A stretch of DNA of 55,092 nucleotides from Anaerobiospirillum sp. (lineage in GTDB: Bacteria; Pseudomonadota; Gammaproteobacteria; Enterobacterales; Succinivibrionaceae), in the NCBI GenBank assembly GCA_029258325.1, contig JARHZF010000016.1, forward strand, positions 1 to 55,092, in the 5' to 3' direction. This document shows, in pieces, positions 1-55,092 of the stretch. Within the stretch, counting starts at the first letter, position 1. Each line of letters starts with the position of its first letter. Below the pieces are notes generated by a model. It was not told the DNA's origin. It searched no databases and saw only the letters and a list, made by a program, of their open reading frames with translations. The translations under genes and the position numbers were made by a program.

Positions 1-2
1 AA

Positions 3-80
3 CAAAAAGGTCGTGGTGCTATTAAGACAACTTTACAAATATTTAATGACTATATGAAACAAAACACACCAAAACAATAG
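3..80 (+). CDS. C-terminal fragment of an unidentified protein, cut by the window edge
   Basis: Frame 3 is open from the left edge and ends with TAG at 78-80, giving 25 residues that start QKGRGAIKTTLQIF and finish KQNTPKQ. The other two forward frames stop early. The charged, helical composition looks like a normal protein C-terminus, and the hairpin at 140-171 would terminate it. I do not recognise the family from so little sequence. Confidence 0.5.
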   Translation, partial: QKGRGAIKTTLQIFNDYMKQNTPKQ

Positions 81-139
81 TTATTTTTTAATGTATTTTA
101 TCTAGATAAAAAAAATCCCTTTTATAGCTCTAATTTATT

Positions 140-171
140 GAAAAGTATCTCATAAAAATGAGATGCTTTTC
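140..171 (+). terminator. Hairpin, probable terminator of the upstream gene or IS-end structure
   Basis: GAAAAGTATCTCA (140-152) pairs with TGAGATGCTTTTC (159-171) with one mismatch and a six-base loop, followed by ACATTTTTAAT. It lies 60 bases after the upstream stop codon. The core ATCTCAT...ATGAGAT recurs at 241-260, so part of it may belong to the insertion sequence instead. A separate 16-base palindrome, TTTTATCTAGATAAAA, sits at 96-111. Confidence 0.5.
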
Positions 172-211
172 ACATTTTTAATAATTTCTTGATAAATAAG
201 TAAGTATTTAC

Positions 212-240
212 TTGATTATTATTTTTTTATAATTTATAAT
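212..240 (+). promoter_or_regulatory. Sigma-70-type promoter of the IS transposase
   Basis: TTGATT at 212-217, exactly 17 bases of spacer, and TATAAT at 235-240. Start of transcription is expected near 247, which falls at the end of the left arm of the next hairpin. Confidence 0.6.
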
Positions 241-263
241 ATCTCATAAAATAATGAGATAGG
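241..263 (+). promoter_or_regulatory. Hairpin overlapping the transposase ribosome binding site
   Basis: ATCTCAT (241-247) and ATGAGAT (254-260) form a perfect 7-bp stem with a six-base loop; the Shine-Dalgarno AGG (261-263) directly abuts the right arm and the ATG is at 271. A transcript from the promoter at 212-240 would begin near 247 and lack the left arm, whereas read-through RNA from outside would contain both arms and fold. This is the arrangement known to protect IS10 and IS50 from outside transcription. Confidence 0.5.
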
Positions 264-270
264 TTTAATT

Positions 271-2211
271 ATGAAAACATTAGAAATTCCAAAACTTCCA
301 GGTCTTAAAGTAGGTTCTAGCAAATATAAAGGTAAAGAGTATTTCTACATTCAAACTTATACTCATCATTATGATAAAGAGAAAAAACGCTCTATTAGAG
401 ATAGTCAAAAGACTGTTGGTACTATAAAAGATAATTGTAAATATGGTGAGATTGTGTTTAAACAAGAGTTTATCGATCTCTATCCTGAACTCAATAATTT
501 TAGAGTATTTAAAACAGAACAAGGTCTTGAATTTAAACCTATACAAGATGAAGAGGAAGAATTATATCTTAAAATAGTTAAAGAGAGTAAATTTAAAAAA
601 CTACATGGAGGTGCTAACTTTGCTATTAATAAAGCTATGGCAGAGTTATGCGTTGGTGATGCTCTTAAGGCTGTATTTAATAAGTATAATCGTCATTTAA
701 AAATAGCATCACTCATACATTATTTGGTCTTAAAGCAAACTCCTGTTATGCATTATTACCAACCTTTTGCTAAAAGTCATTTTTTACCTTGGGGTAAAAC
801 TTTAAATGATGGTCAAATCAATGCATTATTAAAAACAATAGATCATAATGACATTATGAATTTCTTTGTAGAGCAAAATAGAGCTTTGTATAGAAAATAT
901 GGTTCAGACTTTTTTAAAGGAATGTTTGTTGCTCTTGATTCAACATCTATATCTACATACTCTAATAAACTATCTCTACCAGAGTATGGTTATAACAAAG
1001 ATGGAGATAAATTAAAACAAGTTAATTATCTTATGGTATGTAACCAAGCAACAGGTATTCCTTTATTTATAAAAGCATATAAGGGTAATGTTATAGATGT
1101 TGTTACTGTAAATAACTTATTGTCTGATTTAAAAATATTATTTAGTAAAGTATCAAAAAATCTCCATGATGACTTGCAACCTGAGCTCACCTTTGTTACT
1201 GATAGAGGTTATGATAGTAATGAAAATTTATTAAACCTAATTTTAAATGAACATCACTTTGTTATGCGTTCTAAGATGTCATCTAAATGGGTAAAAGATA
1301 TAGTAGATGAGGCTATACATGATTTAAATGATCCTAATAAATATAACTTGTTCTTTGGTCAATATATGGATACAAAGAAAGTAGTATATAAATATGATGA
1401 CTACCCTATTTTAGGCAAAAATCGTCGTTATAAAGCAGAAAAAGAATTATATGTTCATATATACTTTGATAAAAAAGTCTATCGAGATAGTGAGGATGTT
1501 TTATTATTTAATGTCACAAATGCATGTAAAACATATAAAGAAAAAGTAAGTGAAATTATATCTAAAAAAGGAAAGCTATCTTTAGAAGAAAAACTTGCAA
1601 TAAATATAGGTCAACAACAGATCTTTATCGATAAATATTGTGTATTTGATGGAAATGGTGAATTAAAAATCAACAATGAGAAACTAAAAGAAGTACTTAA
1701 ATATAAAGGTATTATGGTTTTAATATCTGATAATGTTGCAGATGCTGAATATGCGTATTTTGCTTACAGTCAAAGAAGAAAAGTTGAAAGTAGTTTCCAA
1801 ATATTAAAGTCTACTCTAAACTTTAATAGATTATATGTATCTAATGATCAAGTATTTTATGGAAGATTACTCTGTCAGTTTATTGCAACCTCAATAATGA
1901 CATTCTTTGCATATAACATAAGAAAATATGAACAAAGTGTAGAGTCATCACAAGATAAAATAAAACTAGATAATTATTCATTATGCAGAGTTATTGAAGA
2001 ATTAGACACAATAATGATTACTAGTTTTAAGAATAGGTTCTACTTTGATGAAATATCTGGTAAAAATATTTCTTTATATAAAGCTCTTGGAGTTTCTTCA
2101 CCACAAAGTTTATATAAATATGAAGAAGGACCAATAGAAGACATTGAAGAAGATCCATATGAAAATAACTTAAATGATATAGATATGAACCTATTTGATG
2201 AAGTTTTATAA
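271..2211 (+). CDS. IS1634 family DDE transposase
   Basis: A 646-residue protein with an IS4/IS1634-type RNase H fold catalytic core. The first Asp is in ALDSTSIS, the second in FVTDRGYDSNENL, and the last acidic residue in YSQRRKVESSFQILK, which fits the Y-x2-R-x3-E-x6-K signature of this group. Length is near the 550-650 residues usual for IS1634 transposases, and the frame is intact, so the element may be active. The ATG at 271 has AGG at 261-263. The N-terminal ~100 residues (KxKGKEYFYI... RQKxVGTI type) match the usual IS1634 start. The gene runs toward the minus-strand Nif3 gene, with a terminator hairpin between. Confidence 0.9.
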   Translation: MKTLEIPKLPGLKVGSSKYKGKEYFYIQTYTHHYDKEKKRSIRDSQKTVGTIKDNCKYGEIVFKQEFIDLYPELNNFRVFKTEQGLEFKPIQDEEEELYLKIVKESKFKKLHGGANFAINKAMAELCVGDALKAVFNKYNRHLKIASLIHYLVLKQTPVMHYYQPFAKSHFLPWGKTLNDGQINALLKTIDHNDIMNFFVEQNRALYRKYGSDFFKGMFVALDSTSISTYSNKLSLPEYGYNKDGDKLKQVNYLMVCNQATGIPLFIKAYKGNVIDVVTVNNLLSDLKILFSKVSKNLHDDLQPELTFVTDRGYDSNENLLNLILNEHHFVMRSKMSSKWVKDIVDEAIHDLNDPNKYNLFFGQYMDTKKVVYKYDDYPILGKNRRYKAEKELYVHIYFDKKVYRDSEDVLLFNVTNACKTYKEKVSEIISKKGKLSLEEKLAINIGQQQIFIDKYCVFDGNGELKINNEKLKEVLKYKGIMVLISDNVADAEYAYFAYSQRRKVESSFQILKSTLNFNRLYVSNDQVFYGRLLCQFIATSIMTFFAYNIRKYEQSVESSQDKIKLDNYSLCRVIEELDTIMITSFKNRFYFDEISGKNISLYKALGVSSPQSLYKYEEGPIEDIEEDPYENNLNDIDMNLFDEVL

Positions 2212-2217
2212 AATAAA

Positions 2218-2243
2218 AAAGGATCTGTGAATCCAGATCCTTT
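2218..2243. terminator. Terminator after the IS transposase
   Basis: AAAGGATCTG (2218-2227) and CAGATCCTTT (2234-2243) make a perfect 10-bp stem with loop TGAATC. A-rich sequence on the left and TTT on the right suit termination in either direction, so it may also end the minus-strand Nif3 operon. Confidence 0.7.
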
Positions 2244-2328
2244 CTTTGTTTTACTCGTATATCATAAAAAACTTATAAAATCCGAGTTATTAAAATAAAA
2301 CTATCTCTTTTTATATTTAATTAGCATT

Positions 2329-3111
2329 TTAAGAGGTAAATCTTAAAGTATTTTTTTCATAGGCAAACTTTAAATGTTTATGTTGAATATTAAAAATATT
2401 TGCTACATTTGCACCTAAAAGTCTAATACCATCTTGTTCTGAGGCATGATGTCCTATACAAAAAACACTAACACCAGTTTCATTTGCCATATGATAGGTC
2501 TGCTCATTTACATCGCCTGTAATTAAAGCATCAAAAAATGGATCTTTATTATCATCTAAAACAAAAGAACCAGAACCTGAACATACAGCTATTCTTTTTA
2601 ATCTTGTATTAATATCATTAGGACCTAATACATCTACTACTGTATCTAAATTAGTAGCAAGAGTATTTGCAATATCAGCAACAGTTATAGGTTCATCAAG
2701 AATACCTTGCATAGCTATAGATTGAGGATTACCCTCTTCTATATAATTTATATTAGAGCAATTTAATAAGTTTAAAAGATATTGATTATTACCTACTTCT
2801 AAATTTGCATCTAATGGTAGATGATAGGCAAGTAGATTAATATTATGCTTTATTAAGCATTCAATTCTCTCTTTAAAACTTCCAATTATTCTTGGATCTT
2901 GCCCTTTCCAAAAAAGACCATGATGAACTAAAAGGGTATCTGCGTTTAAAGATATTGCAGCATCAATGGCATCTAAGCTTGCAGTTGCAGCTGTGACAAT
3001 AATATTTGTCTCACTATTACCCTCAATTTGCATTCCATTATATGAAGCATCTTTAAAAGATTTAACATCTAAAAAATCATCAATATAATCAACAAGCTCA
3101 AATGTATCCAT
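2329..3111 (-). CDS. Nif3-like dinuclear metal-center protein (YbgI family)
   Basis: A 260-residue protein of the Nif3/YbgI (NIF3) family, often annotated as type 2 GTP cyclohydrolase I although the physiological reaction is uncertain. The metal-site motifs are all present: LLVHHGLFW near residue 62, AYHLPLDA near 95, and CIGHHASEQDG near 219, supplying the His, Asp and Glu ligands of the dinuclear site. The N-terminal SYNGMQIEGN segment is also typical. Length matches the compact bacterial form (about 250). It is the last gene of accD-folC-dedD-like-Nif3, starting 9 bases after the SPOR gene ends; AGAGGTAATT before its ATG supplies a ribosome binding site. E. coli has cvpA at this position, so the operon tail differs. 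Confidence 0.88.
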   Translation of the reverse strand: MDTFELVDYIDDFLDVKSFKDASYNGMQIEGNSETNIIVTAATASLDAIDAAISLNADTLLVHHGLFWKGQDPRIIGSFKERIECLIKHNINLLAYHLPLDANLEVGNNQYLLNLLNCSNINYIEEGNPQSIAMQGILDEPITVADIANTLATNLDTVVDVLGPNDINTRLKRIAVCSGSGSFVLDDNKDPFFDALITGDVNEQTYHMANETGVSVFCIGHHASEQDGIRLLGANVANIFNIQHKHLKFAYEKNTLRFTS

Positions 3112-3120
3112 AATTACCTC

Positions 3121-3840
3121 TTATTGTACTTTTACAATAATACCTAAAGTTCCTGTTACTTTTTGTACCTTATCTTTAATAGCCTTTAAATCATCTTTAT
3201 TGCTAGATGAACCTGCATAAACACGAATTAAATCACTGCCATTTTTAGATATAGTTTGGAAATAAGAACTAATGCCTGCACTTTGTAGTTTACCTGCCAT
3301 ATTTTTAGCAGATGTTTGCTTTGAATAAGTACCTACTTGTACAGAAAACTTACCCTTTATTTGAGTATAAGAAGCAAATTGATCGTCCTTTGTTACTCTA
3401 TTTTGACCTTGAGTAGTTAAAACTTCTTTTTTAGGAGTTTTATTTGCAACTAACACTTCTGTATTTTTCAAAGGTGCTTTGTTTTGTACAACTTCTGTAT
3501 TTTTATTTGTATTTGTACTTGGTGTTACTGCATTTTTTTGAGGTTCAACTGCAAAAGGTTTATCATTATTAACACTTTCATGTATGCTTTTATCTAAAAC
3601 TAAAGCATCATTAGTATTTATATCAAGACTTTGAGTATTATTGTCTGTTAAAAGTTGAGTATAATCCTTTTCAACTTTTGATGGAGCAAAGGTATTTTGA
3701 TTTACATTTTCCTTTTTTAAAGCTTCATCTTTATTACTTTCTTCATCATGATTTATTAAAGCTGGTAAAGCTATTAAGATAGCAGATGCTACAACTAATA
3801 AACCTACAATTCTATTTCTTAATTTTAATTCAAGAGCCAT
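3121..3840 (-). CDS. dedD: SPOR-domain cell-division protein, DedD-like
   Basis: A 239-residue inner-membrane protein: short basic N-terminus, one membrane segment at about residues 11-30 (IVGLLVVASAILIALPALI), a long low-complexity Asn/Lys/Thr-rich periplasmic linker, and a C-terminal SPOR domain (about 160-239; FSVQVGTYSKQTSAKNMA ... LIRVYAGSS ... VTGTLGIIVKV). SPOR domains bind glycan strands stripped of stem peptides at the septum. The position right after folC, as in E. coli accD-folC-dedD, supports the DedD assignment; sequence alone would only justify 'SPOR protein'. The gap to folC is 11 bases, with AAGAGG before the ATG. Confidence 0.85.
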   Translation of the reverse strand: MALELKLRNRIVGLLVVASAILIALPALINHDEESNKDEALKKENVNQNTFAPSKVEKDYTQLLTDNNTQSLDINTNDALVLDKSIHESVNNDKPFAVEPQKNAVTPSTNTNKNTEVVQNKAPLKNTEVLVANKTPKKEVLTTQGQNRVTKDDQFASYTQIKGKFSVQVGTYSKQTSAKNMAGKLQSAGISSYFQTISKNGSDLIRVYAGSSSNKDDLKAIKDKVQKVTGTLGIIVKVQ

Positions 3841-3851
3841 GTTAACCTCTT

Positions 3852-5174
3852 TTAAAAATGTGTATGAATAAATTTATATGTAGCTGCTGCTGTTACAAAA
3901 GAGCCAAATACTATAATCTCATCAAGAGCATTTGATTCTTTTAAAGCACAAGATAAAGCATCTTCTACATTATCAAAAGCTTTTATACTATCTTGTTCTT
4001 TATAAAGAGCTAAAGATTCAAGTAGTTTATGGTAGCTAAGACCACGTACACCTCTTGTTGATGCTATATAAAAAACATCAAAAGAATTAGCACAAGCTTC
4101 TATAACTCCTCTATAATCTTTATCTTTAAGCATAGCAAGCACACAAACACGACGCCCTTTTTTCTCTATTTGATTTAATGTCTTTATTAAATTTTTAACA
4201 GCAGGAACATTATGAGCTACATCAATATAGATAGTAGGATTTATAGTAACCTTTTGCATCCTACAAGGAAGAGCTGAGTTTTCAAGTGCATACTCAATAG
4301 CTTTATTAGTAATATTAAGCCCTCTTTTTTGTAATAAAAGAGCTGTAAATAAAGCTACTGATACACATGCTCTTGGTATCTTTGGTAGAGGATATATTTC
4401 ATTTGAACTTATCATGCATAGATTACTTTGCATTAAAGAAAATGAAAATGTAAATTTATTACTGTTTTCTACATAACGTGCTGTAAAAGAACGACCTTCT
4501 TGATATACAGTTGCATCACGTAAAAAAGCCTCATGCATAATAACATCACGAGCTTCTGAATCTACAACACCTAAAACAAGTGTCTTTTCAGATTTTAAAA
4601 TACCAACTTTCTCATAGGCAATCTTAGCTGTAGTCTCACCTAAGATATCAACATGATCAAGTCCTATTGATGTTATAACAGCAATATCTGCATCTATTAT
4701 ATTAACTGCATCTAATCTGCCACCTAAACCTACCTCAAGGATAAGTAAGTCAACATCTTCTTTTGCAAAACAATATAAAGCTGCAAGAGTAGTAAATTCA
4801 AAATAGGTAAGCTCAATATCACCTTTTGCACTAAAAACAGCACAGAAAGCTTCACATAATAATCGTTCTGATACTGTTTTATTATTAATATTTATTCTCT
4901 CTGTAAAAGAGATTAAATGTGGTGAGGTATACATACCTACCTTAATACCAGAACGAAATGCAACTTGTGATAAAAAAGCACAAACAGATCCCTTACCATT
5001 AGTTCCTGCAACTTCTACAACTGTCTTATTCCTAAAGGAATTTAATTGCATCCTTTTTGCAACAGTAGAAGCCCTCTCAAGCCCTAATGATATTTTACTT
5101 GGATCTATTCTTTCTAAGTAGGCAAGCCAATCATTTAAAGATCTTGCCTTTATAGTATCATCATAAGTTGCCAT
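3852..5174 (-). CDS. folC: Bifunctional dihydrofolate synthase / folylpolyglutamate synthase
   Basis: A 440-residue Mur-ligase-fold enzyme that adds L-glutamate to dihydropteroate and then to reduced folates, using ATP. Motifs in order: substrate segment ISLGLERA near 28, nucleotide loop VAGTNGKGSV near 55-64, MYTSPHL near 81, the LILEVGLGGRLDA segment near 145, GLDHVDILG near 172, and the C-terminal Mur domain with DVAHNVPA near 318. Normal length is 420-440. It follows accD by 9 bases and precedes the SPOR gene by 11, so the three are one transcript, the same arrangement as E. coli. No missing residues were noticed. Confidence 0.94.
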   Translation of the reverse strand: MATYDDTIKARSLNDWLAYLERIDPSKISLGLERASTVAKRMQLNSFRNKTVVEVAGTNGKGSVCAFLSQVAFRSGIKVGMYTSPHLISFTERININNKTVSERLLCEAFCAVFSAKGDIELTYFEFTTLAALYCFAKEDVDLLILEVGLGGRLDAVNIIDADIAVITSIGLDHVDILGETTAKIAYEKVGILKSEKTLVLGVVDSEARDVIMHEAFLRDATVYQEGRSFTARYVENSNKFTFSFSLMQSNLCMISSNEIYPLPKIPRACVSVALFTALLLQKRGLNITNKAIEYALENSALPCRMQKVTINPTIYIDVAHNVPAVKNLIKTLNQIEKKGRRVCVLAMLKDKDYRGVIEACANSFDVFYIASTRGVRGLSYHKLLESLALYKEQDSIKAFDNVEDALSCALKESNALDEIIVFGSFVTAAATYKFIHTHF

Positions 5175-5183
5175 AATTTAATC

Positions 5184-6119
5184 TTATTTAACTACCTCAA
5201 CATCAACTTCTATAGTTGAATCATCTTTAGCATCTACTATATCTAAAGGATAGATATCATCTTTTTTCATTAATTTTGCAATTAAATTTGCAAGACTATC
5301 ACGCATATCTTTACGTGATACAATCATATCTACAGCACCCTTTTCACGTAAAAACTCAGAACGTTGGAAACCATCTGGTAACTTTTCACGTACAGTTTGC
5401 TCAATAACACGAGGACCTGCAAAACCAATTAAAGCATTTGGCTCTGCTACATTTACATCACCAAGCATAGCAAGAGATGCAGAAACACCACCCATAGTTG
5501 GATTGGTCATAACTGATATAAATGGTAATTTTTCTTGTGAAAGTTTTGCAAGAGCAGCTGAGGTTTTAGCCATTTGCATAAGAGAGAATAATGACTCTTG
5601 CATACGAGCACCACCTGATGTTGAAAAACAAATTAAAGCACGTTTGTCTTTAATACACTCATCAACAGCAAGGCAGAAACGAGCACCTACAACAGAGCCC
5701 ATGGAACCACCCATAAAGTCAAACTCAAAAGCACATGCAACAACAGGAATACCTTTTAAAGTACCTTTTTTAACAACTAAAGCATCCTTTTCACCTGTTG
5801 CTTTTTGAGCTGCTTGATATCTTTCTTTATAACGCTTTAAATCTTTAAAACGTAATACATCATGTGGCTCTAAATGCTCACCAATTTCAATTCTTTCACC
5901 TTCATCTAAAAAAGCATCAATTCTAGCTCTTGCCTTAAGGCGCATATGGTGATTACATTTAGGACAAACATTAAAATTACGCTCAAGTTCTGCTCTATAG
6001 AGAATTTGCTCACAAGACTCACACTTTGTCCAAACACCCTCTGGAATCTCATGCTTACTTGAATCATTTTTCTTAGGTAGAATATGATCTGTAATTTTTT
6101 CTAACCAACTTCCACTCAT
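5184..6119 (-). CDS. accD: Acetyl-CoA carboxylase carboxyltransferase subunit beta
   Basis: A 311-residue subunit of the carboxyltransferase that moves carboxyl from carboxybiotin to acetyl-CoA, first step of fatty-acid synthesis. The N-terminal zinc finger is complete (Cys33, Cys36, Cys52, Cys55), and the crotonase-like core carries [12 protein letters not shown] near 165 and the [15 protein letters not shown] segment near 207. E. coli AccD is 304 residues. It is the first gene of the operon; its ATG has AGGAGC upstream. The alpha subunit and biotin carrier genes are not in the window. Confidence 0.96.
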
Positions 6120-6245
6120 TAATATGCTCCTAAATTTATCTTTATATAGACAAAAGTTTTTTATTGTCTTATTTTAGAATGAGAACAATTTTAAATCTAG
6201 CAAATATTATATTTGCAAAGTATTAATGTAAAATCAAGAACACAT

Positions 6246-6273
6246 CTTTAATAGTGATATTTTTCTATTAAAG
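6246..6273. repeat. Perfect 9-bp inverted repeat between accD and the alcohol dehydrogenase gene
   Basis: CTTTAATAG (6246-6254) and CTATTAAAG (6265-6273) flank a ten-base loop. It lies downstream of the dehydrogenase and upstream of accD. It lacks a T-run, so it may be a weak terminator of the dehydrogenase operon or an operator for accD; I cannot tell which. Confidence 0.4.
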
Positions 6274-6356
6274 ACACATGATTATAACACCTCTTATAAA
6301 TTATCTTTAATTAATCTAAAGCTTATTTTATGGTATTAGCTTTAAAATATAAAATT

Positions 6357-7562
6357 TTATATCATTCTGTGCTTATTATGTTCATATTGAGAGGCTATTC
6401 TGTAAATATTTTCACAATCTTGTCTTTTTAAAACCACAAAATTACCCTCAGTATGATTATCAATATTAAGCATATCTAGTAATTTTGGAATATCCTCTTT
6501 CTTTGCTCCTATATCTGAAAAAGAAAGTGGCATACCTATTTTATAAAAGAATGCTCGTAATACTCTAATACCCTCTGTTGCTGTTATAGATGGATTTTCA
6601 AAATCTATATCTATACCAAAAACTCTATGGGCAAATTGACAAAAACGCATTACATTATGTTCTAAAGTATATTCCATCCAAGCGGGGAACATAATAGCAA
6701 GTCCTGCTCCATGAGCTATATCATATAAAGCTGAAAGCTGATGTTCTAAATGATGTGTAGCCCAATCTTGCTCACGACCTAAACCTAAGATATTGTTATG
6801 AGCAAGCGTACCTGCAAACATAATATTAGCACGTGCATCATAATCATATGGATCACGAATTAAATACTCTGTATTTTCAATAATAGATTGTAATACACCC
6901 TCACATAATCTATCTGTTAAAGATACATTTTTAGTATTAGTAAAATAACGCTCCATTACATGAGCCATCATATCAACAATACCACATGCTGTTTGATAGG
7001 CAGGTAATGAATAAGTAAGCTCTGGATTTAAGATTGCAAATTTTGGAATTAATAAATCATGAGCAAAACCTTGCTTTATGACAACACCATCTATTTCTTT
7101 TTGAATAACAGAACTTACAGAACCTTCAGAACCTGATGCTGGTATTGTTAAAACAACACCTATAGGTAGAGCTTTTTTAGGTATTTCCTTTTTTAAATAA
7201 AAATCAAAAAAATCACCTTCATAAAAAGCACCTATTGCTATAGCCTTAGCTGTATCTATAACAGAGCCACCACCTACAGCTAAGATAAAATCAATTTTTT
7301 TCTCTTTACAGATATTTATACCTGTGTAAACTAAATCATCACGAGGATTTGCCTGTACACCACCTAAGGTCTCATAATTTATTAAAAAATCACGACAAGA
7401 TGTTTGTACACGACCTAAAAGACCTGTCTTTTTAGCACTTGATTTTCCATAAACAATTAAAACATTGCTTACATTATATTCATGTAAAACCTTAGCAACT
7501 TCTGTTTCTTTACCACGACCAAATATATAACGTGTAGGTCTTTGAAAATCAAAATCTAACAT
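6357..7562 (-). CDS. Iron-type NAD(P)H-dependent alcohol dehydrogenase (YqhD/BDH-like)
   Basis: A 401-residue group III dehydrogenase that reduces aldehydes to alcohols. The nucleotide-binding loop GGGSVIDTAKA lies near residue 97, and TIPASGSEGS near 143. The metal ligands are all in place: Asp and His in GIVDMMAHVMERY near 195, His in QDWATHHLEHQL near 267, and His in DIAHGAG near 281. The QDWATHxLxH segment is the hallmark of the YqhD / butanol-dehydrogenase branch, not of the fucO or gldA branches. An AGGAG lies just before the ATG. It follows the membrane-protein gene by 19 bases on the same strand, probably co-transcribed although no shared function is evident. Substrate is unknown; a role in disposing of fermentative aldehydes is an inference. 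Confidence 0.88.
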   Translation of the reverse strand: MLDFDFQRPTRYIFGRGKETEVAKVLHEYNVSNVLIVYGKSSAKKTGLLGRVQTSCRDFLINYETLGGVQANPRDDLVYTGINICKEKKIDFILAVGGGSVIDTAKAIAIGAFYEGDFFDFYLKKEIPKKALPIGVVLTIPASGSEGSVSSVIQKEIDGVVIKQGFAHDLLIPKFAILNPELTYSLPAYQTACGIVDMMAHVMERYFTNTKNVSLTDRLCEGVLQSIIENTEYLIRDPYDYDARANIMFAGTLAHNNILGLGREQDWATHHLEHQLSALYDIAHGAGLAIMFPAWMEYTLEHNVMRFCQFAHRVFGIDIDFENPSITATEGIRVLRAFFYKIGMPLSFSDIGAKKEDIPKLLDMLNIDNHTEGNFVVLKRQDCENIYRIASQYEHNKHRMI

Positions 7563-7581
7563 AGATAGCTCCTATATTTGA

Positions 7582-9003
7582 TTATTTACAAACAGGATAA
7601 CCATAATCTTGTAATGGTATAAAATCATAAGGAAGTTCATCCTTTTTAAAATCACACTTTCTTTTTATAGTTTTTATATTATAAAAAGAACTTAAGATTT
7701 TATTTGACCAGTGATTTACATCACCTTGTATATCTCCAATAAAGACATATTTTGAATTTTTAACATTAAAAGGACTTACAACTAGATTACTTTGATGTGT
7801 ATCTAATTGATGTACTATTTCATATTCACGTCTTAATTGATCTAAATATGCCTGTCTATAAGCAAATATAGTATTAAAAGCTGTTATTAAAAAGTAAATA
7901 ACTAAAGAATAGCCTATGATGTTCATAAGCTTAGAAGATAGAATATTTTCATTTCTATCTAAAAAGATTTTAACAAAACCTAAAATTGCAGCTATGGTAA
8001 ATGCAGTATAAGGAGTAAAGGAGCGAGCTGGTACATTTGGAGATACAACCATAATAAGTGCGGATACTACACCTATTGCAAGTAAGAACATTGAACCTAT
8101 GTATTGACTCATACGATCTAAATGTAACATACGCTCTTTTATCTTATATAAAACATAAATTAAAACAATTAAAAGAATAAATTGAATAAAAATTGATTCT
8201 GCAATAATTAAAACAGCTTCATCTAAGTGATTTAAGAAATTAAAACCACGACCTTCCATATTTTCAAGACGTGCTTTATTACCAGGTGAAAATACTAAAA
8301 GAGCAAAACCTATTACAGAACCTATAAAACCTGATACTAAATAATTTATAAGTGCTTTATTTTTAAATTGATAAATTAAAAGAAAGAAAATACAAAAATT
8401 TATAGCAAAGGAAGTATTTTCATTACACCAACCAGATAGAACTCCTAATATAAACATAGGAATTATATAAAGCACATTATTTTCAAGATTATGTTTTTCA
8501 AAAGATAATCTATAAGGTAGGATAAAAATTAAGATAAGTGTTGTAGTAAAGAGATAATTTGCACTTGATACAACATTAAAAACTACCTCTCCATAAGCAC
8601 GAAGAGATATCCAAAGACCCATTGAAATAAAGAAAAAAGGAATAAACTTAATCTTAAGTGTAGGTCTTATACCCATTGCATTGTAATAGATAAATAGCAT
8701 AAATACTACATAACAAATGCCACTTATTATTGCATGCCCTGGCTTTCCAATATAGAGCATAAATTGAGCTATAGTATGAGCTACAGTTCTACCGCCCCAT
8801 TGAAAATAATGATTATATTGAGAGATAAAAATATCATTTAAGGAGTTAACAAATTCATTATTAGCTCCTTGAATTAACATATATCTATAATCATTTGAAA
8901 AGTAAGGTATTAAGTTTGCACAAATTGCTATAAAAGCAAACCAAAGCATAGCATACCAAACAGTTCTATTGATAAAAACGAGCTTTAGATAATTTTTGGT
9001 CAT
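7582..9003 (-). CDS. Polytopic membrane protein, GT-C-like (DUF6056 type)
   Basis: A 473-residue protein with about ten hydrophobic segments starting at residues 16-34 and ending near 360-385. After the first segment comes an extracytoplasmic loop with SNDYRYM, then YFQWGGRTVAHTIAQF, and later GWCNENTSFA and FSPGNKARLEN. This pattern of an acidic pair after the first helix, a W-G-R motif and a PGN(K)xR motif is what I recall for the DUF6056 family, whose topology resembles GT-C glycosyltransferases that use lipid-linked sugars. Activity is not shown. The C-terminal ~80 residues are soluble. It is upstream of the alcohol dehydrogenase gene in the same direction. Membrane protein is certain; the family label is from memory. 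Confidence 0.7.
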   Translation of the reverse strand: MTKNYLKLVFINRTVWYAMLWFAFIAICANLIPYFSNDYRYMLIQGANNEFVNSLNDIFISQYNHYFQWGGRTVAHTIAQFMLYIGKPGHAIISGICYVVFMLFIYYNAMGIRPTLKIKFIPFFFISMGLWISLRAYGEVVFNVVSSANYLFTTTLILIFILPYRLSFEKHNLENNVLYIIPMFILGVLSGWCNENTSFAINFCIFFLLIYQFKNKALINYLVSGFIGSVIGFALLVFSPGNKARLENMEGRGFNFLNHLDEAVLIIAESIFIQFILLIVLIYVLYKIKERMLHLDRMSQYIGSMFLLAIGVVSALIMVVSPNVPARSFTPYTAFTIAAILGFVKIFLDRNENILSSKLMNIIGYSLVIYFLITAFNTIFAYRQAYLDQLRREYEIVHQLDTHQSNLVVSPFNVKNSKYVFIGDIQGDVNHWSNKILSSFYNIKTIKRKCDFKKDELPYDFIPLQDYGYPVCK

Positions 9004-9101
9004 GCTCTTATTCCTTTTTTTATTAACTCTCTACATTATTTTTACAAGTTGTATTATAGATAATTATTAAATAATTTAATCTAATTTTTATCTATTCTTT
9101 T

Positions 9102-10037
9102 TTATAGATCAGGTAAAGGGAAGGTTCTATCTATAGGTTTATCACCTACAGGTATAACTTCAGTATCTGTAAGAGTTAAAAGATATTTAATAATATCCTC
9201 TACTATATACTCAGGAACAGATGCTCCTGCACTAATACCTACAGACTCTACATTATAAAACCAACTTTTATCTATATCTTTATAATCATCAACTAAATAA
9301 GCTAAAGCTCCCTCATTCTCTGCAACCTCACGTAAACGATTTGAGTTAGATGAGTTTTTAGAGCCAGCTACAATAACAACATCACTAATTTTAGCTAATT
9401 CCTTTATAGCATTTTGTCTATGCTGTGTAGCATAACAAGTATCATCTTTTAAAGGACCTTCAATAGATGGATATTTTTCTTTTAAAGCTTTAACAGTAAT
9501 TGAGGTTTCATCTATAGATAAAGTTGTCTGTGTAGCAAAAACTAGATCTTCATCTTTAAAATCAAGATTATCTACATCTTCTTTTGTTAAGATAACACGC
9601 ACATTCTCAAGAGGACCATCATATTGACCAACAGTACCTTTAACCTCTTGATGTCCATCGTGACCTATAACTATAGCTTTTTTATTTTCCTTTGAGGCTT
9701 TATTTACTTTAAAGTGTACTCTTTTTACTAGAGGGCATGTAGCATCAATTACATATAAGCCTTTATCTTTTGCTTTTTCATATGTTTGAATACCAACACC
9801 ATGTGCTGAGAAAATTAATACACTATTTTCTGGCACATCATCTAAACTTTCAACAAAATGAGCACCTTTTTTCTCTAATTCCTTTACAACATGAGTATTA
9901 TGAACAACCTCATGCAAGACATAGACATCTCTATCTTTATATTTATCTAAGGTTAAATTTACAACTTTAATAGCTCGTTCAACACCAGCACACATACCTC
10001 TAATATTGGCTAAATATATTTTAAAGGAATTTTTCAT
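9102..10037 (-). CDS. ispH: 4-hydroxy-3-methylbut-2-enyl diphosphate reductase
   Basis: A 311-residue iron-sulfur enzyme making IPP and DMAPP in the last step of the MEP isoprenoid pathway. The three cluster cysteines are Cys16 (NIRGMCAGV), Cys101 (DATCPLV) and Cys201 (DDTCYATQHRQ). The HEVVHN, FSAHGVG and TTLSIDET segments of the active site and the SNSNRL motif near 236 are also present. E. coli IspH is 316 residues. It follows lspA by 18 bases, with AGAGAG before the ATG. The fkpB gene that lies between lspA and ispH in E. coli is absent here. Confidence 0.96.
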   Translation of the reverse strand: MKNSFKIYLANIRGMCAGVERAIKVVNLTLDKYKDRDVYVLHEVVHNTHVVKELEKKGAHFVESLDDVPENSVLIFSAHGVGIQTYEKAKDKGLYVIDATCPLVKRVHFKVNKASKENKKAIVIGHDGHQEVKGTVGQYDGPLENVRVILTKEDVDNLDFKDEDLVFATQTTLSIDETSITVKALKEKYPSIEGPLKDDTCYATQHRQNAIKELAKISDVVIVAGSKNSSNSNRLREVAENEGALAYLVDDYKDIDKSWFYNVESVGISAGASVPEYIVEDIIKYLLTLTDTEVIPVGDKPIDRTFPLPDL

Positions 10038-10055
10038 AATCTCTCTTTTTATCTT

Positions 10056-10562
10056 TTAATCTTTTTCTTTTTTAGAAAAGATAGTTACTATTATTAATAA
10101 AAATGCTCCAATACATACTGCTATATCTGCAACATTAAATGCAGGATAGGCATAAAAGAATGTATCAGTTCGTATATAAAACAGTAGAAAATCAACAACA
10201 TAGCCAAGAAATATTCTATCAACTAAATTACCTAAAGCTCCACCTATAAATAAAGCATAAGATAAATTAGTCCAAAATAATTCTTTTTTACTTTTCTTTA
10301 AAAGTACAATAAATACACAAGTTACTAGTATAGATATTGAAGTAAAAAACCATCTTTGCCAGCCACCTTGATCTGCAAGGAAAGAAAAAGCTGCACCATG
10401 ATTATATATATGAACTAAATTAAAAAATGGGGTCACTTGAATACCCCATGTACCGTACTCTATAAAATTTACACATAAATATTTAGTGAGCTGGTCTAAT
10501 ACTAAGACCAGCGCACTTATGAGTAAGAATATAGATCCAGTTTTAGATCTATTAAATTGCAT
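10056..10562 (-). CDS. lspA: Lipoprotein signal peptidase (signal peptidase II)
   Basis: A 168-residue inner-membrane aspartyl peptidase that removes signal peptides from diacylated prolipoproteins. Four membrane segments are visible (about 10-28, 66-88, 98-115, 142-162). The catalytic aspartates are Asp124 (VVDFL) and Asp146 (FNVADIAV), with the conserved NLVDR at 112-116 and NHGAAFSF at 54-61. The start codon overlaps the ileS stop by one base (TAATG), so translation is coupled. The lspA-ispH junction is 18 bases. Confidence 0.95.
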   Translation of the reverse strand: MQFNRSKTGSIFLLISALVLVLDQLTKYLCVNFIEYGTWGIQVTPFFNLVHIYNHGAAFSFLADQGGWQRWFFTSISILVTCVFIVLLKKSKKELFWTNLSYALFIGGALGNLVDRIFLGYVVDFLLFYIRTDTFFYAYPAFNVADIAVCIGAFLLIIVTIFSKKEKD

Positions 10563-13375
10563 TATGCAAACCTTCTTATCTCACCTGTTAGAGTTTTAAT
10601 ATTTTGGATACAACGTGGACATAAACCTGGATATTCACTATCTGCATCAACATCTGCTTCATAGTGCCAGCATCTTTCACACTTCTTAGCATTTGATTTT
10701 TCAATTACAAAAGCAAGAGAACCATTTTCGCTCTTAATAGCATTTTCAGGTGCTGCATCTGTCTTTACTAAAACTTTTGAGGTAATAAATACAAAGCTTA
10801 ACTCATCACCAATTGCATTTAAGATGTTTGCAGTAGCTTCATCTGTATAAATGGTAACTTCAGCTTCTAATGAACCACCTATTACACCATCATTTCTCTT
10901 TTGTTCAATAGCACGATTTACCTCATCTCTTATCTCTAAGATCTTGTGCCAGAAATCGTCATTAAACTTAGAATCATCTGATAGTTTAGGTAGATCTTTT
11001 AACCACTCTTGAGTAAATACAAACTCATCACGTGTACCTGGCATTGCTTGCCATGCTTCTTGAGATGTAAAGGTTAAAATTGGGGCAATCCATCTAATTA
11101 AGCTTTCTGCAATTAAATATAAAGCTGTTTGACATGAACGTCTTGCAACAGAATCACTCTTAGCTGTATATTGTCTATCCTTAATAATATCAAGATAGAA
11201 TGAACCAAGTTCAATAGAACAAAAATGCATTAACTCTTTTACAACTAAGTGGAAATCATAGTTATTATAGTTACTTATAATGCTATCTTGTGTCTTTGAT
11301 GCTTTAGATACTGCCCACTTATCAAGCTCAACCATATCCTCAAAAGCTACCATGTCTTTTGCTGGATCAAAACCATTTAAGTTTGCAAGTAAGAATCTTA
11401 TAGTATTACGTAAACGTCTATAAGAGTCAGCTGATCTCTTAAAGATTTCTTGAGATACTGCAATATCACCTGAATAATCAGTTGATGCAACCCATAGACG
11501 TAATACATCAGCACCCATCTTATCGATAACTTCTTGTGGAGCAATAACGTTACCTAAAGATTTTGACATCTTACGACCTTGACCATCTACACAAAAGCCG
11601 TGAGTTAAAACTTGTTTGTATGGTGCTTCATCTTTCATTGCAATTGAAAGCATTAAAGATGACATGAACCAACCTCTGTGTTGATCTGAACCTTCTAAAT
11701 AAAGATCTGCACTGTGACCTTTGTTTTCAGGACGAGCATCAGTTACAGTATAGTGTGTTGAGCCTGAGTCAAACCATACGTCTAAAGTATTTGGATCTTT
11801 ATAGTATAAATGAGCTTCACTTGCATCAATAAGATCTTCAACCTTTAGATCCCACCATGCTTGAATACCACCTTTTTCAACTGCTAGAGCTACTTTTTCA
11901 ATAATTTCAGGTGTCTTTTCATGAATCTTGCCTGTCTCTTTATTTACTAAAACAGCACAAGGCATACCCCATGTTCTTTGACGTGAAATACACCAGTCAG
12001 GTCTTTGAGACACCATAGCCTCAATTCTATTTTGACCCCATGCAGGAATCCAACGTACTTTCTTAATCTCCTCAAGAGCACGAGTACGAAGACCTTTTGC
12101 TTCCATACTTACAAACCATTGTGAAGTTGCACGGAAGATAACAGGTGTCTTATGACGCCAGCAATGTGGATATGAGTGAGTAATCTTTTGTGAGCAAAGA
12201 AGTGCACCTAATTCCTTTAATTTTTCAATTACTAAAGGATTAGCTTTAAATACGTGTACACCAGGTAGGAATGCTGCATCCTTAACATAACAGCCATCAG
12301 GACCTACAGGATTTGCAACTTCAATATTGTACTTTGATGCAACATTATAGTCATCAAGACCGTGACCTGGAGCTGTATGAACACAGCCAGTACCTGCATC
12401 TAATGTTACGTGTGCACCTAAAATAATTGGTACATAAAAATCAAGGAATGGATGTTTAAACTCTGATAATTCAAGATCTTTACCTTTACATTGACCTAAG
12501 ATCTTATAATCATCAATACCATAACGCTTCATTACAGATTCAACTAAATCTGTTGCAATAATTAATCTTGCATCACTTATTTGTACTAATGAATATTCAA
12601 AAAGTTCATTTAAACAAATAGCTCTATTTGCAGGTAATGTCCATGGAGTTGTTGTCCAAATAACTGCACATACAGGACCATTGCCCTCTTTAGTATTGAA
12701 CTTAGCTAGGATTTCATCTTCATTTTTTGCAACAAATTTAACGTCAATTGAGTCAGATGTTACATCTTTATACTCAACTTCAGCTTCTGCTAATGCAGAT
12801 TGACAGTCCATACACCAATAAACAGGTTTTGCACCTAAAACAAAGTGACCATTTTCAATAACTTTACCTAAAGCACGAATAGTATCAGCTTCTGTTTTAT
12901 AATCCATTGTTACATATGGCTTATCAAAGCTACCAAAAACGCCAAGACGAATAAAGTCTTTCATTTGACCTTGAACTTGGCTCATTGCATACTTGCGACA
13001 TTCTGCTCTAAATGTTGCTGCATCAACTTTTTGACCTGGCTTACCAATTAAACCTTCTACTTTGTGTTCAATAGGAAGACCATGGCAATCCCAACCTGGA
13101 ATGTATGGAGCATCAAAACCATCTAAGGTCTTAAATTTTACAATAATATCTTTTAATACTTTATTAATAGCATGGCCAATGTGAATAGTACCATTTGCAT
13201 ATGGAGGACCATCATGCAAAATGAACATGTCACGATTTTCACGAGCTTTACGTATTTGCTCATAAACTTTCTTTTGATTAAATTCTTCAAGCATCTTAGG
13301 CTCTCTTTTAGCAAGATCGCCACGCATTGGAAAATCTGTATTAGGAAGATTTAATGTATTTTTATAATCGGCCAT
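10562..13375 (-). CDS. ileS: Isoleucyl-tRNA synthetase
   Basis: A 937-residue class Ia synthetase of the bacterial type. Signatures: HIGH at 65-68 ([10 protein letters not shown]), the editing domain with [12 protein letters not shown] near 240, WFDSGSTH near 550, KMSKS near 602 ([12 protein letters not shown]), and a C-terminal zinc finger with [10 protein letters not shown] and GLCPRC in the last 45 residues. E. coli IleS is 938 residues, so the gene is complete. The C-terminal zinc module marks the mupirocin-sensitive bacterial form. It starts 10 bases after ribF ends and is coupled to lspA by a TAATG overlap. Confidence 0.97.
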
Positions 13376-13385
13376 AAAGTACCTA

Positions 13386-14321
13386 CTAAAAATTAATATT
13401 ATCTAAAAAATAAAGGGCTGTCTTAGCATCAACTTTGATTTGAGCCATAAGGGAGGTTAAATCTGGGAATTTTTCCTCATCTCTAATTTTTCTTTTAAAA
13501 GTAACCTTTATATTTTTTCCATAAATGTCACCTGAAAAATCAAAGATATTAACCTCAAGCAAACTTTTTACTTTATTTTCATAAATAGTAGGTCTAAGAC
13601 CTACATTTGCCATACCTTTATATATCTTTCCATCAATGTCTACAAAAACAGCATAAACACCCTTTAGAGGTGTAACTCGCCTATGTAAATTTACATTAGC
13701 TGTTGGAAAACCAATAGTTCTACCTATTGCATTACCATGAACTACACGTCCTTCAATAACATAAGGATGACCTAACATAGCTTCTGCTTCTTTAAAATTA
13801 GCATTTTCTATAAGGCCTCTTATCATAGTTGAAGATACACGTGTACCATGAGATGCAATTGAGGTAATAGCATTTGCCTCAACTCCTACAGATTTTGCAA
13901 TTTCTGTAAGTTCAACAATACCAGCTACTCCCCCTTGACCAAAGGTAAAAAGAGATCCTACGGTTATACTTTTTACATTAAGTTTATTATGTAATATGTT
14001 TATAATAAACTCTTGTGCACTTAATTCACAAAAAGCTCTATTAAAGGGCATGCAAAATAAATAATCAATACCCTCTTTTTCAAAAGCTCTAACCTTATCT
14101 CTTATAGAATACAATCTAGATGGTATTACCTTATTAAAATATTCAAGAGGTTGTGGTTCAAAAATCATTACTGCACTTTTATAACCATGAATTTTTGCTT
14201 TTTCTTTCATGGTGTTAATAACGGCTTTATGACCTTGATGAAAGCCATCAAAATTACCAATAGCAAGAGCTAATGGTGTATCATCTTTTGCAAAATCACA
14301 TAAATGCCTATATAAGTGCAT
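13386..14321 (-). CDS. ribF: Bifunctional riboflavin kinase / FAD synthetase
   Basis: A 311-residue enzyme that phosphorylates riboflavin to FMN and adenylates it to FAD. The N-terminal FAD-synthetase domain has [13 protein letters not shown] near residue 22, the (H/N)xGH nucleotidyltransferase motif, and the substrate segment [12 protein letters not shown] near 156. The C-terminal flavokinase domain has [11 protein letters not shown] near 196 and the [12 protein letters not shown] segment near 230. E. coli RibF is 313 residues. It heads the ribF-ileS-lspA-ispH operon and is divergent from rpsT, exactly as in enteric bacteria. Confidence 0.95.
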
Positions 14322-14400
14322 CTTTTAAAAATCCAATCATAAAAAACTTGCATATAAAGAAAGATATAAAATATAACATATCCCTTATAAATATTTATAT

Positions 14401-14429
14401 ATTATAACATAGTGCCAACTTTCTTTAAA
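14401..14429 (-). promoter_or_regulatory. Candidate sigma-70 promoter of the ribF-ileS-lspA-ispH operon
   Basis: On the minus strand, TTTAAA (14429-14424), 17 bases, TATAAT (14406-14401), about 80 bases before the ribF ATG. The -10 is perfect, the -35 is poor. Confidence 0.4.
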
Positions 14430-14511
14430 AAATAACAAAGAGCCTTTAGTATACAAGAATAATTGCACCAAAAGAGATCTAAATGTAAATAAAATACATC
14501 AAAAAATATTC

Positions 14512-14540
14512 TTGAAAGATATCAAATAAGAGTATATAAT
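14512..14540 (+). promoter_or_regulatory. Sigma-70 promoter of rpsT
   Basis: TTGAAA at 14512-14517, 17-base spacer, TATAAT at 14535-14540. Predicted start near 14547 gives a leader of about 63 bases before the GTG start. Confidence 0.75.
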
Positions 14541-14609
14541 CTGATGTTTATCAAGCCTCATATTTTTATATGTGGAATATTTTTAAAAATATTTTATCAG
14601 GAGCTTTTT

Positions 14610-14870
14610 GTGCCTAATATCAAATCTGCAAAGAAGCGCGTTATCACTTCAGAGAAAGCACGTCAACGTAACGTAGCTGCTCGTTCAAAAATGCGTACTT
14701 TAATGAAGAAAGTTATTGCTGCATGTCAACAAGGCGATAAGGAAGCTGCTAAAGCTGCATTCCAAATTGCTGAGCCAGTATTAGATCGTGCTGCATGCAA
14801 GGGTCTTATTCATAAGAATAAGGCAGCTCGTCATAAGAGCGAGTTATCTGCAATGATTAAAGCATTATAA
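14610..14870 (+). CDS. rpsT: 30S ribosomal protein S20
   Basis: An 86-residue basic helical protein beginning [11 protein letters not shown], which binds 16S rRNA (E. coli S20 is 87 residues). I place the start at the GTG at 14610 because CAGGAG (14598-14603) lies just upstream and the S20 N-terminus begins there; an in-frame ATG at 14544 falls at the transcription start and would add 22 hydrophobic residues foreign to S20. E. coli rpsT also uses a non-ATG start, which takes part in autoregulation. The leader contains an 18-base palindrome (14576-14593) just before the Shine-Dalgarno site that could serve the same end. Codon choice is more GC-rich than in neighbours, as expected for a highly expressed gene. 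Confidence 0.95.
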
Positions 14871-14899
14871 TTTATTTGCTATAAATAAATTATAAAAAA

Positions 14900-14930
14900 A
14901 GAGGGAAGCTTTTTAGGCTTCCCTTTTTTT
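14900..14930. terminator. Bidirectional terminator between rpsT and the NADAR gene
   Basis: GGGAAGC (14903-14909) pairs with GCTTCCC (14917-14923) around a seven-base loop, with A-run on the left (14894-14900) and seven T on the right (14924-14930). It can end both the rpsT transcript and the converging minus-strand gene. Confidence 0.9.
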
Positions 14931-14940
14931 ATATTTAAAT

Positions 14941-16329
14941 TTAATCTTTATTAAAGGCTGAAAATAACTCTTCACATAAAAGTCTTTCTTGTCTTTTACG
15001 TCTATCTTCAGAACTTGTATCTAAGATTTCTTTTCTTGTACTTTTAAGAGTAAAAAAGGATGGATCTATAGATAAACTATTATCTTTATTTTCTAAAACT
15101 TCTATAGACTCACTTTCATCTACTTTCTTACGTGGTCTACCACGCTTACCCTTTACTTTTACAACCTCTTTGCTTGCACTAACTTCACTATCAACAACAA
15201 CTTTACGAGGTCTGCCTCTTTTTCTTTTTACAACAACTTCCTCAACTAAAGGAGTCTCTACTTCCTCTTTTTCTTCTTTTTTCTTTAAGTATGCTGTAAA
15301 TACCCTACCTTCTTTTTTATTTTCATCATCACTTGCACTTACCTCAATTAAAGTCTCATCATTATTTACATCATCATTTGCACCTAATTTTAGATTTGAA
15401 TTTTCAATTTTGTAAAAAGAATAAGAATTATCTTCTTTTTTCTCATTTAAGAGATCACTTTTACATAAAGCTTCACTTAAATTCTTTAAATCAAAAGGTT
15501 TAGTAAAACTATCCTTTCTTGTATTTTTATCCTTTAGGTTAAATGATATTTGTGACTTTAATGTCTGTGTATTTGAATAATAAGAGGTATTTTTTCTTGC
15601 TATAAAGTTATCATCATCTTGTAAGTTATAAGAGCCTCTTGCTCTTTGTAGGGATTTAGATGAGCTTTCTTTTGCTACATCTTTATAAACTATATTTATA
15701 AAATTTTCCTTACTTAATAAGGCTTTTTCTATTAAACCTTTATTACGCAGTGCTACATATATAGCACAAGCCTCAGCTTCTGAATAAGAACCTACATTAT
15801 ATTCAATATCAGTAAAGGCATCATATTGCATAAGTTCATCTGCAAAAACCCTATTTTCTTTTATTTTATGTAGTGTACTTATATAAAGATAATTAAAAAA
15901 AGCATTACTATATTCAACATCAAAACTTAAGTGGAAAAATTTAAATCCAACTAAATCTCCACTTTCAAAAAGACGTTTGTCTTTTTTTATAGTATTTATG
16001 TCTTGATGCAATAAATCTAAATAAGGTCCACCATTTTTAAATACTTTACTTGCATAATAAATAGAATCTAGGGCAAAAACATTTTTATTTTTAGTGCTTA
16101 ATTTTAATTTATGAGCACTTAGTTTATGTCCTAAAGGTGAATTTGAACGATTTGATACTTCTAACACTTTTTTAGATGGATTTAAGCGTAAAAAAGAGTT
16201 ATGCAATGATTCTATGCTTTGTTGAGTTTTACTTGGAGAAAAAAATCCTACAAATTCAAATACAGTATTAACAATACAAAAATGTTTTGTATTCTCCGTA
16301 GAAACCATAAATACAGGTTTTGTTGCCAT
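14941..16329 (-). CDS. NADAR-like protein of the DarT1-antitoxin type with C-terminal AT-hooks
   Basis: A 462-residue protein. Residues 1-216 closely match what I recall of the 'DarT1-associated NADAR antitoxin' family (DUF6977): MATKPVF start, SPSKTQQSIESLH near 31, KKVLEVSNRSNSPLGHKLSA at 53-72, ASKVFKNGGPYLDLL at 93-107, MQYDAFTDIEYN at 167-178, and EACAIYVALRNKGL at 186-199. Such NADAR proteins remove ADP-ribose from guanine in DNA and so reverse the DarT1 toxin. Here a linker of about 150 polar residues follows, then two AT-hook motifs, KRKRGRPRK (368-376) and KRGRPRK (395-401), and a charged helix. No DarT-like toxin (about 200 residues) is adjacent: rpsT lies on one side, a small-RNA candidate and fliR on the other. 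The family call is from memory; the AT-hooks are unambiguous. Confidence 0.68.
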   Translation of the reverse strand: MATKPVFMVSTENTKHFCIVNTVFEFVGFFSPSKTQQSIESLHNSFLRLNPSKKVLEVSNRSNSPLGHKLSAHKLKLSTKNKNVFALDSIYYASKVFKNGGPYLDLLHQDINTIKKDKRLFESGDLVGFKFFHLSFDVEYSNAFFNYLYISTLHKIKENRVFADELMQYDAFTDIEYNVGSYSEAEACAIYVALRNKGLIEKALLSKENFINIVYKDVAKESSSKSLQRARGSYNLQDDDNFIARKNTSYYSNTQTLKSQISFNLKDKNTRKDSFTKPFDLKNLSEALCKSDLLNEKKEDNSYSFYKIENSNLKLGANDDVNNDETLIEVSASDDENKKEGRVFTAYLKKKEEKEEVETPLVEEVVVKRKRGRPRKVVVDSEVSASKEVVKVKGKRGRPRKKVDESESIEVLENKDNSLSIDPSFFTLKSTRKEILDTSSEDRRKRQERLLCEELFSAFNKD

Positions 16330-16518
16330 AAATAATCTCAGAAACTTATCTCTATTTATTAGGAATAATAAGAGTTTTTAAAAATCAAAATAAAAGTGAA
16401 AAACAATATTTTTATATTTAGGTTATATATAATACCAAACTTATTGAATTTCATGATAAAGTTATTAAAAATATTTCTCTATTATATATCTTATTCTCAT
16501 ATTTTTTTGTGACTTTAG
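16330..16518. other. AT-rich intergenic stretch upstream of the NADAR gene
   Basis: No open frame of note. Presumably holds the promoter of the minus-strand NADAR gene, but I could not pick a convincing -35/-10 pair. Confidence 0.4.
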
Positions 16519-16600
16519 AAAAAAATAAAGGACAATACCTTTTGTACTGTCCCTTATATAGCAGAAGAACCACCATCTGCATAAGTTAGCATACACTAAC
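16519..16600 (-). ncRNA. Candidate small RNA with two hairpins and intrinsic terminator
   Basis: Reading the minus strand from about 16600: hairpin GTTAG...CTAAC (16600-16585), hairpin GCAGA...TCTGC (16580-16561), then a terminator stem AAGGGACAGTAC / GTATTGTCCTT (16555-16528) followed by ATTTTTTT (16526-16519). It is a GC-richer island in a very AT-rich gap. A promoter with 17-base spacing precedes it (16602-16630). Total length about 80 bases with no credible reading frame. The terminator would also end the fliK-fliR transcript, whose last stop is at 16736, so a 3'-UTR origin is the main alternative. Confidence 0.5.
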
Positions 16601-16601
16601 T

Positions 16602-16630
16602 ATAATAAATTATTAATATAACTTTTGCAA
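16602..16630 (-). promoter_or_regulatory. Candidate promoter of the small RNA
   Basis: On the minus strand, TTGCAA (16630-16625), 17 bases, TATTAT (16607-16602), with transcription expected to start at about 16600-16595, immediately before or within the first hairpin. Matches to consensus are 4/6 and 5/6. Confidence 0.45.
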
Positions 16631-16735
16631 TATTTTTTTATAAAAATATCTTTTTTATAAAAATAACATATTGATTTATAAAATATAAATTTATGTCTTT
16701 TATAAAAGATAAAATAAATTTTATAAAGAAAAAAA

Positions 16736-17533
16736 CTATCTAAATATACCCTCACACTCAGTTGAAATTAATGAGCATGTTGTTTCTGTAAGTACATTTA
16801 TAGCATTGTAGAAATTTCCCATAAATGAATTTAATGAGAAAACTAATACAAAGAAACCTGCAATCATGGATATAGCAAAACCCATAGAGAACACGTTTAG
16901 TTGAGGAGCTGCCTTTGTCATAACACCAAAGGTAAAGTTAATTATCAACATAGAACAAATAGAACTAATTGACATAGCTATAGCAATTTGGAACATTACA
17001 GATCCAAAATCTACTATTTGTTTATAGTTTAAAGCATTAAAACCATGCGGTCCTATTGGCATTGTCTCAAAGGATAATAAAAGTAACCTAATAAATAATA
17101 AATGACCATTGACAGCAAAAAATACTAAGGTTACAAGCACAGTAAAAAATTGACCAATAACAGGTGCATTAGTACCTGATACAGGATCAACTAATGAGGC
17201 AAAACCTAAACCTGTTTGCATAGCAATAACTTGACCTGACACAACAAATGATTGTACTAAAAATTGTGTCATGTAACCTATAGCAATACCTATTAATACT
17301 TGATTAAAAGTAGTAATAATACCTTCACCAGAAAAAGGCTGAGCATCTTCTGATATTTGAGGTATAGATGGTAATATACAAATAGTTACTGCTAAAGAAA
17401 ATAGAGCCCTAACTCTTGTTGGAACAGCATTTCCACCAATCATAAACATAGCCATAAAAAAACCACCTACACGGCATAAAGGCCATACAAGTGAAGCTAT
17501 TGCATTAATAGAAATAGTGTCTAAATAAGTCAT
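16736..17533 (-). CDS. fliR: Flagellar export gate protein FliR
   Basis: A 265-residue integral membrane component of the flagellar type III export gate (FliP5-FliQ4-FliR1). About six membrane segments, with the conserved early PLCRVGGFFMAMFMIGG stretch near residue 18, the GLGFASLVDP segment near 110, and NFTFGVMTKAAPQLNVFSMGF near 202, a family hallmark. E. coli FliR is 261 residues. It starts one base after the fliQ stop codon. flhB, often next, does not follow; the operon ends here, with a terminator at 16528-16555. Confidence 0.95.
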   Translation of the reverse strand: MTYLDTISINAIASLVWPLCRVGGFFMAMFMIGGNAVPTRVRALFSLAVTICILPSIPQISEDAQPFSGEGIITTFNQVLIGIAIGYMTQFLVQSFVVSGQVIAMQTGLGFASLVDPVSGTNAPVIGQFFTVLVTLVFFAVNGHLLFIRLLLLSFETMPIGPHGFNALNYKQIVDFGSVMFQIAIAMSISSICSMLIINFTFGVMTKAAPQLNVFSMGFAISMIAGFFVLVFSLNSFMGNFYNAINVLTETTCSLISTECEGIFR

Positions 17534-17534
17534 A

Positions 17535-17804
17535 TTAACTAATTACTTGAGGAATTAAGGAAATCATTTGATTAAAAAAAGAAATCATTTTCTCAAGACC
17601 CCAGTGTGCTCCAAACATCAAAGCTAAAACTGTTACAATAAGACGTGGTAAAAAAGATAATGTTTGTTCGTTTATAGATGTTGCAGCTTGGAAAATTGAC
17701 ACCATTAAACCTACAACAAGTGATGGAATAATAGATGCACATACCAAGATAGCAACTAAGCTTAAAGCTTCACGAATAACATCAACAAATACTTCTGGCT
17801 CCAT
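17535..17804 (-). CDS. fliQ: Flagellar export gate protein FliQ
   Basis: An 89-residue protein of two membrane hairpins (about 14-38 and 52-75), identical in length to E. coli FliQ. Conserved SLVVGLMVSIFQAATSINEQ and the following LSFLPRLI are visible. It starts 9 bases after fliP and abuts fliR. Confidence 0.95.
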   Translation of the reverse strand: MEPEVFVDVIREALSLVAILVCASIIPSLVVGLMVSIFQAATSINEQTLSFLPRLIVTVLALMFGAHWGLEKMISFFNQMISLIPQVIS

Positions 17805-17813
17805 AATCTACTC

Positions 17814-18632
17814 CTATACAGGAACTCCTATACCATAACTTGATACAAGTGTTCCCATAATTAATGTCCAACCATCAACTAAAACGAAGAGCATGAGCTT
17901 AAATGGTAAAGACACAATCATAGGTGATAACATCATCATACCCATGGCCATCAAGATTGAAGCTACTACTAAGTCAATAATCAAAAATGGTAAAAAGATC
18001 ATAAAGCCTATTTGGAATGCTGTTTTTAATTCACTTATCATAAAAGCTGGAATTAAAACACGCATAGGAGTATTTTCAGGCTTATCAATACGCATATTTG
18101 CATATTCTGCAAAAGAATTTATGTCTGAAAGTCTTGTTTGTGAAAGCATGAAAGCATGCACAGGTTTTTGTGCTCTATCAAAAGCTTCACGAGCTTGAAT
18201 TTCATCATTTATAAATGGTTCTATTGCAACCTCATACATCTCATCAAAAACAGGACCCATAATATATAGAGTTAAAAATAAAGAAATACCTATTAATATT
18301 TGATTTGATGGAGATGATTGTAAACCTAAGGCTTGACGTAAAATAGAAAGAACAACAATAATTCTTGTAAATGAAGTCATCATAATAACAATACCAGGCA
18401 AAAAGCCTAAAATTGTCATTAAAATAACTACTTGCAATGATAAAGAATAATCTTGTGTACCATCTGGATTTGTTTTTACTGTAAATGCAGACATATCTAA
18501 ATTAGCAGCATTTACATCTGACATCATAAATAAAATAAATCCAAGAATAAGGGTAGAACAAAGACTTACAAAAAATCTTTTTTTATTTTTTTGTAAATCT
18601 TCCTTATAACTCTGTAACTTTTGATTTTCCAT
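17814..18632 (-). CDS. fliP: Flagellar export gate protein FliP
   Basis: A 272-residue membrane protein of the export gate. A cleavable-type N-terminal hydrophobic segment (about 20-40, ending VNA) is followed by a short periplasmic stretch, then [20 protein letters not shown] and [15 protein letters not shown] at about 76-110, both family signatures, and the C-terminal [20 protein letters not shown] pair of helices. E. coli FliP is 245 residues; the extra length lies at the N-terminus, which has about 20 charged residues before the signal-like segment. The ATG lies inside fliO (29-base overlap of the coding regions). Confidence 0.95.
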
Positions 18633-19041
18633 CTTGCTTACTATCTAAAACAACCTTATCTTTTTCAATTTCTTTTTGTATTACACTATTAAATGATTGA
18701 TCTTTTGTATCAACATCACAAAGATATGAAATTGAAGATGGAGTTACACCTAATAAAATATGTCTATCACCAACTTTTACCTTTACAAGTCTTTCTTTAG
18801 GTCCTATTGATAATTGTGTGATAATAGAGAGATCAGATGACATTTTAGGTATAAAACGCATCTTTTTTATAAGATAAGCAAATAAAAAAATTAAGGCTAC
18901 TACGAAAATTGTGGAGAACATCCATTGTAGTAGACCTTCTGTACTATTTAGAGATGATGAGGCTAATTTATTGCTAGCCTCATCTGCATTTGCATAAGAA
19001 GAGTATACAAATGCACATATTGATATATAAGAATATCTCAT
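18604..19041 (-). CDS. fliO: Flagellar export assembly protein FliO
   Basis: A 145-residue protein that assists FliP assembly. I choose the ATG at 19041, which follows the fliN stop by one base (TAATATG); an upstream in-frame ATG at 19068 would overlap fliN and add nine residues. The N-terminus ([19 protein letters not shown]) looks like a signal sequence, then one membrane segment ([21 protein letters not shown], about 41-60) and a cytoplasmic domain with [19 protein letters not shown] and [11 protein letters not shown], the standard FliO pattern. Confidence 0.9.
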
Positions 19042-19042
19042 A

Positions 19043-19462
19043 TTAGCGAAGTTTTTTAATGCGCTCAACTTGAGATATAACGTCTGTTAAACGAATACCA
19101 AATTTGTCATTAACTACAACAACTTCACCGTGAGCAATCAATGTACCATTAACTAAAACATCTAAAGGCTCACCTGCAAGTCTTTCAAGCTCAATTACAG
19201 AACCTTGATTTAATTGAAGTAAGTTACGAATTGATATCTTAGCATGACCTACTTCCATTGTGATATTCACAGGAATATCTAAAATAGAATCAAGCTTTTT
19301 ACGCTCTTCTCTAGTTAAAGGAGCTTGTACATTGTCACTATTACTAAATTGTTCAAGTTCAGCTGAACTAGTGCCACCCATCTCAGGGATATCTGTTGTA
19401 GGTGTATTACCAGATTCTGCTAAAGCACTTGCCCAATCATCTGCTAAGTTTTGATCTGACAT
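19043..19462 (-). CDS. fliN: Flagellar motor switch protein FliN
   Basis: A 139-residue C-ring subunit. The C-terminal SPOA domain (about 62-139) shows LDIPVNITMEVGHAKISI, the LLQLNQGSVIELERLAGEPLD block and NDKFGIRLTD, nearly the same as E. coli FliN (137 residues). The N-terminal half is acidic and Asn/Ser-rich as usual. It starts 15 bases after fliM. Confidence 0.96.
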   Translation of the reverse strand: MSDQNLADDWASALAESGNTPTTDIPEMGGTSSAELEQFSNSDNVQAPLTREERKKLDSILDIPVNITMEVGHAKISIRNLLQLNQGSVIELERLAGEPLDVLVNGTLIAHGEVVVVNDKFGIRLTDVISQVERIKKLR

Positions 19463-19477
19463 TTTTAAAAACTCCTA

Positions 19478-20527
19478 CTAATCGTCATCAAACTCTTCAA
19501 TAATATCATCCTCATCAAAGGAAATTGCATTACTCTTATATAATGAAATTTCACTCTTCATTGACTTAGGACGTTTTAGTATTTCACTTATCTTAATTGC
19601 AAGCTTATCTTTAGTTCTACCTAGCTTTGCATGATAAGATGGTAAATCTTCAATATAGACTAAAAGATTATCTGGCATATCAATACCAATAATATCACCA
19701 TCTTTAAAGTCCATAATTTGACGTAATGAAACATCAAGATCAAGAAGTTTAGCACGCATCTCAACTTCTACATCTAAAACTTCTTCACGTAGAGCCTTGT
19801 TCCAACGAACATCGGTGTCACCTTTATCTGATTGTACACCAGCATCTAATAGTTCGCGAATAGGTTCGATCATAGAATATGGGAAGCAGATGTGCATATC
19901 ACCGCCACCACCATCTAGATCAATGTGGAATTGATTTACTACAAGAACCTCTGATGGGCTAACAATATTAGCCATTGCAGGGTTAACTTCACTATCAAGA
20001 TACTCAAACTCAACATCCATTACAGGAGCCCAAGCTTCTTTATAGTCTTCAAAAACCATTTTTAGAAGCTTTTGAGTAATACGTCTTTCAGTTGGGGTAA
20101 ATTCACGACCTTCAATTTTAGTTCTAAAACGACCTTCACCACCAAAGAAATTTTCCACAAGAATAAACACAAGTCTTGCTTCAATTGTAACTAATGCAGT
20201 ACCTTTTAGAGGGCGGAAACGAACCATGTTAAGAGAAGTTGGTACATAAAGAGTTTGAACATATTCGCCAAACTTCATCATTTTTACACCAACCCAAGTA
20301 ACTTCAGCACTATGACGCATCATATTGAATAATGATATGCGCATATGTCTTGCAAAACGTTCATCTACAAGCTCAAGTGTAGGCATGCGACCACGAACGA
20401 TACGCTCTTGTGTACCAAAGTCAAAACTCTTGATACCAGCCTGATCTTCGCCTACTTTTTCAGGTTCTACGTCATCTGCACCATGCAAAAGAGCGTCAAT
20501 TTCATCCTGAGTTAAAAATTCAGTCAC
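19478..20527 (-). CDS. fliM: Flagellar motor switch protein FliM
   Basis: A 349-residue C-ring protein. The N-terminal LTQDEIDALLHG (residues 4-15) is the CheY-P binding peptide, so the motor can answer to chemotaxis signals. The CheC-like middle domain carries the GGEGR segment near 125, and the C-terminal SPOA domain includes DVSLRQIMDFKDGDIIGID near 275. E. coli FliM is 334 residues. It sits 17 bases after fliL. Confidence 0.96.
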   Translation of the reverse strand: MTEFLTQDEIDALLHGADDVEPEKVGEDQAGIKSFDFGTQERIVRGRMPTLELVDERFARHMRISLFNMMRHSAEVTWVGVKMMKFGEYVQTLYVPTSLNMVRFRPLKGTALVTIEARLVFILVENFFGGEGRFRTKIEGREFTPTERRITQKLLKMVFEDYKEAWAPVMDVEFEYLDSEVNPAMANIVSPSEVLVVNQFHIDLDGGGGDMHICFPYSMIEPIRELLDAGVQSDKGDTDVRWNKALREEVLDVEVEMRAKLLDLDVSLRQIMDFKDGDIIGIDMPDNLLVYIEDLPSYHAKLGRTKDKLAIKISEILKRPKSMKSEISLYKSNAISFDEDDIIEEFDDD

Positions 20528-20544
20528 AAAAAACCCCTAATTTA

Positions 20545-21093
20545 TTACTGCAATACAAAGTTTGTAAATAAAACTTGATCAACAACAGGTCTTTTTACAA
20601 TACCAGATAACTTTGATCTAATAGCGTCTAACATTAAATTCTTTAATCTTTGTCTACCAATTGGAGTAACAAGATCATCAAACTTTTGCTTTGATGCTAC
20701 TTCTGAAATAACAGATGCAATTAAGGCTTTATGTTTTTCACAATCTGCTTTATTTTCATCACCAGTTACAGAAACAACTACATCAAGTTGCATCATGTGC
20801 TTAGCACCTGCATAACTTTCGATATTGAAAGTAAAACCACCTTCAAAGTGGATAAAGTACTCTTGCATTTGCTTCTTGAACTCTTCTTCTTGTTGAACTC
20901 TAAGAGCTGCAACTTCTTCAGGGGTAGGACCTGTTGGTTCAAATGGAGGCAAATTCTTTATATAAGCATAACCTAAATAGGCACCAGCACCTAAAAAGAT
21001 TAAAACAAAAAGAGCCATTACAATAATTAACTTCTTTTTGCTCTTAGAACCTTCAATTTCTAAATCATCGGCTTCTTTAATATTATCTGACAT
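20545..21093 (-). CDS. fliL: Flagellar basal body-associated protein FliL
   Basis: A 182-residue single-span protein: basic cytoplasmic N-terminus (SKSKKKL), one membrane segment (about 22-43, IVMALFVLIFLGAGAYLGYAYI) and a periplasmic stomatin-like domain ending in VVDQVLFTNFVLQ, the conserved FliL end. It supports stator function at the motor. It precedes fliM by 17 bases and follows fliK by 66. Confidence 0.92.
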   Translation of the reverse strand: MSDNIKEADDLEIEGSKSKKKLIIVMALFVLIFLGAGAYLGYAYIKNLPPFEPTGPTPEEVAALRVQQEEEFKKQMQEYFIHFEGGFTFNIESYAGAKHMMQLDVVVSVTGDENKADCEKHKALIASVISEVASKQKFDDLVTPIGRQRLKNLMLDAIRSKLSGIVKRPVVDQVLFTNFVLQ

Positions 21094-21159
21094 AAAAATC
21101 TTACCTATTAATGCTTTTCCTTTTTATTATGGCACAGCATCAACAAGTAAGACAAATTT

Positions 21160-22920
21160 TTATGCAAAAAAGCTCAATTCTTGATTACTTGTTGATCCAA
21201 ATCTTAAGTCTTTAGTAGCTTGTGTCAAATAATTTACTTCAAGACTATTATCTTCAGATTGAGCAAAAATCAAGCCATCTTCCAAATTATCTTTATTTTC
21301 TTGATGTTTATGCTGTTTTGATTCACTGCCTTCGTGTTGATTTTGTCCTTTATGATTTTCTTGTTCTAAATAATCATAAATGTTAGCTTCTGTCTCAACG
21401 CCATTTTGCGATAGTATATCACGTAACTTACCTAAAGAACCCTCTAATAATTCTTTTGTTTGTGCATTTGATGCTGCAATAGATACTGAAGCTGCATCAT
21501 TATCTTTATTGATACCAACAGTAATCTTCATTTTTCCTAAATTCTTTGGATCTAAATCAATTTCCATTTCTTTTAGGTTCTTTGATGCCATCTTCATAAC
21601 TTTATTTGCAAGTTCTTTAGCATTTTCATCTGTGTTACGAGTAAAGTTCATATGCTCTTTAAAAGTCTTAGCAGACATAGTGCTACCTTGAGTCTCTGTA
21701 AATTGCATATTATTTTGCATGCCAAAGAATAAATTATTTTGACTTTGGCCATTAGAACTTTGCATGCCTTGACCTTCTGAAGCACCACTTACAACTTGAC
21801 TTAAAGTCTGTGTTGCACTTGCTAAAATATTCTTAGCACTCTTTGCTAAATTAGAGCTTTCAAGAGTATTTGCTTCAGCTTTTTTAGTTAAAGCACCTCT
21901 TAGGGTATTTAAAGCAGAAGATACTTTATTACTTAAATTTTGAGCTACAGATGCATTATCAGTCTTTTGTTTTGCATCTGTGCCTTGTTGTTGCTGTTTT
22001 ATTTGCTCTGAAATCTTCCACTTATTGGAACCTTCTTTAGCAGAGCTATCTACCTTTTCTTCATTAACAATATTTAAATCATTTAAAGATTTTTGTTTAA
22101 AAGCTTTTTCTAAAGATAGATCTTCTTGTTCTATATTTTGTGGTGTTTCATCTACAACAACATCACGTAAAGATACAGATGTAACCTTTGCATCTTTAGC
22201 CATTTGATTTAGATTTTGTTCTGAATCTATTTTTTTCATTGATGAAAGTTTATTTAAATCATCTTTGATTTGATTTAAACCATCTTTGATTTGATTTAAA
22301 TCAACTTCAATATCAGAACTTTCAATTTCAGCAAAAGCATTTTTAGTATTAGATAAGATATCACTACCTTCTTTTACTAAATTAGAGGTATTACTATTAG
22401 CTAGATTTTCAGCATCACCCTCTAAACTTGCATTTTGAGCACTATTATTTAAAGCATTTTCAATTTGTTTTGAGTTTAACTTTACAAGCTCATTATTTTG
22501 TAAAAGAGTATCTGTAGCTTTACTATCTGTAGCTTGATTAGATGTTACATCATTAGCTTGATTAGATAGAAAAGATAAAGCAAATTGTAAATTATCATCT
22601 AAAGCTTTATCTTTAGTTGATGTTTTCTCTTCATCATCTTCATCTTTATCATCTATATCAAAGCCTTTATCTTTTACATCTGTGTTATTTTTTAAATAAT
22701 TCTCACTATTTCTTTTAAAAGAAGCTTCATTTATATTATTGCTAATATTTAAAGATGAACTAAATTGAGATGTAGAACCTTGTTTAAAGTTACCTAAGAT
22801 ACTTTTAAAAATATCATTAGATTTAGAAAATGAATTATTTCCTAAACCTTTTTGCACGCTATTGCCTTGATTGGCAACTTCAGCTCTATCTGCTACATTA
22901 AAATTTGAATTAACTTGCAT
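21160..22920 (-). CDS. fliK: Flagellar hook-length control protein FliK
   Basis: A 586-residue ruler protein that sets hook length and switches export specificity. I take the ATG at 22920, where AGG precedes by six bases (AGGTTAACTATG), in preference to a longer frame beginning at 22971 with no such signal. The bulk is Asn/Ser/Lys/Asp-rich and probably disordered, with a small internal tandem (LNQIKDG-LNQIKDD-LNKLSS, about residue 210-230). The C-terminal FliK domain is clear: KEMEIDLDPKNLGKMKITV followed by ASNAQTKELLEGSLGKLRDIL. It is much longer than E. coli FliK (375), consistent with a variable ruler length. First gene of the fliKLMNOPQR operon. Confidence 0.9.
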   Translation of the reverse strand: MQVNSNFNVADRAEVANQGNSVQKGLGNNSFSKSNDIFKSILGNFKQGSTSQFSSSLNISNNINEASFKRNSENYLKNNTDVKDKGFDIDDKDEDDEEKTSTKDKALDDNLQFALSFLSNQANDVTSNQATDSKATDTLLQNNELVKLNSKQIENALNNSAQNASLEGDAENLANSNTSNLVKEGSDILSNTKNAFAEIESSDIEVDLNQIKDGLNQIKDDLNKLSSMKKIDSEQNLNQMAKDAKVTSVSLRDVVVDETPQNIEQEDLSLEKAFKQKSLNDLNIVNEEKVDSSAKEGSNKWKISEQIKQQQQGTDAKQKTDNASVAQNLSNKVSSALNTLRGALTKKAEANTLESSNLAKSAKNILASATQTLSQVVSGASEGQGMQSSNGQSQNNLFFGMQNNMQFTETQGSTMSAKTFKEHMNFTRNTDENAKELANKVMKMASKNLKEMEIDLDPKNLGKMKITVGINKDNDAASVSIAASNAQTKELLEGSLGKLRDILSQNGVETEANIYDYLEQENHKGQNQHEGSESKQHKHQENKDNLEDGLIFAQSEDNSLEVNYLTQATKDLRFGSTSNQELSFFA

Positions 22921-23023
22921 AGTTAACCTCGATAAAACATATAATATTAAATTATTTCCTTTAAATATCAATCAAATAAAGAAAACAATTTAATCTCTAA
23001 TTTTTCTATTTTTTTAGTAAAAT

Positions 23024-23040
23024 TGCACTTTTTATGCCAA
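23024..23040 (-). promoter_or_regulatory. Sigma-54-type promoter of the fliK-fliR operon
   Basis: Minus strand TTGGCATAAAAAGTGCA. The invariant GG (-24) and GC (-12) are separated by exactly ten bases and the flanking TTGGCA and TGCA fit consensus. It lies about 105 bases before the fliK ATG. Sigma-54 control of this operon is known from polar-flagellate gammaproteobacteria such as Vibrio and Pseudomonas. Confidence 0.65.
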
Positions 23041-23090
23041 TAAAATTTACCTTTAAATATCAATAAGTTATCTATTTTTTTCTATGAAAA

Positions 23091-23117
23091 AAAAGGATTG
23101 CACGAAGCAATCCCTTT
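23091..23117 (-). terminator. Terminator of the flagellin transcript
   Basis: GGATTGC (23095-23101) and GCAATCC (23107-23113) with loop ACGAA, extended by AAA/TTT. In the minus direction it is followed by a run of T. It separates the flagellin genes from the fliK promoter. Confidence 0.88.
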
Positions 23118-23143
23118 AAATAAATTTATCTTTATTTTAACTA

Positions 23144-24088
23144 CTAACCAATTAGAGATAGAGCCATTTGTGGTCTCATATTTGACTGCATTAGCATTGA
23201 TGATGCAGCTTGTTGAATAATGTTTTGTTGAGTTAAGTTTGCACTTTCTTCAGCAAAGTCAGCATCACGTATACGAGCACGTGCATCAGCTGTGTTCATA
23301 GCAACATTTGATTGATTACGTATTGTTGATTCTAAACGATTTTGCATAGCACCTAAGCTACCACGTTGTTTATCAACTTTAGCAATCATATCATCAATAG
23401 CAAGTAAAGTATCATTAGCTTTTGTTGCAACAGCAATATCAAATGTTAAAGATGTACCAACTTTTTTCATAGCTTTAGTAACACTTTCTGCATTACCAGT
23501 ACCACCAAATTTAACCTTATCTGCTTGTCGAGCAATAGCAGATAAAGTAAAGCCTCTAGAATTTACTTTTATACTTAAAGTATCACCTGAGTTTGCACCA
23601 ACTTGTAAAACTATAGAATCTTTTGAGTTGATAAATCTATCGTCAGAACCACCTTTTTGGCCTTTTGTAGATACTAAGATCTTTTGACCACCAAAGGTTG
23701 TCTTACAAGCAACACGTGAAATTTCTTTAGATAATTGAGCAACTTCAGCTTGCATAGCCTCACGGTCAGCTTTAGTATTAGTACCGTTAGCTGATTGTAC
23801 AGCTAAAGTACGAATACGTTGAAGCATATTACCCATTTCATCCATAGCTCCTTCCATTGTTTGCATTAGAGCTATTCCGTCATTTGCATTACGATTGCCT
23901 TGATTTAAACCATTGATTTGTGTGGTTAATCTATCAGAAATTTGTAAACCTGCAGCATCATCCTTTGCACTATTGATGCGAAGACCTGATGATAGTCTTT
24001 GATAAGTGGTATTTAATGCATTGGTTGCATTTGATAACTTATTTCTACCATTTAATGAACTTACGTTTGTATTTACGTAAAGTGCCAT
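23144..24088 (-). CDS. fliC: Flagellin (copy 1)
   Basis: A 314-residue flagellin starting [18 protein letters not shown]. Residues 1-140 form the N-terminal D0/D1 helices ([18 protein letters not shown], the TLR5 and assembly region) and the last ~85 residues the C-terminal D1/D0 ([20 protein letters not shown] ... MALSLIG). The variable centre is only about 90 residues, so there is no D2/D3 outer domain; E. coli FliC has 498 residues. It lies 77 bases downstream of copy 2, on the same strand, with no promoter of its own that I can see, and ends before the terminator at 23091-23117. The two copies are almost identical outside the centre. Confidence 0.95.
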
Positions 24089-24165
24089 ATTTATATCCTT
24101 TTCCTTTTATAAAGGGCTATTTCCTGACTTATATAAATTTTTGTTTTGTTAAATAGTCTTTATCA

Positions 24166-25077
24166 TTAACCAATTAATGATAGAGCCATTTGTGGTCTCA
24201 TATTTGACTGCATTAACATTGATGATGCAGCTTGTTGAATAATATTTTGTTGAGTTAGATTTGCACTCTCTTCAGCAAAGTCAGCATCACGAATACGTGC
24301 ACGAGCGTCAGCTGTGTTCATCACAATATTTGATTGATTTCGTATAGTTGATTCTAAACGATTTTGCATAGCACCTAGGGTGCCACGTTGCTTATCAACT
24401 GCACCAATCATCTTATCAACACTATCAATTAACTTAGCTGCAACAGATGCTGCTGATACAGACATAGTATCTTTATCTTTAAATCCAATTTTATCATCTA
24501 GTTTTGCTAAACCAGCTCTAGTTGCAATACCACTAATAGTAAATGCTGCAGATAAACCTGTAACTTTAATAGTATCACCAGTATTTGCACCAACTTGTAA
24601 AGTAATACCTTGTGATATGATTAAACCCTTACCTGCTTTATTTGTTTTACCACCATTACCTGCTAAAATTTGTTGACCACCAAAGGTTGTTTTACATGCA
24701 ATACGTGTAATTTCTAATGATAATTGATTAACTTCAGCATTCATCGCTTCACGGTCAGCTTTAGTATTAGTACCGTTAGCTGATTGTACAGCTAGAGTAC
24801 GTACACGTTGAAGCATATTAGTCATCTCATCCATGGCTCCTTCCATTGTTTGAAGTAGAGCCACTCCATCTGACGCATTGCGGTTACCTTGATTTAAACC
24901 ATTGATTTGTGTGGTTAATCTATCAGAAATTTGTAAGCCTGCAGCATCATCTTTTGCACTATTAATACGTAAACCTGATGATAATCTTTGATAGGTTGTA
25001 TTTAATGCATTAGTTGCATTGCCAAGCTTATTACGACCATTTAATGAACTTACGTTAGTATTTACGTAAAGTGCCAT
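24166..25077 (-). CDS. fliC: Flagellin (copy 2)
   Basis: A 303-residue flagellin, paralogue of copy 1. The first ~135 and last ~80 residues are nearly the same as copy 1, while the centre (about 140-220; GNGGKTNKAGKGLIISQGI...) differs strongly. It is the upstream gene of the pair and has a sigma-28-type promoter at 25123-25149. AAGAGG precedes the ATG. The short D0-D1 form is the same as in copy 1. The two products probably form one filament of mixed composition, as in other multi-flagellin bacteria; this is inferred. Confidence 0.95.
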   Translation of the reverse strand: MALYVNTNVSSLNGRNKLGNATNALNTTYQRLSSGLRINSAKDDAAGLQISDRLTTQINGLNQGNRNASDGVALLQTMEGAMDEMTNMLQRVRTLAVQSANGTNTKADREAMNAEVNQLSLEITRIACKTTFGGQQILAGNGGKTNKAGKGLIISQGITLQVGANTGDTIKVTGLSAAFTISGIATRAGLAKLDDKIGFKDKDTMSVSAASVAAKLIDSVDKMIGAVDKQRGTLGAMQNRLESTIRNQSNIVMNTADARARIRDADFAEESANLTQQNIIQQAASSMLMQSNMRPQMALSLIG

Positions 25078-25122
25078 AGTGTATGCCTCTTTTTTATAAA
25101 ATCTATTTTAACTTCTGCCTAT

Positions 25123-25149
25123 ATATCGTAATGATAAATATTATCTTTA
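25123..25149 (-). promoter_or_regulatory. Sigma-28 (FliA) type flagellin promoter
   Basis: Minus strand TAAAGATA (25149-25142), 11-base spacer, TACGATAT (25130-25123), against the consensus TAAAGTTT-N11-GCCGATAA. It lies about 45 bases before the start codon of flagellin copy 2. Confidence 0.7.
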
Positions 25150-25350
25150 ATAAAAAATATACTATTATTTAATTTTTTAGATAATTATTTTAGTTTTACT
25201 ATACACATAAATAACTTTGTACAATATTAAAAAACTTGTATTAGCTCACTTAAATAAACTAGTACAAATTGAATATCAAAATTGTTATGTTTACTATGAA
25301 CTTTTACAAAATAGATTTATACTTTTTTACTTTAATAAAACAAATAAAAA
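25150..25350. other. AT-rich intergenic region between the flagellin and DUF1036-like genes
   Basis: The 338-base gap 25078-25415 holds the sigma-28-type promoter at its left and the terminator at 25351-25372 at its right. I see nothing else in between. Confidence 0.4.
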
Positions 25351-25372
25351 GGATCTACTTATAAGCAGATCC
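25351..25372 (-). terminator. Terminator after the DUF1189/DUF1036-like pair
   Basis: GGATCT (25351-25356) pairs with AGATCC (25367-25372), and the inner CTTATAAG is self-complementary, with one mismatch between. In the minus direction the stem is followed by TTTTTATTTG. Confidence 0.7.
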
Positions 25373-25415
25373 ATTTCATTTACTAAAATATTATAAAATA
25401 AGAGTTTTTTACATA

Positions 25416-25841
25416 TTATTTTATGTTGATTTTTGATTTAGCACTGTCAGCTTTTGCCCTTAAGAAGGCTACAGTACTTGTCTTATCTTTAAGACCTTTT
25501 GATTGCTCGTAAAAGAATGTTTCACCCTTGATGCCTAATTTTAAGGCACCTTTGCCTCCTTCAATCTTACGACCATTTGAGAACTCTCCATATATATAGA
25601 AAATTCCATTATCAGTATTTAAAGTGATGATACCTTGTTTTTTAGGATCAACATTGTACCAACCATCAACAACCCAAGTGTCTGTTTTATTACTTAAGTA
25701 AGAAAAAGCAAAAGTAAGTTTTGCATCTGTTGTGTTATTGATAGTAAGTTCAATAGCTTCAGCCTGAAGAGGTGGAGCTGTTAAACCTAAAAAAGTACCT
25801 AATGCGACTAAGGCAGACGGAATATTTTTGTTCATTTTCAT
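25416..25841 (-). CDS. Secreted DUF1036-like protein
   Basis: A 141-residue protein with a signal peptide (hydrophobic core ALVALGTFLGLTAPPL, probable cleavage after QAEA near residue 29). The mature part is beta-rich: LTINNTTDAKLTFAFSYL, then WVVDGWYNVDPKKQGIITL, then FYIYGEFSNGR. This spacing (N-x-T start, GW-x-x-V-x-P, then an aromatic YxYxxF strand) resembles DUF1036 proteins. The Cys residues of typical DUF1036 are missing. It lies 12 bases after the DUF1189-like gene, so the two are co-transcribed. Function unknown; exported to the periplasm or outside. Confidence 0.6.
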   Translation of the reverse strand: MKMNKNIPSALVALGTFLGLTAPPLQAEAIELTINNTTDAKLTFAFSYLSNKTDTWVVDGWYNVDPKKQGIITLNTDNGIFYIYGEFSNGRKIEGGKGALKLGIKGETFFYEQSKGLKDKTSTVAFLRAKADSAKSKINIK

Positions 25842-25853
25842 AAACCTTGAAGT

Positions 25854-26765
25854 TTAAGCTTTAAAAGAGCCATTTGATCCATTTTGTTCAGTATTATCTT
25901 TAATATCTTCTGACATTTTTTGAGTATTCATATAGACATTAACTTTTTCTAATGTATTTAGAATATCTTTATTGGCATAAAATCCTGCAAAAACAACATA
26001 AGAAAAAGAAATTATAGCCATCATATTAAAAGATATTGGTAAATAAATAAAAAATTGCAATGTCATTATAAGTAATACTAATGTATTAGAATAACAAGCA
26101 CAAGTTAAAGTATGAGAATATTTTAATTTTAATCTAGGAGTGATAAATTTTAAAGCTAAAAGTGATAACAATCCTACAATTAATGCATTAAATGCAACAA
26201 CTAAGAATAACCACATACTTATAACTAAAAATATTGATAAAAATGATGAATTTAAAACCTTGTCTAAAAGGAAAGAAGCATCTGTTGAATTTATATTCAT
26301 AGGGCTTGTTGAAAATGCAGACCAAGGTATATTTAAGTATTCATCATTTGCTTTCAATTTTAAATACTTAGATCTAATCTCAAAAAATGGATTTAAAGAA
26401 CTATCTAAAGTTTCATCATTTGTATTATAAACAATAAACAAGTTACCTTGCTTATTTTTTACATAAAGTAAATTTGTTGCATCATCTTGAGGATGTAATG
26501 TTCCATTAGTGTCCAAATAACTAGATGGTAATTTTGCAACCATTTGTGAAAACCCCATATCATTAAAAGTAGAAAATAAACTTTTAATCTTAAATGACAT
26601 AGGTACACTTAAAATTAAAGATAAAATTAGTAAATAAGAAAAACCACGTACTTTATTGCTTGTTAAAAGCAATGTCTTATAAAAAGTTAAATTACATAAT
26701 GCAAATATTGGTGTTAATAAAATACTAAGTATTCTATCATTTCTATTAAGTGTATTTGTTTTCAT
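25854..26765 (-). CDS. DUF1189-like membrane protein
   Basis: A 303-residue protein with a first membrane segment at about 38-57, a large extracytoplasmic region (about 60-165) and a cluster of four segments at about 175-265. The start, with F-Y-K-x-x-L near a membrane boundary, and the long loop asking for an FxxxIRS/K-type small domain fit my recollection of the DUF1189 family; the match is moderate. It forms an operon with the secreted DUF1036-like gene. No catalytic motif was seen. There is no clear Shine-Dalgarno site before the ATG, so the start is uncertain. Confidence 0.5.
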   Translation of the reverse strand: MKTNTLNRNDRILSILLTPIFALCNLTFYKTLLLTSNKVRGFSYLLILSLILSVPMSFKIKSLFSTFNDMGFSQMVAKLPSSYLDTNGTLHPQDDATNLLYVKNKQGNLFIVYNTNDETLDSSLNPFFEIRSKYLKLKANDEYLNIPWSAFSTSPMNINSTDASFLLDKVLNSSFLSIFLVISMWLFLVVAFNALIVGLLSLLALKFITPRLKLKYSHTLTCACYSNTLVLLIMTLQFFIYLPISFNMMAIISFSYVVFAGFYANKDILNTLEKVNVYMNTQKMSEDIKDNTEQNGSNGSFKA

Positions 26766-26952
26766 CTTTGATTTTTCAAAAGGTGTGTAAATTAAATAAT
26801 TTTAAAGTGTCATTATACATTTATTATAAGTATAATTTAACACCATTTTTAAATAAAATTTTAAAAATGTTATACAAGTTTTATATATTTCTTGTACGCA
26901 ATATCTGTTTAAAGTATAGAAGATTTATTGAAAATAATAATCAGTTAAAATC

Positions 26953-26966
26953 GTGATATAGATCAA
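26953..26966. promoter_or_regulatory. FNR/CRP-like half-palindromic site
   Basis: GTGATATAGATCAA, one base off the FNR consensus TTGAT-N4-ATCAA. It is 188 bases upstream of the DUF1189-like gene. The rest of the gap 26766-27101 is AT-rich with no believable gene. Confidence 0.3.
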
Positions 26967-27101
26967 TTTTTTTTATTTTATAAATAAGTTACATAGCAAA
27001 ATTATCATCTAACAAAGATTATATTTTAACTTTGCCTAAACAAATTTCAGACTTACACTTAGGTTGCTCTTTAAAAATTTACTATAAGCTATATTTGTGT
27101 G

Positions 27102-27536
27102 TTATATGTTTTTATTTATAATATCCATTGAAGGATGGTTATTTAATAACATTGATATTGGAAACATATCTTCACTTAAACTTTCTGATTCAAGACGATT
27201 TTCAATATCAGCAAAAAGTTTTTGAGCTTTTGTTAATAAGTTCTCATCAAAATCATTAAAACCAATATTATTTGCTCTCAAATTTTGTATTATACTATCT
27301 CTATCAAATCCATGCTCTTTTAACATTTGAGCCATGTTTTTCAACGTATCACAAAAACTTTTTTCAGAATCGTTTTGACTTCTAATAAAAAATTCAAAAG
27401 AAAATTTGACAAAATCATGCTGTAAAAACACATATGAATCTAAAAAAGACATAAACTCTTGAAATAAATCTTTTGATGAACCAAATATTTTATCAAATGC
27501 AGATTCATCTAATGATTTGTTTATTATATATATCAA
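27102..27536 (-). CDS. Hypothetical protein, 5' part cut off by an in-frame amber codon
   Basis: The open frame of 144 codons starts with TTG at 27536 directly after a TAG (27537-27539), without a ribosome binding site. Upstream of that TAG the same frame is open to an ATG at 27611 and reads MFFLSLMYIYINLLYKPAKE, so the original protein probably had 169 residues with the TAG at codon 25. The body is helical and acidic (DSYVFLQHDFVKFSFEFF, ENLLTKAQKLFADIENRLES); I do not recognise the family. The ATG at 27611 is 8 bases after the TAA (27620-27622) that ends the extended frame of the neighbouring gene, so the two were an operon. Confidence 0.5.
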   Translation of the reverse strand: MIYIINKSLDESAFDKIFGSSKDLFQEFMSFLDSYVFLQHDFVKFSFEFFIRSQNDSEKSFCDTLKNMAQMLKEHGFDRDSIIQNLRANNIGFNDFDENLLTKAQKLFADIENRLESESLSEDMFPISMLLNNHPSMDIINKNI

Positions 27537-27721
27537 CTAATATAATTTATGTTCTTTAGCAGGTTTATATAATAAATTTATATAAATATACATCAATGAT
27601 AAAAAGAACATCTCTTTACTTAATATGTTTTTTCAAGAGAAGAATCTTGTTCTATTAAATTCAATACTTTTACATACTTATTTAGAATATCTTTCCACTT
27701 TTGTAAAGATACATATTCACC

Positions 27722-28798
27722 CTATAATGGTAAATAATAAGTTAAAAATAAAGATTCATAGTTATTAATATTATTTAAAGTAAGATCCTCTAAACATATT
27801 TGATCTTTAATAAAGGCAAATAAATCTAAATTAGATATTTGTGATATAGGCTCATCAAATTTATCTATATAGTTTATTAAATCCTCTTTGCAATTTATTT
27901 CATATCCAACATTATCATCATTACCATTATTTAAATTAAACTCTTTAATATCTTCTGTTGTCTCATCAAAGACCTCGTCATAAGAGTCATAGTGTAAAAA
28001 TTCTAAAGATAATTCATCTTCTTCTTTATTAAATTTTCTACTATAAAAATGTAAATCTGTTAAATTTTGTACATATTTTTTTTGCATAAAAAAAGACAAA
28101 AATGTCATTAGATGTACAAATGTATAATCAAAAGACATAAGCTTTTGCTTATATATAGAGAAAATTTCTTTATAATCTTCATCTGCATTATAAAAAAGCT
28201 TAAGCAAACTATAGTCTACTTCTTCATCTTTGTTTAAATTATTTATGATATAGACTAAGATATTTCTCTTTAATAAAGATACAATCTCATATTTACTTAT
28301 ACTTTTTGGCTTTATATTTAAAAAAGTATAAAGCTCTTTTAAATCCGATTCATTATTTAAAATATCTTCATAAAAATTAAATGCCTTTTTATATTGATGT
28401 GTATATAAAGAAAGCACTGCTGCATTTAATCTTGAATCTAAAGATGAGGATTTTGCAAATAAAGTTATTTGCTTATTTACATGAGTTAAAGTCTTAACTT
28501 TCTTTGCATTAAAATCTTTATAATTTTTGGCAATTTTAACTATATTTTCTTGAGTTAAAATATCATCATAAAAAGATAATAAAGCACTAATAACTTTTAC
28601 CTTATCATCAACATTAGTTGTTAAGAGATTATCTTTATTAAAAGAGATGTCGCATAAAGATTTATATTTAAAATCTATCTCTTTATTTACATGATTAAAG
28701 ACTTTTATTTTTGATGCATTTTTATATAAATCTTGTGTTGAACTACGAGGAGTTGCACCTAAACACATATATAGGTTATTAAAGATAATATCATTCAT
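27722..28798 (-). CDS. Protein with degenerate J-like N-terminus, probably shortened by an amber codon
   Basis: A 358-residue frame ending in TAG (27722-27724). The N-terminus, NLYMCLGATPRSSTQDLYKN followed by a KIKVFNHVNKEIDF segment, resembles the J-like start (N-x-Y-R-x-L-G-V...) of a large family of uncharacterised bacterial proteins; it lacks the HPD tripeptide needed to stimulate DnaK. Later parts are helical and TPR-like (AAVLSLYTHQYKKAFNFYED). After the TAG the frame continues for 33 sense codons (GEYVSLQKWKDILNKYVKVL...) to a TAA at 27620, with normal helical composition, so the full protein likely had 392 residues. The function is unknown. Confidence 0.6.
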   Translation of the reverse strand: MNDIIFNNLYMCLGATPRSSTQDLYKNASKIKVFNHVNKEIDFKYKSLCDISFNKDNLLTTNVDDKVKVISALLSFYDDILTQENIVKIAKNYKDFNAKKVKTLTHVNKQITLFAKSSSLDSRLNAAVLSLYTHQYKKAFNFYEDILNNESDLKELYTFLNIKPKSISKYEIVSLLKRNILVYIINNLNKDEEVDYSLLKLFYNADEDYKEIFSIYKQKLMSFDYTFVHLMTFLSFFMQKKYVQNLTDLHFYSRKFNKEEDELSLEFLHYDSYDEVFDETTEDIKEFNLNNGNDDNVGYEINCKEDLINYIDKFDEPISQISNLDLFAFIKDQICLEDLTLNNINNYESLFLTYYLPL

Positions 28799-28953
28799 AG
28801 AAAAAAACTTGACATAAGTTTGAATTTATATAGTATATCTTTTTTTTAATTCTTAAAAAGAAATAAAAAAAATATAGTAAACTTGTACAGATAATTTAGT
28901 TATCATCATCCTTATCTCTTTAATTAATGCCTAATTATAGGTAACTTTTTATT

Positions 28954-29760
28954 ATGCTAAAAACCATTATCTTTATTTCATCTTTATGTGTAAGTTCTTT
29001 AGCTTTTGCAAAAAATGATATCTCTTTAGTCTATGGTAGTTACAATGCAGGTTGTATAGAAAATTCTGTAGCCCTCCCTTTAAACTCTAAAAACTATCAA
29101 GTACAAATAAGAGATAAAGGCAGAAATTATGCTCACCCTCAAATGCTAGATTATCTTTATAATCTTATGAAAAAGGCAAAGGATGCTAAGCTTCCTAATT
29201 TATTAATTGGTGATATCTCAAAAAAATATGGTGGACCTTTTAATAGACATTCAAATCATGCAAGTCATAATACAGGTCTTGATGTAGATATACCTTTTGA
29301 TTTTTCAACTCCAAGAAAAAGTTTAAGTGAGCTTAAAAAGCCAAAAGATAAATATATAGTAACATCTAAAAGTATTACTAAACACTTTACTAAGAATATT
29401 GAAAAACTAATTTATCTAGCAGCAAATGATGATAGAGTTGAAAGAATATTTGTAGCACCTATGATTAAAAAGAGAATGTGTGATCTTTACAGTCATGATA
29501 GTGACAATGACATATGGCTCTCTCGTCTACGTCCTTGGTTTGGGCATAAAGCTCATATGCATATAAGACTTGCATGTCCTTTAGACAGTAAAGATTGTAT
29601 AGCTCAAAATAAAGTACCAAATGGTAATGGCTGTGGATATGAACTTGAATCTTGGTTTTTACCACCTACAACTACAACAAGTGTAAAACCTAAAAAAGAA
29701 GAAAAAGTGTATCCAAAACAATGTACGCTTTTATTTAAAAAATATAAAGGTGTAAAGTAG
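28954..29760 (+). CDS. mepA: Penicillin-insensitive murein endopeptidase
   Basis: A 268-residue periplasmic LAS-type zinc metallopeptidase that cuts D-Ala-meso-DAP cross-links of peptidoglycan. Signal peptide MLKTIIFISSLCVSSLAFA, then SNHASHNTGLDVDIPF at about 107-122 (zinc His and Asp) and the C-terminal WFGHKAHMHIRLACP near 190 (catalytic and zinc His). E. coli MepA is 274 residues and has the equivalent HASHQTGLDVD and GHDSHFHVRLACP. Cys residues near the end (DCIAQN, GNGCGYEL) are in the places where MepA forms disulfides. It ends in TAG with TGA a few codons later. No neighbour on the same strand. Confidence 0.95.
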   Translation: MLKTIIFISSLCVSSLAFAKNDISLVYGSYNAGCIENSVALPLNSKNYQVQIRDKGRNYAHPQMLDYLYNLMKKAKDAKLPNLLIGDISKKYGGPFNRHSNHASHNTGLDVDIPFDFSTPRKSLSELKKPKDKYIVTSKSITKHFTKNIEKLIYLAANDDRVERIFVAPMIKKRMCDLYSHDSDNDIWLSRLRPWFGHKAHMHIRLACPLDSKDCIAQNKVPNGNGCGYELESWFLPPTTTTSVKPKKEEKVYPKQCTLLFKKYKGVK

Positions 29761-30144
29761 TTCATGTGAGATTTACGTTGTTTTTACATAAGATATAACT
29801 ATTTTGTTTTAAATAACAACGCAATAATCACAATGACTTGTAAAGTATATTTTTGTTGTAAAAGTTCATCTAAATTTAAAATGCTAAAAATTTATTGAGT
29901 TTAGCATGAGCTTTTATATTCCATTTATCATTAACGTCTACAATAATCTATAAACTTTTATATTTTTATCTACATAAATTTATGTTCATAAAATATTTGC
30001 TTTCTTTTTAGAAAAGAAAGCACTATGTATAAATAGAGTTGTTTTAAAGCCTTGTTTTTACTATGTGATTTTAAGTAACAAAGCAAAAATTACAATTAGT
30101 AAATATACTGTGAACTTTAACAATAATGACTATAAATTTTATGT
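29761..30144. other. Intergenic region with two diverged similar segments
   Basis: Segments around 29776-29850 and 30052-30110 resemble each other (TTGTTTTTAC, then TTTTAAxTAACAAxGCAA, then ATxACAAT). On the minus strand each ends in a short hydrophobic reading frame, FTVYLLIVIFALLLKIT and YTLQVIVIIALLFKTK, both stopping at TAG, but neither has an ATG or ribosome binding site. A perfect 10-bp hairpin with a 3-base loop, GCTTTCTTTT/AAAAGAAAGC, lies between at 29999-30021. Confidence 0.4.
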
Positions 30145-30177
30145 AAAAAAATGGTATTGAATTAACAATACCATTTT
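30145..30177 (-). terminator. Terminator of the NDH-2 gene
   Basis: AAAATGGTATTG (30148-30159) and CAATACCATTTT (30166-30177) form a perfect 12-bp stem; in the minus direction it is followed by further T (complement of 30145-30147). It lies 29 bases after the NDH-2 stop codon. Confidence 0.88.
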
Positions 30178-30205
30178 AACTTACCTTACATTTTATGTAT
30201 TTTTA

Positions 30206-31741
30206 CTAATGTTTTTTAACTTCATCATGAAGTTCTTCTTTTACTTCTTTTATTTCTTTTTCAATATCTTTTAATTCAACTTCTACTTCTTTTACATTAT
30301 CTAAAACAGTATTTATATCTGGAGTTACATTAATCTCTTTTAAATCATTAAGACTATCTAAAGCTTCACTATGCTTTTTATGAGCATCAATCTCAATTGA
30401 AGTACTATTTATAGAACCCCAGTGATATTTACTCTCTATCTCTTCACGCTTTAGTATAACCTTAGGTTTAATAGCCGATAAAATCATTCTATTTGATCTA
30501 TCATAAGTTAGATAACCCCAAGTCCAGTCTAAAAGAACAGCTATCTTATTGTGTACACCTAAGATAGAGCGTAAATGTACAACCATCCAAAGTAGCCAAG
30601 CAAACATGCCTGCAAAGTTCATCTTAAAGACATCAGCTACAGCTTTATTTCTACCAATAGTAGCCATACAACCTAGATCGCGATATTTAAAAGGCTTAGT
30701 CTTTTTATTATTTTCAAGAGCAACTAAGTTCTTTGCTAAATTAGCACCTTGTTGAATAGCAGGTTGAGCCATTTGAGGGTGACCTTGTTTATGTTTTGCA
30801 TCGCTATCTAACATTAAAGCTATATCACCTATAGCAAAGATATCGTCATAGCCTTTAACCCTATTAATTTCATCAACTAATAGTCTATTTGATGCACCAT
30901 AAGCCTCTTTATCTAGACCTACAATATCATTAGCAGATACACCACATACCCAAATAAAGGTACGTGTAGGAATAGCCATACCATCTGCTAGGATAACCTT
31001 ATTATCCTTATAATCTATAACTCTCTTATATAAAAGGACATCAACACCTAATTTCTTTAAAAACTGTTCTGACTTTTCAGATGCCTTTTTAGACATACCA
31101 GGTAATAATCTATCAGAGCTTTGAATAAGATAAATATGCATTCTTTTAGCTTCCATATCAGGATAATCTTTTGGAATTACATAATTTCTCATTTCAGCAA
31201 TAGCACCTGCCACCTCAACACCTGTAGGACCACCACCTACAATAACTACATTTAATAGTTCTTGTCTTTCTTGTTTTGTTGAGCAAGTAACAGAGCGTTC
31301 GAAGTTTGATAATATAGCATTACGAAGACCCATAGACTCACCTACAGTCTTCATTGGCATTGCTGCATCTTCAATATTCTTATTACCAAAGAAATTAGTC
31401 TTAGCACCATTTGCTAAAACTAAATAATCATAATCTAACTTACCAATTGAGGTTTGAATATATTTTTCTTTTGGATATACAGCTCTAAGTTCAGCCATTC
31501 TAAAGTAAAAATCTTTTCTAGCTTCAAAGATTTTACGAAATGGAAATGAAATAGAGCTTGGGTGTAAACCTGAAGTTGCCACTTGATAAATTAAAGGTGG
31601 AAATTGATGAAAGTTATTTTTATCAATTAATACCACTTGGAAATTAGCTTTTTTTAAATCAAGAGCCAAACGAAGGCCACCAAAACCACCACCTACAATA
31701 ACGACACGTTTTTTATCGCTAGATTCAATATTAAAACTCAC
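30206..31741 (-). CDS. ndh: Type II NADH dehydrogenase (NDH-2) with extra C-terminal coiled coil
   Basis: A 511-residue FAD enzyme that passes electrons from NADH to quinone without pumping protons. The first nucleotide fold is VVIVGGGFGGLRLALDL (residues 13-29) for FAD, the second VVIVGGGPTGVEVAGAIAEM near 164 for NADH, then DIFAIGDIAL near 300 and AQPAIQQGANLAKNL near 326, the quinone-site region. The membrane-associated C-terminal part with WLLWMVVHLRSILG near 382 is present. E. coli Ndh has 434 residues; the extra ~60 residues here (449-511) are a highly charged helix (VEVELKDIEKEIKEVKEEL) likely to be a coiled coil. It is a single-gene unit with its own terminator. Confidence 0.92.
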   Translation of the reverse strand: MSFNIESSDKKRVVIVGGGFGGLRLALDLKKANFQVVLIDKNNFHQFPPLIYQVATSGLHPSSISFPFRKIFEARKDFYFRMAELRAVYPKEKYIQTSIGKLDYDYLVLANGAKTNFFGNKNIEDAAMPMKTVGESMGLRNAILSNFERSVTCSTKQERQELLNVVIVGGGPTGVEVAGAIAEMRNYVIPKDYPDMEAKRMHIYLIQSSDRLLPGMSKKASEKSEQFLKKLGVDVLLYKRVIDYKDNKVILADGMAIPTRTFIWVCGVSANDIVGLDKEAYGASNRLLVDEINRVKGYDDIFAIGDIALMLDSDAKHKQGHPQMAQPAIQQGANLAKNLVALENNKKTKPFKYRDLGCMATIGRNKAVADVFKMNFAGMFAWLLWMVVHLRSILGVHNKIAVLLDWTWGYLTYDRSNRMILSAIKPKVILKREEIESKYHWGSINSTSIEIDAHKKHSEALDSLNDLKEINVTPDINTVLDNVKEVEVELKDIEKEIKEVKEELHDEVKKH

Positions 31742-32000
31742 AATTCTATCCTCTTATTAATGCGCTTATTATCTTTTACTTTTTAGATTTTTCATAAATT
31801 TTTAAGAAATTTTAGCAATTACTTTTTTTTATCAAGTGAAATATAAATATAAAAGCTAAAATCAAAGTTAAATATTTGTTTTTTTATTTATTACAATACT
31901 TAAGATGTATATTTATTTTGTGTATTAAGTTAATAAAAAATATAAAATTTACACATTTTTTTATATATTAATATTATTTATAATTGACTTTAAAAATAAA
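31742..32000. other. AT-rich intergenic region upstream of NDH-2
   Basis: About 300 bases between the NDH-2 start and the truncated transposase stop. No gene seen. The left part must hold the ndh promoter; the right end has the hairpin at 32001-32036. Confidence 0.4.
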
Positions 32001-32036
32001 CTTTTGTCCTTTACTTTTAACGATAAAAGACAAAAG
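32001..32036 (-). terminator. Terminator after the IS256-like gene
   Basis: CTTTTGTC (32001-32008) pairs with GACAAAAG (32029-32036), with a T-rich tract following in the minus direction. It is 10 bases after the stop codon of the transposase-like gene. Confidence 0.65.
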
Positions 32037-32046
32037 CTATTATATT

Positions 32047-32835
32047 TTAAATACTATCCTCTTTTATAGGATATACAATTTTAGTATCTTCATAAACATA
32101 TGATAAAGCACTCTCTATAATAAGATTACTTTCTAAAACTACATTGTCTACAGAAAGTAAACCTCTCTCTTTTAAATTATTAAATATCTTTAAAAATCTA
32201 TTTTGACTATTAGTCTTTACAAGATAAATGCCTAAAATTCTTGACTTATTGTCCTTTACACCTGTTAAAACCAATAAAGGTATTCTCTTTTTTTTGTTTT
32301 TCTTATTTAAAGCACTAAAATAAACTTTATCAATAAAAAGATTTTCATATTGCTCATCTAAATCCCAAAAGATTTTATTTTTTTTGCAATAAAGATTAAA
32401 AGATCTATAAATATCAGAAATTTGATCTGTTGAAAATTCATCTTTGTAAAGATCAGATAAGAAGGTAAGACCATCTTTCTCTTTTAATTTTATAGAAAAC
32501 AAACCAAAAATCATCTCTAAAATGGCATCTATCTCCTTATTTCTCTTTTTAATAATAAAAGGATTAAAACTGCCATCCCTATCTCTTGGAATTTTTAATT
32601 CAATCTCACCAAAAGAACCTTTTATTTTCTTTTTTGTATAACCATTTCTTCTATTTAAGGTATTTTTTTCTATTGATGAATTTTTGTTATAACCTAAATG
32701 AATATCAAGCTCACATTGTAAAAGTGTGTGAAATGCATGACCTAAAAATGAATTAATAGCATCTAAACGTAGATTTCCATCTAGTGCTTGTTTATCTTTC
32801 TTTAGATAATAAGTTAAATTTTTAATATCCTTCAT
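32047..32835 (-). CDS. Truncated IS256 (mutator) family transposase, possibly domesticated
   Basis: A 262-residue protein matching the N-terminal two thirds of IS256-type transposases: RRNGYTKKKIKGSFGEIELK at about 63-82, IPRDRDGSF at 83-91, then IDKVYFSALNKK near 168 (first catalytic Asp) and LLSVDNVVLE near 228 (second Asp). Full-length enzymes have about 400 residues; the C-terminal part with the CxxH motif and the catalytic Glu is missing. The frame ends in a clean TAA followed at once by a terminator, and the sequence is strongly Lys-rich. No inverted repeats were seen. It is either a decaying remnant or a captured DNA-binding fragment. It has taken the place where ybaB-recR follow dnaX in E. 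coli. Confidence 0.72.
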   Translation of the reverse strand: MKDIKNLTYYLKKDKQALDGNLRLDAINSFLGHAFHTLLQCELDIHLGYNKNSSIEKNTLNRRNGYTKKKIKGSFGEIELKIPRDRDGSFNPFIIKKRNKEIDAILEMIFGLFSIKLKEKDGLTFLSDLYKDEFSTDQISDIYRSFNLYCKKNKIFWDLDEQYENLFIDKVYFSALNKKNKKKRIPLLVLTGVKDNKSRILGIYLVKTNSQNRFLKIFNNLKERGLLSVDNVVLESNLIIESALSYVYEDTKIVYPIKEDSI

Positions 32836-33033
32836 GGATTTTTATTCTCTCTAAAATAGTAGTATAGATAATAATATTAAAAGTAAAATAAGATTACCCT
32901 TTTTACTTTTATCTATTTTCTTATCTAAAAAGAAATATAATATTTACTATAAAATCTTTTATTTTTCTAAAAAGAAACTATAAAAAATACTACACTTCTT
33001 TGACATAAGAAAAATGTTTAAACTTTTAATAAA

Positions 33034-33069
33034 AAAGTATACCATTTTTATATTAATAATTTATACTTT
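33034..33069 (-). terminator. Weak terminator after dnaX
   Basis: AAAGTATA (33034-33041) pairs with TATACTTT (33062-33069) over a 20-base loop; in the minus direction TTTATT follows. It lies just after the tau stop codon. Confidence 0.4.
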
Positions 33070-33077
33070 AGTTATAT

Positions 33078-35612
33078 TTATTTTGTTTTTTTTATATCCT
33101 TATATAAAAATATATTAATGTTATCTACATTATTTCCAACCTTCTCAATAAAAGATCTTAAATACTTATTATCCTTTATCTTATTTCTAACATTTACAAT
33201 ATGGGCTAAATACTCACTCTCTGCATAACATTTTGGAGTATTTTGTAACTTGTCATTTACAAAATTAAACTCAATCTTTATCTTTTTACCTAAATAAGTA
33301 CTAAAACATCTCTCTAAATCCTCTAAAGCATCCTTACTATTTAAAATATTTCTATACTGTGTAGATGTAGTTAAAAGCCAATGACTATCATCATTGTCTA
33401 TATATGTTCTTGTACTATCTTCAAGTAAAGATAATATGTAATCTTTTTCAATATTGGCATTATAAATATCATGATACCAAGGATCTTTATTTATAACAGC
33501 ATAATAAAAATCATCTGTTGAAACTTGCTCTTTGCCCTTAAAATAAAAATCTTGTCTTTGCATAGCTTGTAAATCAACATTATTTGGCATAAATGTATTT
33601 TGTGGATTGCCATCTACTATTTGATTTTCATTGCTATCATAAACAATATCTATATCATCATAATTGCTATAACTTTCACTACTATCATAGTCAACATAGT
33701 CAAAATTATCCTCACTATTTATATAAGAATTACTCTCATCATAAACATTATCTTGACCTATGCTAGTATCAATAACATTATTTGCATTAGACTCAATACT
33801 ACTTGCTAGCAAAGTCTCGTCTATACTTTTTGTTGTAGCACTAGTAGCTACATCTTCTTTTAAAGAATTTAGAGTAGCAGAATTTATAGCAGTATGATTT
33901 TTAGCATCACTATTTTTAGCATTATGCTCTTTATCAAAATTCTCTATGTAATTATCAAAAGAACGTATACTATAAAGATTATTTTCTAAATTCTCTTTTC
34001 TACTATAATCCTTGTTTTTATCTAAATACTTAAATGGATCATCTTTTACATAGTTAATATTAGATAAAACATAACTACAAGTCTCATTGCTATTTGCAAT
34101 ATCCTTATACTCGTCTATTAAAGAATTTAAAAATTCTTCATTTATATCATTTTTATAAGGTTTAAAGACACCATCACTGTCAAATCTATCAAAACACTTT
34201 ATATCATAAAGCTTTTGTGTGCTAACTTTTGCAGCTTTTATAGCCTTATTAAAAGTAGTATGTAAACTCTCTTTCTTATTTAAAGAATCTTTAGCATCAT
34301 CTAAAACAAAATTAGTGCTAGCACTACTTTCTCTATTATCTAAAGCATCTAAACTATCTGTGCTAGCATTAAATTCATTATTTGCTAAATTATCATAACT
34401 ATCTACATAGTCATTAAGCTCATTTGAGACAAATTCATTGTCTAAACTAGATGTTGCCTCATAATTATCAAAGAGATCGTCATCATCAAAACTATTATTA
34501 GAGCTATTTAAAGCTTCTGTAGCAACAAAATTTAACTCTTTAGCTTGCTCTATTGCAGTCTCAATATCTATATTCTTATTAATTTCAGTATTATTGTCTA
34601 TAGCAAGATCTAAAGCATCATAAGCAACCTTACCTTGATTTATAGCAATATTAGTAATCTTACTAATTTGAGCTTCAAGACTATTTGTAATACTTTGCTT
34701 TGAGATAGGTGCTTTACTATTACTAAAGTCCTTATGCATATTATGCATTTCATTATTTAATAAATTTATATAGTCTTTAACTTCATCTAAATAAGAAAGA
34801 TAAGAATCATTTTCTACTTGTTTAATAAGCTCAATAGGTGCACTAAAACTCATACTATCAGTATTAAAGTTAAGAGCATTTTTATCTACTATATTGCTAC
34901 TATAATCAATAGTCTCAACCTTAGCTTTACTCTCTTCTTGTACATTTGCTTTTAATAAAGATATAGCATGACTTGCATCTTTTGCATTAAAATTATCCTG
35001 CTTTAAATCATCCTTAATTTCATCAAAATTCTCAGATGGTATAACTCCACCCATAGAATCAATTTGACTATCAGGATCTAATTGCACACCTAAATTATCA
35101 TATATATTATTTGATAGACTATCTTTAATATTAGCAATATTATTATCTTTAATCTCTTTATCTAAGGTATTAGATATATCATTAGCATTTAAAGCAACAT
35201 TATCTATATCAGTATTATTAAAAGTATCTAAAACCTCTTTTTTAGAGAGATTATTAGTATCATCATTTACATCTAATCCATTATCATGACTTATTAAAGT
35301 CTCATCTTGAGCTTTTAGAGTGTCATCTTTTAAAGGATGTAAAATCTCTTCTTTAGTATTTTCTATATTTAGATTATCTTTATCTAGATCTGCTTTATCT
35401 AAATCTTTTTGATTTAAATCTTCTTTATTTAGATTTTCTACATGTAGCTCTTTTTTATTTAGATCTTCTCTATCATCTAAAGCTATGGCATTTTTATCTT
35501 GTATAGATGCTATAGTCTCTATTTCATCTAAACTAAATATATTGCTATATAAAGTCTTTAAATTTTCAATGCCTGATACATTTTTCTCATTATCAAGAAG
35601 GTCTATCCAATC
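33078..35612 (-). CDS. dnaX: DnaX tau-specific extension, read in the -1 frame: long linker and domain V
   Basis: From the A10 run at 35613-35622 the -1 frame is open without a stop for 844 codons to 33078. I checked each triplet between 35610 and 35088. An initiation at the GTG at 35087 (669 codons) is the apparent gene, but no ribosome site supports it. About 700 residues are Asn/Asp/Ser/Leu-rich and low in complexity (for example DLNQKDLDKADLDKDNLN), surely disordered. The last ~144 residues match tau domain V, which binds the polymerase alpha subunit: INKDPWYHDIYN, then DSHWLLTTSTQYRNILN, then KKIKIEFNFVND, then NKIKDNKYLRSFIEK, parallel to the E. coli tau end (TDPWAAQV..., SSQRHLNNRG..., VELTIVEDDNP, IQTLRRFFDA). 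Joined to gamma the product would have 1215 residues, against 643 in E. coli. Confidence 0.8.
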   Translation of the reverse strand, partial: DWIDLLDNEKNVSGIENLKTLYSNIFSLDEIETIASIQDKNAIALDDREDLNKKELHVENLNKEDLNQKDLDKADLDKDNLNIENTKEEILHPLKDDTLKAQDETLISHDNGLDVNDDTNNLSKKEVLDTFNNTDIDNVALNANDISNTLDKEIKDNNIANIKDSLSNNIYDNLGVQLDPDSQIDSMGGVIPSENFDEIKDDLKQDNFNAKDASHAISLLKANVQEESKAKVETIDYSSNIVDKNALNFNTDSMSFSAPIELIKQVENDSYLSYLDEVKDYINLLNNEMHNMHKDFSNSKAPISKQSITNSLEAQISKITNIAINQGKVAYDALDLAIDNNTEINKNIDIETAIEQAKELNFVATEALNSSNNSFDDDDLFDNYEATSSLDNEFVSNELNDYVDSYDNLANNEFNASTDSLDALDNRESSASTNFVLDDAKDSLNKKESLHTTFNKAIKAAKVSTQKLYDIKCFDRFDSDGVFKPYKNDINEEFLNSLIDEYKDIANSNETCSYVLSNINYVKDDPFKYLDKNKDYSRKENLENNLYSIRSFDNYIENFDKEHNAKNSDAKNHTAINSATLNSLKEDVATSATTKSIDETLLASSIESNANNVIDTSIGQDNVYDESNSYINSEDNFDYVDYDSSESYSNYDDIDIVYDSNENQIVDGNPQNTFMPNNVDLQAMQRQDFYFKGKEQVSTDDFYYAVINKDPWYHDIYNANIEKDYILSLLEDSTRTYIDNDDSHWLLTTSTQYRNILNSKDALEDLERCFSTYLGKKIKIEFNFVNDKLQNTPKCYAESEYLAHIVNVRNKIKDNKYLRSFIEKVGNNVDNINIFLYKDIKKTK

Positions 35613-36724
35613 TTTTTTTTTTGGGGATTAAAGGCTAAAAGACGCAATAAGGTCATCTCAAAGCAAGTACGAGCATCTTGAGCTAATTCTAACTCTTTTA
35701 AACCCTCTAAAGTTATTTGATAGAAAAGTTGCAGTGAGTTTGGATTAAATAAATGAGCATACTTATTTAAAACACTATCCTCAAAAGTAAAGACAGACTT
35801 TGCTTTAGTACCTATTACTTGATATAAAGCAATATCATGCATTAAGATAGATAGCTCTTGTAATAAGTTCTTATAGTTTGGACTTTTACTTACTACATTG
35901 TCTAAAACATGAGCAAATTCATCTATATTAGACTCTGCAAGTAAATCTAAAATATCAACAAGTATCTTATCACCTACAGTACCTAACATAGATTGTACTG
36001 TGTCTTTTATAATACTACCATTGCCAAGAGCTATAGCTTGATCAGTTAGCGATAAAGCATCACGCATACTGCCACGACCTGCTCTTGCAATTAAAGATAC
36101 AGCCTCATTGTCATAAGGTATGTTTTCTTTAGTTGCAATCTTTATAATTTGACTTTCAATATCTTCTTTTGATAAAGATTTTAACTGAAACTGTAGTGTT
36201 CTTGATAAAACAGTTGTTGGTATTTTATGTGGATCTGTTGTAGCTAAAATAAATTTAAAATACTCAGGTGGCTCTTCTAAAGTCTTTAAAAGAGCATTAA
36301 AACTGCTTGTAGTTAACATGTGAACTTCGTCTATGATGTAGATTTTATATCTGCCATACATAGGTGGATATTGAGTATTTTCAAGTAATTGTCTTGTATC
36401 CTCAACCTTAGTTTGGGATGCACCGTCAATTTCAATTACATCTGTATATGTACCTTGAATAATACTTTTACAAGCCTCACATTCACCACATGGATGTGAG
36501 GACATACCCTTTTCACATTCTAAAGATTTAGCAATAATTCTGGCAATTGTTGTTTTACCAATACCACGTGTACCTGTTAGCAAATAAGCATGATGCAATC
36601 TATTTAAATCAATTGCATTAGCTATAGCTTCAAGTACATGCTTTTGACCTACAACATCTTCAAATGTTTGTGGTCTATATTTTCTTGCAAGTGCTAGGTA
36701 TTCGTCTCTTTTTTCAATTGCCAT
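35603..36724 (-). CDS. dnaX: DNA polymerase III clamp-loader subunit DnaX, short (gamma-like) form
   Basis: A 373-residue AAA+ ATPase of the sliding-clamp loader. Walker A GTRGIGKTT (51-59), zinc module Cys70, Cys79, Cys82, Cys85, Walker B IIDEVHML near 130, and VLSRTLQFQ near 173 (SRT in place of the usual SRC). Domain III, the collar, runs to about 365, and the frame then stops (NPQKKKIG, TAG) right at the A10 run. E. coli gamma has 431 residues and is made by a -1 shift away from tau; here the zero frame gives the short form and the shift gives the long one. apt lies 6 bases upstream as in E. coli. Confidence 0.95.
   Translation of the reverse strand: MAIEKRDEYLALARKYRPQTFEDVVGQKHVLEAIANAIDLNRLHHAYLLTGTRGIGKTTIARIIAKSLECEKGMSSHPCGECEACKSIIQGTYTDVIEIDGASQTKVEDTRQLLENTQYPPMYGRYKIYIIDEVHMLTTSSFNALLKTLEEPPEYFKFILATTDPHKIPTTVLSRTLQFQLKSLSKEDIESQIIKIATKENIPYDNEAVSLIARAGRGSMRDALSLTDQAIALGNGSIIKDTVQSMLGTVGDKILVDILDLLAESNIDEFAHVLDNVVSKSPNYKNLLQELSILMHDIALYQVIGTKAKSVFTFEDSVLNKYAHLFNPNSLQLFYQITLEGLKELELAQDARTCFEMTLLRLLAFNPQKKKIG
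35613..35622 (-). promoter_or_regulatory. A10 recoding site in dnaX
   Basis: Ten T on the plus strand, so CCCC-A10-GATTGG in the mRNA. Zero frame reads CAA AAA AAA AAG ATT GGA TAG; the -1 frame reads AAA AAA AAA GAT TGG. A slippery run like this allows ribosomal -1 slippage (A AAA AAG) or RNA polymerase slippage as in Thermus dnaX. I see no Shine-Dalgarno-like stimulator just upstream and no strong hairpin downstream, which leans toward transcriptional slippage. Confidence 0.75.
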
Positions 36725-36730
36725 AAAAAA

Positions 36731-37303
36731 TTAATGTCCTGGAAATGTTATTAAAGATGTGGTTTCTACATTATATGTTTTTGAAATAATTTCACGACCA
36801 CCTAAATCTTCAAGCTCAATAATAAAAGCTGCTTTATAGATGTCGCCACCTAAACTTCTAATTAACTTTATAATAGCACCAATAGTACCACCTGTTGCTA
36901 GTAAATCATCTAATACTAAGACACGATCGCCTTTTTCTATTGAGTCTTTGTGCATATGTAATGAATTATGACCATACTCAAGATCGTAATCTTCTTTTAT
37001 TGTTTCACGTGGTAATTTGCCAGGCTTTCTTACCATAACAAAACCTGCACCTAATCTTGCTGCTAAAGGAGCACCAAAAACAAAACCTCTAGCCTCTGCT
37101 GATACTACTTTATCAATATTCTTATCCTTAAATAAGTCATAAAGAACATCTATACATAAAGCAAAAGCTTTTTTATCTATACAAAGTGATGTAATGTCTC
37201 TAAATAAAATACCAGGTTTTGGGTAGTCAGGAATAGATTTGATGGTCTTTTTTAAATACTCTATTTTCTCATCAAAATTATCCACAGCTAAAACGTCTGA
37301 CAT
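36731..37303 (-). CDS. apt: Adenine phosphoribosyltransferase
   Basis: A 190-residue purine-salvage enzyme making AMP from adenine and PRPP. The PRPP loop [16 protein letters not shown] is at about 127-142, with [13 protein letters not shown] near 25, [13 protein letters not shown] near 69 and the flexible-loop [16 protein letters not shown] near 92. E. coli Apt is 183 residues. It heads the apt-dnaX unit. The AzgA-like permease near the right end may supply adenine, though it is far away. Confidence 0.95.
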
Positions 37304-37555
37304 ATAAGCTCCACGTTTAAAAAAGTGATTTAAATAAAAGATGTATAAAAGATAAGGCGTATTTTATCAGTATGCTTTGTATTTTTAAATAATTAATTTA
37401 AATTCATTTTTTTTATAAGTGCTTAAAGGTAAACAAAATCTTACTAAGATAAGCTATTTAAAAGAGAAAATAATACAAATTATTATCCAAAGTTTTTTAT
37501 TTGTAAAATATATATCTTAAAATTTTTTATCTTTATACTTTTTAAAGTTTACTTA
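37304..37555. other. AT-rich gap upstream of apt
   Basis: No gene. It includes the 5' flank of apt and, at its right, the argE terminator hairpin. Confidence 0.4.
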
Positions 37556-37588
37556 AAAGATAGATCTTAAAATATAAGATCTATCTTT
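37556..37588 (-). terminator. Terminator hairpin of argE
   Basis: AAAGATAGATCTTA (37556-37569) and TAAGATCTATCTTT (37575-37588) form a perfect 14-bp stem with a five-base loop; it starts 7 bases after the argE stop in the minus direction and is followed by TTTTAAG. Confidence 0.7.
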
Positions 37589-37595
37589 AAAAATT

Positions 37596-38735
37596 TTAAA
37601 ATAACTTCATCTTAAGACTTAATTGAGAATAAATTAAAGATAGAAGATATAAGAAATCATCAAGCTGTTTTACCTCAATAGATTCATTATCTTTATGAGC
37701 ATCCTTAATACTACCAGGACCTAGTACAATACAAGGTCCATTTGCAGATAGAAAACCTGCTTCTGTACAATAATTTATACAATATGATTCTTTATTTGCA
37801 ACCTTCATTATAAAATCAATTGTATCTTTGTCATTACAATCAAAAAGATCTATATCATTATGTAATCTACCAATCTTATATTGTAATTTAGTATTAGATA
37901 AACTCTTTGCTATCTTAGTTAAATCATTATAGATTTCAGTTTCACTCTTACTTTTTATAGGTCTTGCATCAAATAAAATTCTAACATTATCACATACTGT
38001 ATTAACACTGTGACCACCTATAATCTTGCCTAAATTAATAGTAGGATATGGTACAGAAAATCTATGATCTGAAAAATTACTTTTATAATTTTCCTCTAAA
38101 TCCTCTATTGCCTTTACAAAAGGTACAATACCATTAATAGCATTAGAACCTTTTTCAGGATTAGATGAATGTATAGTTTTACCTAAAATATCAACATAAA
38201 GACCCATATAACCTTTAGCTGCAACTACAGGATAGAGCATAGTTGGCTCTGCAACTATACATAAATCATGCTTTAAAGGTACATTTTGTACATAGTTTAC
38301 AACACCTGACATTGTAGTTTCTTGATCTGCTGTTAAAAGCACTTTTAATGGTAATTTTGTCTTTTTAAAATTAGCACAAAAATCCATTACAACAGCTAAA
38401 AAACCCTTAGTATCAGTAACACCTCTACCTATTAATCTATCATCTGCATGATCAAGGATAAATGGATCATTTTTCCATTTTTCAATATTAAAACCTACAG
38501 TATCAGTATGACAAGTTAAAAGTAAACCACCATCTGTATCTTTATGTGTGCTTGCTAGTAAATTATATTTACCATCAAAGACCTTATATACACTAGTATA
38601 AAATCCTAAGGCATCAAAAAAGTCTTTAACATAACTTATTAAATTTGTATTACCATGATCTTTATTAGCCTCAAGAGAACTTATTGTATTAAAAGAAATA
38701 AGATCTGCAAGAATTTCTTTATAGCTTTGTATCAT
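37596..38735 (-). CDS. argE: Acetylornithine deacetylase homologue with general-base Glu replaced by Gln
   Basis: A 379-residue M20 metallopeptidase-fold protein, matching E. coli ArgE (383) along its length. The zinc ligands are kept: His76 (TCHTDTV), Asp108 (GVTDTKGF), Glu139, Glu163 (VAEPTMLYP) and the late His in GPGSIKDAHKDNE. The lid His (IHSSNP) is kept too. E. coli has ATADEETSMAG; here it is LTADQETTMSG, so the Glu regarded as general base is Gln138 (codon CAA, 38322-38324). In M20 relatives replacing this Glu removes activity. AAAGGA lies upstream of the ATG. It is divergent from argC across 702 bases. Confidence 0.88.
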   Translation of the reverse strand: MIQSYKEILADLISFNTISSLEANKDHGNTNLISYVKDFFDALGFYTSVYKVFDGKYNLLASTHKDTDGGLLLTCHTDTVGFNIEKWKNDPFILDHADDRLIGRGVTDTKGFLAVVMDFCANFKKTKLPLKVLLTADQETTMSGVVNYVQNVPLKHDLCIVAEPTMLYPVVAAKGYMGLYVDILGKTIHSSNPEKGSNAINGIVPFVKAIEDLEENYKSNFSDHRFSVPYPTINLGKIIGGHSVNTVCDNVRILFDARPIKSKSETEIYNDLTKIAKSLSNTKLQYKIGRLHNDIDLFDCNDKDTIDFIMKVANKESYCINYCTEAGFLSANGPCIVLGPGSIKDAHKDNESIEVKQLDDFLYLLSLIYSQLSLKMKLF

Positions 38736-39437
38736 AATAAAAATAATCCTTTTTATTAAAAATAAAATGTATAGGATTTAACTTTCTATCTTTTAAGTTG
38801 TTTTTAACTAAGCTTAAACTTTACAAAAAAGAATAAAAGAGACTTACATATTAAGTATATATAACTAATGTTAAGTCTTTGTATATTTTTTAATACTTTA
38901 TAGCAAAAGTCTAAAAAAAATATAAACTTTAAGCATTAGTTCAATTTTGCCTATTTTATAATGAGAATATATAAGTTTTAAAGCATATTTTTTATTTGTT
39001 TAAATGTATAAAAAAATATTTTTTTTAGTATGGTAAATTTAACATAAATAAAAAGTTAAATTTAAAAAAAATTAAATTAGTAAAAAATAAACAAAAGATA
39101 TACATAAAAAATAATAAAAATTATTATAATTTTTTGTATTTTTTTTTAAGGTTTTACTATAGAGTAGATTTATCTAAGACAATAGAAAAATAATTTTTAA
39201 CTTAAAATATAAATAAAAAGTTTACACTTTTTTTTTAAATAAATGATAAAGAACTAGCTACTTTTTCTACACTTTAAAAGTAAAAGTCTTTTTTTTTCTT
39301 TTATATAAGGCAATATTCATAATAATTTTTATGAATGTTTTATCTTTTTGATATATAATTTTGCATTTAAGATGTTTTACATAAATTTATTTGTTGTCTC
39401 ATTATTCTTATAAACAGTATAAGCAAAAGGATTTATT
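38736..39437. other. 702-base AT-rich divergent gap between argE and argC
   Basis: Very long runs of A and T, no reading frame worth naming. An inverted repeat ATTCATAA...TTATGAAT (39315-39336) lies about 100 bases before argC and next to a TATAAT (39354-39359). It has the ARG-box half-sites in the opposite order, so I do not call it an ArgR site. I found no TGAAT-N4-ATTCA element by eye. Confidence 0.45.
39315..39336 (+). promoter_or_regulatory. Inverted repeat, possible operator of argC
   Basis: ATTCATAA-TAATTT-TTATGAAT, perfect 8-bp arms. It ends where a -35 element would lie for the TATAAT at 39354-39359 (17 bases), so a bound protein would block that promoter. Confidence 0.35.
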
Positions 39438-40472
39438 ATGTTAGATGTTGTAATTATAGGAGCAAGTGGATATATAGGTTCTGAACTTGTTAAGAAATTG
39501 GCAAAACATGAAAAAGTCAATCTTCAAGGACTTTACGTATCAAAAGATAGTAAAGATGCTGATAAAAATATAAGCACTTTATACCCATGTTTACAAGGCG
39601 TTACAGATCTTTCTTTAACTCCTTTATATGATGAAGATGTAGAATCTATTGCAAATGATTGTGATGTTGTCTTCCTTGCAACAGATAGTGAAATAAGTGT
39701 TAAATTAACCCCTATTTTCTTAGAACATAAATGTTATGTTTTTGATCTATCTTCTGCATTTTATATAAATGATATTGATGACTTTAAAGCAAGATTTAAG
39801 CTAGAAGATAATGATGAAGAAAATACTATAAATTATGAGGATATACTAAATAAAGCAGCTTATGGTATAAGTGAATGGTGTGATATTTTATCAGTACAAC
39901 AATCTCATTTAATTTCCATACCATCTCCTTATGCAACAGCAAGCCATATTGCTCTAAGACCTCTTTTAGATAGTAATTTACTTGATCTTGATTATAAACC
40001 ATCAATAAATGCTATAGCAGGTGCTTCTATTTTAGGTAGACGTGCAAGTCTTGATAACTCTTTTTGTGAAATTAGTTTAAAAGCTCAAGAACTATTTAAA
40101 CATAAAGATTTATTTGAAATTAAATACCACTTAAATACAGGTGTTATTTTAAATTCTCATATAGATAGCTTTAAAAGAGGTCTTTTAACAACTATTACAG
40201 CTAAATTAAATAAAAAATTAGATTATGATAGTGTAAAAGAAATCTTTATTGATGCTTATAGAACATGTCCATTAGTACGTGTGCAAGATAATCTACCATC
40301 AATTGCTGATGTAGAAAATACACCATTTTCAGCTATAGGCTTTGAAGTTGATGAAGATGGATATATTGTAATTTCATGTGCCTTAGATAACCTTCTAAAA
40401 GGTGGTGCATCACATGCAATTCAATTAATGAATCTATACTTTAATTTAGAAGAAACTCAATCTATTATCTAA
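39438..40472 (+). CDS. argC: N-acetyl-gamma-glutamyl-phosphate reductase homologue lacking the catalytic Cys
   Basis: A 344-residue protein that aligns end to end with E. coli ArgC (334), from IIGASGYIGSELVKKL to NLLKGGASHAIQLMN and ETQSII. The active-site Cys of this family lies in PGCYPT; here the sequence is IPSPYATAS, so position 164 is Pro (codon CCT, 39927-39929) with no Cys within the loop. The substrate-binding Arg of DLSGAFR is Tyr (DLSSAFY). The later His (SHIDSFKRG) is kept. The nucleotide-binding Gly motif is intact. AAAGGA precedes the ATG. The protein is complete, so it is under selection as a whole or only recently inactivated. ArgB and ArgH are not nearby. Confidence 0.88.
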   Translation: MLDVVIIGASGYIGSELVKKLAKHEKVNLQGLYVSKDSKDADKNISTLYPCLQGVTDLSLTPLYDEDVESIANDCDVVFLATDSEISVKLTPIFLEHKCYVFDLSSAFYINDIDDFKARFKLEDNDEENTINYEDILNKAAYGISEWCDILSVQQSHLISIPSPYATASHIALRPLLDSNLLDLDYKPSINAIAGASILGRRASLDNSFCEISLKAQELFKHKDLFEIKYHLNTGVILNSHIDSFKRGLLTTITAKLNKKLDYDSVKEIFIDAYRTCPLVRVQDNLPSIADVENTPFSAIGFEVDEDGYIVISCALDNLLKGGASHAIQLMNLYFNLEETQSII

Positions 40473-40490
40473 TCAATTTTTATCTAAAAA

Positions 40491-40515
40491 ATAAGGGGTT
40501 TTAAAAACCCCTTAT
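40491..40515. terminator. Bidirectional terminator between argC and the phosphate transporter
   Basis: ATAAGGGGTTTT (40491-40502) and AAAACCCCTTAT (40504-40515) form a near-perfect 12-bp stem with A-rich sequence before and T-rich after; argC and the minus-strand transporter converge here. Confidence 0.88.
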
Positions 40516-40532
40516 CTTTTATCTAGTCTTTA

Positions 40533-43031
40533 TTAGACTTTATTTTGCTCATTATCACTACTATCCTTATCATTTAAGGTAGTGTCTAAAGTATTAGACA
40601 TATCACTTGTAGTTTTTGTGTCTACATCGTCATAATTTGAACTTGAGCTTTTTACAATATCACTATTTTCAACTTGTGTCTTAACGACAATCTCATCATT
40701 ATTTGTAGCATAAGCAGCTGGCATAATTTGAGTTTGCATTTGTGCCATATGTGGATCTTCACTACCATCATTTGCACCATGAGCAATACGAGCTAAAGCT
40801 CTCTCTTGCATAGCTACAGCAACATAACGATTTGCTACATCACGAATTGATTGTAAGAATGTTAAGAACATTTCAGATGAATGCATTGAAATCTTTTCAA
40901 CACCAATTAAATTTACTAATTCAACTTGTGCTCTATCAATATCACGATTTAACTTCTTAGCATGCTTTACTAAAGTTTCAACGCTATCTGCACTTGGATT
41001 ATCTGCAATACAGTGCATATCAACTGTAAGTTTATGCATGCGTAATAAAAGCTCCTCTAAAATCTCTTTCATAGTGCCACCAAAAATAGTATGGCGGTTT
41101 GCTACGTGATTTAAAGCCTGATCAATTGCAAAACGAACAGATTTTGAAGCTTCACGCATATTTGAGAAAGATAAGTAGAAAAAGTGCATAGCATCTAAAG
41201 CTTCTTTTTGCTCTGATTTACTCATAAGCATATGTGTCTTATCTTCAAGAGCCATAGAATAATAAGCAGTTCTTTCACGAGAAATCTCATCTAATATATT
41301 AGATGCTTTATTTCTTGCTTTTCTTATTTGTGTTTCATTATCATCAAAGAAACTTTCTAAAGCTCTTTTTAAACAAGATACATTATTATCAAAGAAATTA
41401 GGTACAGCTGATGATACTGCTTGTAAAATCTTCTTATTATCGCCTTTTGCAGCAATAACTTGTTTTACAGTCTCTGTAACCTTTTGTGATACAAAGTTAC
41501 TTCTTATAACCACAAAAATTACTATAGCAATAGCTAGGAAAACAGCAATTAAACCAAATTTTAAGAAAGCTAAACAAACTAAGAAAGATGCTGTAAAAGC
41601 ACAAAGACCTGTTAAAAACCATCCTGCTATAACTGTTATAACACCTGATATTCTATATACAGCACTTTCTCTATCCCATGCACCATCTGCAAATGAAGTA
41701 CCCATAGCAACCATGAATGTTACATAAGTTGTAGATAAAGGTAATTTTAATGATGTTGCAGATGAAATTAAAATTGAGGCTAATACTAAGTTAATTGAAG
41801 CACGTACATAGTCAAAAGGAAGAGCTATCTCACCTTTAACTAAAGCTTCCTTTTCATATCTTTTTGCAAAGAAAGCTAACATAAAAGCAGGTAAGATATT
41901 TAAAGTAGTACGTGACATACCTAAACCTACACGTGTTACTACACGACCTATAGGAGATGCACCAAATTGCTCATGATCACCACGTGTTGATGAAGATAGA
42001 TTAATTGAGGTTTGAATTACACGATGAGCCTTTTTAGAAGTCCATAGTGTAATAACCATAATTAAACCTGCAATAACTAAAAATACAGTACTTGTCTTTG
42101 CTGTATCATTTAATGAGTCCATCATAAGTTGTGATGGTTCATAACCTGAATTATGCCATGTTAAAAATGAATCTAAAGCAGCTAGAGGTACACCTATAAA
42201 GTTTACTAAGTCATTACCTGCAAATGAGAAAGCTAAAGCAAAAGTACCTGATAAAATAATTACCTTAAATACATTAAACTTTAGAAAAACAAAGATTTGA
42301 CTTATTATAGTAATACCTATAAAAGATATTAATAAAATATTTGATGTATGTGCATCTATAAATTGTAAATATTCAGCTTTCATAAAAGATGCACCCTTTG
42401 CACCTTTTACTACAAGGAAGTAAATAATTGCTGTTAAAGAGAAACCAGCATAAATACCACCTAAATATTTATAAGAATTTTGGAATTTAAAACTAAAGAG
42501 AACTCTTAAAATAAATTGGACAAAAGCACCAGATATAAAAGCAACAGCAACAGATACTAAGATTGCTGAAATAATAGTTACAGCTTTATCTGACTTAATG
42601 TAATCAAAGACTAAAGTTAAAGAGTCATCAGATAACATTAAAGAGTATACAGCAGCACAAAAAGAGGATCCTAAAAGTTCAAAAACAATAGATACTGTAG
42701 TTGAAGTTGGAAGTCCTAATGAATTAAATAAATTTAATAAAAGTACATCTGTTATCATAACAGCAAGAAATACTGTCATTATCTGTTCAAACGTATAGTT
42801 TTGAGGGTAGAAAACACCAGATCGTGCAACTTCCATCATTCCAGATGAGAAGGTAGCACCAAATAGCACACCTATAGATGCAACTAATAAAATGGTTCTT
42901 AATGTTGCAATTCTACAGCCAACAGCAGAGTTTAGAAAGTTTACAGCATCATTACTAACACCTACGAATAAGTCCATCGTAGCAAGTAAGAGTAGAAAGA
43001 TAACTAAAATTAAATAAATGTTTTCATACAT
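40533..43031 (-). CDS. PiT-family inorganic phosphate transporter with long cytoplasmic C-terminal domain
   Basis: An 832-residue membrane protein. I take the ATG at 43031, preceded by AGGGGA at ten bases; a longer frame from 43109 adds 26 residues with no ribosome site. The two inverted PiT signature repeats are GVSNDAVNFLNSAVG near residue 25 and AGNDLVNFIGVPLA near 270, both with the Asn-Asp pair; about twelve membrane segments. After the last one (about residue 510) come some 300 residues of helical, charged sequence (ESFFDDNETQIRKARNKA, EILEELLLRMHKLTVD, AKKLNRDIDRAQVELV), which resemble a PhoU-like domain, and an acidic Ser/Asp-rich tail. Fusion of PiT with a PhoU-like part is known in some bacteria. 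Confidence 0.85.
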   Translation of the reverse strand: MYENIYLILVIFLLLLATMDLFVGVSNDAVNFLNSAVGCRIATLRTILLVASIGVLFGATFSSGMMEVARSGVFYPQNYTFEQIMTVFLAVMITDVLLLNLFNSLGLPTSTTVSIVFELLGSSFCAAVYSLMLSDDSLTLVFDYIKSDKAVTIISAILVSVAVAFISGAFVQFILRVLFSFKFQNSYKYLGGIYAGFSLTAIIYFLVVKGAKGASFMKAEYLQFIDAHTSNILLISFIGITIISQIFVFLKFNVFKVIILSGTFALAFSFAGNDLVNFIGVPLAALDSFLTWHNSGYEPSQLMMDSLNDTAKTSTVFLVIAGLIMVITLWTSKKAHRVIQTSINLSSSTRGDHEQFGASPIGRVVTRVGLGMSRTTLNILPAFMLAFFAKRYEKEALVKGEIALPFDYVRASINLVLASILISSATSLKLPLSTTYVTFMVAMGTSFADGAWDRESAVYRISGVITVIAGWFLTGLCAFTASFLVCLAFLKFGLIAVFLAIAIVIFVVIRSNFVSQKVTETVKQVIAAKGDNKKILQAVSSAVPNFFDNNVSCLKRALESFFDDNETQIRKARNKASNILDEISRERTAYYSMALEDKTHMLMSKSEQKEALDAMHFFYLSFSNMREASKSVRFAIDQALNHVANRHTIFGGTMKEILEELLLRMHKLTVDMHCIADNPSADSVETLVKHAKKLNRDIDRAQVELVNLIGVEKISMHSSEMFLTFLQSIRDVANRYVAVAMQERALARIAHGANDGSEDPHMAQMQTQIMPAAYATNNDEIVVKTQVENSDIVKSSSSNYDDVDTKTTSDMSNTLDTTLNDKDSSDNEQNKV

Positions 43032-43744
43032 AAAAACTAAATCCCCTAAGTGTATGCTTTTTAATTTTGTGTTTTTATAAACATGCAAAATTCTTAATAA
43101 ATTGTACAAAAAATATTTTTTTTAAGAAAGACAAAAAAGTTATTTAAATTAATTAGTTAGTAAAATCTTACTCCATAAGATTTAAAAAAAAAGTTAAATA
43201 CTATCAATGTGTTAAATGAAAATATGTGCTATTTTTACTTAATATTTAATATAACTTTACACTTATTTTACAAAAAAAAATTAAAAACTATTGATTTTAA
43301 AGACTTTTTTTATACTTTAATTCGTATTATTTTTATGAAAATAATTTATTATAAAATAATATTAAAATATTTTTATTTTTATAAAAATTACTTTTATTCA
43401 AATAAAGATAAATAGTATTTATAGAAATATAAAATTTAAATATAAAAAAGATCTCTAGTATAAAGATTTACTTATGCTTATCTTTGCTTATTGTTGCTTT
43501 TAATAATACATATTTTATATTTTTGTTTTTATATTTATGAAATTAAATTTTAAATACTAAGTTATTGTAAAACAATAAAATTATATAAAAAATTAGCTAT
43601 TTACATCACAAAAAAACTTTAAAATATTTGTTTATTAATAGATTTTTTATTACTATATGTTACCTAATTTATGCACATTAAGTTTAGAGCATCTTTTATT
43701 AAACATTTCCTATCTTAAGCTCTTTTTTAATGTTTTTATAAAAT
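43032..43744. other. AT-rich divergent region between the phosphate transporter and corA
   Basis: About 710 bases with no credible gene; a 68-codon frame at 43209-43415 is chance (Ile/Tyr/Phe/Lys only). Near the right end, AAACATT (43701-43707) could pair with AATGTTT (43729-43735), and AGAGC (43686-43690) with GCTCT (43719-43723) followed by T-run; these exclude each other and might be part of a longer corA leader. Confidence 0.35.
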
Positions 43745-43834
43745 ACCTTAACTTTAAGGTAAATCCCGTGTAGTAAATTACTACTTACTACCATCATCAA
43801 AAACAGTTATAACTGTAAACGGGAGATTCTAACT
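43745..43834 (+). promoter_or_regulatory. Structured corA leader RNA that includes the Shine-Dalgarno site
   Basis: In order: hairpin ACCTTAA-CT-TTAAGGT (43745-43760); closing stem TCCCGT (43764-43769) with ACGGGA (43819-43824); inside it GTAGTAA (43770-43776), which can pair with either of two tandem TTACTAC copies (43778-43784 or 43785-43791); and palindrome ACAGTTATAACTGT (43803-43816). The ribosome site GGGAG (43821-43825) lies in the 3' strand of the closing stem, ten bases before the ATG. The three-way junction with two alternative pairings looks like a cis-regulatory RNA. It does not match a riboswitch class that I know. Confidence 0.55.
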
Positions 43835-44785
43835 ATGATATCAGCTTGTCAATTAAAAGAAGATGATACCTTAAGTATCATTAGTGTGACACCTAAAGAG
43901 CCTCTTCCATCTGATGTTATATGGCTTGATGTTAATCAACCTGATAAAGAAGAACGTGAATGGCTTGAAACTTTATTCGTTGAAGATGTTCCTGATGAAG
44001 AGGAAATGGATGATATTGAGTCATCATCACGTTTTAGAGTAGGTCCTGATGGTGTACATATCCTATCATTATTTCCACAAAGACTTGCAAATGATACGCG
44101 TGGTGTAAATATGTCATTTACCATGCGAAAGAATTTATTAATATCTTTTCGTGAAGATGATGTATCTATAGTACGACTTCTTAGAAATTATATAAGACAT
44201 GATAAAGCTGATATTAGCTCAGCTTTAGATATATTACTTTTACTTCAAGATCTAAAAGTAGATCAATTATCTGACTTAATTGAGGATGCTTACAGTACCT
44301 TAGATGAAACAGCAGATCAATTATTAGATGATGATAGCGTTGAAAAAACCTTACGTGAACTTGTACGTCAAGAAGAATTAAATAGCCAAATACTACAGGC
44401 TTTATATGATACTAGACGTGCTTTACGCTTTATTAAAAAGACCTTTGAAGTAACTTTAGATGATAGACAAAGCAAGTCTATTGATGAGGTTTTAAACGAT
44501 ATTGAATCTATCTTGCCTCACACTCAATTTCTTGCAAATAAGATAAACTTCCAGCTAGAAGCTTCAATGGGTTACACTAATAATAAACAAAATAAAATTA
44601 TTAAAATCTTCTCTGTTGCAGCTGTAGTGTTCATGCCACCTACCTGGATTGCATCTGTTTATGGAATGAACTTTAAGTTTATGCCTGAACTTGATTTTAA
44701 ATATGGATACCCTTTATCTATATTTTTAATGTTCTTATCTGCACTTTTAACCTATCTTTTCTTTAAGAAAAAAGGTTGGCTTTAA
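43835..44785 (+). CDS. corA: Magnesium/cobalt transporter CorA
   Basis: A 316-residue pentameric divalent-cation channel. The large cytoplasmic N-domain contains RFRVGPDGVHIL near 62, the long stalk helix (about 210-260) and two C-terminal membrane segments; the selectivity motif is YGMNFKFMPE near 277, and the basic end FFKKKGWL matches the family. E. coli CorA also has 316 residues. Its ribosome site is GGGAG within the leader stem. It converges with the SUFU gene through a 34-base palindrome. Confidence 0.95.
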   Translation: MISACQLKEDDTLSIISVTPKEPLPSDVIWLDVNQPDKEEREWLETLFVEDVPDEEEMDDIESSSRFRVGPDGVHILSLFPQRLANDTRGVNMSFTMRKNLLISFREDDVSIVRLLRNYIRHDKADISSALDILLLLQDLKVDQLSDLIEDAYSTLDETADQLLDDDSVEKTLRELVRQEELNSQILQALYDTRRALRFIKKTFEVTLDDRQSKSIDEVLNDIESILPHTQFLANKINFQLEASMGYTNNKQNKIIKIFSVAAVVFMPPTWIASVYGMNFKFMPELDFKYGYPLSIFLMFLSALLTYLFFKKKGWL

Positions 44786-44789
44786 TTTA

Positions 44790-44823
44790 TTATGTAGCTT
44801 TTAAATATTTAAAAGCTACATAA
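44790..44823. terminator. Bidirectional terminator of corA and the SUFU gene
   Basis: TTATGTAGCTTTTAAAT / ATTTAAAAGCTACATAA, a perfect 34-base palindrome directly after the corA stop codon. Confidence 0.8.
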
Positions 44824-44831
44824 ATCCCTAT

Positions 44832-45518
44832 TTACTTTAATAAATTCTTACGCTTAATATCTACACAGAAACTAAAATTACTCTCTTCCATAATATCAAA
44901 TAAAGATGGAGAGCCATTTTCTACAGCATAATCTAATTCTTCTTTATAAAGTGGTATTACTTGTAAAAATTGCACACTACCCTCATCTTCGCTAATATCA
45001 CAATAATGAGCTTTATAAGCATCATCGTCATCTAATGGAAAATAATCTTGTAAAAAGTCTAAAACAACACCTGAAAACTTGGTATTACCATAAAAATCCT
45101 CATTATCAACAGTATGTGTTGGTGCAAGGAAAGTATCACAATATATAGGTAGATGGGCTAAATTCTTTAATAAACGTATAGGCCAATAATTACTTTCATC
45201 TTGCATGGCTTCTTCACTAAAATCCCATGTAGCTGGTAATGTAATTGCAAGTTCTATACGTGGACAGACACTATCTTGAAACTTTTTTGGTATATCCATA
45301 AGATATGCACCCATACCTAAGGTTGTTACTGTATAGTGATTTCTACCATTAGCTGGTGGCACAATAATAATATCTACATGAATGTCCTCAGATACAATTT
45401 CATGAAAAACAGAATCAAAAGAACCTATATACTCTCTTATATGATTTTCAACTACCCTCATCTCATCTTCAGAGTAAAGATATAAAACGCCATCTCCATT
45501 ATCTACAATATCTACCAT
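44832..45518 (-). CDS. Suppressor of fused (SUFU) domain protein
   Basis: A 228-residue protein matching bacterial SUFU-domain proteins: VENHIREYIG near 22, VFHEIVSEDIHVDIIIVPP near 37-55, HYTVTTLGMGAYLMDIPK near 61-78, RIELAITLPATWDF near 85, YWPIRLLKNLAHLP near 109, and the conserved HTV near 133. No catalytic residues are known in this family; in bacteria it is often an immunity protein in polymorphic-toxin loci, and this one follows the LRR/ankyrin-like gene by only 9 bases. No toxin is adjacent. Role in toxin neutralisation is inferred from the family. Confidence 0.85.
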   Translation of the reverse strand: MVDIVDNGDGVLYLYSEDEMRVVENHIREYIGSFDSVFHEIVSEDIHVDIIIVPPANGRNHYTVTTLGMGAYLMDIPKKFQDSVCPRIELAITLPATWDFSEEAMQDESNYWPIRLLKNLAHLPIYCDTFLAPTHTVDNEDFYGNTKFSGVVLDFLQDYFPLDDDDAYKAHYCDISEDEGSVQFLQVIPLYKEELDYAVENGSPSLFDIMEESNFSFCVDIKRKNLLK

Positions 45519-45527
45519 AAAATACCT

Positions 45528-47450
45528 CTATAGTTCTAATTTAGGTTTAATAAAAGCTTTTTTCTTTTTTAGATAATTTAAAAATAAAGCTATAAGATCT
45601 TTATTTTGTTTTTTATTAGCTAAAGATATAGCATCATTTATAGCTAAAATAAGATCTTCTTTATCCCTTTCATCTTTATATAAAAGATCTTTATCTAAAA
45701 GATAAGAGAGAAGCTTAATAGCCCTCGCTTCTATAAGATTAAATAAAAATTGTTTTTTATCTTCAACTCTTATAGCACAATACTTTAGATATTCTAAAAT
45801 ATCTTCTTCTTTATAAAAAGCTTTTATATACTTAGCTCTATTAGTTATATTGTTATCTTTATACTCAATATTATTTTTAACATATTGTGCTATATTATCT
45901 TTTAAGCATACGATTTTATCATGATCATATAAGTACTTAAAAAATTTAATAAAATTTTCTCTAATCTCATGATAATCAAAAGAAGTACCATCATTTAAAT
46001 TCATAAAAGCACCATGAAATATTGAGTTTATTTCTTTTTCAAATGCTTTTACATCAGTATCTAAAAGAGTAGTTTCCTTTAATATAGAGATAAAGTCTTT
46101 TTTATTAAAGATAAAGGCTAAATATAAAAGGTGAGATAATGTAATTTCATCTATTGCCTCTCTTTCTATAAGAATCTTTAAGTTTTGAAGTCTATTTTTC
46201 TCTCCTCTTTTATATTGAAGCTCAATATCTTTATAAAAAGGTTTTAATGTACCTATTTCATAATAGTTAAAGTCTTGCTTTATCAATAATTCATGTAATG
46301 CTTTTAAAGGAAGATTATCATGACCTTTAAAAAAGTTTAAAGTTCCAAAGAGTTTTTGCTGATATGTTTTAAGCTCATCTTTTTCATCATTTAAAAGTTC
46401 TTCTTTAGTAAGTCCATATGGCATATAAACAAAATTATTGTCTAAAAGCATATTAACCATTTTAGTATCTGCATAGCGACAAGCAAAGCAAAGAGGTCTT
46501 AAGCGACAAATTCTTTGTGAAAAGTGATTTACAAGAACCTTGGCGTTTTCAAAATCATTTTGTAGTATTAATATTTCAAGTATAACTGTAAGCTTAAAAC
46601 CATTAAGCTTTTTATAGACATTTAGATTTTGCATAAACTTATGCTTTACAATAAATTCTAAAGCCTTTTTTGCTTGTATATTAAAACAATGAAAGAATAC
46701 CTTAAAGAAGTTATTTTCTATAAATTTATTATAAGATGCCTTCATCTCATCACTATAAAGGATGTTATTTTCCATATAGGCAAGAGCAAGACGTACACCT
46801 ATATCTCTTGAGTTACACTTTAAAATATCAAAATTTGGGAATAAAAAACGTGCTTTTTTTAAGACATTTAAATCAAATAAATTAACTTTTTTAGCATGAG
46901 CTATTCTTTCTATATAAGGTGAAAATATAGTAAAGTTAAACTCATTTGAAATATGATAAAAAGGACTTTCATTACGCCTTAAATTAAAGACTGTCATAGC
47001 TTTAGGAAGATGTACTTCCTTTGTATAGGAATTTATGACTATAGACTCCACAAAAAATGTTTCTATCCTATTATCAAATTCTAAAATTGCCTCTCTTTTT
47101 GCTGTAGGCATAGAGAACATAGTTTTATAATCTTTTGAAAATAAAAAACCATCTTTACTTGCAAAATAAGGATTATCCTTATCAACAATAAAACCCTCAA
47201 ACTTAGATGATGTAAAATGATTTATATAGTAGTTTTTATAAGGTTTTTTATTTATATAAACTATATCTTCATGACTTACTTTTTGAAAGTTTTTACTTAA
47301 AGTAAGAGATTTTAAATTATAAGCTACAGTACATAGAGCATCTTTTTTTATGTAAAAAACATCTAAAGGAAGCTCAACTTCATTTTTATTGCCTTTATAA
47401 CTTATAAGTTCATGATTTTCTATATGAAAAGCTTGTCTATTTTCCATCAC
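45528..47450 (-). CDS. BspA-type leucine-rich repeat plus ankyrin-like protein
   Basis: A 640-residue cytoplasmic-looking protein without signal peptide. Residues ~15-150 contain BspA-like (LRR_5) repeat elements, clearest at 88-118: FIVDKDNPYFASKDGFLF, then SKDYKTMFSMPTAK. The middle and C-terminal parts are alpha-helical with ankyrin-like pairs, for example LRPLCFACRYADTKMVNMLL near 310-330 and FNLIEARAIKLLSYLLDK near the end. GTG at 47450 has AAGGA eight bases upstream; ATG at 47447 is the alternative. It is the first gene of a two-gene unit with SUFU. It most likely binds other proteins; LRR and ankyrin proteins are common next to SUFU in immunity loci. Confidence 0.6.
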   Translation of the reverse strand: MMENRQAFHIENHELISYKGNKNEVELPLDVFYIKKDALCTVAYNLKSLTLSKNFQKVSHEDIVYINKKPYKNYYINHFTSSKFEGFIVDKDNPYFASKDGFLFSKDYKTMFSMPTAKREAILEFDNRIETFFVESIVINSYTKEVHLPKAMTVFNLRRNESPFYHISNEFNFTIFSPYIERIAHAKKVNLFDLNVLKKARFLFPNFDILKCNSRDIGVRLALAYMENNILYSDEMKASYNKFIENNFFKVFFHCFNIQAKKALEFIVKHKFMQNLNVYKKLNGFKLTVILEILILQNDFENAKVLVNHFSQRICRLRPLCFACRYADTKMVNMLLDNNFVYMPYGLTKEELLNDEKDELKTYQQKLFGTLNFFKGHDNLPLKALHELLIKQDFNYYEIGTLKPFYKDIELQYKRGEKNRLQNLKILIEREAIDEITLSHLLYLAFIFNKKDFISILKETTLLDTDVKAFEKEINSIFHGAFMNLNDGTSFDYHEIRENFIKFFKYLYDHDKIVCLKDNIAQYVKNNIEYKDNNITNRAKYIKAFYKEEDILEYLKYCAIRVEDKKQFLFNLIEARAIKLLSYLLDKDLLYKDERDKEDLILAINDAISLANKKQNKDLIALFLNYLKKKKAFIKPKLEL

Positions 47451-47612
47451 GTCAAGTATCCTTCTACTTTAATTTTCTTTTACTTTATCTTAACATTTAT
47501 ATAAGCTTAAAATGTGATTTATATCAAATGATTATATTAATTTCCCTATAAATAAGCTTTTTATAAACTATATCCTTTATCAAGGATCTAACTAGATTAA
47601 AAAGGAGTGTAT

Positions 47613-48896
47613 ATGACTAAGCACACAAGTATAAACTATCAAATACTCACTCCATTTTTTCAGCAAGAAGATTGCTTTAAAGCTATTTTTCCTGCCTTTA
47701 AGGTAAAAGGTATAAAAGATTACAATTTAAACTATTTTAAGCTACAAGATCCTTCTTTTAAACTTGAACTTTACCTCTTATCTAGTTTTAGATGTGAACA
47801 ATATGATAAGGATGAAGATTATTATGCATCTAATGAGGATGATGCAAAAGATGATGTGTATGATGAAGATAGTCATTTACAAATAGATAGCTTAAATACA
47901 AGATTAAAAGATATTTTTAACTACTTTTATAGTCTAAAAAAAGTAGATAAAAGTCTTTTACATAATGTTTTACAACATCTAAACATGTGTATAAGCATTG
48001 TTAATGTAAACATAATATACGATAAAGATATATCTTATGATAAAAAGGAGATGTTAAAATCTCAAATTTTTGCTTCAACATTAGCTCTTAAAGGTTTATT
48101 ACTTACAGAAGATAAATCCCTATTTACAGGAGATAATAAGCTTCTTCTTGATAAAGATGGTAATAGTAGCTATAAGAGCTATAAAGCACCCAAACTTGAT
48201 ATTGATAAAGATTTAGGGGCATTAAATCCATCTAGTGCTAAATTACGTAAAAAGACTATAGATTATTGCTATGCACAAGATATTTGTCTAGGTTCATGCA
48301 TTCCTTTATTTGAAAAAGGAAGAACACGTAGGCAAAAACATGATGCTGTATGTAAAAGAGCTCTAGCTATATTAGCTTTAGCCTTACTTGGAGATTGTCA
48401 TATAAATAAAGAAATGTCTTATAAAAAGTCTATGGACATTGTACAAGAACATGTTTTATCTAAATTTGATGCTAAAGCTTATATGACAAAAGAAGAGCTA
48501 ACATTCTTTAAAGATAAAAAGGATGAAGATGAAGACGGTTTACTATATGCTTTTGAGTATGAAACTCTCTATGTATTATTCTTTGCCCTCTCTTTATTTG
48601 ATGATGAGATTATGCCTCCACCAAGAGATAAAGTAGATCCAAAAATCTTTTTAGATAAACTAAAAGACTTTAAAGATATTGATGATTTTATAGCTAAAAC
48701 TAAGCTTATTGACAATAAGACATTAATACAAAATGCTGATGTATATTTTGCCTTATTTAATTACTCTTGCTCATTTTCTAATAAGAAATGTAGTGCAGAT
48801 GAAATTACTCATATTGTAGAGGATATTGTAGAAAAACGTTATGAAACTCTCTTATGGCTCTGTGGTATTGATAAATTTAGCATTATGTATATTTAG
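47613..48896 (+). CDS. DUF4272-like protein, degenerate paralogue
   Basis: A 427-residue protein. The ATG at 47613 has AAAGGAG at 47601-47607; a GTG at 47607 overlaps that site and is unlikely. It shares its plan with the next gene: a start T-x(2)-Y-x-I-x-TP(F/Y), an acidic region around 65-90, HLxMCxSIVNVNI near 122, LLLDKDGNS near 177, then the C-terminal DUF4272 part (LRKKTIDYCY, VCKRALAILALALL, YETLYVLFFALSLFDDEI). The motifs at the end that mark DUF4272 (HWACVDAR and ERH) are replaced by LFNYSCSF and EKRYE, and the final WD is absent. Probably a duplicate that has lost its function or changed it. Confidence 0.7.
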   Translation: MTKHTSINYQILTPFFQQEDCFKAIFPAFKVKGIKDYNLNYFKLQDPSFKLELYLLSSFRCEQYDKDEDYYASNEDDAKDDVYDEDSHLQIDSLNTRLKDIFNYFYSLKKVDKSLLHNVLQHLNMCISIVNVNIIYDKDISYDKKEMLKSQIFASTLALKGLLLTEDKSLFTGDNKLLLDKDGNSSYKSYKAPKLDIDKDLGALNPSSAKLRKKTIDYCYAQDICLGSCIPLFEKGRTRRQKHDAVCKRALAILALALLGDCHINKEMSYKKSMDIVQEHVLSKFDAKAYMTKEELTFFKDKKDEDEDGLLYAFEYETLYVLFFALSLFDDEIMPPPRDKVDPKIFLDKLKDFKDIDDFIAKTKLIDNKTLIQNADVYFALFNYSCSFSNKKCSADEITHIVEDIVEKRYETLLWLCGIDKFSIMYI

Positions 48897-49357
48897 CTAA
48901 ATTTTGTCTTTTTAATTATTCTATCACTAAAAAATCTTTATTTTTAGTGTTTTAATATGATTTTTATGTTTTAAATCAAAATGTTATTTTAAATAACTTG
49001 TTTTTAACTGTTAGAATAATTTTATTTTATTAGTCTAACAAAGATTTATATCTCTTTTAAGAAAAAAATATATATTTTATCTATTAAAATCAATACTTTA
49101 TCTAATATAACTTTATATATACACACATTACTCTTTTTAATTATTCTATCATTAAAAATATAGTTCTATCTTAAAAAAGCTCTCTTTTACTCCTAATGCT
49201 TTATTTAAAGTTTTAATTTTTATTTTTGTAAATTAAGTATATTAATTATTGATTTTAAAGACTTTAATTTAGATCTTGTTTAGATACAAATAGTATATAA
49301 ATAAGATACATTTTATGTAATAATGTTTATAAATTAACAAAAGTTAAAGGTATTTAT
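48897..49357. other. AT-rich gap between the DUF4272 paralogues with a short direct repeat
   Basis: The string CTTTTTAATTATTCTATCA followed by (C/T)TAAAAA occurs just after the first gene (from 48909) and again about 225 bases later (from 49133). No gene. The repeat may mark an old duplication joint. Confidence 0.4.
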
Positions 49358-50641
49358 ATGAGCGATAAATCAACTTTAAGGTATAAAATTTTTACGCCTT
49401 ATTATTATACAGAAGACTTTTTTAATTCTGTCTGTGAAGCTTTTGAAATGGATGAAGACGATCTTGATTTTAATAGTAGTCTTAATTTGCATACGAGAAT
49501 ATCTGATCTTAATCTTAACTTCTTATCAGAAGATATAATTGAAGATGATGAAGATGAAATTGCTCTTGAAATAAAAGAATATTTAAAAAATCAATTAAAT
49601 GGTGCTTGGTCTTATTTTAGAGCTATTGATGCAGATGATACTATCTTAATTAATGTTCTTCATCACTTAAAGATGTGTAGAAGTATTGTAAATGTTAATA
49701 TTAATTTAAAAAAACAAGATATAAGTGAAAAAGAAAAAAAAGACATCTTTAATGAAATAACATTATTAACAAAACATCTAAAAGGTCTATTATGCCCTAC
49801 TGTTGGTGTTTTAATTTCAGATGATGGTCTTGTTTTAGATCAAGATGGTAATAGTGATTTTGAAGTTTATATGCCTCCTAAAATGCCTATAAATGAAGAG
49901 TTTAAATCACAAAATGAATTTGGTGTAAACTTACGTAATAAGACTTTAGATTATTGCTTCTATAATGAAACCTATGTAATGACATATCTTCCTTTACTTG
50001 AAAATAAAGAAGAATATATGCAAAGTCATGAGAATGTATGCAAAAGAGCTATAGCTCTCCTTACTGTAGCATTACTAGCTGAATGTCGTTTAGGCGAAAA
50101 GATGTCTTATACTGAGGCTATGGATTTTGTATCAGATAAGATTTTATCTAATTTTGATGCTACATCTTATATGTCAGATGAAGAGCTTTCTTACTTTAGG
50201 AATGAAAACAGTACAGAACAAGATAGCATACAATATTCATGGCAATATGAAAACTTAGCTGTAATGCTTTTTGCCCTCTCTTTATTTGATGATGAGATAA
50301 ATGATATAGAAGATGATGAAGATATAGAGTTTAAAGATATTATGCCTTATCCATCTTCTATTGCACCTGTAGCTTTATGTGTTAGAAAAATACATACATG
50401 TAAATCATTAGATGAATTTATAAAAAGAACTAAGCTTAAAGACTACAAGACCTTAATGCAAAATGCTGATATTGCTTATGAACTACATTGGGCTTGCGTT
50501 GATGCTAGAATTATAGGCTTTAATTCAGATGATGTTATTTCAACTATAGAAGGTGTTGCACAAGAACGTCATAAATCATTCTTTTGGATTTGTGGTATTG
50601 ATGGTGAAAAAAATTGGGATAATGTTGAGTTATCAACATAA
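49358..50641 (+). CDS. DUF4272 domain protein
   Basis: A 427-residue protein; residues 190-427 match DUF4272: LRNKTLDYC near 192, VCKRAIALLTVALLAE near 227-242, SWQYENLAVMLFALSLFDDE near 294-313, DEFIKRTKLKDYKTLMQNAD near 352-371, LHWACVDAR at 376-384, ERH at 403-405, and NWDNVELST at the end. The N-terminal ~190 residues are specific to this pair. AAAGG precedes the ATG. No enzymatic role is known for DUF4272; members often sit beside toxin and immunity genes. Ends before a strong terminator. Confidence 0.85.
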   Translation: MSDKSTLRYKIFTPYYYTEDFFNSVCEAFEMDEDDLDFNSSLNLHTRISDLNLNFLSEDIIEDDEDEIALEIKEYLKNQLNGAWSYFRAIDADDTILINVLHHLKMCRSIVNVNINLKKQDISEKEKKDIFNEITLLTKHLKGLLCPTVGVLISDDGLVLDQDGNSDFEVYMPPKMPINEEFKSQNEFGVNLRNKTLDYCFYNETYVMTYLPLLENKEEYMQSHENVCKRAIALLTVALLAECRLGEKMSYTEAMDFVSDKILSNFDATSYMSDEELSYFRNENSTEQDSIQYSWQYENLAVMLFALSLFDDEINDIEDDEDIEFKDIMPYPSSIAPVALCVRKIHTCKSLDEFIKRTKLKDYKTLMQNADIAYELHWACVDARIIGFNSDDVISTIEGVAQERHKSFFWICGIDGEKNWDNVELST

Positions 50642-50683
50642 ATACTCTATTTTTGAATTTATTTGTAAAAATTAAGCAAAATT

Positions 50684-50720
50684 AAAAAGATCCTAATAAA
50701 AGAATTTTAGGATCTTTTTT
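50684..50720. terminator. Terminator after the second DUF4272 gene
   Basis: AAAGATCCTAA (50686-50696) with TTAGGATCTTT (50707-50717), perfect 11-bp stem and a T-run after it in either direction. Confidence 0.88.
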
Positions 50721-50739
50721 TACTAAAAACATCTATGTA

Positions 50740-50961
50740 TCAATAAGATATTGTGTTAAATTCAATCTTTTTATTAAGAGTTTTTAAACTATAATTACCA
50801 ATTAATTTAAGAATTTCTTCTATGCCTTTCATCATCTTCTCTTCTACGTCTTTCCTCTTTTTATTCTTAGATAATCTACTATAGTGGTCTTTATTTTGTG
50901 CTCTTACTTTGTTGTTGATTGCAATAAGACTATTTTCTTTCATAAGGCAAAACTTTAGCAT
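50740..50961 (-). CDS. Small Lys-rich hypothetical protein, doubtful
   Basis: A 73-codon frame (a second ATG at codon 7, MKENSLIAINNK). The product is helical and basic (SRLSKNKKRKDVEEKMMKGI) and unlike chance translation of AT-rich DNA in having a mixed composition. The terminator at 50684-50720 would also work in its direction. No ribosome binding site is visible before either ATG and no family is recognised. It could be a remnant. Confidence 0.33.
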   Translation of the reverse strand: MLKFCLMKENSLIAINNKVRAQNKDHYSRLSKNKKRKDVEEKMMKGIEEILKLIGNYSLKTLNKKIEFNTISY

Positions 50962-51253
50962 TATTTCTTTTGTGTCTTCAAAGTTATTTAGTAAATTTTA
51001 TATTCAACATAAATATCAGCATCTAAATTAAGATTACTTACAAAGACAATTACAACTACACTTAACTTTCATTTTAAATATCATATATTTTATATTAATA
51101 ATTTTAATAAAAATAAACACACTATAAGTTTAAACTAAGTTTTCTTTATTATAATATTAATCAAATCTTGATATTATTATATTCTTATATAATAAGAATA
51201 AAAAATAAAATAAATTATTTAATAAGAATATATAAAAAATATATGGAGTTTAA
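50962..51253. other. AT-rich region upstream of the multicopper oxidase
   Basis: About 290 bases with repeated TATAAT-like strings (for example near 51177-51195) but no gene. No copper-regulator (CueR) type palindrome was noticed. Confidence 0.35.
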
Positions 51254-52720
51254 ATGAATAAATTTTTATCTTTATCTTTGTTATTACCTTTTAGCTTTGC
51301 TTATGCTATGGATCATAATATGGATCATAGTATGCACATGAATATGAGCAATATGAATCACAATATGATGAATAATATGCATCATAATCATAATACAGAG
51401 TTTCCTTATAATAAGAACTTTAAATTTGAAAGAGAAATGTTATTACCACCTCTACTTACAGGTAAATTACAAGGTAATGTCCGTGTTTTTGATTTACAAG
51501 TTCAACAAGGTGAGTGGGAATTTATTAAAGGTAAAAAAGCTAAAACCTTTGGTTATAATGGTCCTATCTTAGGTCCAATACTTGCCTTAAATAGAGGTGA
51601 AGATACTAAAATTAATATAAAAAATCACTTAAATGAGGAAACAACAGTTCACTTTCATGGAGCTATAGTATCTGAAGAGTCTGATGGTGTTCATAACTCA
51701 GATATTAATCCAAATGATAGTAAAACAGTTACTTTTAATTTAGATCAAGAAGAAGCTACTTTATGGTTTCATCCACACCCTATGCACAAAACAGCAAGCC
51801 AAGTTTATAAAGGTCTTGCAGGCTTAATTTATCTAAAGGATGATAAAAATAAAGATTTAGCTCTACCAAATAAATATGGCTTTAATGATTTTCCTATAGT
51901 AATTCAAGATAAACAATTAGCAAAAGATGGTTCTGTTCACTATATGGTAAGTCACCATGAAACAATGCATGGTAAAACAGGTGGTATATTGATGGTAAAT
52001 GGCATTGTAAATCCTTTTTTAAATATGCCTCATGGTCTAAATAGACTTAGAGTTGTAAATGGTAGTAATGCCTCAAACTTCAATCTTAATTTTAATGGTC
52101 AAAAATTCTATCAAATAGCAAGTGATGGTGGTTATTTAAATAATCCTGTAGAAATGACAGAACTGCTTTTATCTCCAGGTGAAAGAGCTGAAATTGTTAT
52201 AGATACAACTAATCTTAAAACTCAAGATTATTTATATGTAAATGGTACTAAAGCTTTAGAAATTAGAAAAACAAAAGATAAAAGTCTTTCTAAACTACCA
52301 ACTAAACTTGCAGATATAAAACCTATTACTGAGGATTTATCAAAACTTAAAACCCTTGATTTTAATTTAAAGACTACACATAGAGCAAGCACTATAAATG
52401 ATGCTGTGTTTGATATGACATCTGTAGAATTTTCAGTAAAAAAAGGAGAAAAGGCAATTTGGAATATTACAAATTCAAGTGGCATGATGGATATGCCTCA
52501 TCCTTTCCATGTTCATGGTGCTCAATTTAGAGTTCTTGAAAGAAATGGAAAAACACCACCTTTAAATGAACAAGGTTATAAAGATACTATTCTTTTAGAT
52601 AAAGGAGAAAATGTAAAAATCTTAGTTGAATACAAAACAGAAGGTTTAACTGTTTACCACTGCCATCTTTTAGAACATGAAGAAACAGGCATGATGGGAC
52701 AATTTAAATCATCTAAATAA
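51254..52720 (+). CDS. Multicopper oxidase, CueO-like, with Met/His-rich N-terminus
   Basis: A 488-residue exported three-cupredoxin protein. The copper motifs are complete: HFHGAIVSEESDG near 133, TLWFHPHPMHKT near 168, HPFHVHGAQFRVL near 414, and VYHCHLLEHEETGMM near 467 (T1 Cys, His and Met). The signal peptide (MNKFLSLSLLLPFSFAYA) has no twin arginine, so it is a Sec substrate and the copper must be loaded outside the cytoplasm; CueO uses Tat. The mature start (residues 19-48) is Met/His-rich (HNMDHSMHMNMSNMNHNMM), while the Met-rich helix of CueO before domain 3 is not seen. GGAG lies before the ATG. It probably oxidises Cu(I) in the periplasm; substrate is inferred. Confidence 0.9.
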   Translation: MNKFLSLSLLLPFSFAYAMDHNMDHSMHMNMSNMNHNMMNNMHHNHNTEFPYNKNFKFEREMLLPPLLTGKLQGNVRVFDLQVQQGEWEFIKGKKAKTFGYNGPILGPILALNRGEDTKINIKNHLNEETTVHFHGAIVSEESDGVHNSDINPNDSKTVTFNLDQEEATLWFHPHPMHKTASQVYKGLAGLIYLKDDKNKDLALPNKYGFNDFPIVIQDKQLAKDGSVHYMVSHHETMHGKTGGILMVNGIVNPFLNMPHGLNRLRVVNGSNASNFNLNFNGQKFYQIASDGGYLNNPVEMTELLLSPGERAEIVIDTTNLKTQDYLYVNGTKALEIRKTKDKSLSKLPTKLADIKPITEDLSKLKTLDFNLKTTHRASTINDAVFDMTSVEFSVKKGEKAIWNITNSSGMMDMPHPFHVHGAQFRVLERNGKTPPLNEQGYKDTILLDKGENVKILVEYKTEGLTVYHCHLLEHEETGMMGQFKSSK

Positions 52721-53068
52721 AAGTCTTAAACAAAAAAAAGAATAGTTTTTGCACTTTTTTACACATACCTCAAACTTTTTTGCTTGTTATGGTACTCATT
52801 AAATACTAAATTTATATGTGTACCATATTAAAAAGATATTAAAAATAATATATTTTGTGTAAATCATCTAAAAAAGAATCTTCAAAAATATAGATATATT
52901 CTAATAATATTTTTTTAACACACTAGTACTTTATATTTGTATAATTAAGAAAAAATATATCTTTGTATTTCATTTATTATTATTTTTATAAAAAATGCAC
53001 TATTTATAAACATTAATCTTTTATATATGCCTTTTATTAAGCTTTTTTATTTTAGTCTCTTTTATCTC
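52721..53068. other. Gap upstream of the purine permease, with an inverted repeat
   Basis: ATGGTACTCAT (52789-52799) and ATGTGTACCAT (52816-52826) are inverted with one mismatch, about 330 bases before the permease. I looked for the purine riboswitch core and do not see it. The rest is AT-rich without genes. Confidence 0.4.
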
Positions 53069-53097
53069 TTGACTATATTCTAAAAAAGAACTATTTT
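53069..53097 (+). promoter_or_regulatory. Candidate sigma-70 promoter of the purine permease
   Basis: TTGACT (53069-53074), 17-base spacer, TATTTT (53092-53097); 60 bases before the ATG. Confidence 0.5.
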
Positions 53098-53157
53098 GCT
53101 TTCCGTCTTTTTTCTATAAAAAATTTTTTCATTTTTTTACCTAATTTTGAGGTCTTT

Positions 53158-54486
53158 ATGTCCACTGCATTTAGCACATCTCTTGAACGATATTTTAAGT
53201 TAAAAGAACGACAAACAAATATTAAAACAGAGATTTTCGCTGGTTTTACAACTTTTATAACTATGGCTTATATCATATTTGTAAATCCAGATATCCTATC
53301 AAGAACAGGAATGCCATATGAAATTGCAATTGCTGCTACTATCTTAGGTGCAGCGATTTGTACTTTAGTTATGGGTCTTTATGCAAATCTACCTGTAGCT
53401 ATGGCTCCTGGTATGGGTATTAATGTATTCTTTGCAACATATGTATGTGGTACATTAGGACTACCTTGGCAAACAGCATTAGGTGCTGTATTTATCTCAG
53501 GTATAACCTTCTTACTTTTAACTGTAACTAATTTTAGACAAAAAATTATTGATGATGTACCTACTGATTTAAAATGTGCTGTTGCAGTTGGTATGGGTAT
53601 ATTTATCTCTTTTATTGGTCTTCAAAATGCTAAAATTGTAGTACCTAATCAATTTACAGGTGTAAGTTTAGGTGATATTAAAGATCCACATGTCTTATTA
53701 GCTCTATCAGGTATTATGCTAGTTGGTGCTTTATTTGCCTTAAAAGTACGTGCAGCTATGCTTATATCAATTCTTGCAATTACTTTAGTATCAATAATAT
53801 TAGGTCTATCACCAGCTCCTGAGGGTATATCCTCTATAGTATCTTTTAACCTATCAGGTCTTACTGATGGTTTCTTCTCTCTTGATATCATGGGTGCAAT
53901 TCAATATGGTCTTATCTCTGTTATCTTTACTATGACTGTATTTGAACTATTTGATAATATTGGTACATTAATTGGCGTAACAAGAGCAGCCCCTGTTTTA
54001 ATCGATAAAGATGGTCATATTGTAAATCAAGATAGAGCTTTAATGGTTGACTCTTTTGGTACTATGGTGTCATCATTCTTAGGTTCTTCTGCTGTTGTAT
54101 CTTATGTAGAATCATCAGCAGGTATTCATCAAGGTGGTAGATCAGGTCTTACCTCTGTAATTGTAGCTTTACTTTTCTTCTGTGCTATCTTCTTTGCACC
54201 TTTAGCTCAATTAGTTCCACCTATTGCAACTGCTCCTGCTTTAATAGTTGTAGGTGCTATGATGATGAGAAATGTCACCTCAATTAATTTCTCTGACTTC
54301 ACTGTAGGTATTCCTGCATTCTTAACTATTACTATGATGGCATTTACCTACTCAATTTCAAATGGCTTTAGTTTTGGTTTTATAAGTTATTGTTTACTTA
54401 AGATATTAACAGGTAGATATAAAGAAATTACTCCTGTAATGTGGGTTGTAACTATTATTTTTTGCTTTAGTTATGCTCTACATTAA
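53158..54486 (+). CDS. NCS2-family purine permease (AzgA-like)
   Basis: A 442-residue proton symporter for adenine, guanine or hypoxanthine. It begins FKLKERQTNIKTEIFAGFTTF, and has TMAYIIFVNPDIL near 38, VAMAPGMGINVFFA near 80, CAVAVGMGIFISFIGLQNAK near 140, LFDNIGTLIG near 265 and SSAVVSYVESSAGI near 313, all signatures of the AzgA branch of NCS2 (E. coli AdeP/GhxP are 445-455). About 13 membrane segments. GAGG is placed before the ATG. Which purine is carried cannot be read from the sequence. Confidence 0.92.
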   Translation: MSTAFSTSLERYFKLKERQTNIKTEIFAGFTTFITMAYIIFVNPDILSRTGMPYEIAIAATILGAAICTLVMGLYANLPVAMAPGMGINVFFATYVCGTLGLPWQTALGAVFISGITFLLLTVTNFRQKIIDDVPTDLKCAVAVGMGIFISFIGLQNAKIVVPNQFTGVSLGDIKDPHVLLALSGIMLVGALFALKVRAAMLISILAITLVSIILGLSPAPEGISSIVSFNLSGLTDGFFSLDIMGAIQYGLISVIFTMTVFELFDNIGTLIGVTRAAPVLIDKDGHIVNQDRALMVDSFGTMVSSFLGSSAVVSYVESSAGIHQGGRSGLTSVIVALLFFCAIFFAPLAQLVPPIATAPALIVVGAMMMRNVTSINFSDFTVGIPAFLTITMMAFTYSISNGFSFGFISYCLLKILTGRYKEITPVMWVVTIIFCFSYALH

Positions 54487-54513
54487 ACTATAATATAGTT
54501 TTACTTCCTTATA

Positions 54514-54549
54514 AATGATCATATCTTATTTGGTATGATCATTTTTTTT
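54514..54549 (+). terminator. Terminator of the purine permease gene
   Basis: AATGATCATA (54514-54523) pairs with TATGATCATT (54534-54543) around a ten-base loop, followed by T-run to 54549. It overlaps the 3' end of the minus-strand gene that converges here. Confidence 0.85.
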
Positions 54550-55092
54550 ATCATAAATAATTGGCCACCACTTCTTATAAGGCATGGCTTTTTCTAAATC
54601 TTTAATACTTATATTTACAGATTCAAATTTATGTGGATTTGTATTTATTGTATTTGGGGCAAAGAAAAATCTAATACCCTTTACTGTTAAAGTAAAATTA
54701 GTAGGATTTATTTTTAATGATGAAATTATAATAGGTAAATATTTTGAATTAGCCTTTTGATAACGACTTTTTATAATATTGCCTATAAGTTGTCCTGCAA
54801 GCTCTGGATTTGCAAAAAGCTCATCAAAACGTAAAAGTTTATTATCAGAGAGCTTATAAGTAAAAGCTTTTATATTTATAGAATTATGCGTGTTATCATC
54901 ATATGATCTTATAATGGCATAAACAGTAATAATTCTAGCACTTTTATTTTCAATAAAATTTAAATCAACTTTTTGTGTGGCTATATTTTCAAAAAATGAA
55001 AAATCTGGGTTTTCATAATTAATGTTTTCATTAACAATAATAACCCTCTCTCTTTCATAATTGCGAGCAAGTGTCTGTGCTATATAATTACA
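54526..55092 (-). CDS. DUF3298-like protein, 5' end beyond the window
   Basis: The minus strand is open from the right edge to TAA at 54526-54528, giving 188 residues and ending KWWPIIYDKKNDHTK. The fragment reads like a DUF3298 (RsiV/YdaJ-like) extracytoplasmic domain: FTYKLSDNKLLRFDELFANP in the middle, then LKINPTNFTLTVKGIRFFFA, and VNISIKDLEKAMP near the end. Such domains are usually in exported or membrane-anchored proteins; the signal part would lie outside the window. Assignment by pattern, so moderate. It converges with the purine permease. Confidence 0.6.
   Translation of the reverse strand, partial: CNYIAQTLARNYERERVIIVNENINYENPDFSFFENIATQKVDLNFIENKSARIITVYAIIRSYDDNTHNSINIKAFTYKLSDNKLLRFDELFANPELAGQLIGNIIKSRYQKANSKYLPIIISSLKINPTNFTLTVKGIRFFFAPNTINTNPHKFESVNISIKDLEKAMPYKKWWPIIYDKKNDHTK

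Follow-up and report, generated by a model that had tools for sequence, protein, structure and literature searches.

We analyzed a 55,092-nucleotide stretch of DNA from an Anaerobiospirillum species (hereafter, "the window") and found a gene, at 14941..16329 on the minus strand, whose 462-residue product joins a DarT1-type NADAR domain to a long polar tail carrying two AT-hooks, in a genome in which we detected no DarT toxin. The ligand pocket of the domain is conserved in part and altered at four positions that are nearly invariant among relatives. We tentatively favor the reading, which we regard as possible rather than probable, that the protein is an eraser that arrived by horizontal transfer, has lost its toxin and has acquired a tether to the minor groove, and that it would now act as an attenuated or re-targeted guanine-ADP-ribose hydrolase. 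A catalytically dead reader is a close rival.

The open reading frame is a genuine gene by its frame, its Pfam match and its codon statistics. It begins with ATG, and GC content at third codon positions is 0.11 in the NADAR domain and 0.14 in the tail, compared to 0.125-0.22 in the neighboring genes. Codon-use scores are 0.30 for the domain and 0.38 for the tail (window genes, 0.31-0.41) and fall below zero in both shifted frames; domain and tail alike are coding-like, with host-like codon usage and positional GC. The gene lies between rpsT, which is convergent with it, and fliR, which is upstream in the same orientation. A hairpin scan placed one terminator-like hairpin where the rpsT and NADAR genes converge, 3' of both (14902..14924, reported on the minus strand), and another behind fliR, 5' of the NADAR gene (16525..16557, minus strand). 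Because the latter separates the gene from fliR, the NADAR gene probably forms a transcription unit by itself and is transcribed alone. A promoter scan at the gene did not rise above shuffled sequences, the repeats on either side of it were just short AT-rich matches, Rfam and tRNA searches of the window returned nothing, and there was no match in NCBIfam, PHROGs or PADLOC. In the single other genome of the genus, where rpsT and fliR are about 41 kb apart, a clean empty site was not demonstrable; five flagellin-like genes adjoin fliR there (L026 2785-8048).

The NADAR domain spans residues 1-215 (15685..16329, minus strand). The Pfam profile for NADAR-DarT1 (PF22397) matches residues 2-214 over its full length (1-212 of 212) with E = 1.2e-58 and a score of 198.5 bits, far above the cut-off of 27, and the solved NADAR of G. 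lovleyi (8bat), to which identity is 38%, aligns to residues 1-215 at 7e-36. An AlphaFold2 model, built from an alignment that included 81 relatives, has high confidence across residues 1-228, with pLDDT mostly > 90 in the domain. Fitting the domain to 8bat gives Z = 30.6 and an rmsd of 1.6 over 214 residues (TM 0.92 by target length). The superposition of the domain model on YbiA (2b3w) is weak (Z = 7.0). The first-pass annotation had proposed an N-terminal domain of this type and suggested a profile search as a check; both profile and predicted fold bear it out. Since residue 88 is not the glutamate seen in relatives, we assign the protein to NADAR-DarT1 (PF22397, the BC4488 subfamily) only by sequence family and by fold, and do not claim an active DarT1-type antitoxin.

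Residue equivalence to the E. coli C7 NADAR was assigned by motif (E-x6-K, a Lys 20 residues further, and TD-I-E), using the spacing given in PMC11543638. The protein retains K95 (16045..16047), K115 (15985..15987), R119 and D174 (15808..15810; D171 in C7), the last being the catalytic Asp of NADAR-DarT1 where YbiA has Glu. On the other side, E88 has become Asp (16066..16068; all four codons on the minus strand), and Q92Y, F73H and Q184E are further pocket changes. In the C7 protein, K95 and D171 are required for efficient hydrolysis, and substitutions at E88, K95, K115 and D171 give no rescue from DarT1 in vivo (PMC11543638). E88A has a minor effect in vitro and E88Q abolishes activity, and in vivo E88 is essential, with neither alanine nor closely related substitutions giving rescue (PMC11543638). 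Given the changes at E88, Q92, F73 and Q184, the earlier description of the protein as an "eraser" cannot be assumed as it stood: the lysines, the arginine and the catalytic Asp of the pocket are kept, and the Glu that is essential in C7 is not.

These changes are unusual for the family. Among 121 relatives, every one with a residue at position 88 has Glu there, and almost all have Q92, F73 and Q184. These counts are biased by the partial retrieval of this set through contig-scan patterns favoring E88, Q92 and FNP, a scan that relatives like the window protein could have escaped. When conservation was rechecked on profile-only relatives from Lachnospiraceae and Clostridia, E88, K95, K115 and D171 were present in all intact canonical members, with one Q92H. 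Of the 41 columns in which at least 95% of members agree, our protein differs at 12, one other sequence (L170) at 11, and the rest of the intact members at 4 or fewer; a higher count in L037 reflects a truncated sequence. L170 is the same open reading frame as L167 (1489-2334), a degenerate NADAR paralogue with D88, L92, R95 and R115, in which F73 and Q184 are also changed. Its genome also carries a canonical member (L158), and the pattern in the paralogue looks like decay or repurposing.

The altered pocket raises the close rival, which we hold to be less than likely: that the NADAR domain has been repurposed, with catalysis gone or another ligand bound, and serves as an AT-hook-held reader of ADP-ribose or a nucleotide, or as a ligand-gated nucleoid or DNA-binding factor. 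Such a role would fit the 12 of 41 near-invariant columns that are changed (E88, Q92, F73 and Q184 included), the independent paralogue altered at the same four positions, the full retention of the fold and the longest terminal branch in the tree (see below). It fits less well with the retained D174, K95, K115 and R119, and the E-to-D change at 88 is conservative.

The phylogenetic position of the protein is isolated. Its terminal branch, at 1.33 substitutions per column against a median of 0.24, is the longest of 122 rows, and it is placed within mostly gut Bacillota sequences in a poorly resolved region where no starred branch contains it. No close relative emerged from the searches made. 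Among 56 genomes of its bacterial family, PF22397 occurs in this gene alone, which makes acquisition from outside likely, and 96 relatives yielded no homologue. Phages yielded no close homologue, nor did viral contigs searched with the single sequence, and plasmids contained no full-length relative. There are 28 plasmid records that match the domain alone, and all 10 that were inspected encode proteins of 228-247 aa directly 3' of DarT.

The gene might also be the leftover antitoxin of a lost DarT1-NADAR locus, now decaying and without function. The eroded pocket residues would suit such a history, and truncated NADAR remnants do occur in other genomes. Against it, the frame is intact, which with a terminal branch of 1.33 argues for selection on the protein; codon usage is host-like across domain and tail; the fold is predicted with high confidence; and a long tail has been added whose two AT-hooks keep their amino acids in spite of mostly different codons. 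We consider a functionless remnant very unlikely.

No match to the DarT family was found in the genome (2.6 Mb in 222 contigs, 94.8% complete), and no darT lies beside the NADAR gene, whose flanks are rpsT and fliR as noted above. We therefore do not class the locus as a DarTG1 system. The first-pass annotation had called the protein solitary, with neither flanking gene a DarT, and had asked for a genome-wide search. The description holds for the locus and for the genome at its present completeness. Lacking DarT is not rare in the family, which changes that first view. We searched 16 genomes for DarT, 15 of them chosen for a DarT-less NADAR-DarT1 gene and one for a DarT-linked gene, and found it in the DarT-linked one only, so that all 15 others are without DarT anywhere. 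Likewise, the intact members that the profile search recovered from Lachnospiraceae mostly have no DarT within the retrieved stretch, and the tree requires at least seven switches between DarT-linked and DarT-less states. For some viral contigs, which end at the NADAR gene, DarT linkage cannot be judged. Since other DarT-less relatives retain the catalytic residues, a stand-alone role for such family members is plausible. No conserved partner emerged for them: what lies upstream varies among lineages (Ppx/GppA, aldehyde dehydrogenase and tRNA methyltransferase, among others) and is in no case DarT.

The searches also turned up several other arrangements. A papain-fold glutamine-deamidase-type toxin domain (PF15644) lies just 5' of one DarT-less NADAR (L082 4026-4706). 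DarT and NADAR matches fall in a single 491-codon frame in a Selenomonadaceae MAG (L061 4185-5657), an apparent toxin-antitoxin fusion or an assembly error. On a viral contig, a NADAR beside DarT is fused to a DUF5677 domain (L135 4992-6563).

The toxin search covered the DarT family only, in a genome sequence that may lack about 5%, which leaves some room for the protein to be the antitoxin of an unrecognized ADP-ribosyltransferase toxin elsewhere in the genome. There is a precedent in myxobacteria, where YarT is paired with a YbiA-type NADAR (PMC11125620). We find this improbable here, as the gene is probably monocistronic and sits between a housekeeping and a flagellar gene, in a genome without DarT. 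The YbiA-type proteins, including this ART-YbiA pair (PMC11125620), have the superfamily fold (2b3w) and likely the chemistry in common with our protein, but form another subfamily; the same genome encodes a separate YbiA-type NADAR (L177, contig C116; PF08719, 171.7 bits) in a 313-codon open frame.

Beyond the ordered domain, residues 229-437 (15019..15645, minus strand) form a polar stretch predicted to be disordered (pLDDT mostly < 50), followed by a predicted C-terminal helix at residues 440-460 (14950..15012, minus strand; pLDDT ~ 85). The two AT-hooks were confirmed at exactly the positions first reported, KRKRGRPRK at residues 368-376 (15202..15228) and KRGRPRK at 395-401 (15127..15147), both on the minus strand. 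The AT-hook profile PF02178 scores 22 bits against a cut-off of 17.4 over two stretches, and when the 247-residue tail was shuffled 100,000 times, two [RK]GRP cores never appeared and one core appeared in 0.18% of shuffles; chance would not be expected to produce the pair. In a six-frame search of the genome there were four AT-hook matches at E ≤ 1, two of which are in this tail. The sole other match above the cut-off is a transposase-like protein, a 500-aa open reading frame with AT-hooks at its C-terminus (L003 1483-2985, contig C189). The hooks have RGRPRK in common and mostly encode it with different synonymous codons, an argument that it is the amino acids that have been retained.

We found no AT-hook core in the tails of the other relatives examined, no NADAR with AT-hooks elsewhere among the sampled relatives or in the literature searched, and no relevant paper that joins NADAR with AT-hooks or the sliding clamp. 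Bacterial AT-hook proteins include Myxococcus CarD. That protein likewise carries a DNA-binding tail on an unrelated N-terminal domain, which in CarD binds RNA polymerase and in our protein is a NADAR.

Other members of the family end differently. A loose sliding-clamp-like peptide (e.g., QLSIFD, QLDLFS, QLSLFD) closes 48 of 95 DarT-linked members (L038-L154), where shuffling gives 4.9 on average; it is absent from all 18 DarT-less members, the majority of which are almost tail-less. It resembles the bacterial clamp motif consensus, QL[S/D]LF or QxxLF (PMC12309361), and could serve in clamp binding or, equally, in DarT binding; the NADAR literature searched does not mention it. The window protein has no QxxLF-type peptide at its extreme C-terminus (an ending that is not a published criterion); an internal QISFNL at residues 260-265 (15535..15552, minus strand) is at most suggestive in its likeness to the clamp-type C-terminal peptides of relatives, such as QISFNFD in L051. 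Five DarT-less NADARs carry a Tudor-like (UvrD/PcrA) C-terminal extension (L114 4986-5897, L123 3326-4258, L158 1357-2556, L173 1285-2148, L174 1492-2340), called in L123 from a Pfam PcrA_UvrD_tudor match of 0.0036, under the cut-off, and in the others by eye. DarT-less NADAR-DarT1 proteins with added C-terminal modules thus appear, from these sequences, to be a small class. The Tudor-tailed members have in common with our protein the lack of DarT and an appended module; theirs is Tudor-like with a canonical pocket, whereas ours consists of AT-hooks with a changed pocket. Other DarT-less members, from gut Bacillota and Actinomycetota (e.g., L054, L069, L118), are also stand-alone genes in genomes without DarT, and several have Y147 in common with our protein, but they retain E88, Q92 and the CQ pair and most stop right behind the domain. 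The DarT1-NADAR pairs (DarTG1) of E. coli C7 and G. lovleyi (PMC11543638; 8bat) have the NADAR fold, K95, K115, R119 and the catalytic Asp in common with it. In contrast to them, our protein is without DarT, carries E88D and the further pocket changes, and has a 247-residue tail with AT-hooks where many DarT-linked members have a short tail ending in a QxxLF-type peptide.

Under the tethered-eraser reading that we favor, an AT-rich gammaproteobacterium would have acquired a NADAR domain of DarT1 type, a sort found in this analysis chiefly in gut Bacillota, and the protein would work alone, without a DarT partner. The AT-hooks would anchor it to the AT-rich chromosome via the minor groove. The domain would strip ADP-ribose from guanine, or from a related adduct of a base or nucleotide, with activity reduced or specificity shifted by E88D, Q92Y, F73H and Q184E. 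The benefit may be a chromosome shielded from guanine ADP-ribosylation by outside enzymes, such as those of invading DarT1 plasmids or phages, or injected ADP-ribosyltransferases. The scanning of AT-rich DNA and the defense against incoming toxin- or phage-encoded ADP-ribosylation that were first proposed are plausible. The tethered eraser is favored by membership in profile and fold, the retained K95, K115, R119 and D174, the two AT-hooks, not expected by chance, the genome without DarT and the gene's probable transcription on its own, and also by the report that NADARs from other species neutralize a non-cognate DarT1 (PMC11543638). What counts against it is that near-invariant E88, Q92, F73 and Q184 are all changed, when E88 substitutions give no rescue, and that the sole other member with comparable loss, L167/L170, also has K95R and K115R and looks decayed or repurposed.

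As this gene shows, a DarT1-type NADAR can persist in the absence of its toxin and be remodeled with a new tail that targets DNA. If active, the protein would erase base ADP-ribosylation on its own while tethered to DNA; if inactive, it would be a natural pseudoenzyme that could report on the importance of the pocket residues. Together, AT-hook, Tudor-like and clamp-like C-termini suggest that the delivery of NADAR to DNA is a variable and testable trait. It is a more speculative idea, and one that we consider unlikely, that the domain has been released from antitoxin duty, and perhaps from catalysis, and has become an AT-hook-held chromosomal reader or specialized eraser of a DNA ADP-ribose mark. 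If this were true, DNA ADP-ribosylation or its readout would be used outside toxin-antitoxin systems in this organism.

Follow-up and report, generated by a model that had tools for sequence, protein, structure and literature searches.

We propose that dnaX in the window (a stretch of 55,092 nucleotides from Anaerobiospirillum sp.) is a two-ORF gene with programmed recoding, in which transcriptional slippage on a run of ten A (A10) probably gives tau and straight decoding gives gamma. Decoded directly from the A10 template, the gene would yield a gamma of 373 aa containing the AAA+ clamp-loader domains I–III only. If RNA polymerase slips on A10, transcripts with one A more (or two A fewer) would join both ORFs into a tau of approximately 1,215 aa, which would bind the polymerase through its C-terminal domain V. 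Transcripts in the other two frames would stop within about six codons, resulting in gamma-like products. With slippage near 50%, gamma and tau would be made in comparable amounts.

Structure of the dnaX locus

The zero-frame product of 373 residues comprises the AAA+ domain, the lid and domain III, with little beyond (Table 1). Pfam matches were obtained for PF13177 (E-value 1e-43), DNAX_ATPase_lid (2e-21) and DNA_pol3_gamma3 (4e-21), and the NCBIfam model TIGR02397 (dnaX_nterm) scored above its cut-off. At the run, the zero frame reads CAA AAA AAA AAG ATT GGA TAG. The −1 frame, which is reached by one extra A, has 844 open codons past the run, down to position 33078; the N-terminal part in the zero frame and the extension in the −1 frame would together form a tau of 1,215 residues. 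Both the short in-frame gamma, which terminates where domain III ends, two codons past A10, and the length of the open −1 frame and of tau had been described in the initial annotation, and coordinates as well as numbers were confirmed from the sequence.

Table 1. Features of the dnaX region, given in positions of the window.
Feature	Position	Strand	Remarks
Phosphoribosyltransferase gene, apt-like	36731..37303	−	PF00156 (1e-13); directly upstream of dnaX
dnaX zero-frame ORF (gamma, 373 aa, domains I–III)	35603..36724	−	PF13177, DNAX_ATPase_lid, DNA_pol3_gamma3, TIGR02397
A10 slippery run, followed by G	35613..35622	− (T10 on +)	Same codon position and register in 42/53 family members
Zero-frame TAG ending gamma	35603..35605	−	Lies two codons past A10, where domain III ends
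Third-frame TGA (two extra A or one fewer)	35593..35595	−	Six codons past the run
−1 frame ORF, tau-specific extension	33078..35624	−	Approximate 5′ boundary, placed immediately ahead of the run
Linker between domains III and V	33531..35595 (approximate boundaries)	−	Rich in N/D/S (about 690 residues); without a family match
Tau domain V	33081..33530	−	PF12170 match at about 33123–33494; family profile; predicted structure

The order apt–dnaX is presumably the same as in E. coli. Just downstream of dnaX lies an ORF of 262 aa for a Mutator-family transposase (32047–32835), which is probably truncated, as its Pfam match spans positions 24–248 of 379. Elsewhere in the window, an ORF of 640 aa (45528–47450) is without a Pfam match at 1e-4.

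Conservation of the two-ORF layout in the family

The initial annotation had suggested comparing the A run and the linker in related genomes. We surveyed dnaX in 53 genomes that belong to the same family (14 genera) and found the run and the two-ORF layout kept in 42 of them, representing 11 genera. The poly-A run is located at the same codons in these genes, directly behind a motif of domain III that typically reads LRLLAF[TNS]P[EQ] or LRLLAFNL, and the zero frame stops about 1–13 codons past it. The tau register is uniform: in all 42 genes, the tau frame is reached solely through a gain of one A (or a loss of two). Run length was measured in 41 genes, excluding one further A10 gene (G080) that was checked apart. 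A10 is by far the most frequent (33 genes), followed by A9 (five) and A7, A11 and A13 (one each), so that 40 of the 41 runs have at least nine A. The next base is G in 28 cases, C in ten and T in three. In the one gene where the run is down to A7 (G078, locus L145; TCAAAAAAATCC), tau nevertheless remains displaced by one base; this gene would need ribosomal slippage or would work at low efficiency.

The uniform register also bears on the caution that the run might be misassembled, the true length being A11 or A8 and dnaX one ordinary ORF. The window does come from a draft assembly of 222 contigs, and homopolymers are error-prone. However, the same register recurs in 42 of 53 genomes, one of which (G066) is a single contig, and codon choice after the run favours zero-frame stops (see below). 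An assembly error is therefore extremely unlikely, and the caution can be set aside.

Coding in the −1 frame and apparent selection on the gamma stop

Comparison among relatives shows the sequence after the run to be coding in the −1 frame. A peptide W-[IL]-G-E, encoded directly after the run in this frame, is conserved in many genera. Already in the first codons after the run, differences between the closest pairs of genes fall mostly at third positions of the −1 frame. For instance, the differences between G021 and G027 in 60 codons number 2, 0 and 13 at the first, second and third codon position, respectively; 13 are synonymous and 2 are not. In more diverged pairs the concentration at third positions is less sharp.

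These observations also argue against the −1 ORF being a separate gene, translated from an internal start or by coupling and never fused to the first ORF. ATG, GTG or TTG codons are present within the −1 ORF of all genomes, but in the window the earliest candidate start lies 175 codons past the run, while in relatives the frame is constrained from its first codons. Moreover, a domain V by itself could presumably not tether the clamp loader. We consider a separate gene very unlikely.

The zero-frame stop itself looks selected. The W-[IL]-G motif is found in 22 genomes, and in every one its middle codon is NTA (ATA, CTA or TTA), against 5.0 expected from each gene's own codon usage (product of genus means 4e-5); this codon and the G that begins the following one create the zero-frame TAG. 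Further, compared with the remainder of the same ORFs, the zero-frame stop is nearer to the run in 11 of 11 genera (mean percentile); the genomes of the family are related and not independent, and for the stop bias we rely on these per-genus figures. Selection for stops in both other frames is not supported, as a bias is clear for the zero-frame stop only: stops in both non-tau frames occur within 10 codons in 37 of 41 genes, but the third-frame stop is no nearer than expected (mean percentile 0.43), i.e., near chance. As a signature of transcriptional slippage, the pair of nearby stops is therefore weak.

The run is exceptional in its surroundings as well. In the other coding sequence (approximately 46.6 kb) of the window, which has 28% GC, synonymous codon choice alone would lead to 4.5 A/T runs of at least nine bases and 17 of at least eight; none and five were found, respectively. 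In G014, a genome of 2.0 Mb with 67% GC, A10G occurs once in the whole genome, within dnaX.

Phylogenetic distribution and exceptions

In a tree built on domains I–III, a single large clade (split support 99/96) unites the two-ORF genes with four one-ORF genes (G022, G006, G060 and G063). These zero-frame exceptions keep a run of A: A12 in G022, A8 in G006 and A10 in G060 and G063. In G022 (L134), tau is in the zero frame and near stops are found in both other frames. The other seven genes of the family, which belong to genera g5 and g10, consist of a single ORF and have no comparable run at the site, although an A7 follows further on in one g5 gene. Six of the seven were placed in the tree, where they group with the outgroups. 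The simplest reading is that the two-ORF state was gained at the base of the large clade, followed by a few reversals, with the deep joins of the tree lying on long branches.

A further alternative is phase variation at the DNA level, with the run toggling tau on and off. Poly-A runs can vary in replication, and lengths from A9 to A13 do occur. Nevertheless, 42 genomes share one register, four have the run in frame and none is in the third register; in addition, tau is essential in the systems studied. The probability of phase variation is thus close to nil.

In G060 and G063, the tau frame continues past A10 and is interrupted after 109 and 107 codons, respectively, by a stop-rich stretch (L153:2975-3314; L154:2968-3164), after which it resumes for about 1,460–1,510 codons. 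Within the interruption in G060 lies a dispersed repeat, partial copies of which number in the tens in both genomes. A search of the two interruptions against Rfam matched nothing credible.

In f7, a second family of the order, dnaX genes whose zero frame is short turn up sporadically (L177 in G041; also G086, G125, G219 and G420). In G041, an A10 run near the end of domain III lies about 16 codons further downstream, and tau is again one A out of frame; this case is apparently independent of the layout described here.

Domain V and the tau linker

The last approximately 144 residues of tau had been noted in the initial annotation to look like domain V. For the single sequence the evidence is weak: PF12170 matches the C-terminal 165 aa with an E-value of 7.5e-6 and 26.6 bits, just below the Pfam cut-off of 28.8. 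A profile built from 47 C-termini of the family, however, matched E. coli tau in PDB at an E-value of 2.2e-13. An AlphaFold2 model of the C-terminal domain (pLDDT 92.8) had chain E of 5fku, E. coli tau, as its top structural match in PDB (TM 0.79 on the target), and the best three matches were all E. coli tau. Profile and predicted fold thus bear out the presence of domain V. In E. coli, this domain binds polymerase alpha; the tau of the window shares the predicted fold and may bind it as well.

The linker was likewise suspected to be unusually long, and this is borne out by comparison. Tau in the two-ORF genes of the family ranges from 858 to 1,966 aa (median 1,161) and the linker from 333 to 1,435 aa; the window's tau of 1,215 aa is in the middle of its own family. 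DnaX open frames do not go beyond 771 aa when one member per family is sampled from the rest of the class, and reach at most 1,049 aa among the listed members of the order outside the family. Since one-ORF genes of the family likewise have a long tau (up to 1,215 aa), linker length and recoding are separate traits.

Between most genera the linker sequence is not conserved. A search for conserved motifs in the window's linker gave no match to other genera, and linkers are alike only between genera g9 and g11. Their make-up follows genome composition, being A/P-rich in GC-rich genomes and N/D/S-rich in the window, a pattern that would be expected for a disordered tether; a very long flexible tether between clamp loader and polymerase had been proposed in the initial annotation as a possible function.

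Transcriptional versus ribosomal slippage

The main alternative is that programmed −1 ribosomal frameshifting makes tau from faithful transcripts. The E. coli heptamer A_AAA_AAG is present in the window's own run and, among the 41 runs, wherever G comes next (28 cases), the direction is −1 in every case, and the A7 remaining in G078, i.e., A_AAA_AAA, suits ribosomal slippage better. On the other hand, 13 of the 41 runs continue with C or T, and runs of at least nine A are kept although the heptamer would suffice. Further, neither a Shine-Dalgarno-like element close upstream of the family's runs nor a downstream stem-loop in its genes (mean z −0.33; own-gene percentile 0.47) was found. Because both stimulators were missing in this search, insertion of one A during transcription appears likelier than frameshifting of the E. 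coli type. We regard a purely ribosomal origin of tau as possible but unlikely; still, ribosomal slippage may contribute or even dominate.

The initial claim that tau is made only via a −1 shift at A10 is supported as to the need for a shift at A10; the "−1" would probably better be read as one A inserted in transcription than as slippage of the ribosome. In A-run cassettes of another gene in E. coli, nine and eleven A led to 40% and 63% frameshifting, respectively (PMC3711429). Therefore, it is plausible that roughly half of the product from A10 is shifted.

Discussion

A two-ORF dnaX that needs recoding at A10 for tau is already known (PMC3711429). New are its fixation in one family, the evidence for a selected gamma stop and the very long tau linkers. 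The comparative evidence is strong that selection keeps the short product, gamma, the importance of which has long been disputed in E. coli (PMC5009743); how gamma and the long linker function, we infer. Within one family, a natural series is available in which the A run varies from 7 to 13 and dnaX is found in either register and as either kind of gene. The family's tau linkers, in turn, provide natural variants, differing in length, of the presumed tether that joins the clamp loader to the polymerase. Automatic annotation probably labels such dnaX genes as truncated or frameshifted.

A more far-reaching scenario would be that the whole family depends on an error of RNA polymerase for an essential replisome subunit, that the length of the A run acts as a dial for the gamma:tau ratio, and that disordered tethers of 700–1,400 residues alter the range over which the polymerase roams from the clamp loader. 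We put this forward as speculation and rate it as improbable.

Comparison with known systems

In the literature searched, no paper treats both Succinivibrionaceae and dnaX. E. coli dnaX shares with the genes described here A_AAA_AAG in most runs, the −1 direction and the domain architecture of the products. In E. coli, however, tau is the zero-frame product and gamma arises by a −1 ribosomal shift stimulated by a Shine-Dalgarno element and a stem-loop, neither of which was found here.

In Thermus thermophilus, dnaX (A9) is subject to RNA polymerase slippage (PMC1088944). Both systems have a run of at least nine A, and ribosomal stimulators were found in neither. Stops in the other frames also lie near the run here, the third-frame stop at about the distance expected by chance. 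Thermus tau is encoded in the zero frame and slippage leads to gamma, whereas here the reverse applies, except for the A12 gene of G022, which follows the Thermus logic. Slippage also fuses two ORFs into a longer protein in mxiE of Shigella flexneri (PMC1088944), which is an unrelated gene with a run of U instead of a dnaX with a run of A.

The inverted logic of gamma and tau, noted in the initial annotation, is real but not unprecedented. A review in NAR from 2016 states that the roles of gamma and tau are reversed in some bacteria (PMC5009743), and Antonov et al. (2013; PMC3711429) report two-ORF dnaX genes in which tau needs recoding, 17 in all from 12 genera and nine of them with A10; Chloroherpeton and Chlorobium are among the holders named there. 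As in our genes, gamma ends in the zero frame, tau continues in the −1 frame and the poly-A run usually has ten A; slippage is presumed to be transcriptional in that study, as we propose here. In contrast to those genes, which may overlap with those of the family, the layout described here is fixed in 11 of 14 genera of a single family, its linkers extend up to 1,435 aa and a stop-codon bias is evident.

Follow-up and report, generated by a model that had tools for sequence, protein, structure and literature searches.

Why does a bacterial genome carry an argE and an argC gene side by side, both of them open and both lacking a key catalytic residue? The initial annotation of this locus saw in the two losses a suggestion either of relaxed selection on arginine synthesis or of proteins remade for other work, for instance in binding or sensing. 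The window analysed here is the entire contig C124, 55,092 bp long. It comes from a draft genome of 2.6 Mb (222 contigs, completeness 94.8%, contamination 1.1%). The named relatives in genome_contigs point to Aeromonadales/Succinivibrio-like bacteria, and the genome is probably to be placed near these.

We favour the reading that the two genes, here called argE2 and argC2, encode a pair of pseudoenzymes retained for a non-catalytic role, perhaps by joining the intact enzymes as subunits or as partners that bind ligands, and we give it a probability of roughly one half.

The gene pair and its surroundings

The positions of the two genes and of the residues discussed below are collected in Table 1. 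The genes point away from each other and are not co-directional, and Shine-Dalgarno-like AGGA runs are found 5' of both start codons. An Rfam scan of the whole window, including the region between the genes, gave no match, and promoter-like matches in that region were no more frequent than in shuffles. ARG boxes with up to two mismatches allowed were not found there either, and the whole window held no excess of them.

Table 1. Features of the argE2-argC2 locus, in window coordinates.
Feature	Position	Strand	Remark
argE2 (ArgE / M20 N-acetylornithine deacetylase paralogue)	37596..38735	-	379 aa; Gln138 replaces the general-base Glu; zinc ligands kept
Codon CAA, Gln138 (TADQET)	38322..38324	-	Opposite E. 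coli Glu144; the remaining ArgE in the family set have Glu
Intergenic region argE2/argC2	38736..39437	.	702 bp, divergent, 15% G+C
argC2 (ArgC paralogue)	39438..40472	+	344 aa; catalytic Cys and most substrate-site residues gone; GASGYxG and DNLLKG kept
PSPYA (residues 162-166) for PGCYP	39921..39935	+	Pro164 at the catalytic Cys position
AGASIL (194-199) for SGVTGA	40017..40034	+	GAG substrate-channel motif becomes ILG (198-200)
HKD (222-224) for HRH	40101..40109	+	Phosphate/carbonyl-binding motif

The genes near the pair are dnaX, apt, a PiT-like transporter gene and corA, none of which names a pathway. A Mutator-family transposase ORF of 262 aa lies close by (32047-32835, minus strand). In dnaX a run of ten A (35613-35622, minus strand) stands directly 5' of the stop codon that closes the gamma-like frame (373 aa), and a second frame is open from this run into a 669-aa ORF (33078-35087) with a weak match to tau domain V; the run resembles the frameshift or slippage site that is usual in dnaX, or else a homopolymer error. 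Elsewhere in the window two tandem DUF4272 proteins are encoded at 47607-48896 and 49358-50641 (plus strand), with a SUFU-domain protein nearby (44832-45518). Domains of the DUF4272 and SUFU type are often found among polymorphic-toxin immunity genes.

Intact arginine genes in the same genome

A search for further copies of argC and argE and for argB and argH, as proposed in the initial annotation, recovered intact argE, argC and argB on contig C115 and argH on contig C151. C115 additionally carries argD and a gene for an argA-like GNAT acetyltransferase, and its argE and argC are divergent as in the window; argF and argG are found with argH on C151. The catalytic motifs of the C115 paralogues are intact (PGCYPT and HRH in ArgC, DEET in ArgE), and both enzymes are predicted from their sequences to be active. 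By gene content the arginine pathway is complete, and because the genes on C115 and C151 are intact, arginine synthesis is not decaying. This contradicts the suggestion of relaxed selection on the pathway, and the canonical C115 cluster likewise rules out degeneration of a single-copy arginine route. As judged by comparison with C115, argE2 and argC2 stem from a duplication of the divergent argE-argC pair and have since diverged; their proteins share about 43% and 50% identity with the intact ones.

The intact argE is adjoined by a short ISL3-like transposase ORF (L068 6540-7058, minus strand). A search for the ArgR repressor family gave no match in the window genome (G000) or in two other genomes of the family (G001 and G003), with a search that does detect E. 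coli ArgR and others. Arginine control in the window genome may work otherwise than by ArgR; a link between this absence and argE2/argC2 is speculation.

Active site of argC2

The segment IPSPYATAS covers residues 161-169 of argC2, and Pro164 (codon CCT at 39927) aligns with the Cys of PGCYPT in Shigella and Salmonella ArgC, the alignment being locally gap-free. The Arg of DLSGAFR is replaced by Tyr109 in DLSSAFY. Both changes had been read from the DNA in the initial annotation and are borne out, residues and positions alike, by the alignment; the extent of the loss had, however, been understated. Of 40 columns that hardly vary among 128 other ArgC, argC2 has lost 14; the intact paralogue on C115 has lost none and the next-worst sequence six.

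The ArgC site described in Denitrovibrio comprises the Cys, an HRH motif binding phosphate and carbonyl, and a GAG substrate channel (PMC10170137). In HKD, the counterpart of HRH, argC2 retains the first His (H222) and has Asp224 at the third position. Ala194 and Gln217 stand at two further pocket positions, Gln217 in place of the channel Tyr. Of 10 published catalytic or substrate positions only 2 are kept, whereas 53 are kept among the 68 remaining positions of high conservation (Fisher p 0.0006), and each substitution is unique within its alignment. Among the commonest motifs listed for 53 ArgC from this genome and its relatives, PGCYPT is absent only from argC2, and GC[Y/F/I] is present in all 79 further ArgC from genome_contigs. 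As far as alignment can tell, argC2 has neither the Cys nor the greater part of the active site that thioester chemistry requires.

These changes set argC2 apart from ArgC (TIGR01850; PDB 3DR3, 2G17, 8AFU), which it resembles in fold, length and NADP-binding motif. It retains the NADP-binding GASGYxG, FKRG and DNLLKG, and scores 247.6 bits with TIGR01850, above the equivalog cut-off of 233.6 (intact copy 368.0).

Active site of argE2

In M20 enzymes an E-to-Q change at the general-base position stops hydrolysis and can still permit substrate binding. The initial annotation had described exactly such a change in TADQET, together with retention of every zinc ligand, and alignment with E. coli ArgE agrees on both points. 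The five E. coli ligands given in PMC11270798 (H80, D112, E145, E169, H355) correspond to H76, D108, E139, E163 and H347 of argE2, and the replaced residue, E144, is the candidate general acid/base (PMC4320195). DQE was found only in argE2 among the commonest motifs listed for 40 ArgE of this genome and its relatives, and Gln138 is unique within its alignment.

Six more conserved residues are lost (G75C, P81G, L104R, M109T, G162A, H173A), and with Gln138 they distinguish argE2 from ArgE (TIGR01892; M20; PDB 7RSF, 8UW6), with which it shares the fold, the zinc ligands, the dimer domain and the divergent position beside argC. Its TIGR01892 score is 289.1 bits against a cut-off of 297.7, and the intact ArgE of the same genome is also below (293.0). 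We infer that argE2 is catalytically inactive, mainly from one codon.

Both losses could have been offset locally, by a Cys shifted into the argC2 active site or by a compensating Glu near argE2 Gln138, as the initial annotation had pointed out. Neither was found in the alignments and the losses stand.

Origin and distribution of the duplicate

A search of the other 55 family genomes, one of which is of the same genus, turned up no second argC, and every one of them with a match has a single argC; in one fragmented genome (G033) it is split over two contigs. A search of genome_contigs with argC2 alone as query gave no relative. Within the family the ArgC duplicate, with its predicted pseudoenzyme state, occurs in one genome only and so offers no comparison between species for conservation of that state.

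In the tree, argC2 groups with the intact ArgC of its own genome within the genus (support 99/85; 98/81 with G001), on a branch of 1.68 compared with 0.83 for the intact copy. argE2 falls within the genus clade (support 99/99) and is not grouped with its own intact ArgE. Neither order of duplication and speciation could be rejected by AU tests (p 0.16, 0.07); the same holds for orthology between argE2 and the second argE that the same-genus genome G001 carries (p 0.41).

This second ArgE-like gene of G001 (L070 7684-8826, minus strand) has an intact DEES, adjoins a MetQ-like lipoprotein gene and lies far from argC; its product may deacylate another N-acyl amino acid. Additionally, an aspartate-semialdehyde-dehydrogenase-like protein (L004 1486-2481, plus strand) scores under all family cut-offs and apparently lacks the catalytic Cys motif (TPVSALT); we take it to resemble the USG-1-type paralogues.

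Selection and predicted structure

The main rival to a retained pseudoenzyme pair is slow decay, in which a redundant argE-argC copy has lost its catalytic residues and is drifting to pseudogenes, a stop not yet having been gained. Redundancy is provided by the intact copy on C115, and the ArgC duplicate is found in one species only. Furthermore, argC2 has evolved faster than the intact copy (Tajima relative-rate test with G001 as outgroup, p 0.002), and its constraint profile is flattened: retention of ancestral residues is 0.67 in invariant columns and 0.57-0.75 in others, whereas the intact copy retains 0.98 in invariant columns. The profile indicates that the old enzymatic constraint on argC2 is gone while frame and predicted fold persist. 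Flat retention is what is expected once the ancestral constraint is gone and therefore also fits decay.

Against decay, neither gene has a stop or frameshift, though 50-58% of residues differ from the intact copies; in this respect the frames are as intact as first described. When evolution without selection was simulated, starting from the intact copies and ending at 72-75% identity (25-28% protein divergence, which the real divergence exceeds), a mean of 5-11 stops per gene arose. A dN/dS analysis, suggested from the outset, rejected omega=1 over the whole window branch (2dlnL about 38 for ArgC and 32 for ArgE), this rejection being all that can be read from the fits, as synonymous sites are saturated and the magnitudes of omega are unreliable. 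The window-branch omega was indistinguishable from the background for ArgC (2dlnL 2.5); the free-omega fit for ArgE was incompletely converged, its lnL lying below that of the one-omega fit. A recent neutral phase may be contained within this whole-branch rejection.

The ArgC losses, moreover, focus on the active site and are not spread evenly across conserved sites, and both proteins are still predicted to fold. The models have pLDDT of 94.2 (argC2) and 89.8 (argE2). That of argC2 matches enterobacterial ArgC with a TM of 0.92, NADP-binding motif and semialdehyde-dehydrogenase fold being present, and that of argE2 matches E. coli ArgE with a TM of 0.87. On this balance we consider decay somewhat unlikely.

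We hold it unlikely to a greater degree that the two proteins are new enzymes with another chemistry or substrate, for example an NADP-dependent ArgC2 working without an acyl-enzyme or an ArgE2 with differently activated water. The kept NADP motif and zinc ligands would suit such enzymes, and the changes of GAG to ILG, Tyr to Gln and HRH to HKD could represent a reshaped pocket. However, a candidate new catalytic residue was not found, and the neighbouring genes point to no pathway. An artefact of sequencing, assembly or binning in a draft of 222 contigs is very improbable: Gln138 is a single base away from Glu (CAA vs GAA), but argC2 has 14 separate conserved-residue losses, the window and C115 are alike in low G+C and codon-position profile, and the sole apt and PiT orthologues of the genome sit on the window contig, so contamination is not supported.

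A possible role for the pseudoenzyme pair

Of the two explanations first offered, conversion to a binding or sensing role is the better supported, given the open frames, the rejection of omega=1, the kept NADP motif and zinc ligands, and the active-site focus of the ArgC losses. As retained pseudoenzymes, ArgC2 would amount to a shell that binds NADP, and ArgE2 would carry zinc and may take up N-acetylornithine but leave it uncleaved. The simplest task for them would be to act as prozyme-like subunits in partnership with the intact ArgC and ArgE. In the closed form of the ArgE dimer, by analogy with DapE, dimerisation-domain residues of one subunit come near the pocket of its partner (PMC11270798). 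Because of this reach, an ArgE2 subunit that is itself dead could still complete a live ArgE or regulate it.

There is precedent for prozymes in trypanosomes (PMC3663545, PMC5201418); deoxyhypusine synthase, for one, becomes 3000-fold more active through its dead paralogue (PMC3663545). As with the trypanosomatid AdoMetDC and deoxyhypusine synthase, argE2 and argC2 would each be a dead paralogue next to its live, oligomeric biosynthetic counterpart. The prozymes, in contrast, are eukaryotic, with complex formation and activation shown, whereas argE2 and argC2 are known from sequence and represent a joint change in two genes of a single pathway. A further and rather doubtful proposal is that dead-paralogue partners for two arginine steps were gained together through the argE-argC duplication and serve to tune or to sense flux (N-acetylornithine, NADPH), the genome having given no match to ArgR.

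An inactive paralogue beside an intact one is ordinary in kind; it is unusual that both members of a divergent pair have changed together. For annotation the locus is a caution, since argC2 passes the curated ArgC equivalog cut-off without the residues for the reaction, and an automatic pipeline would therefore list it among the functional enzymes. Should the proposed role prove real, this would be a case in which two enzymes from a core pathway of amino-acid synthesis gained pseudoenzyme partners as one unit.
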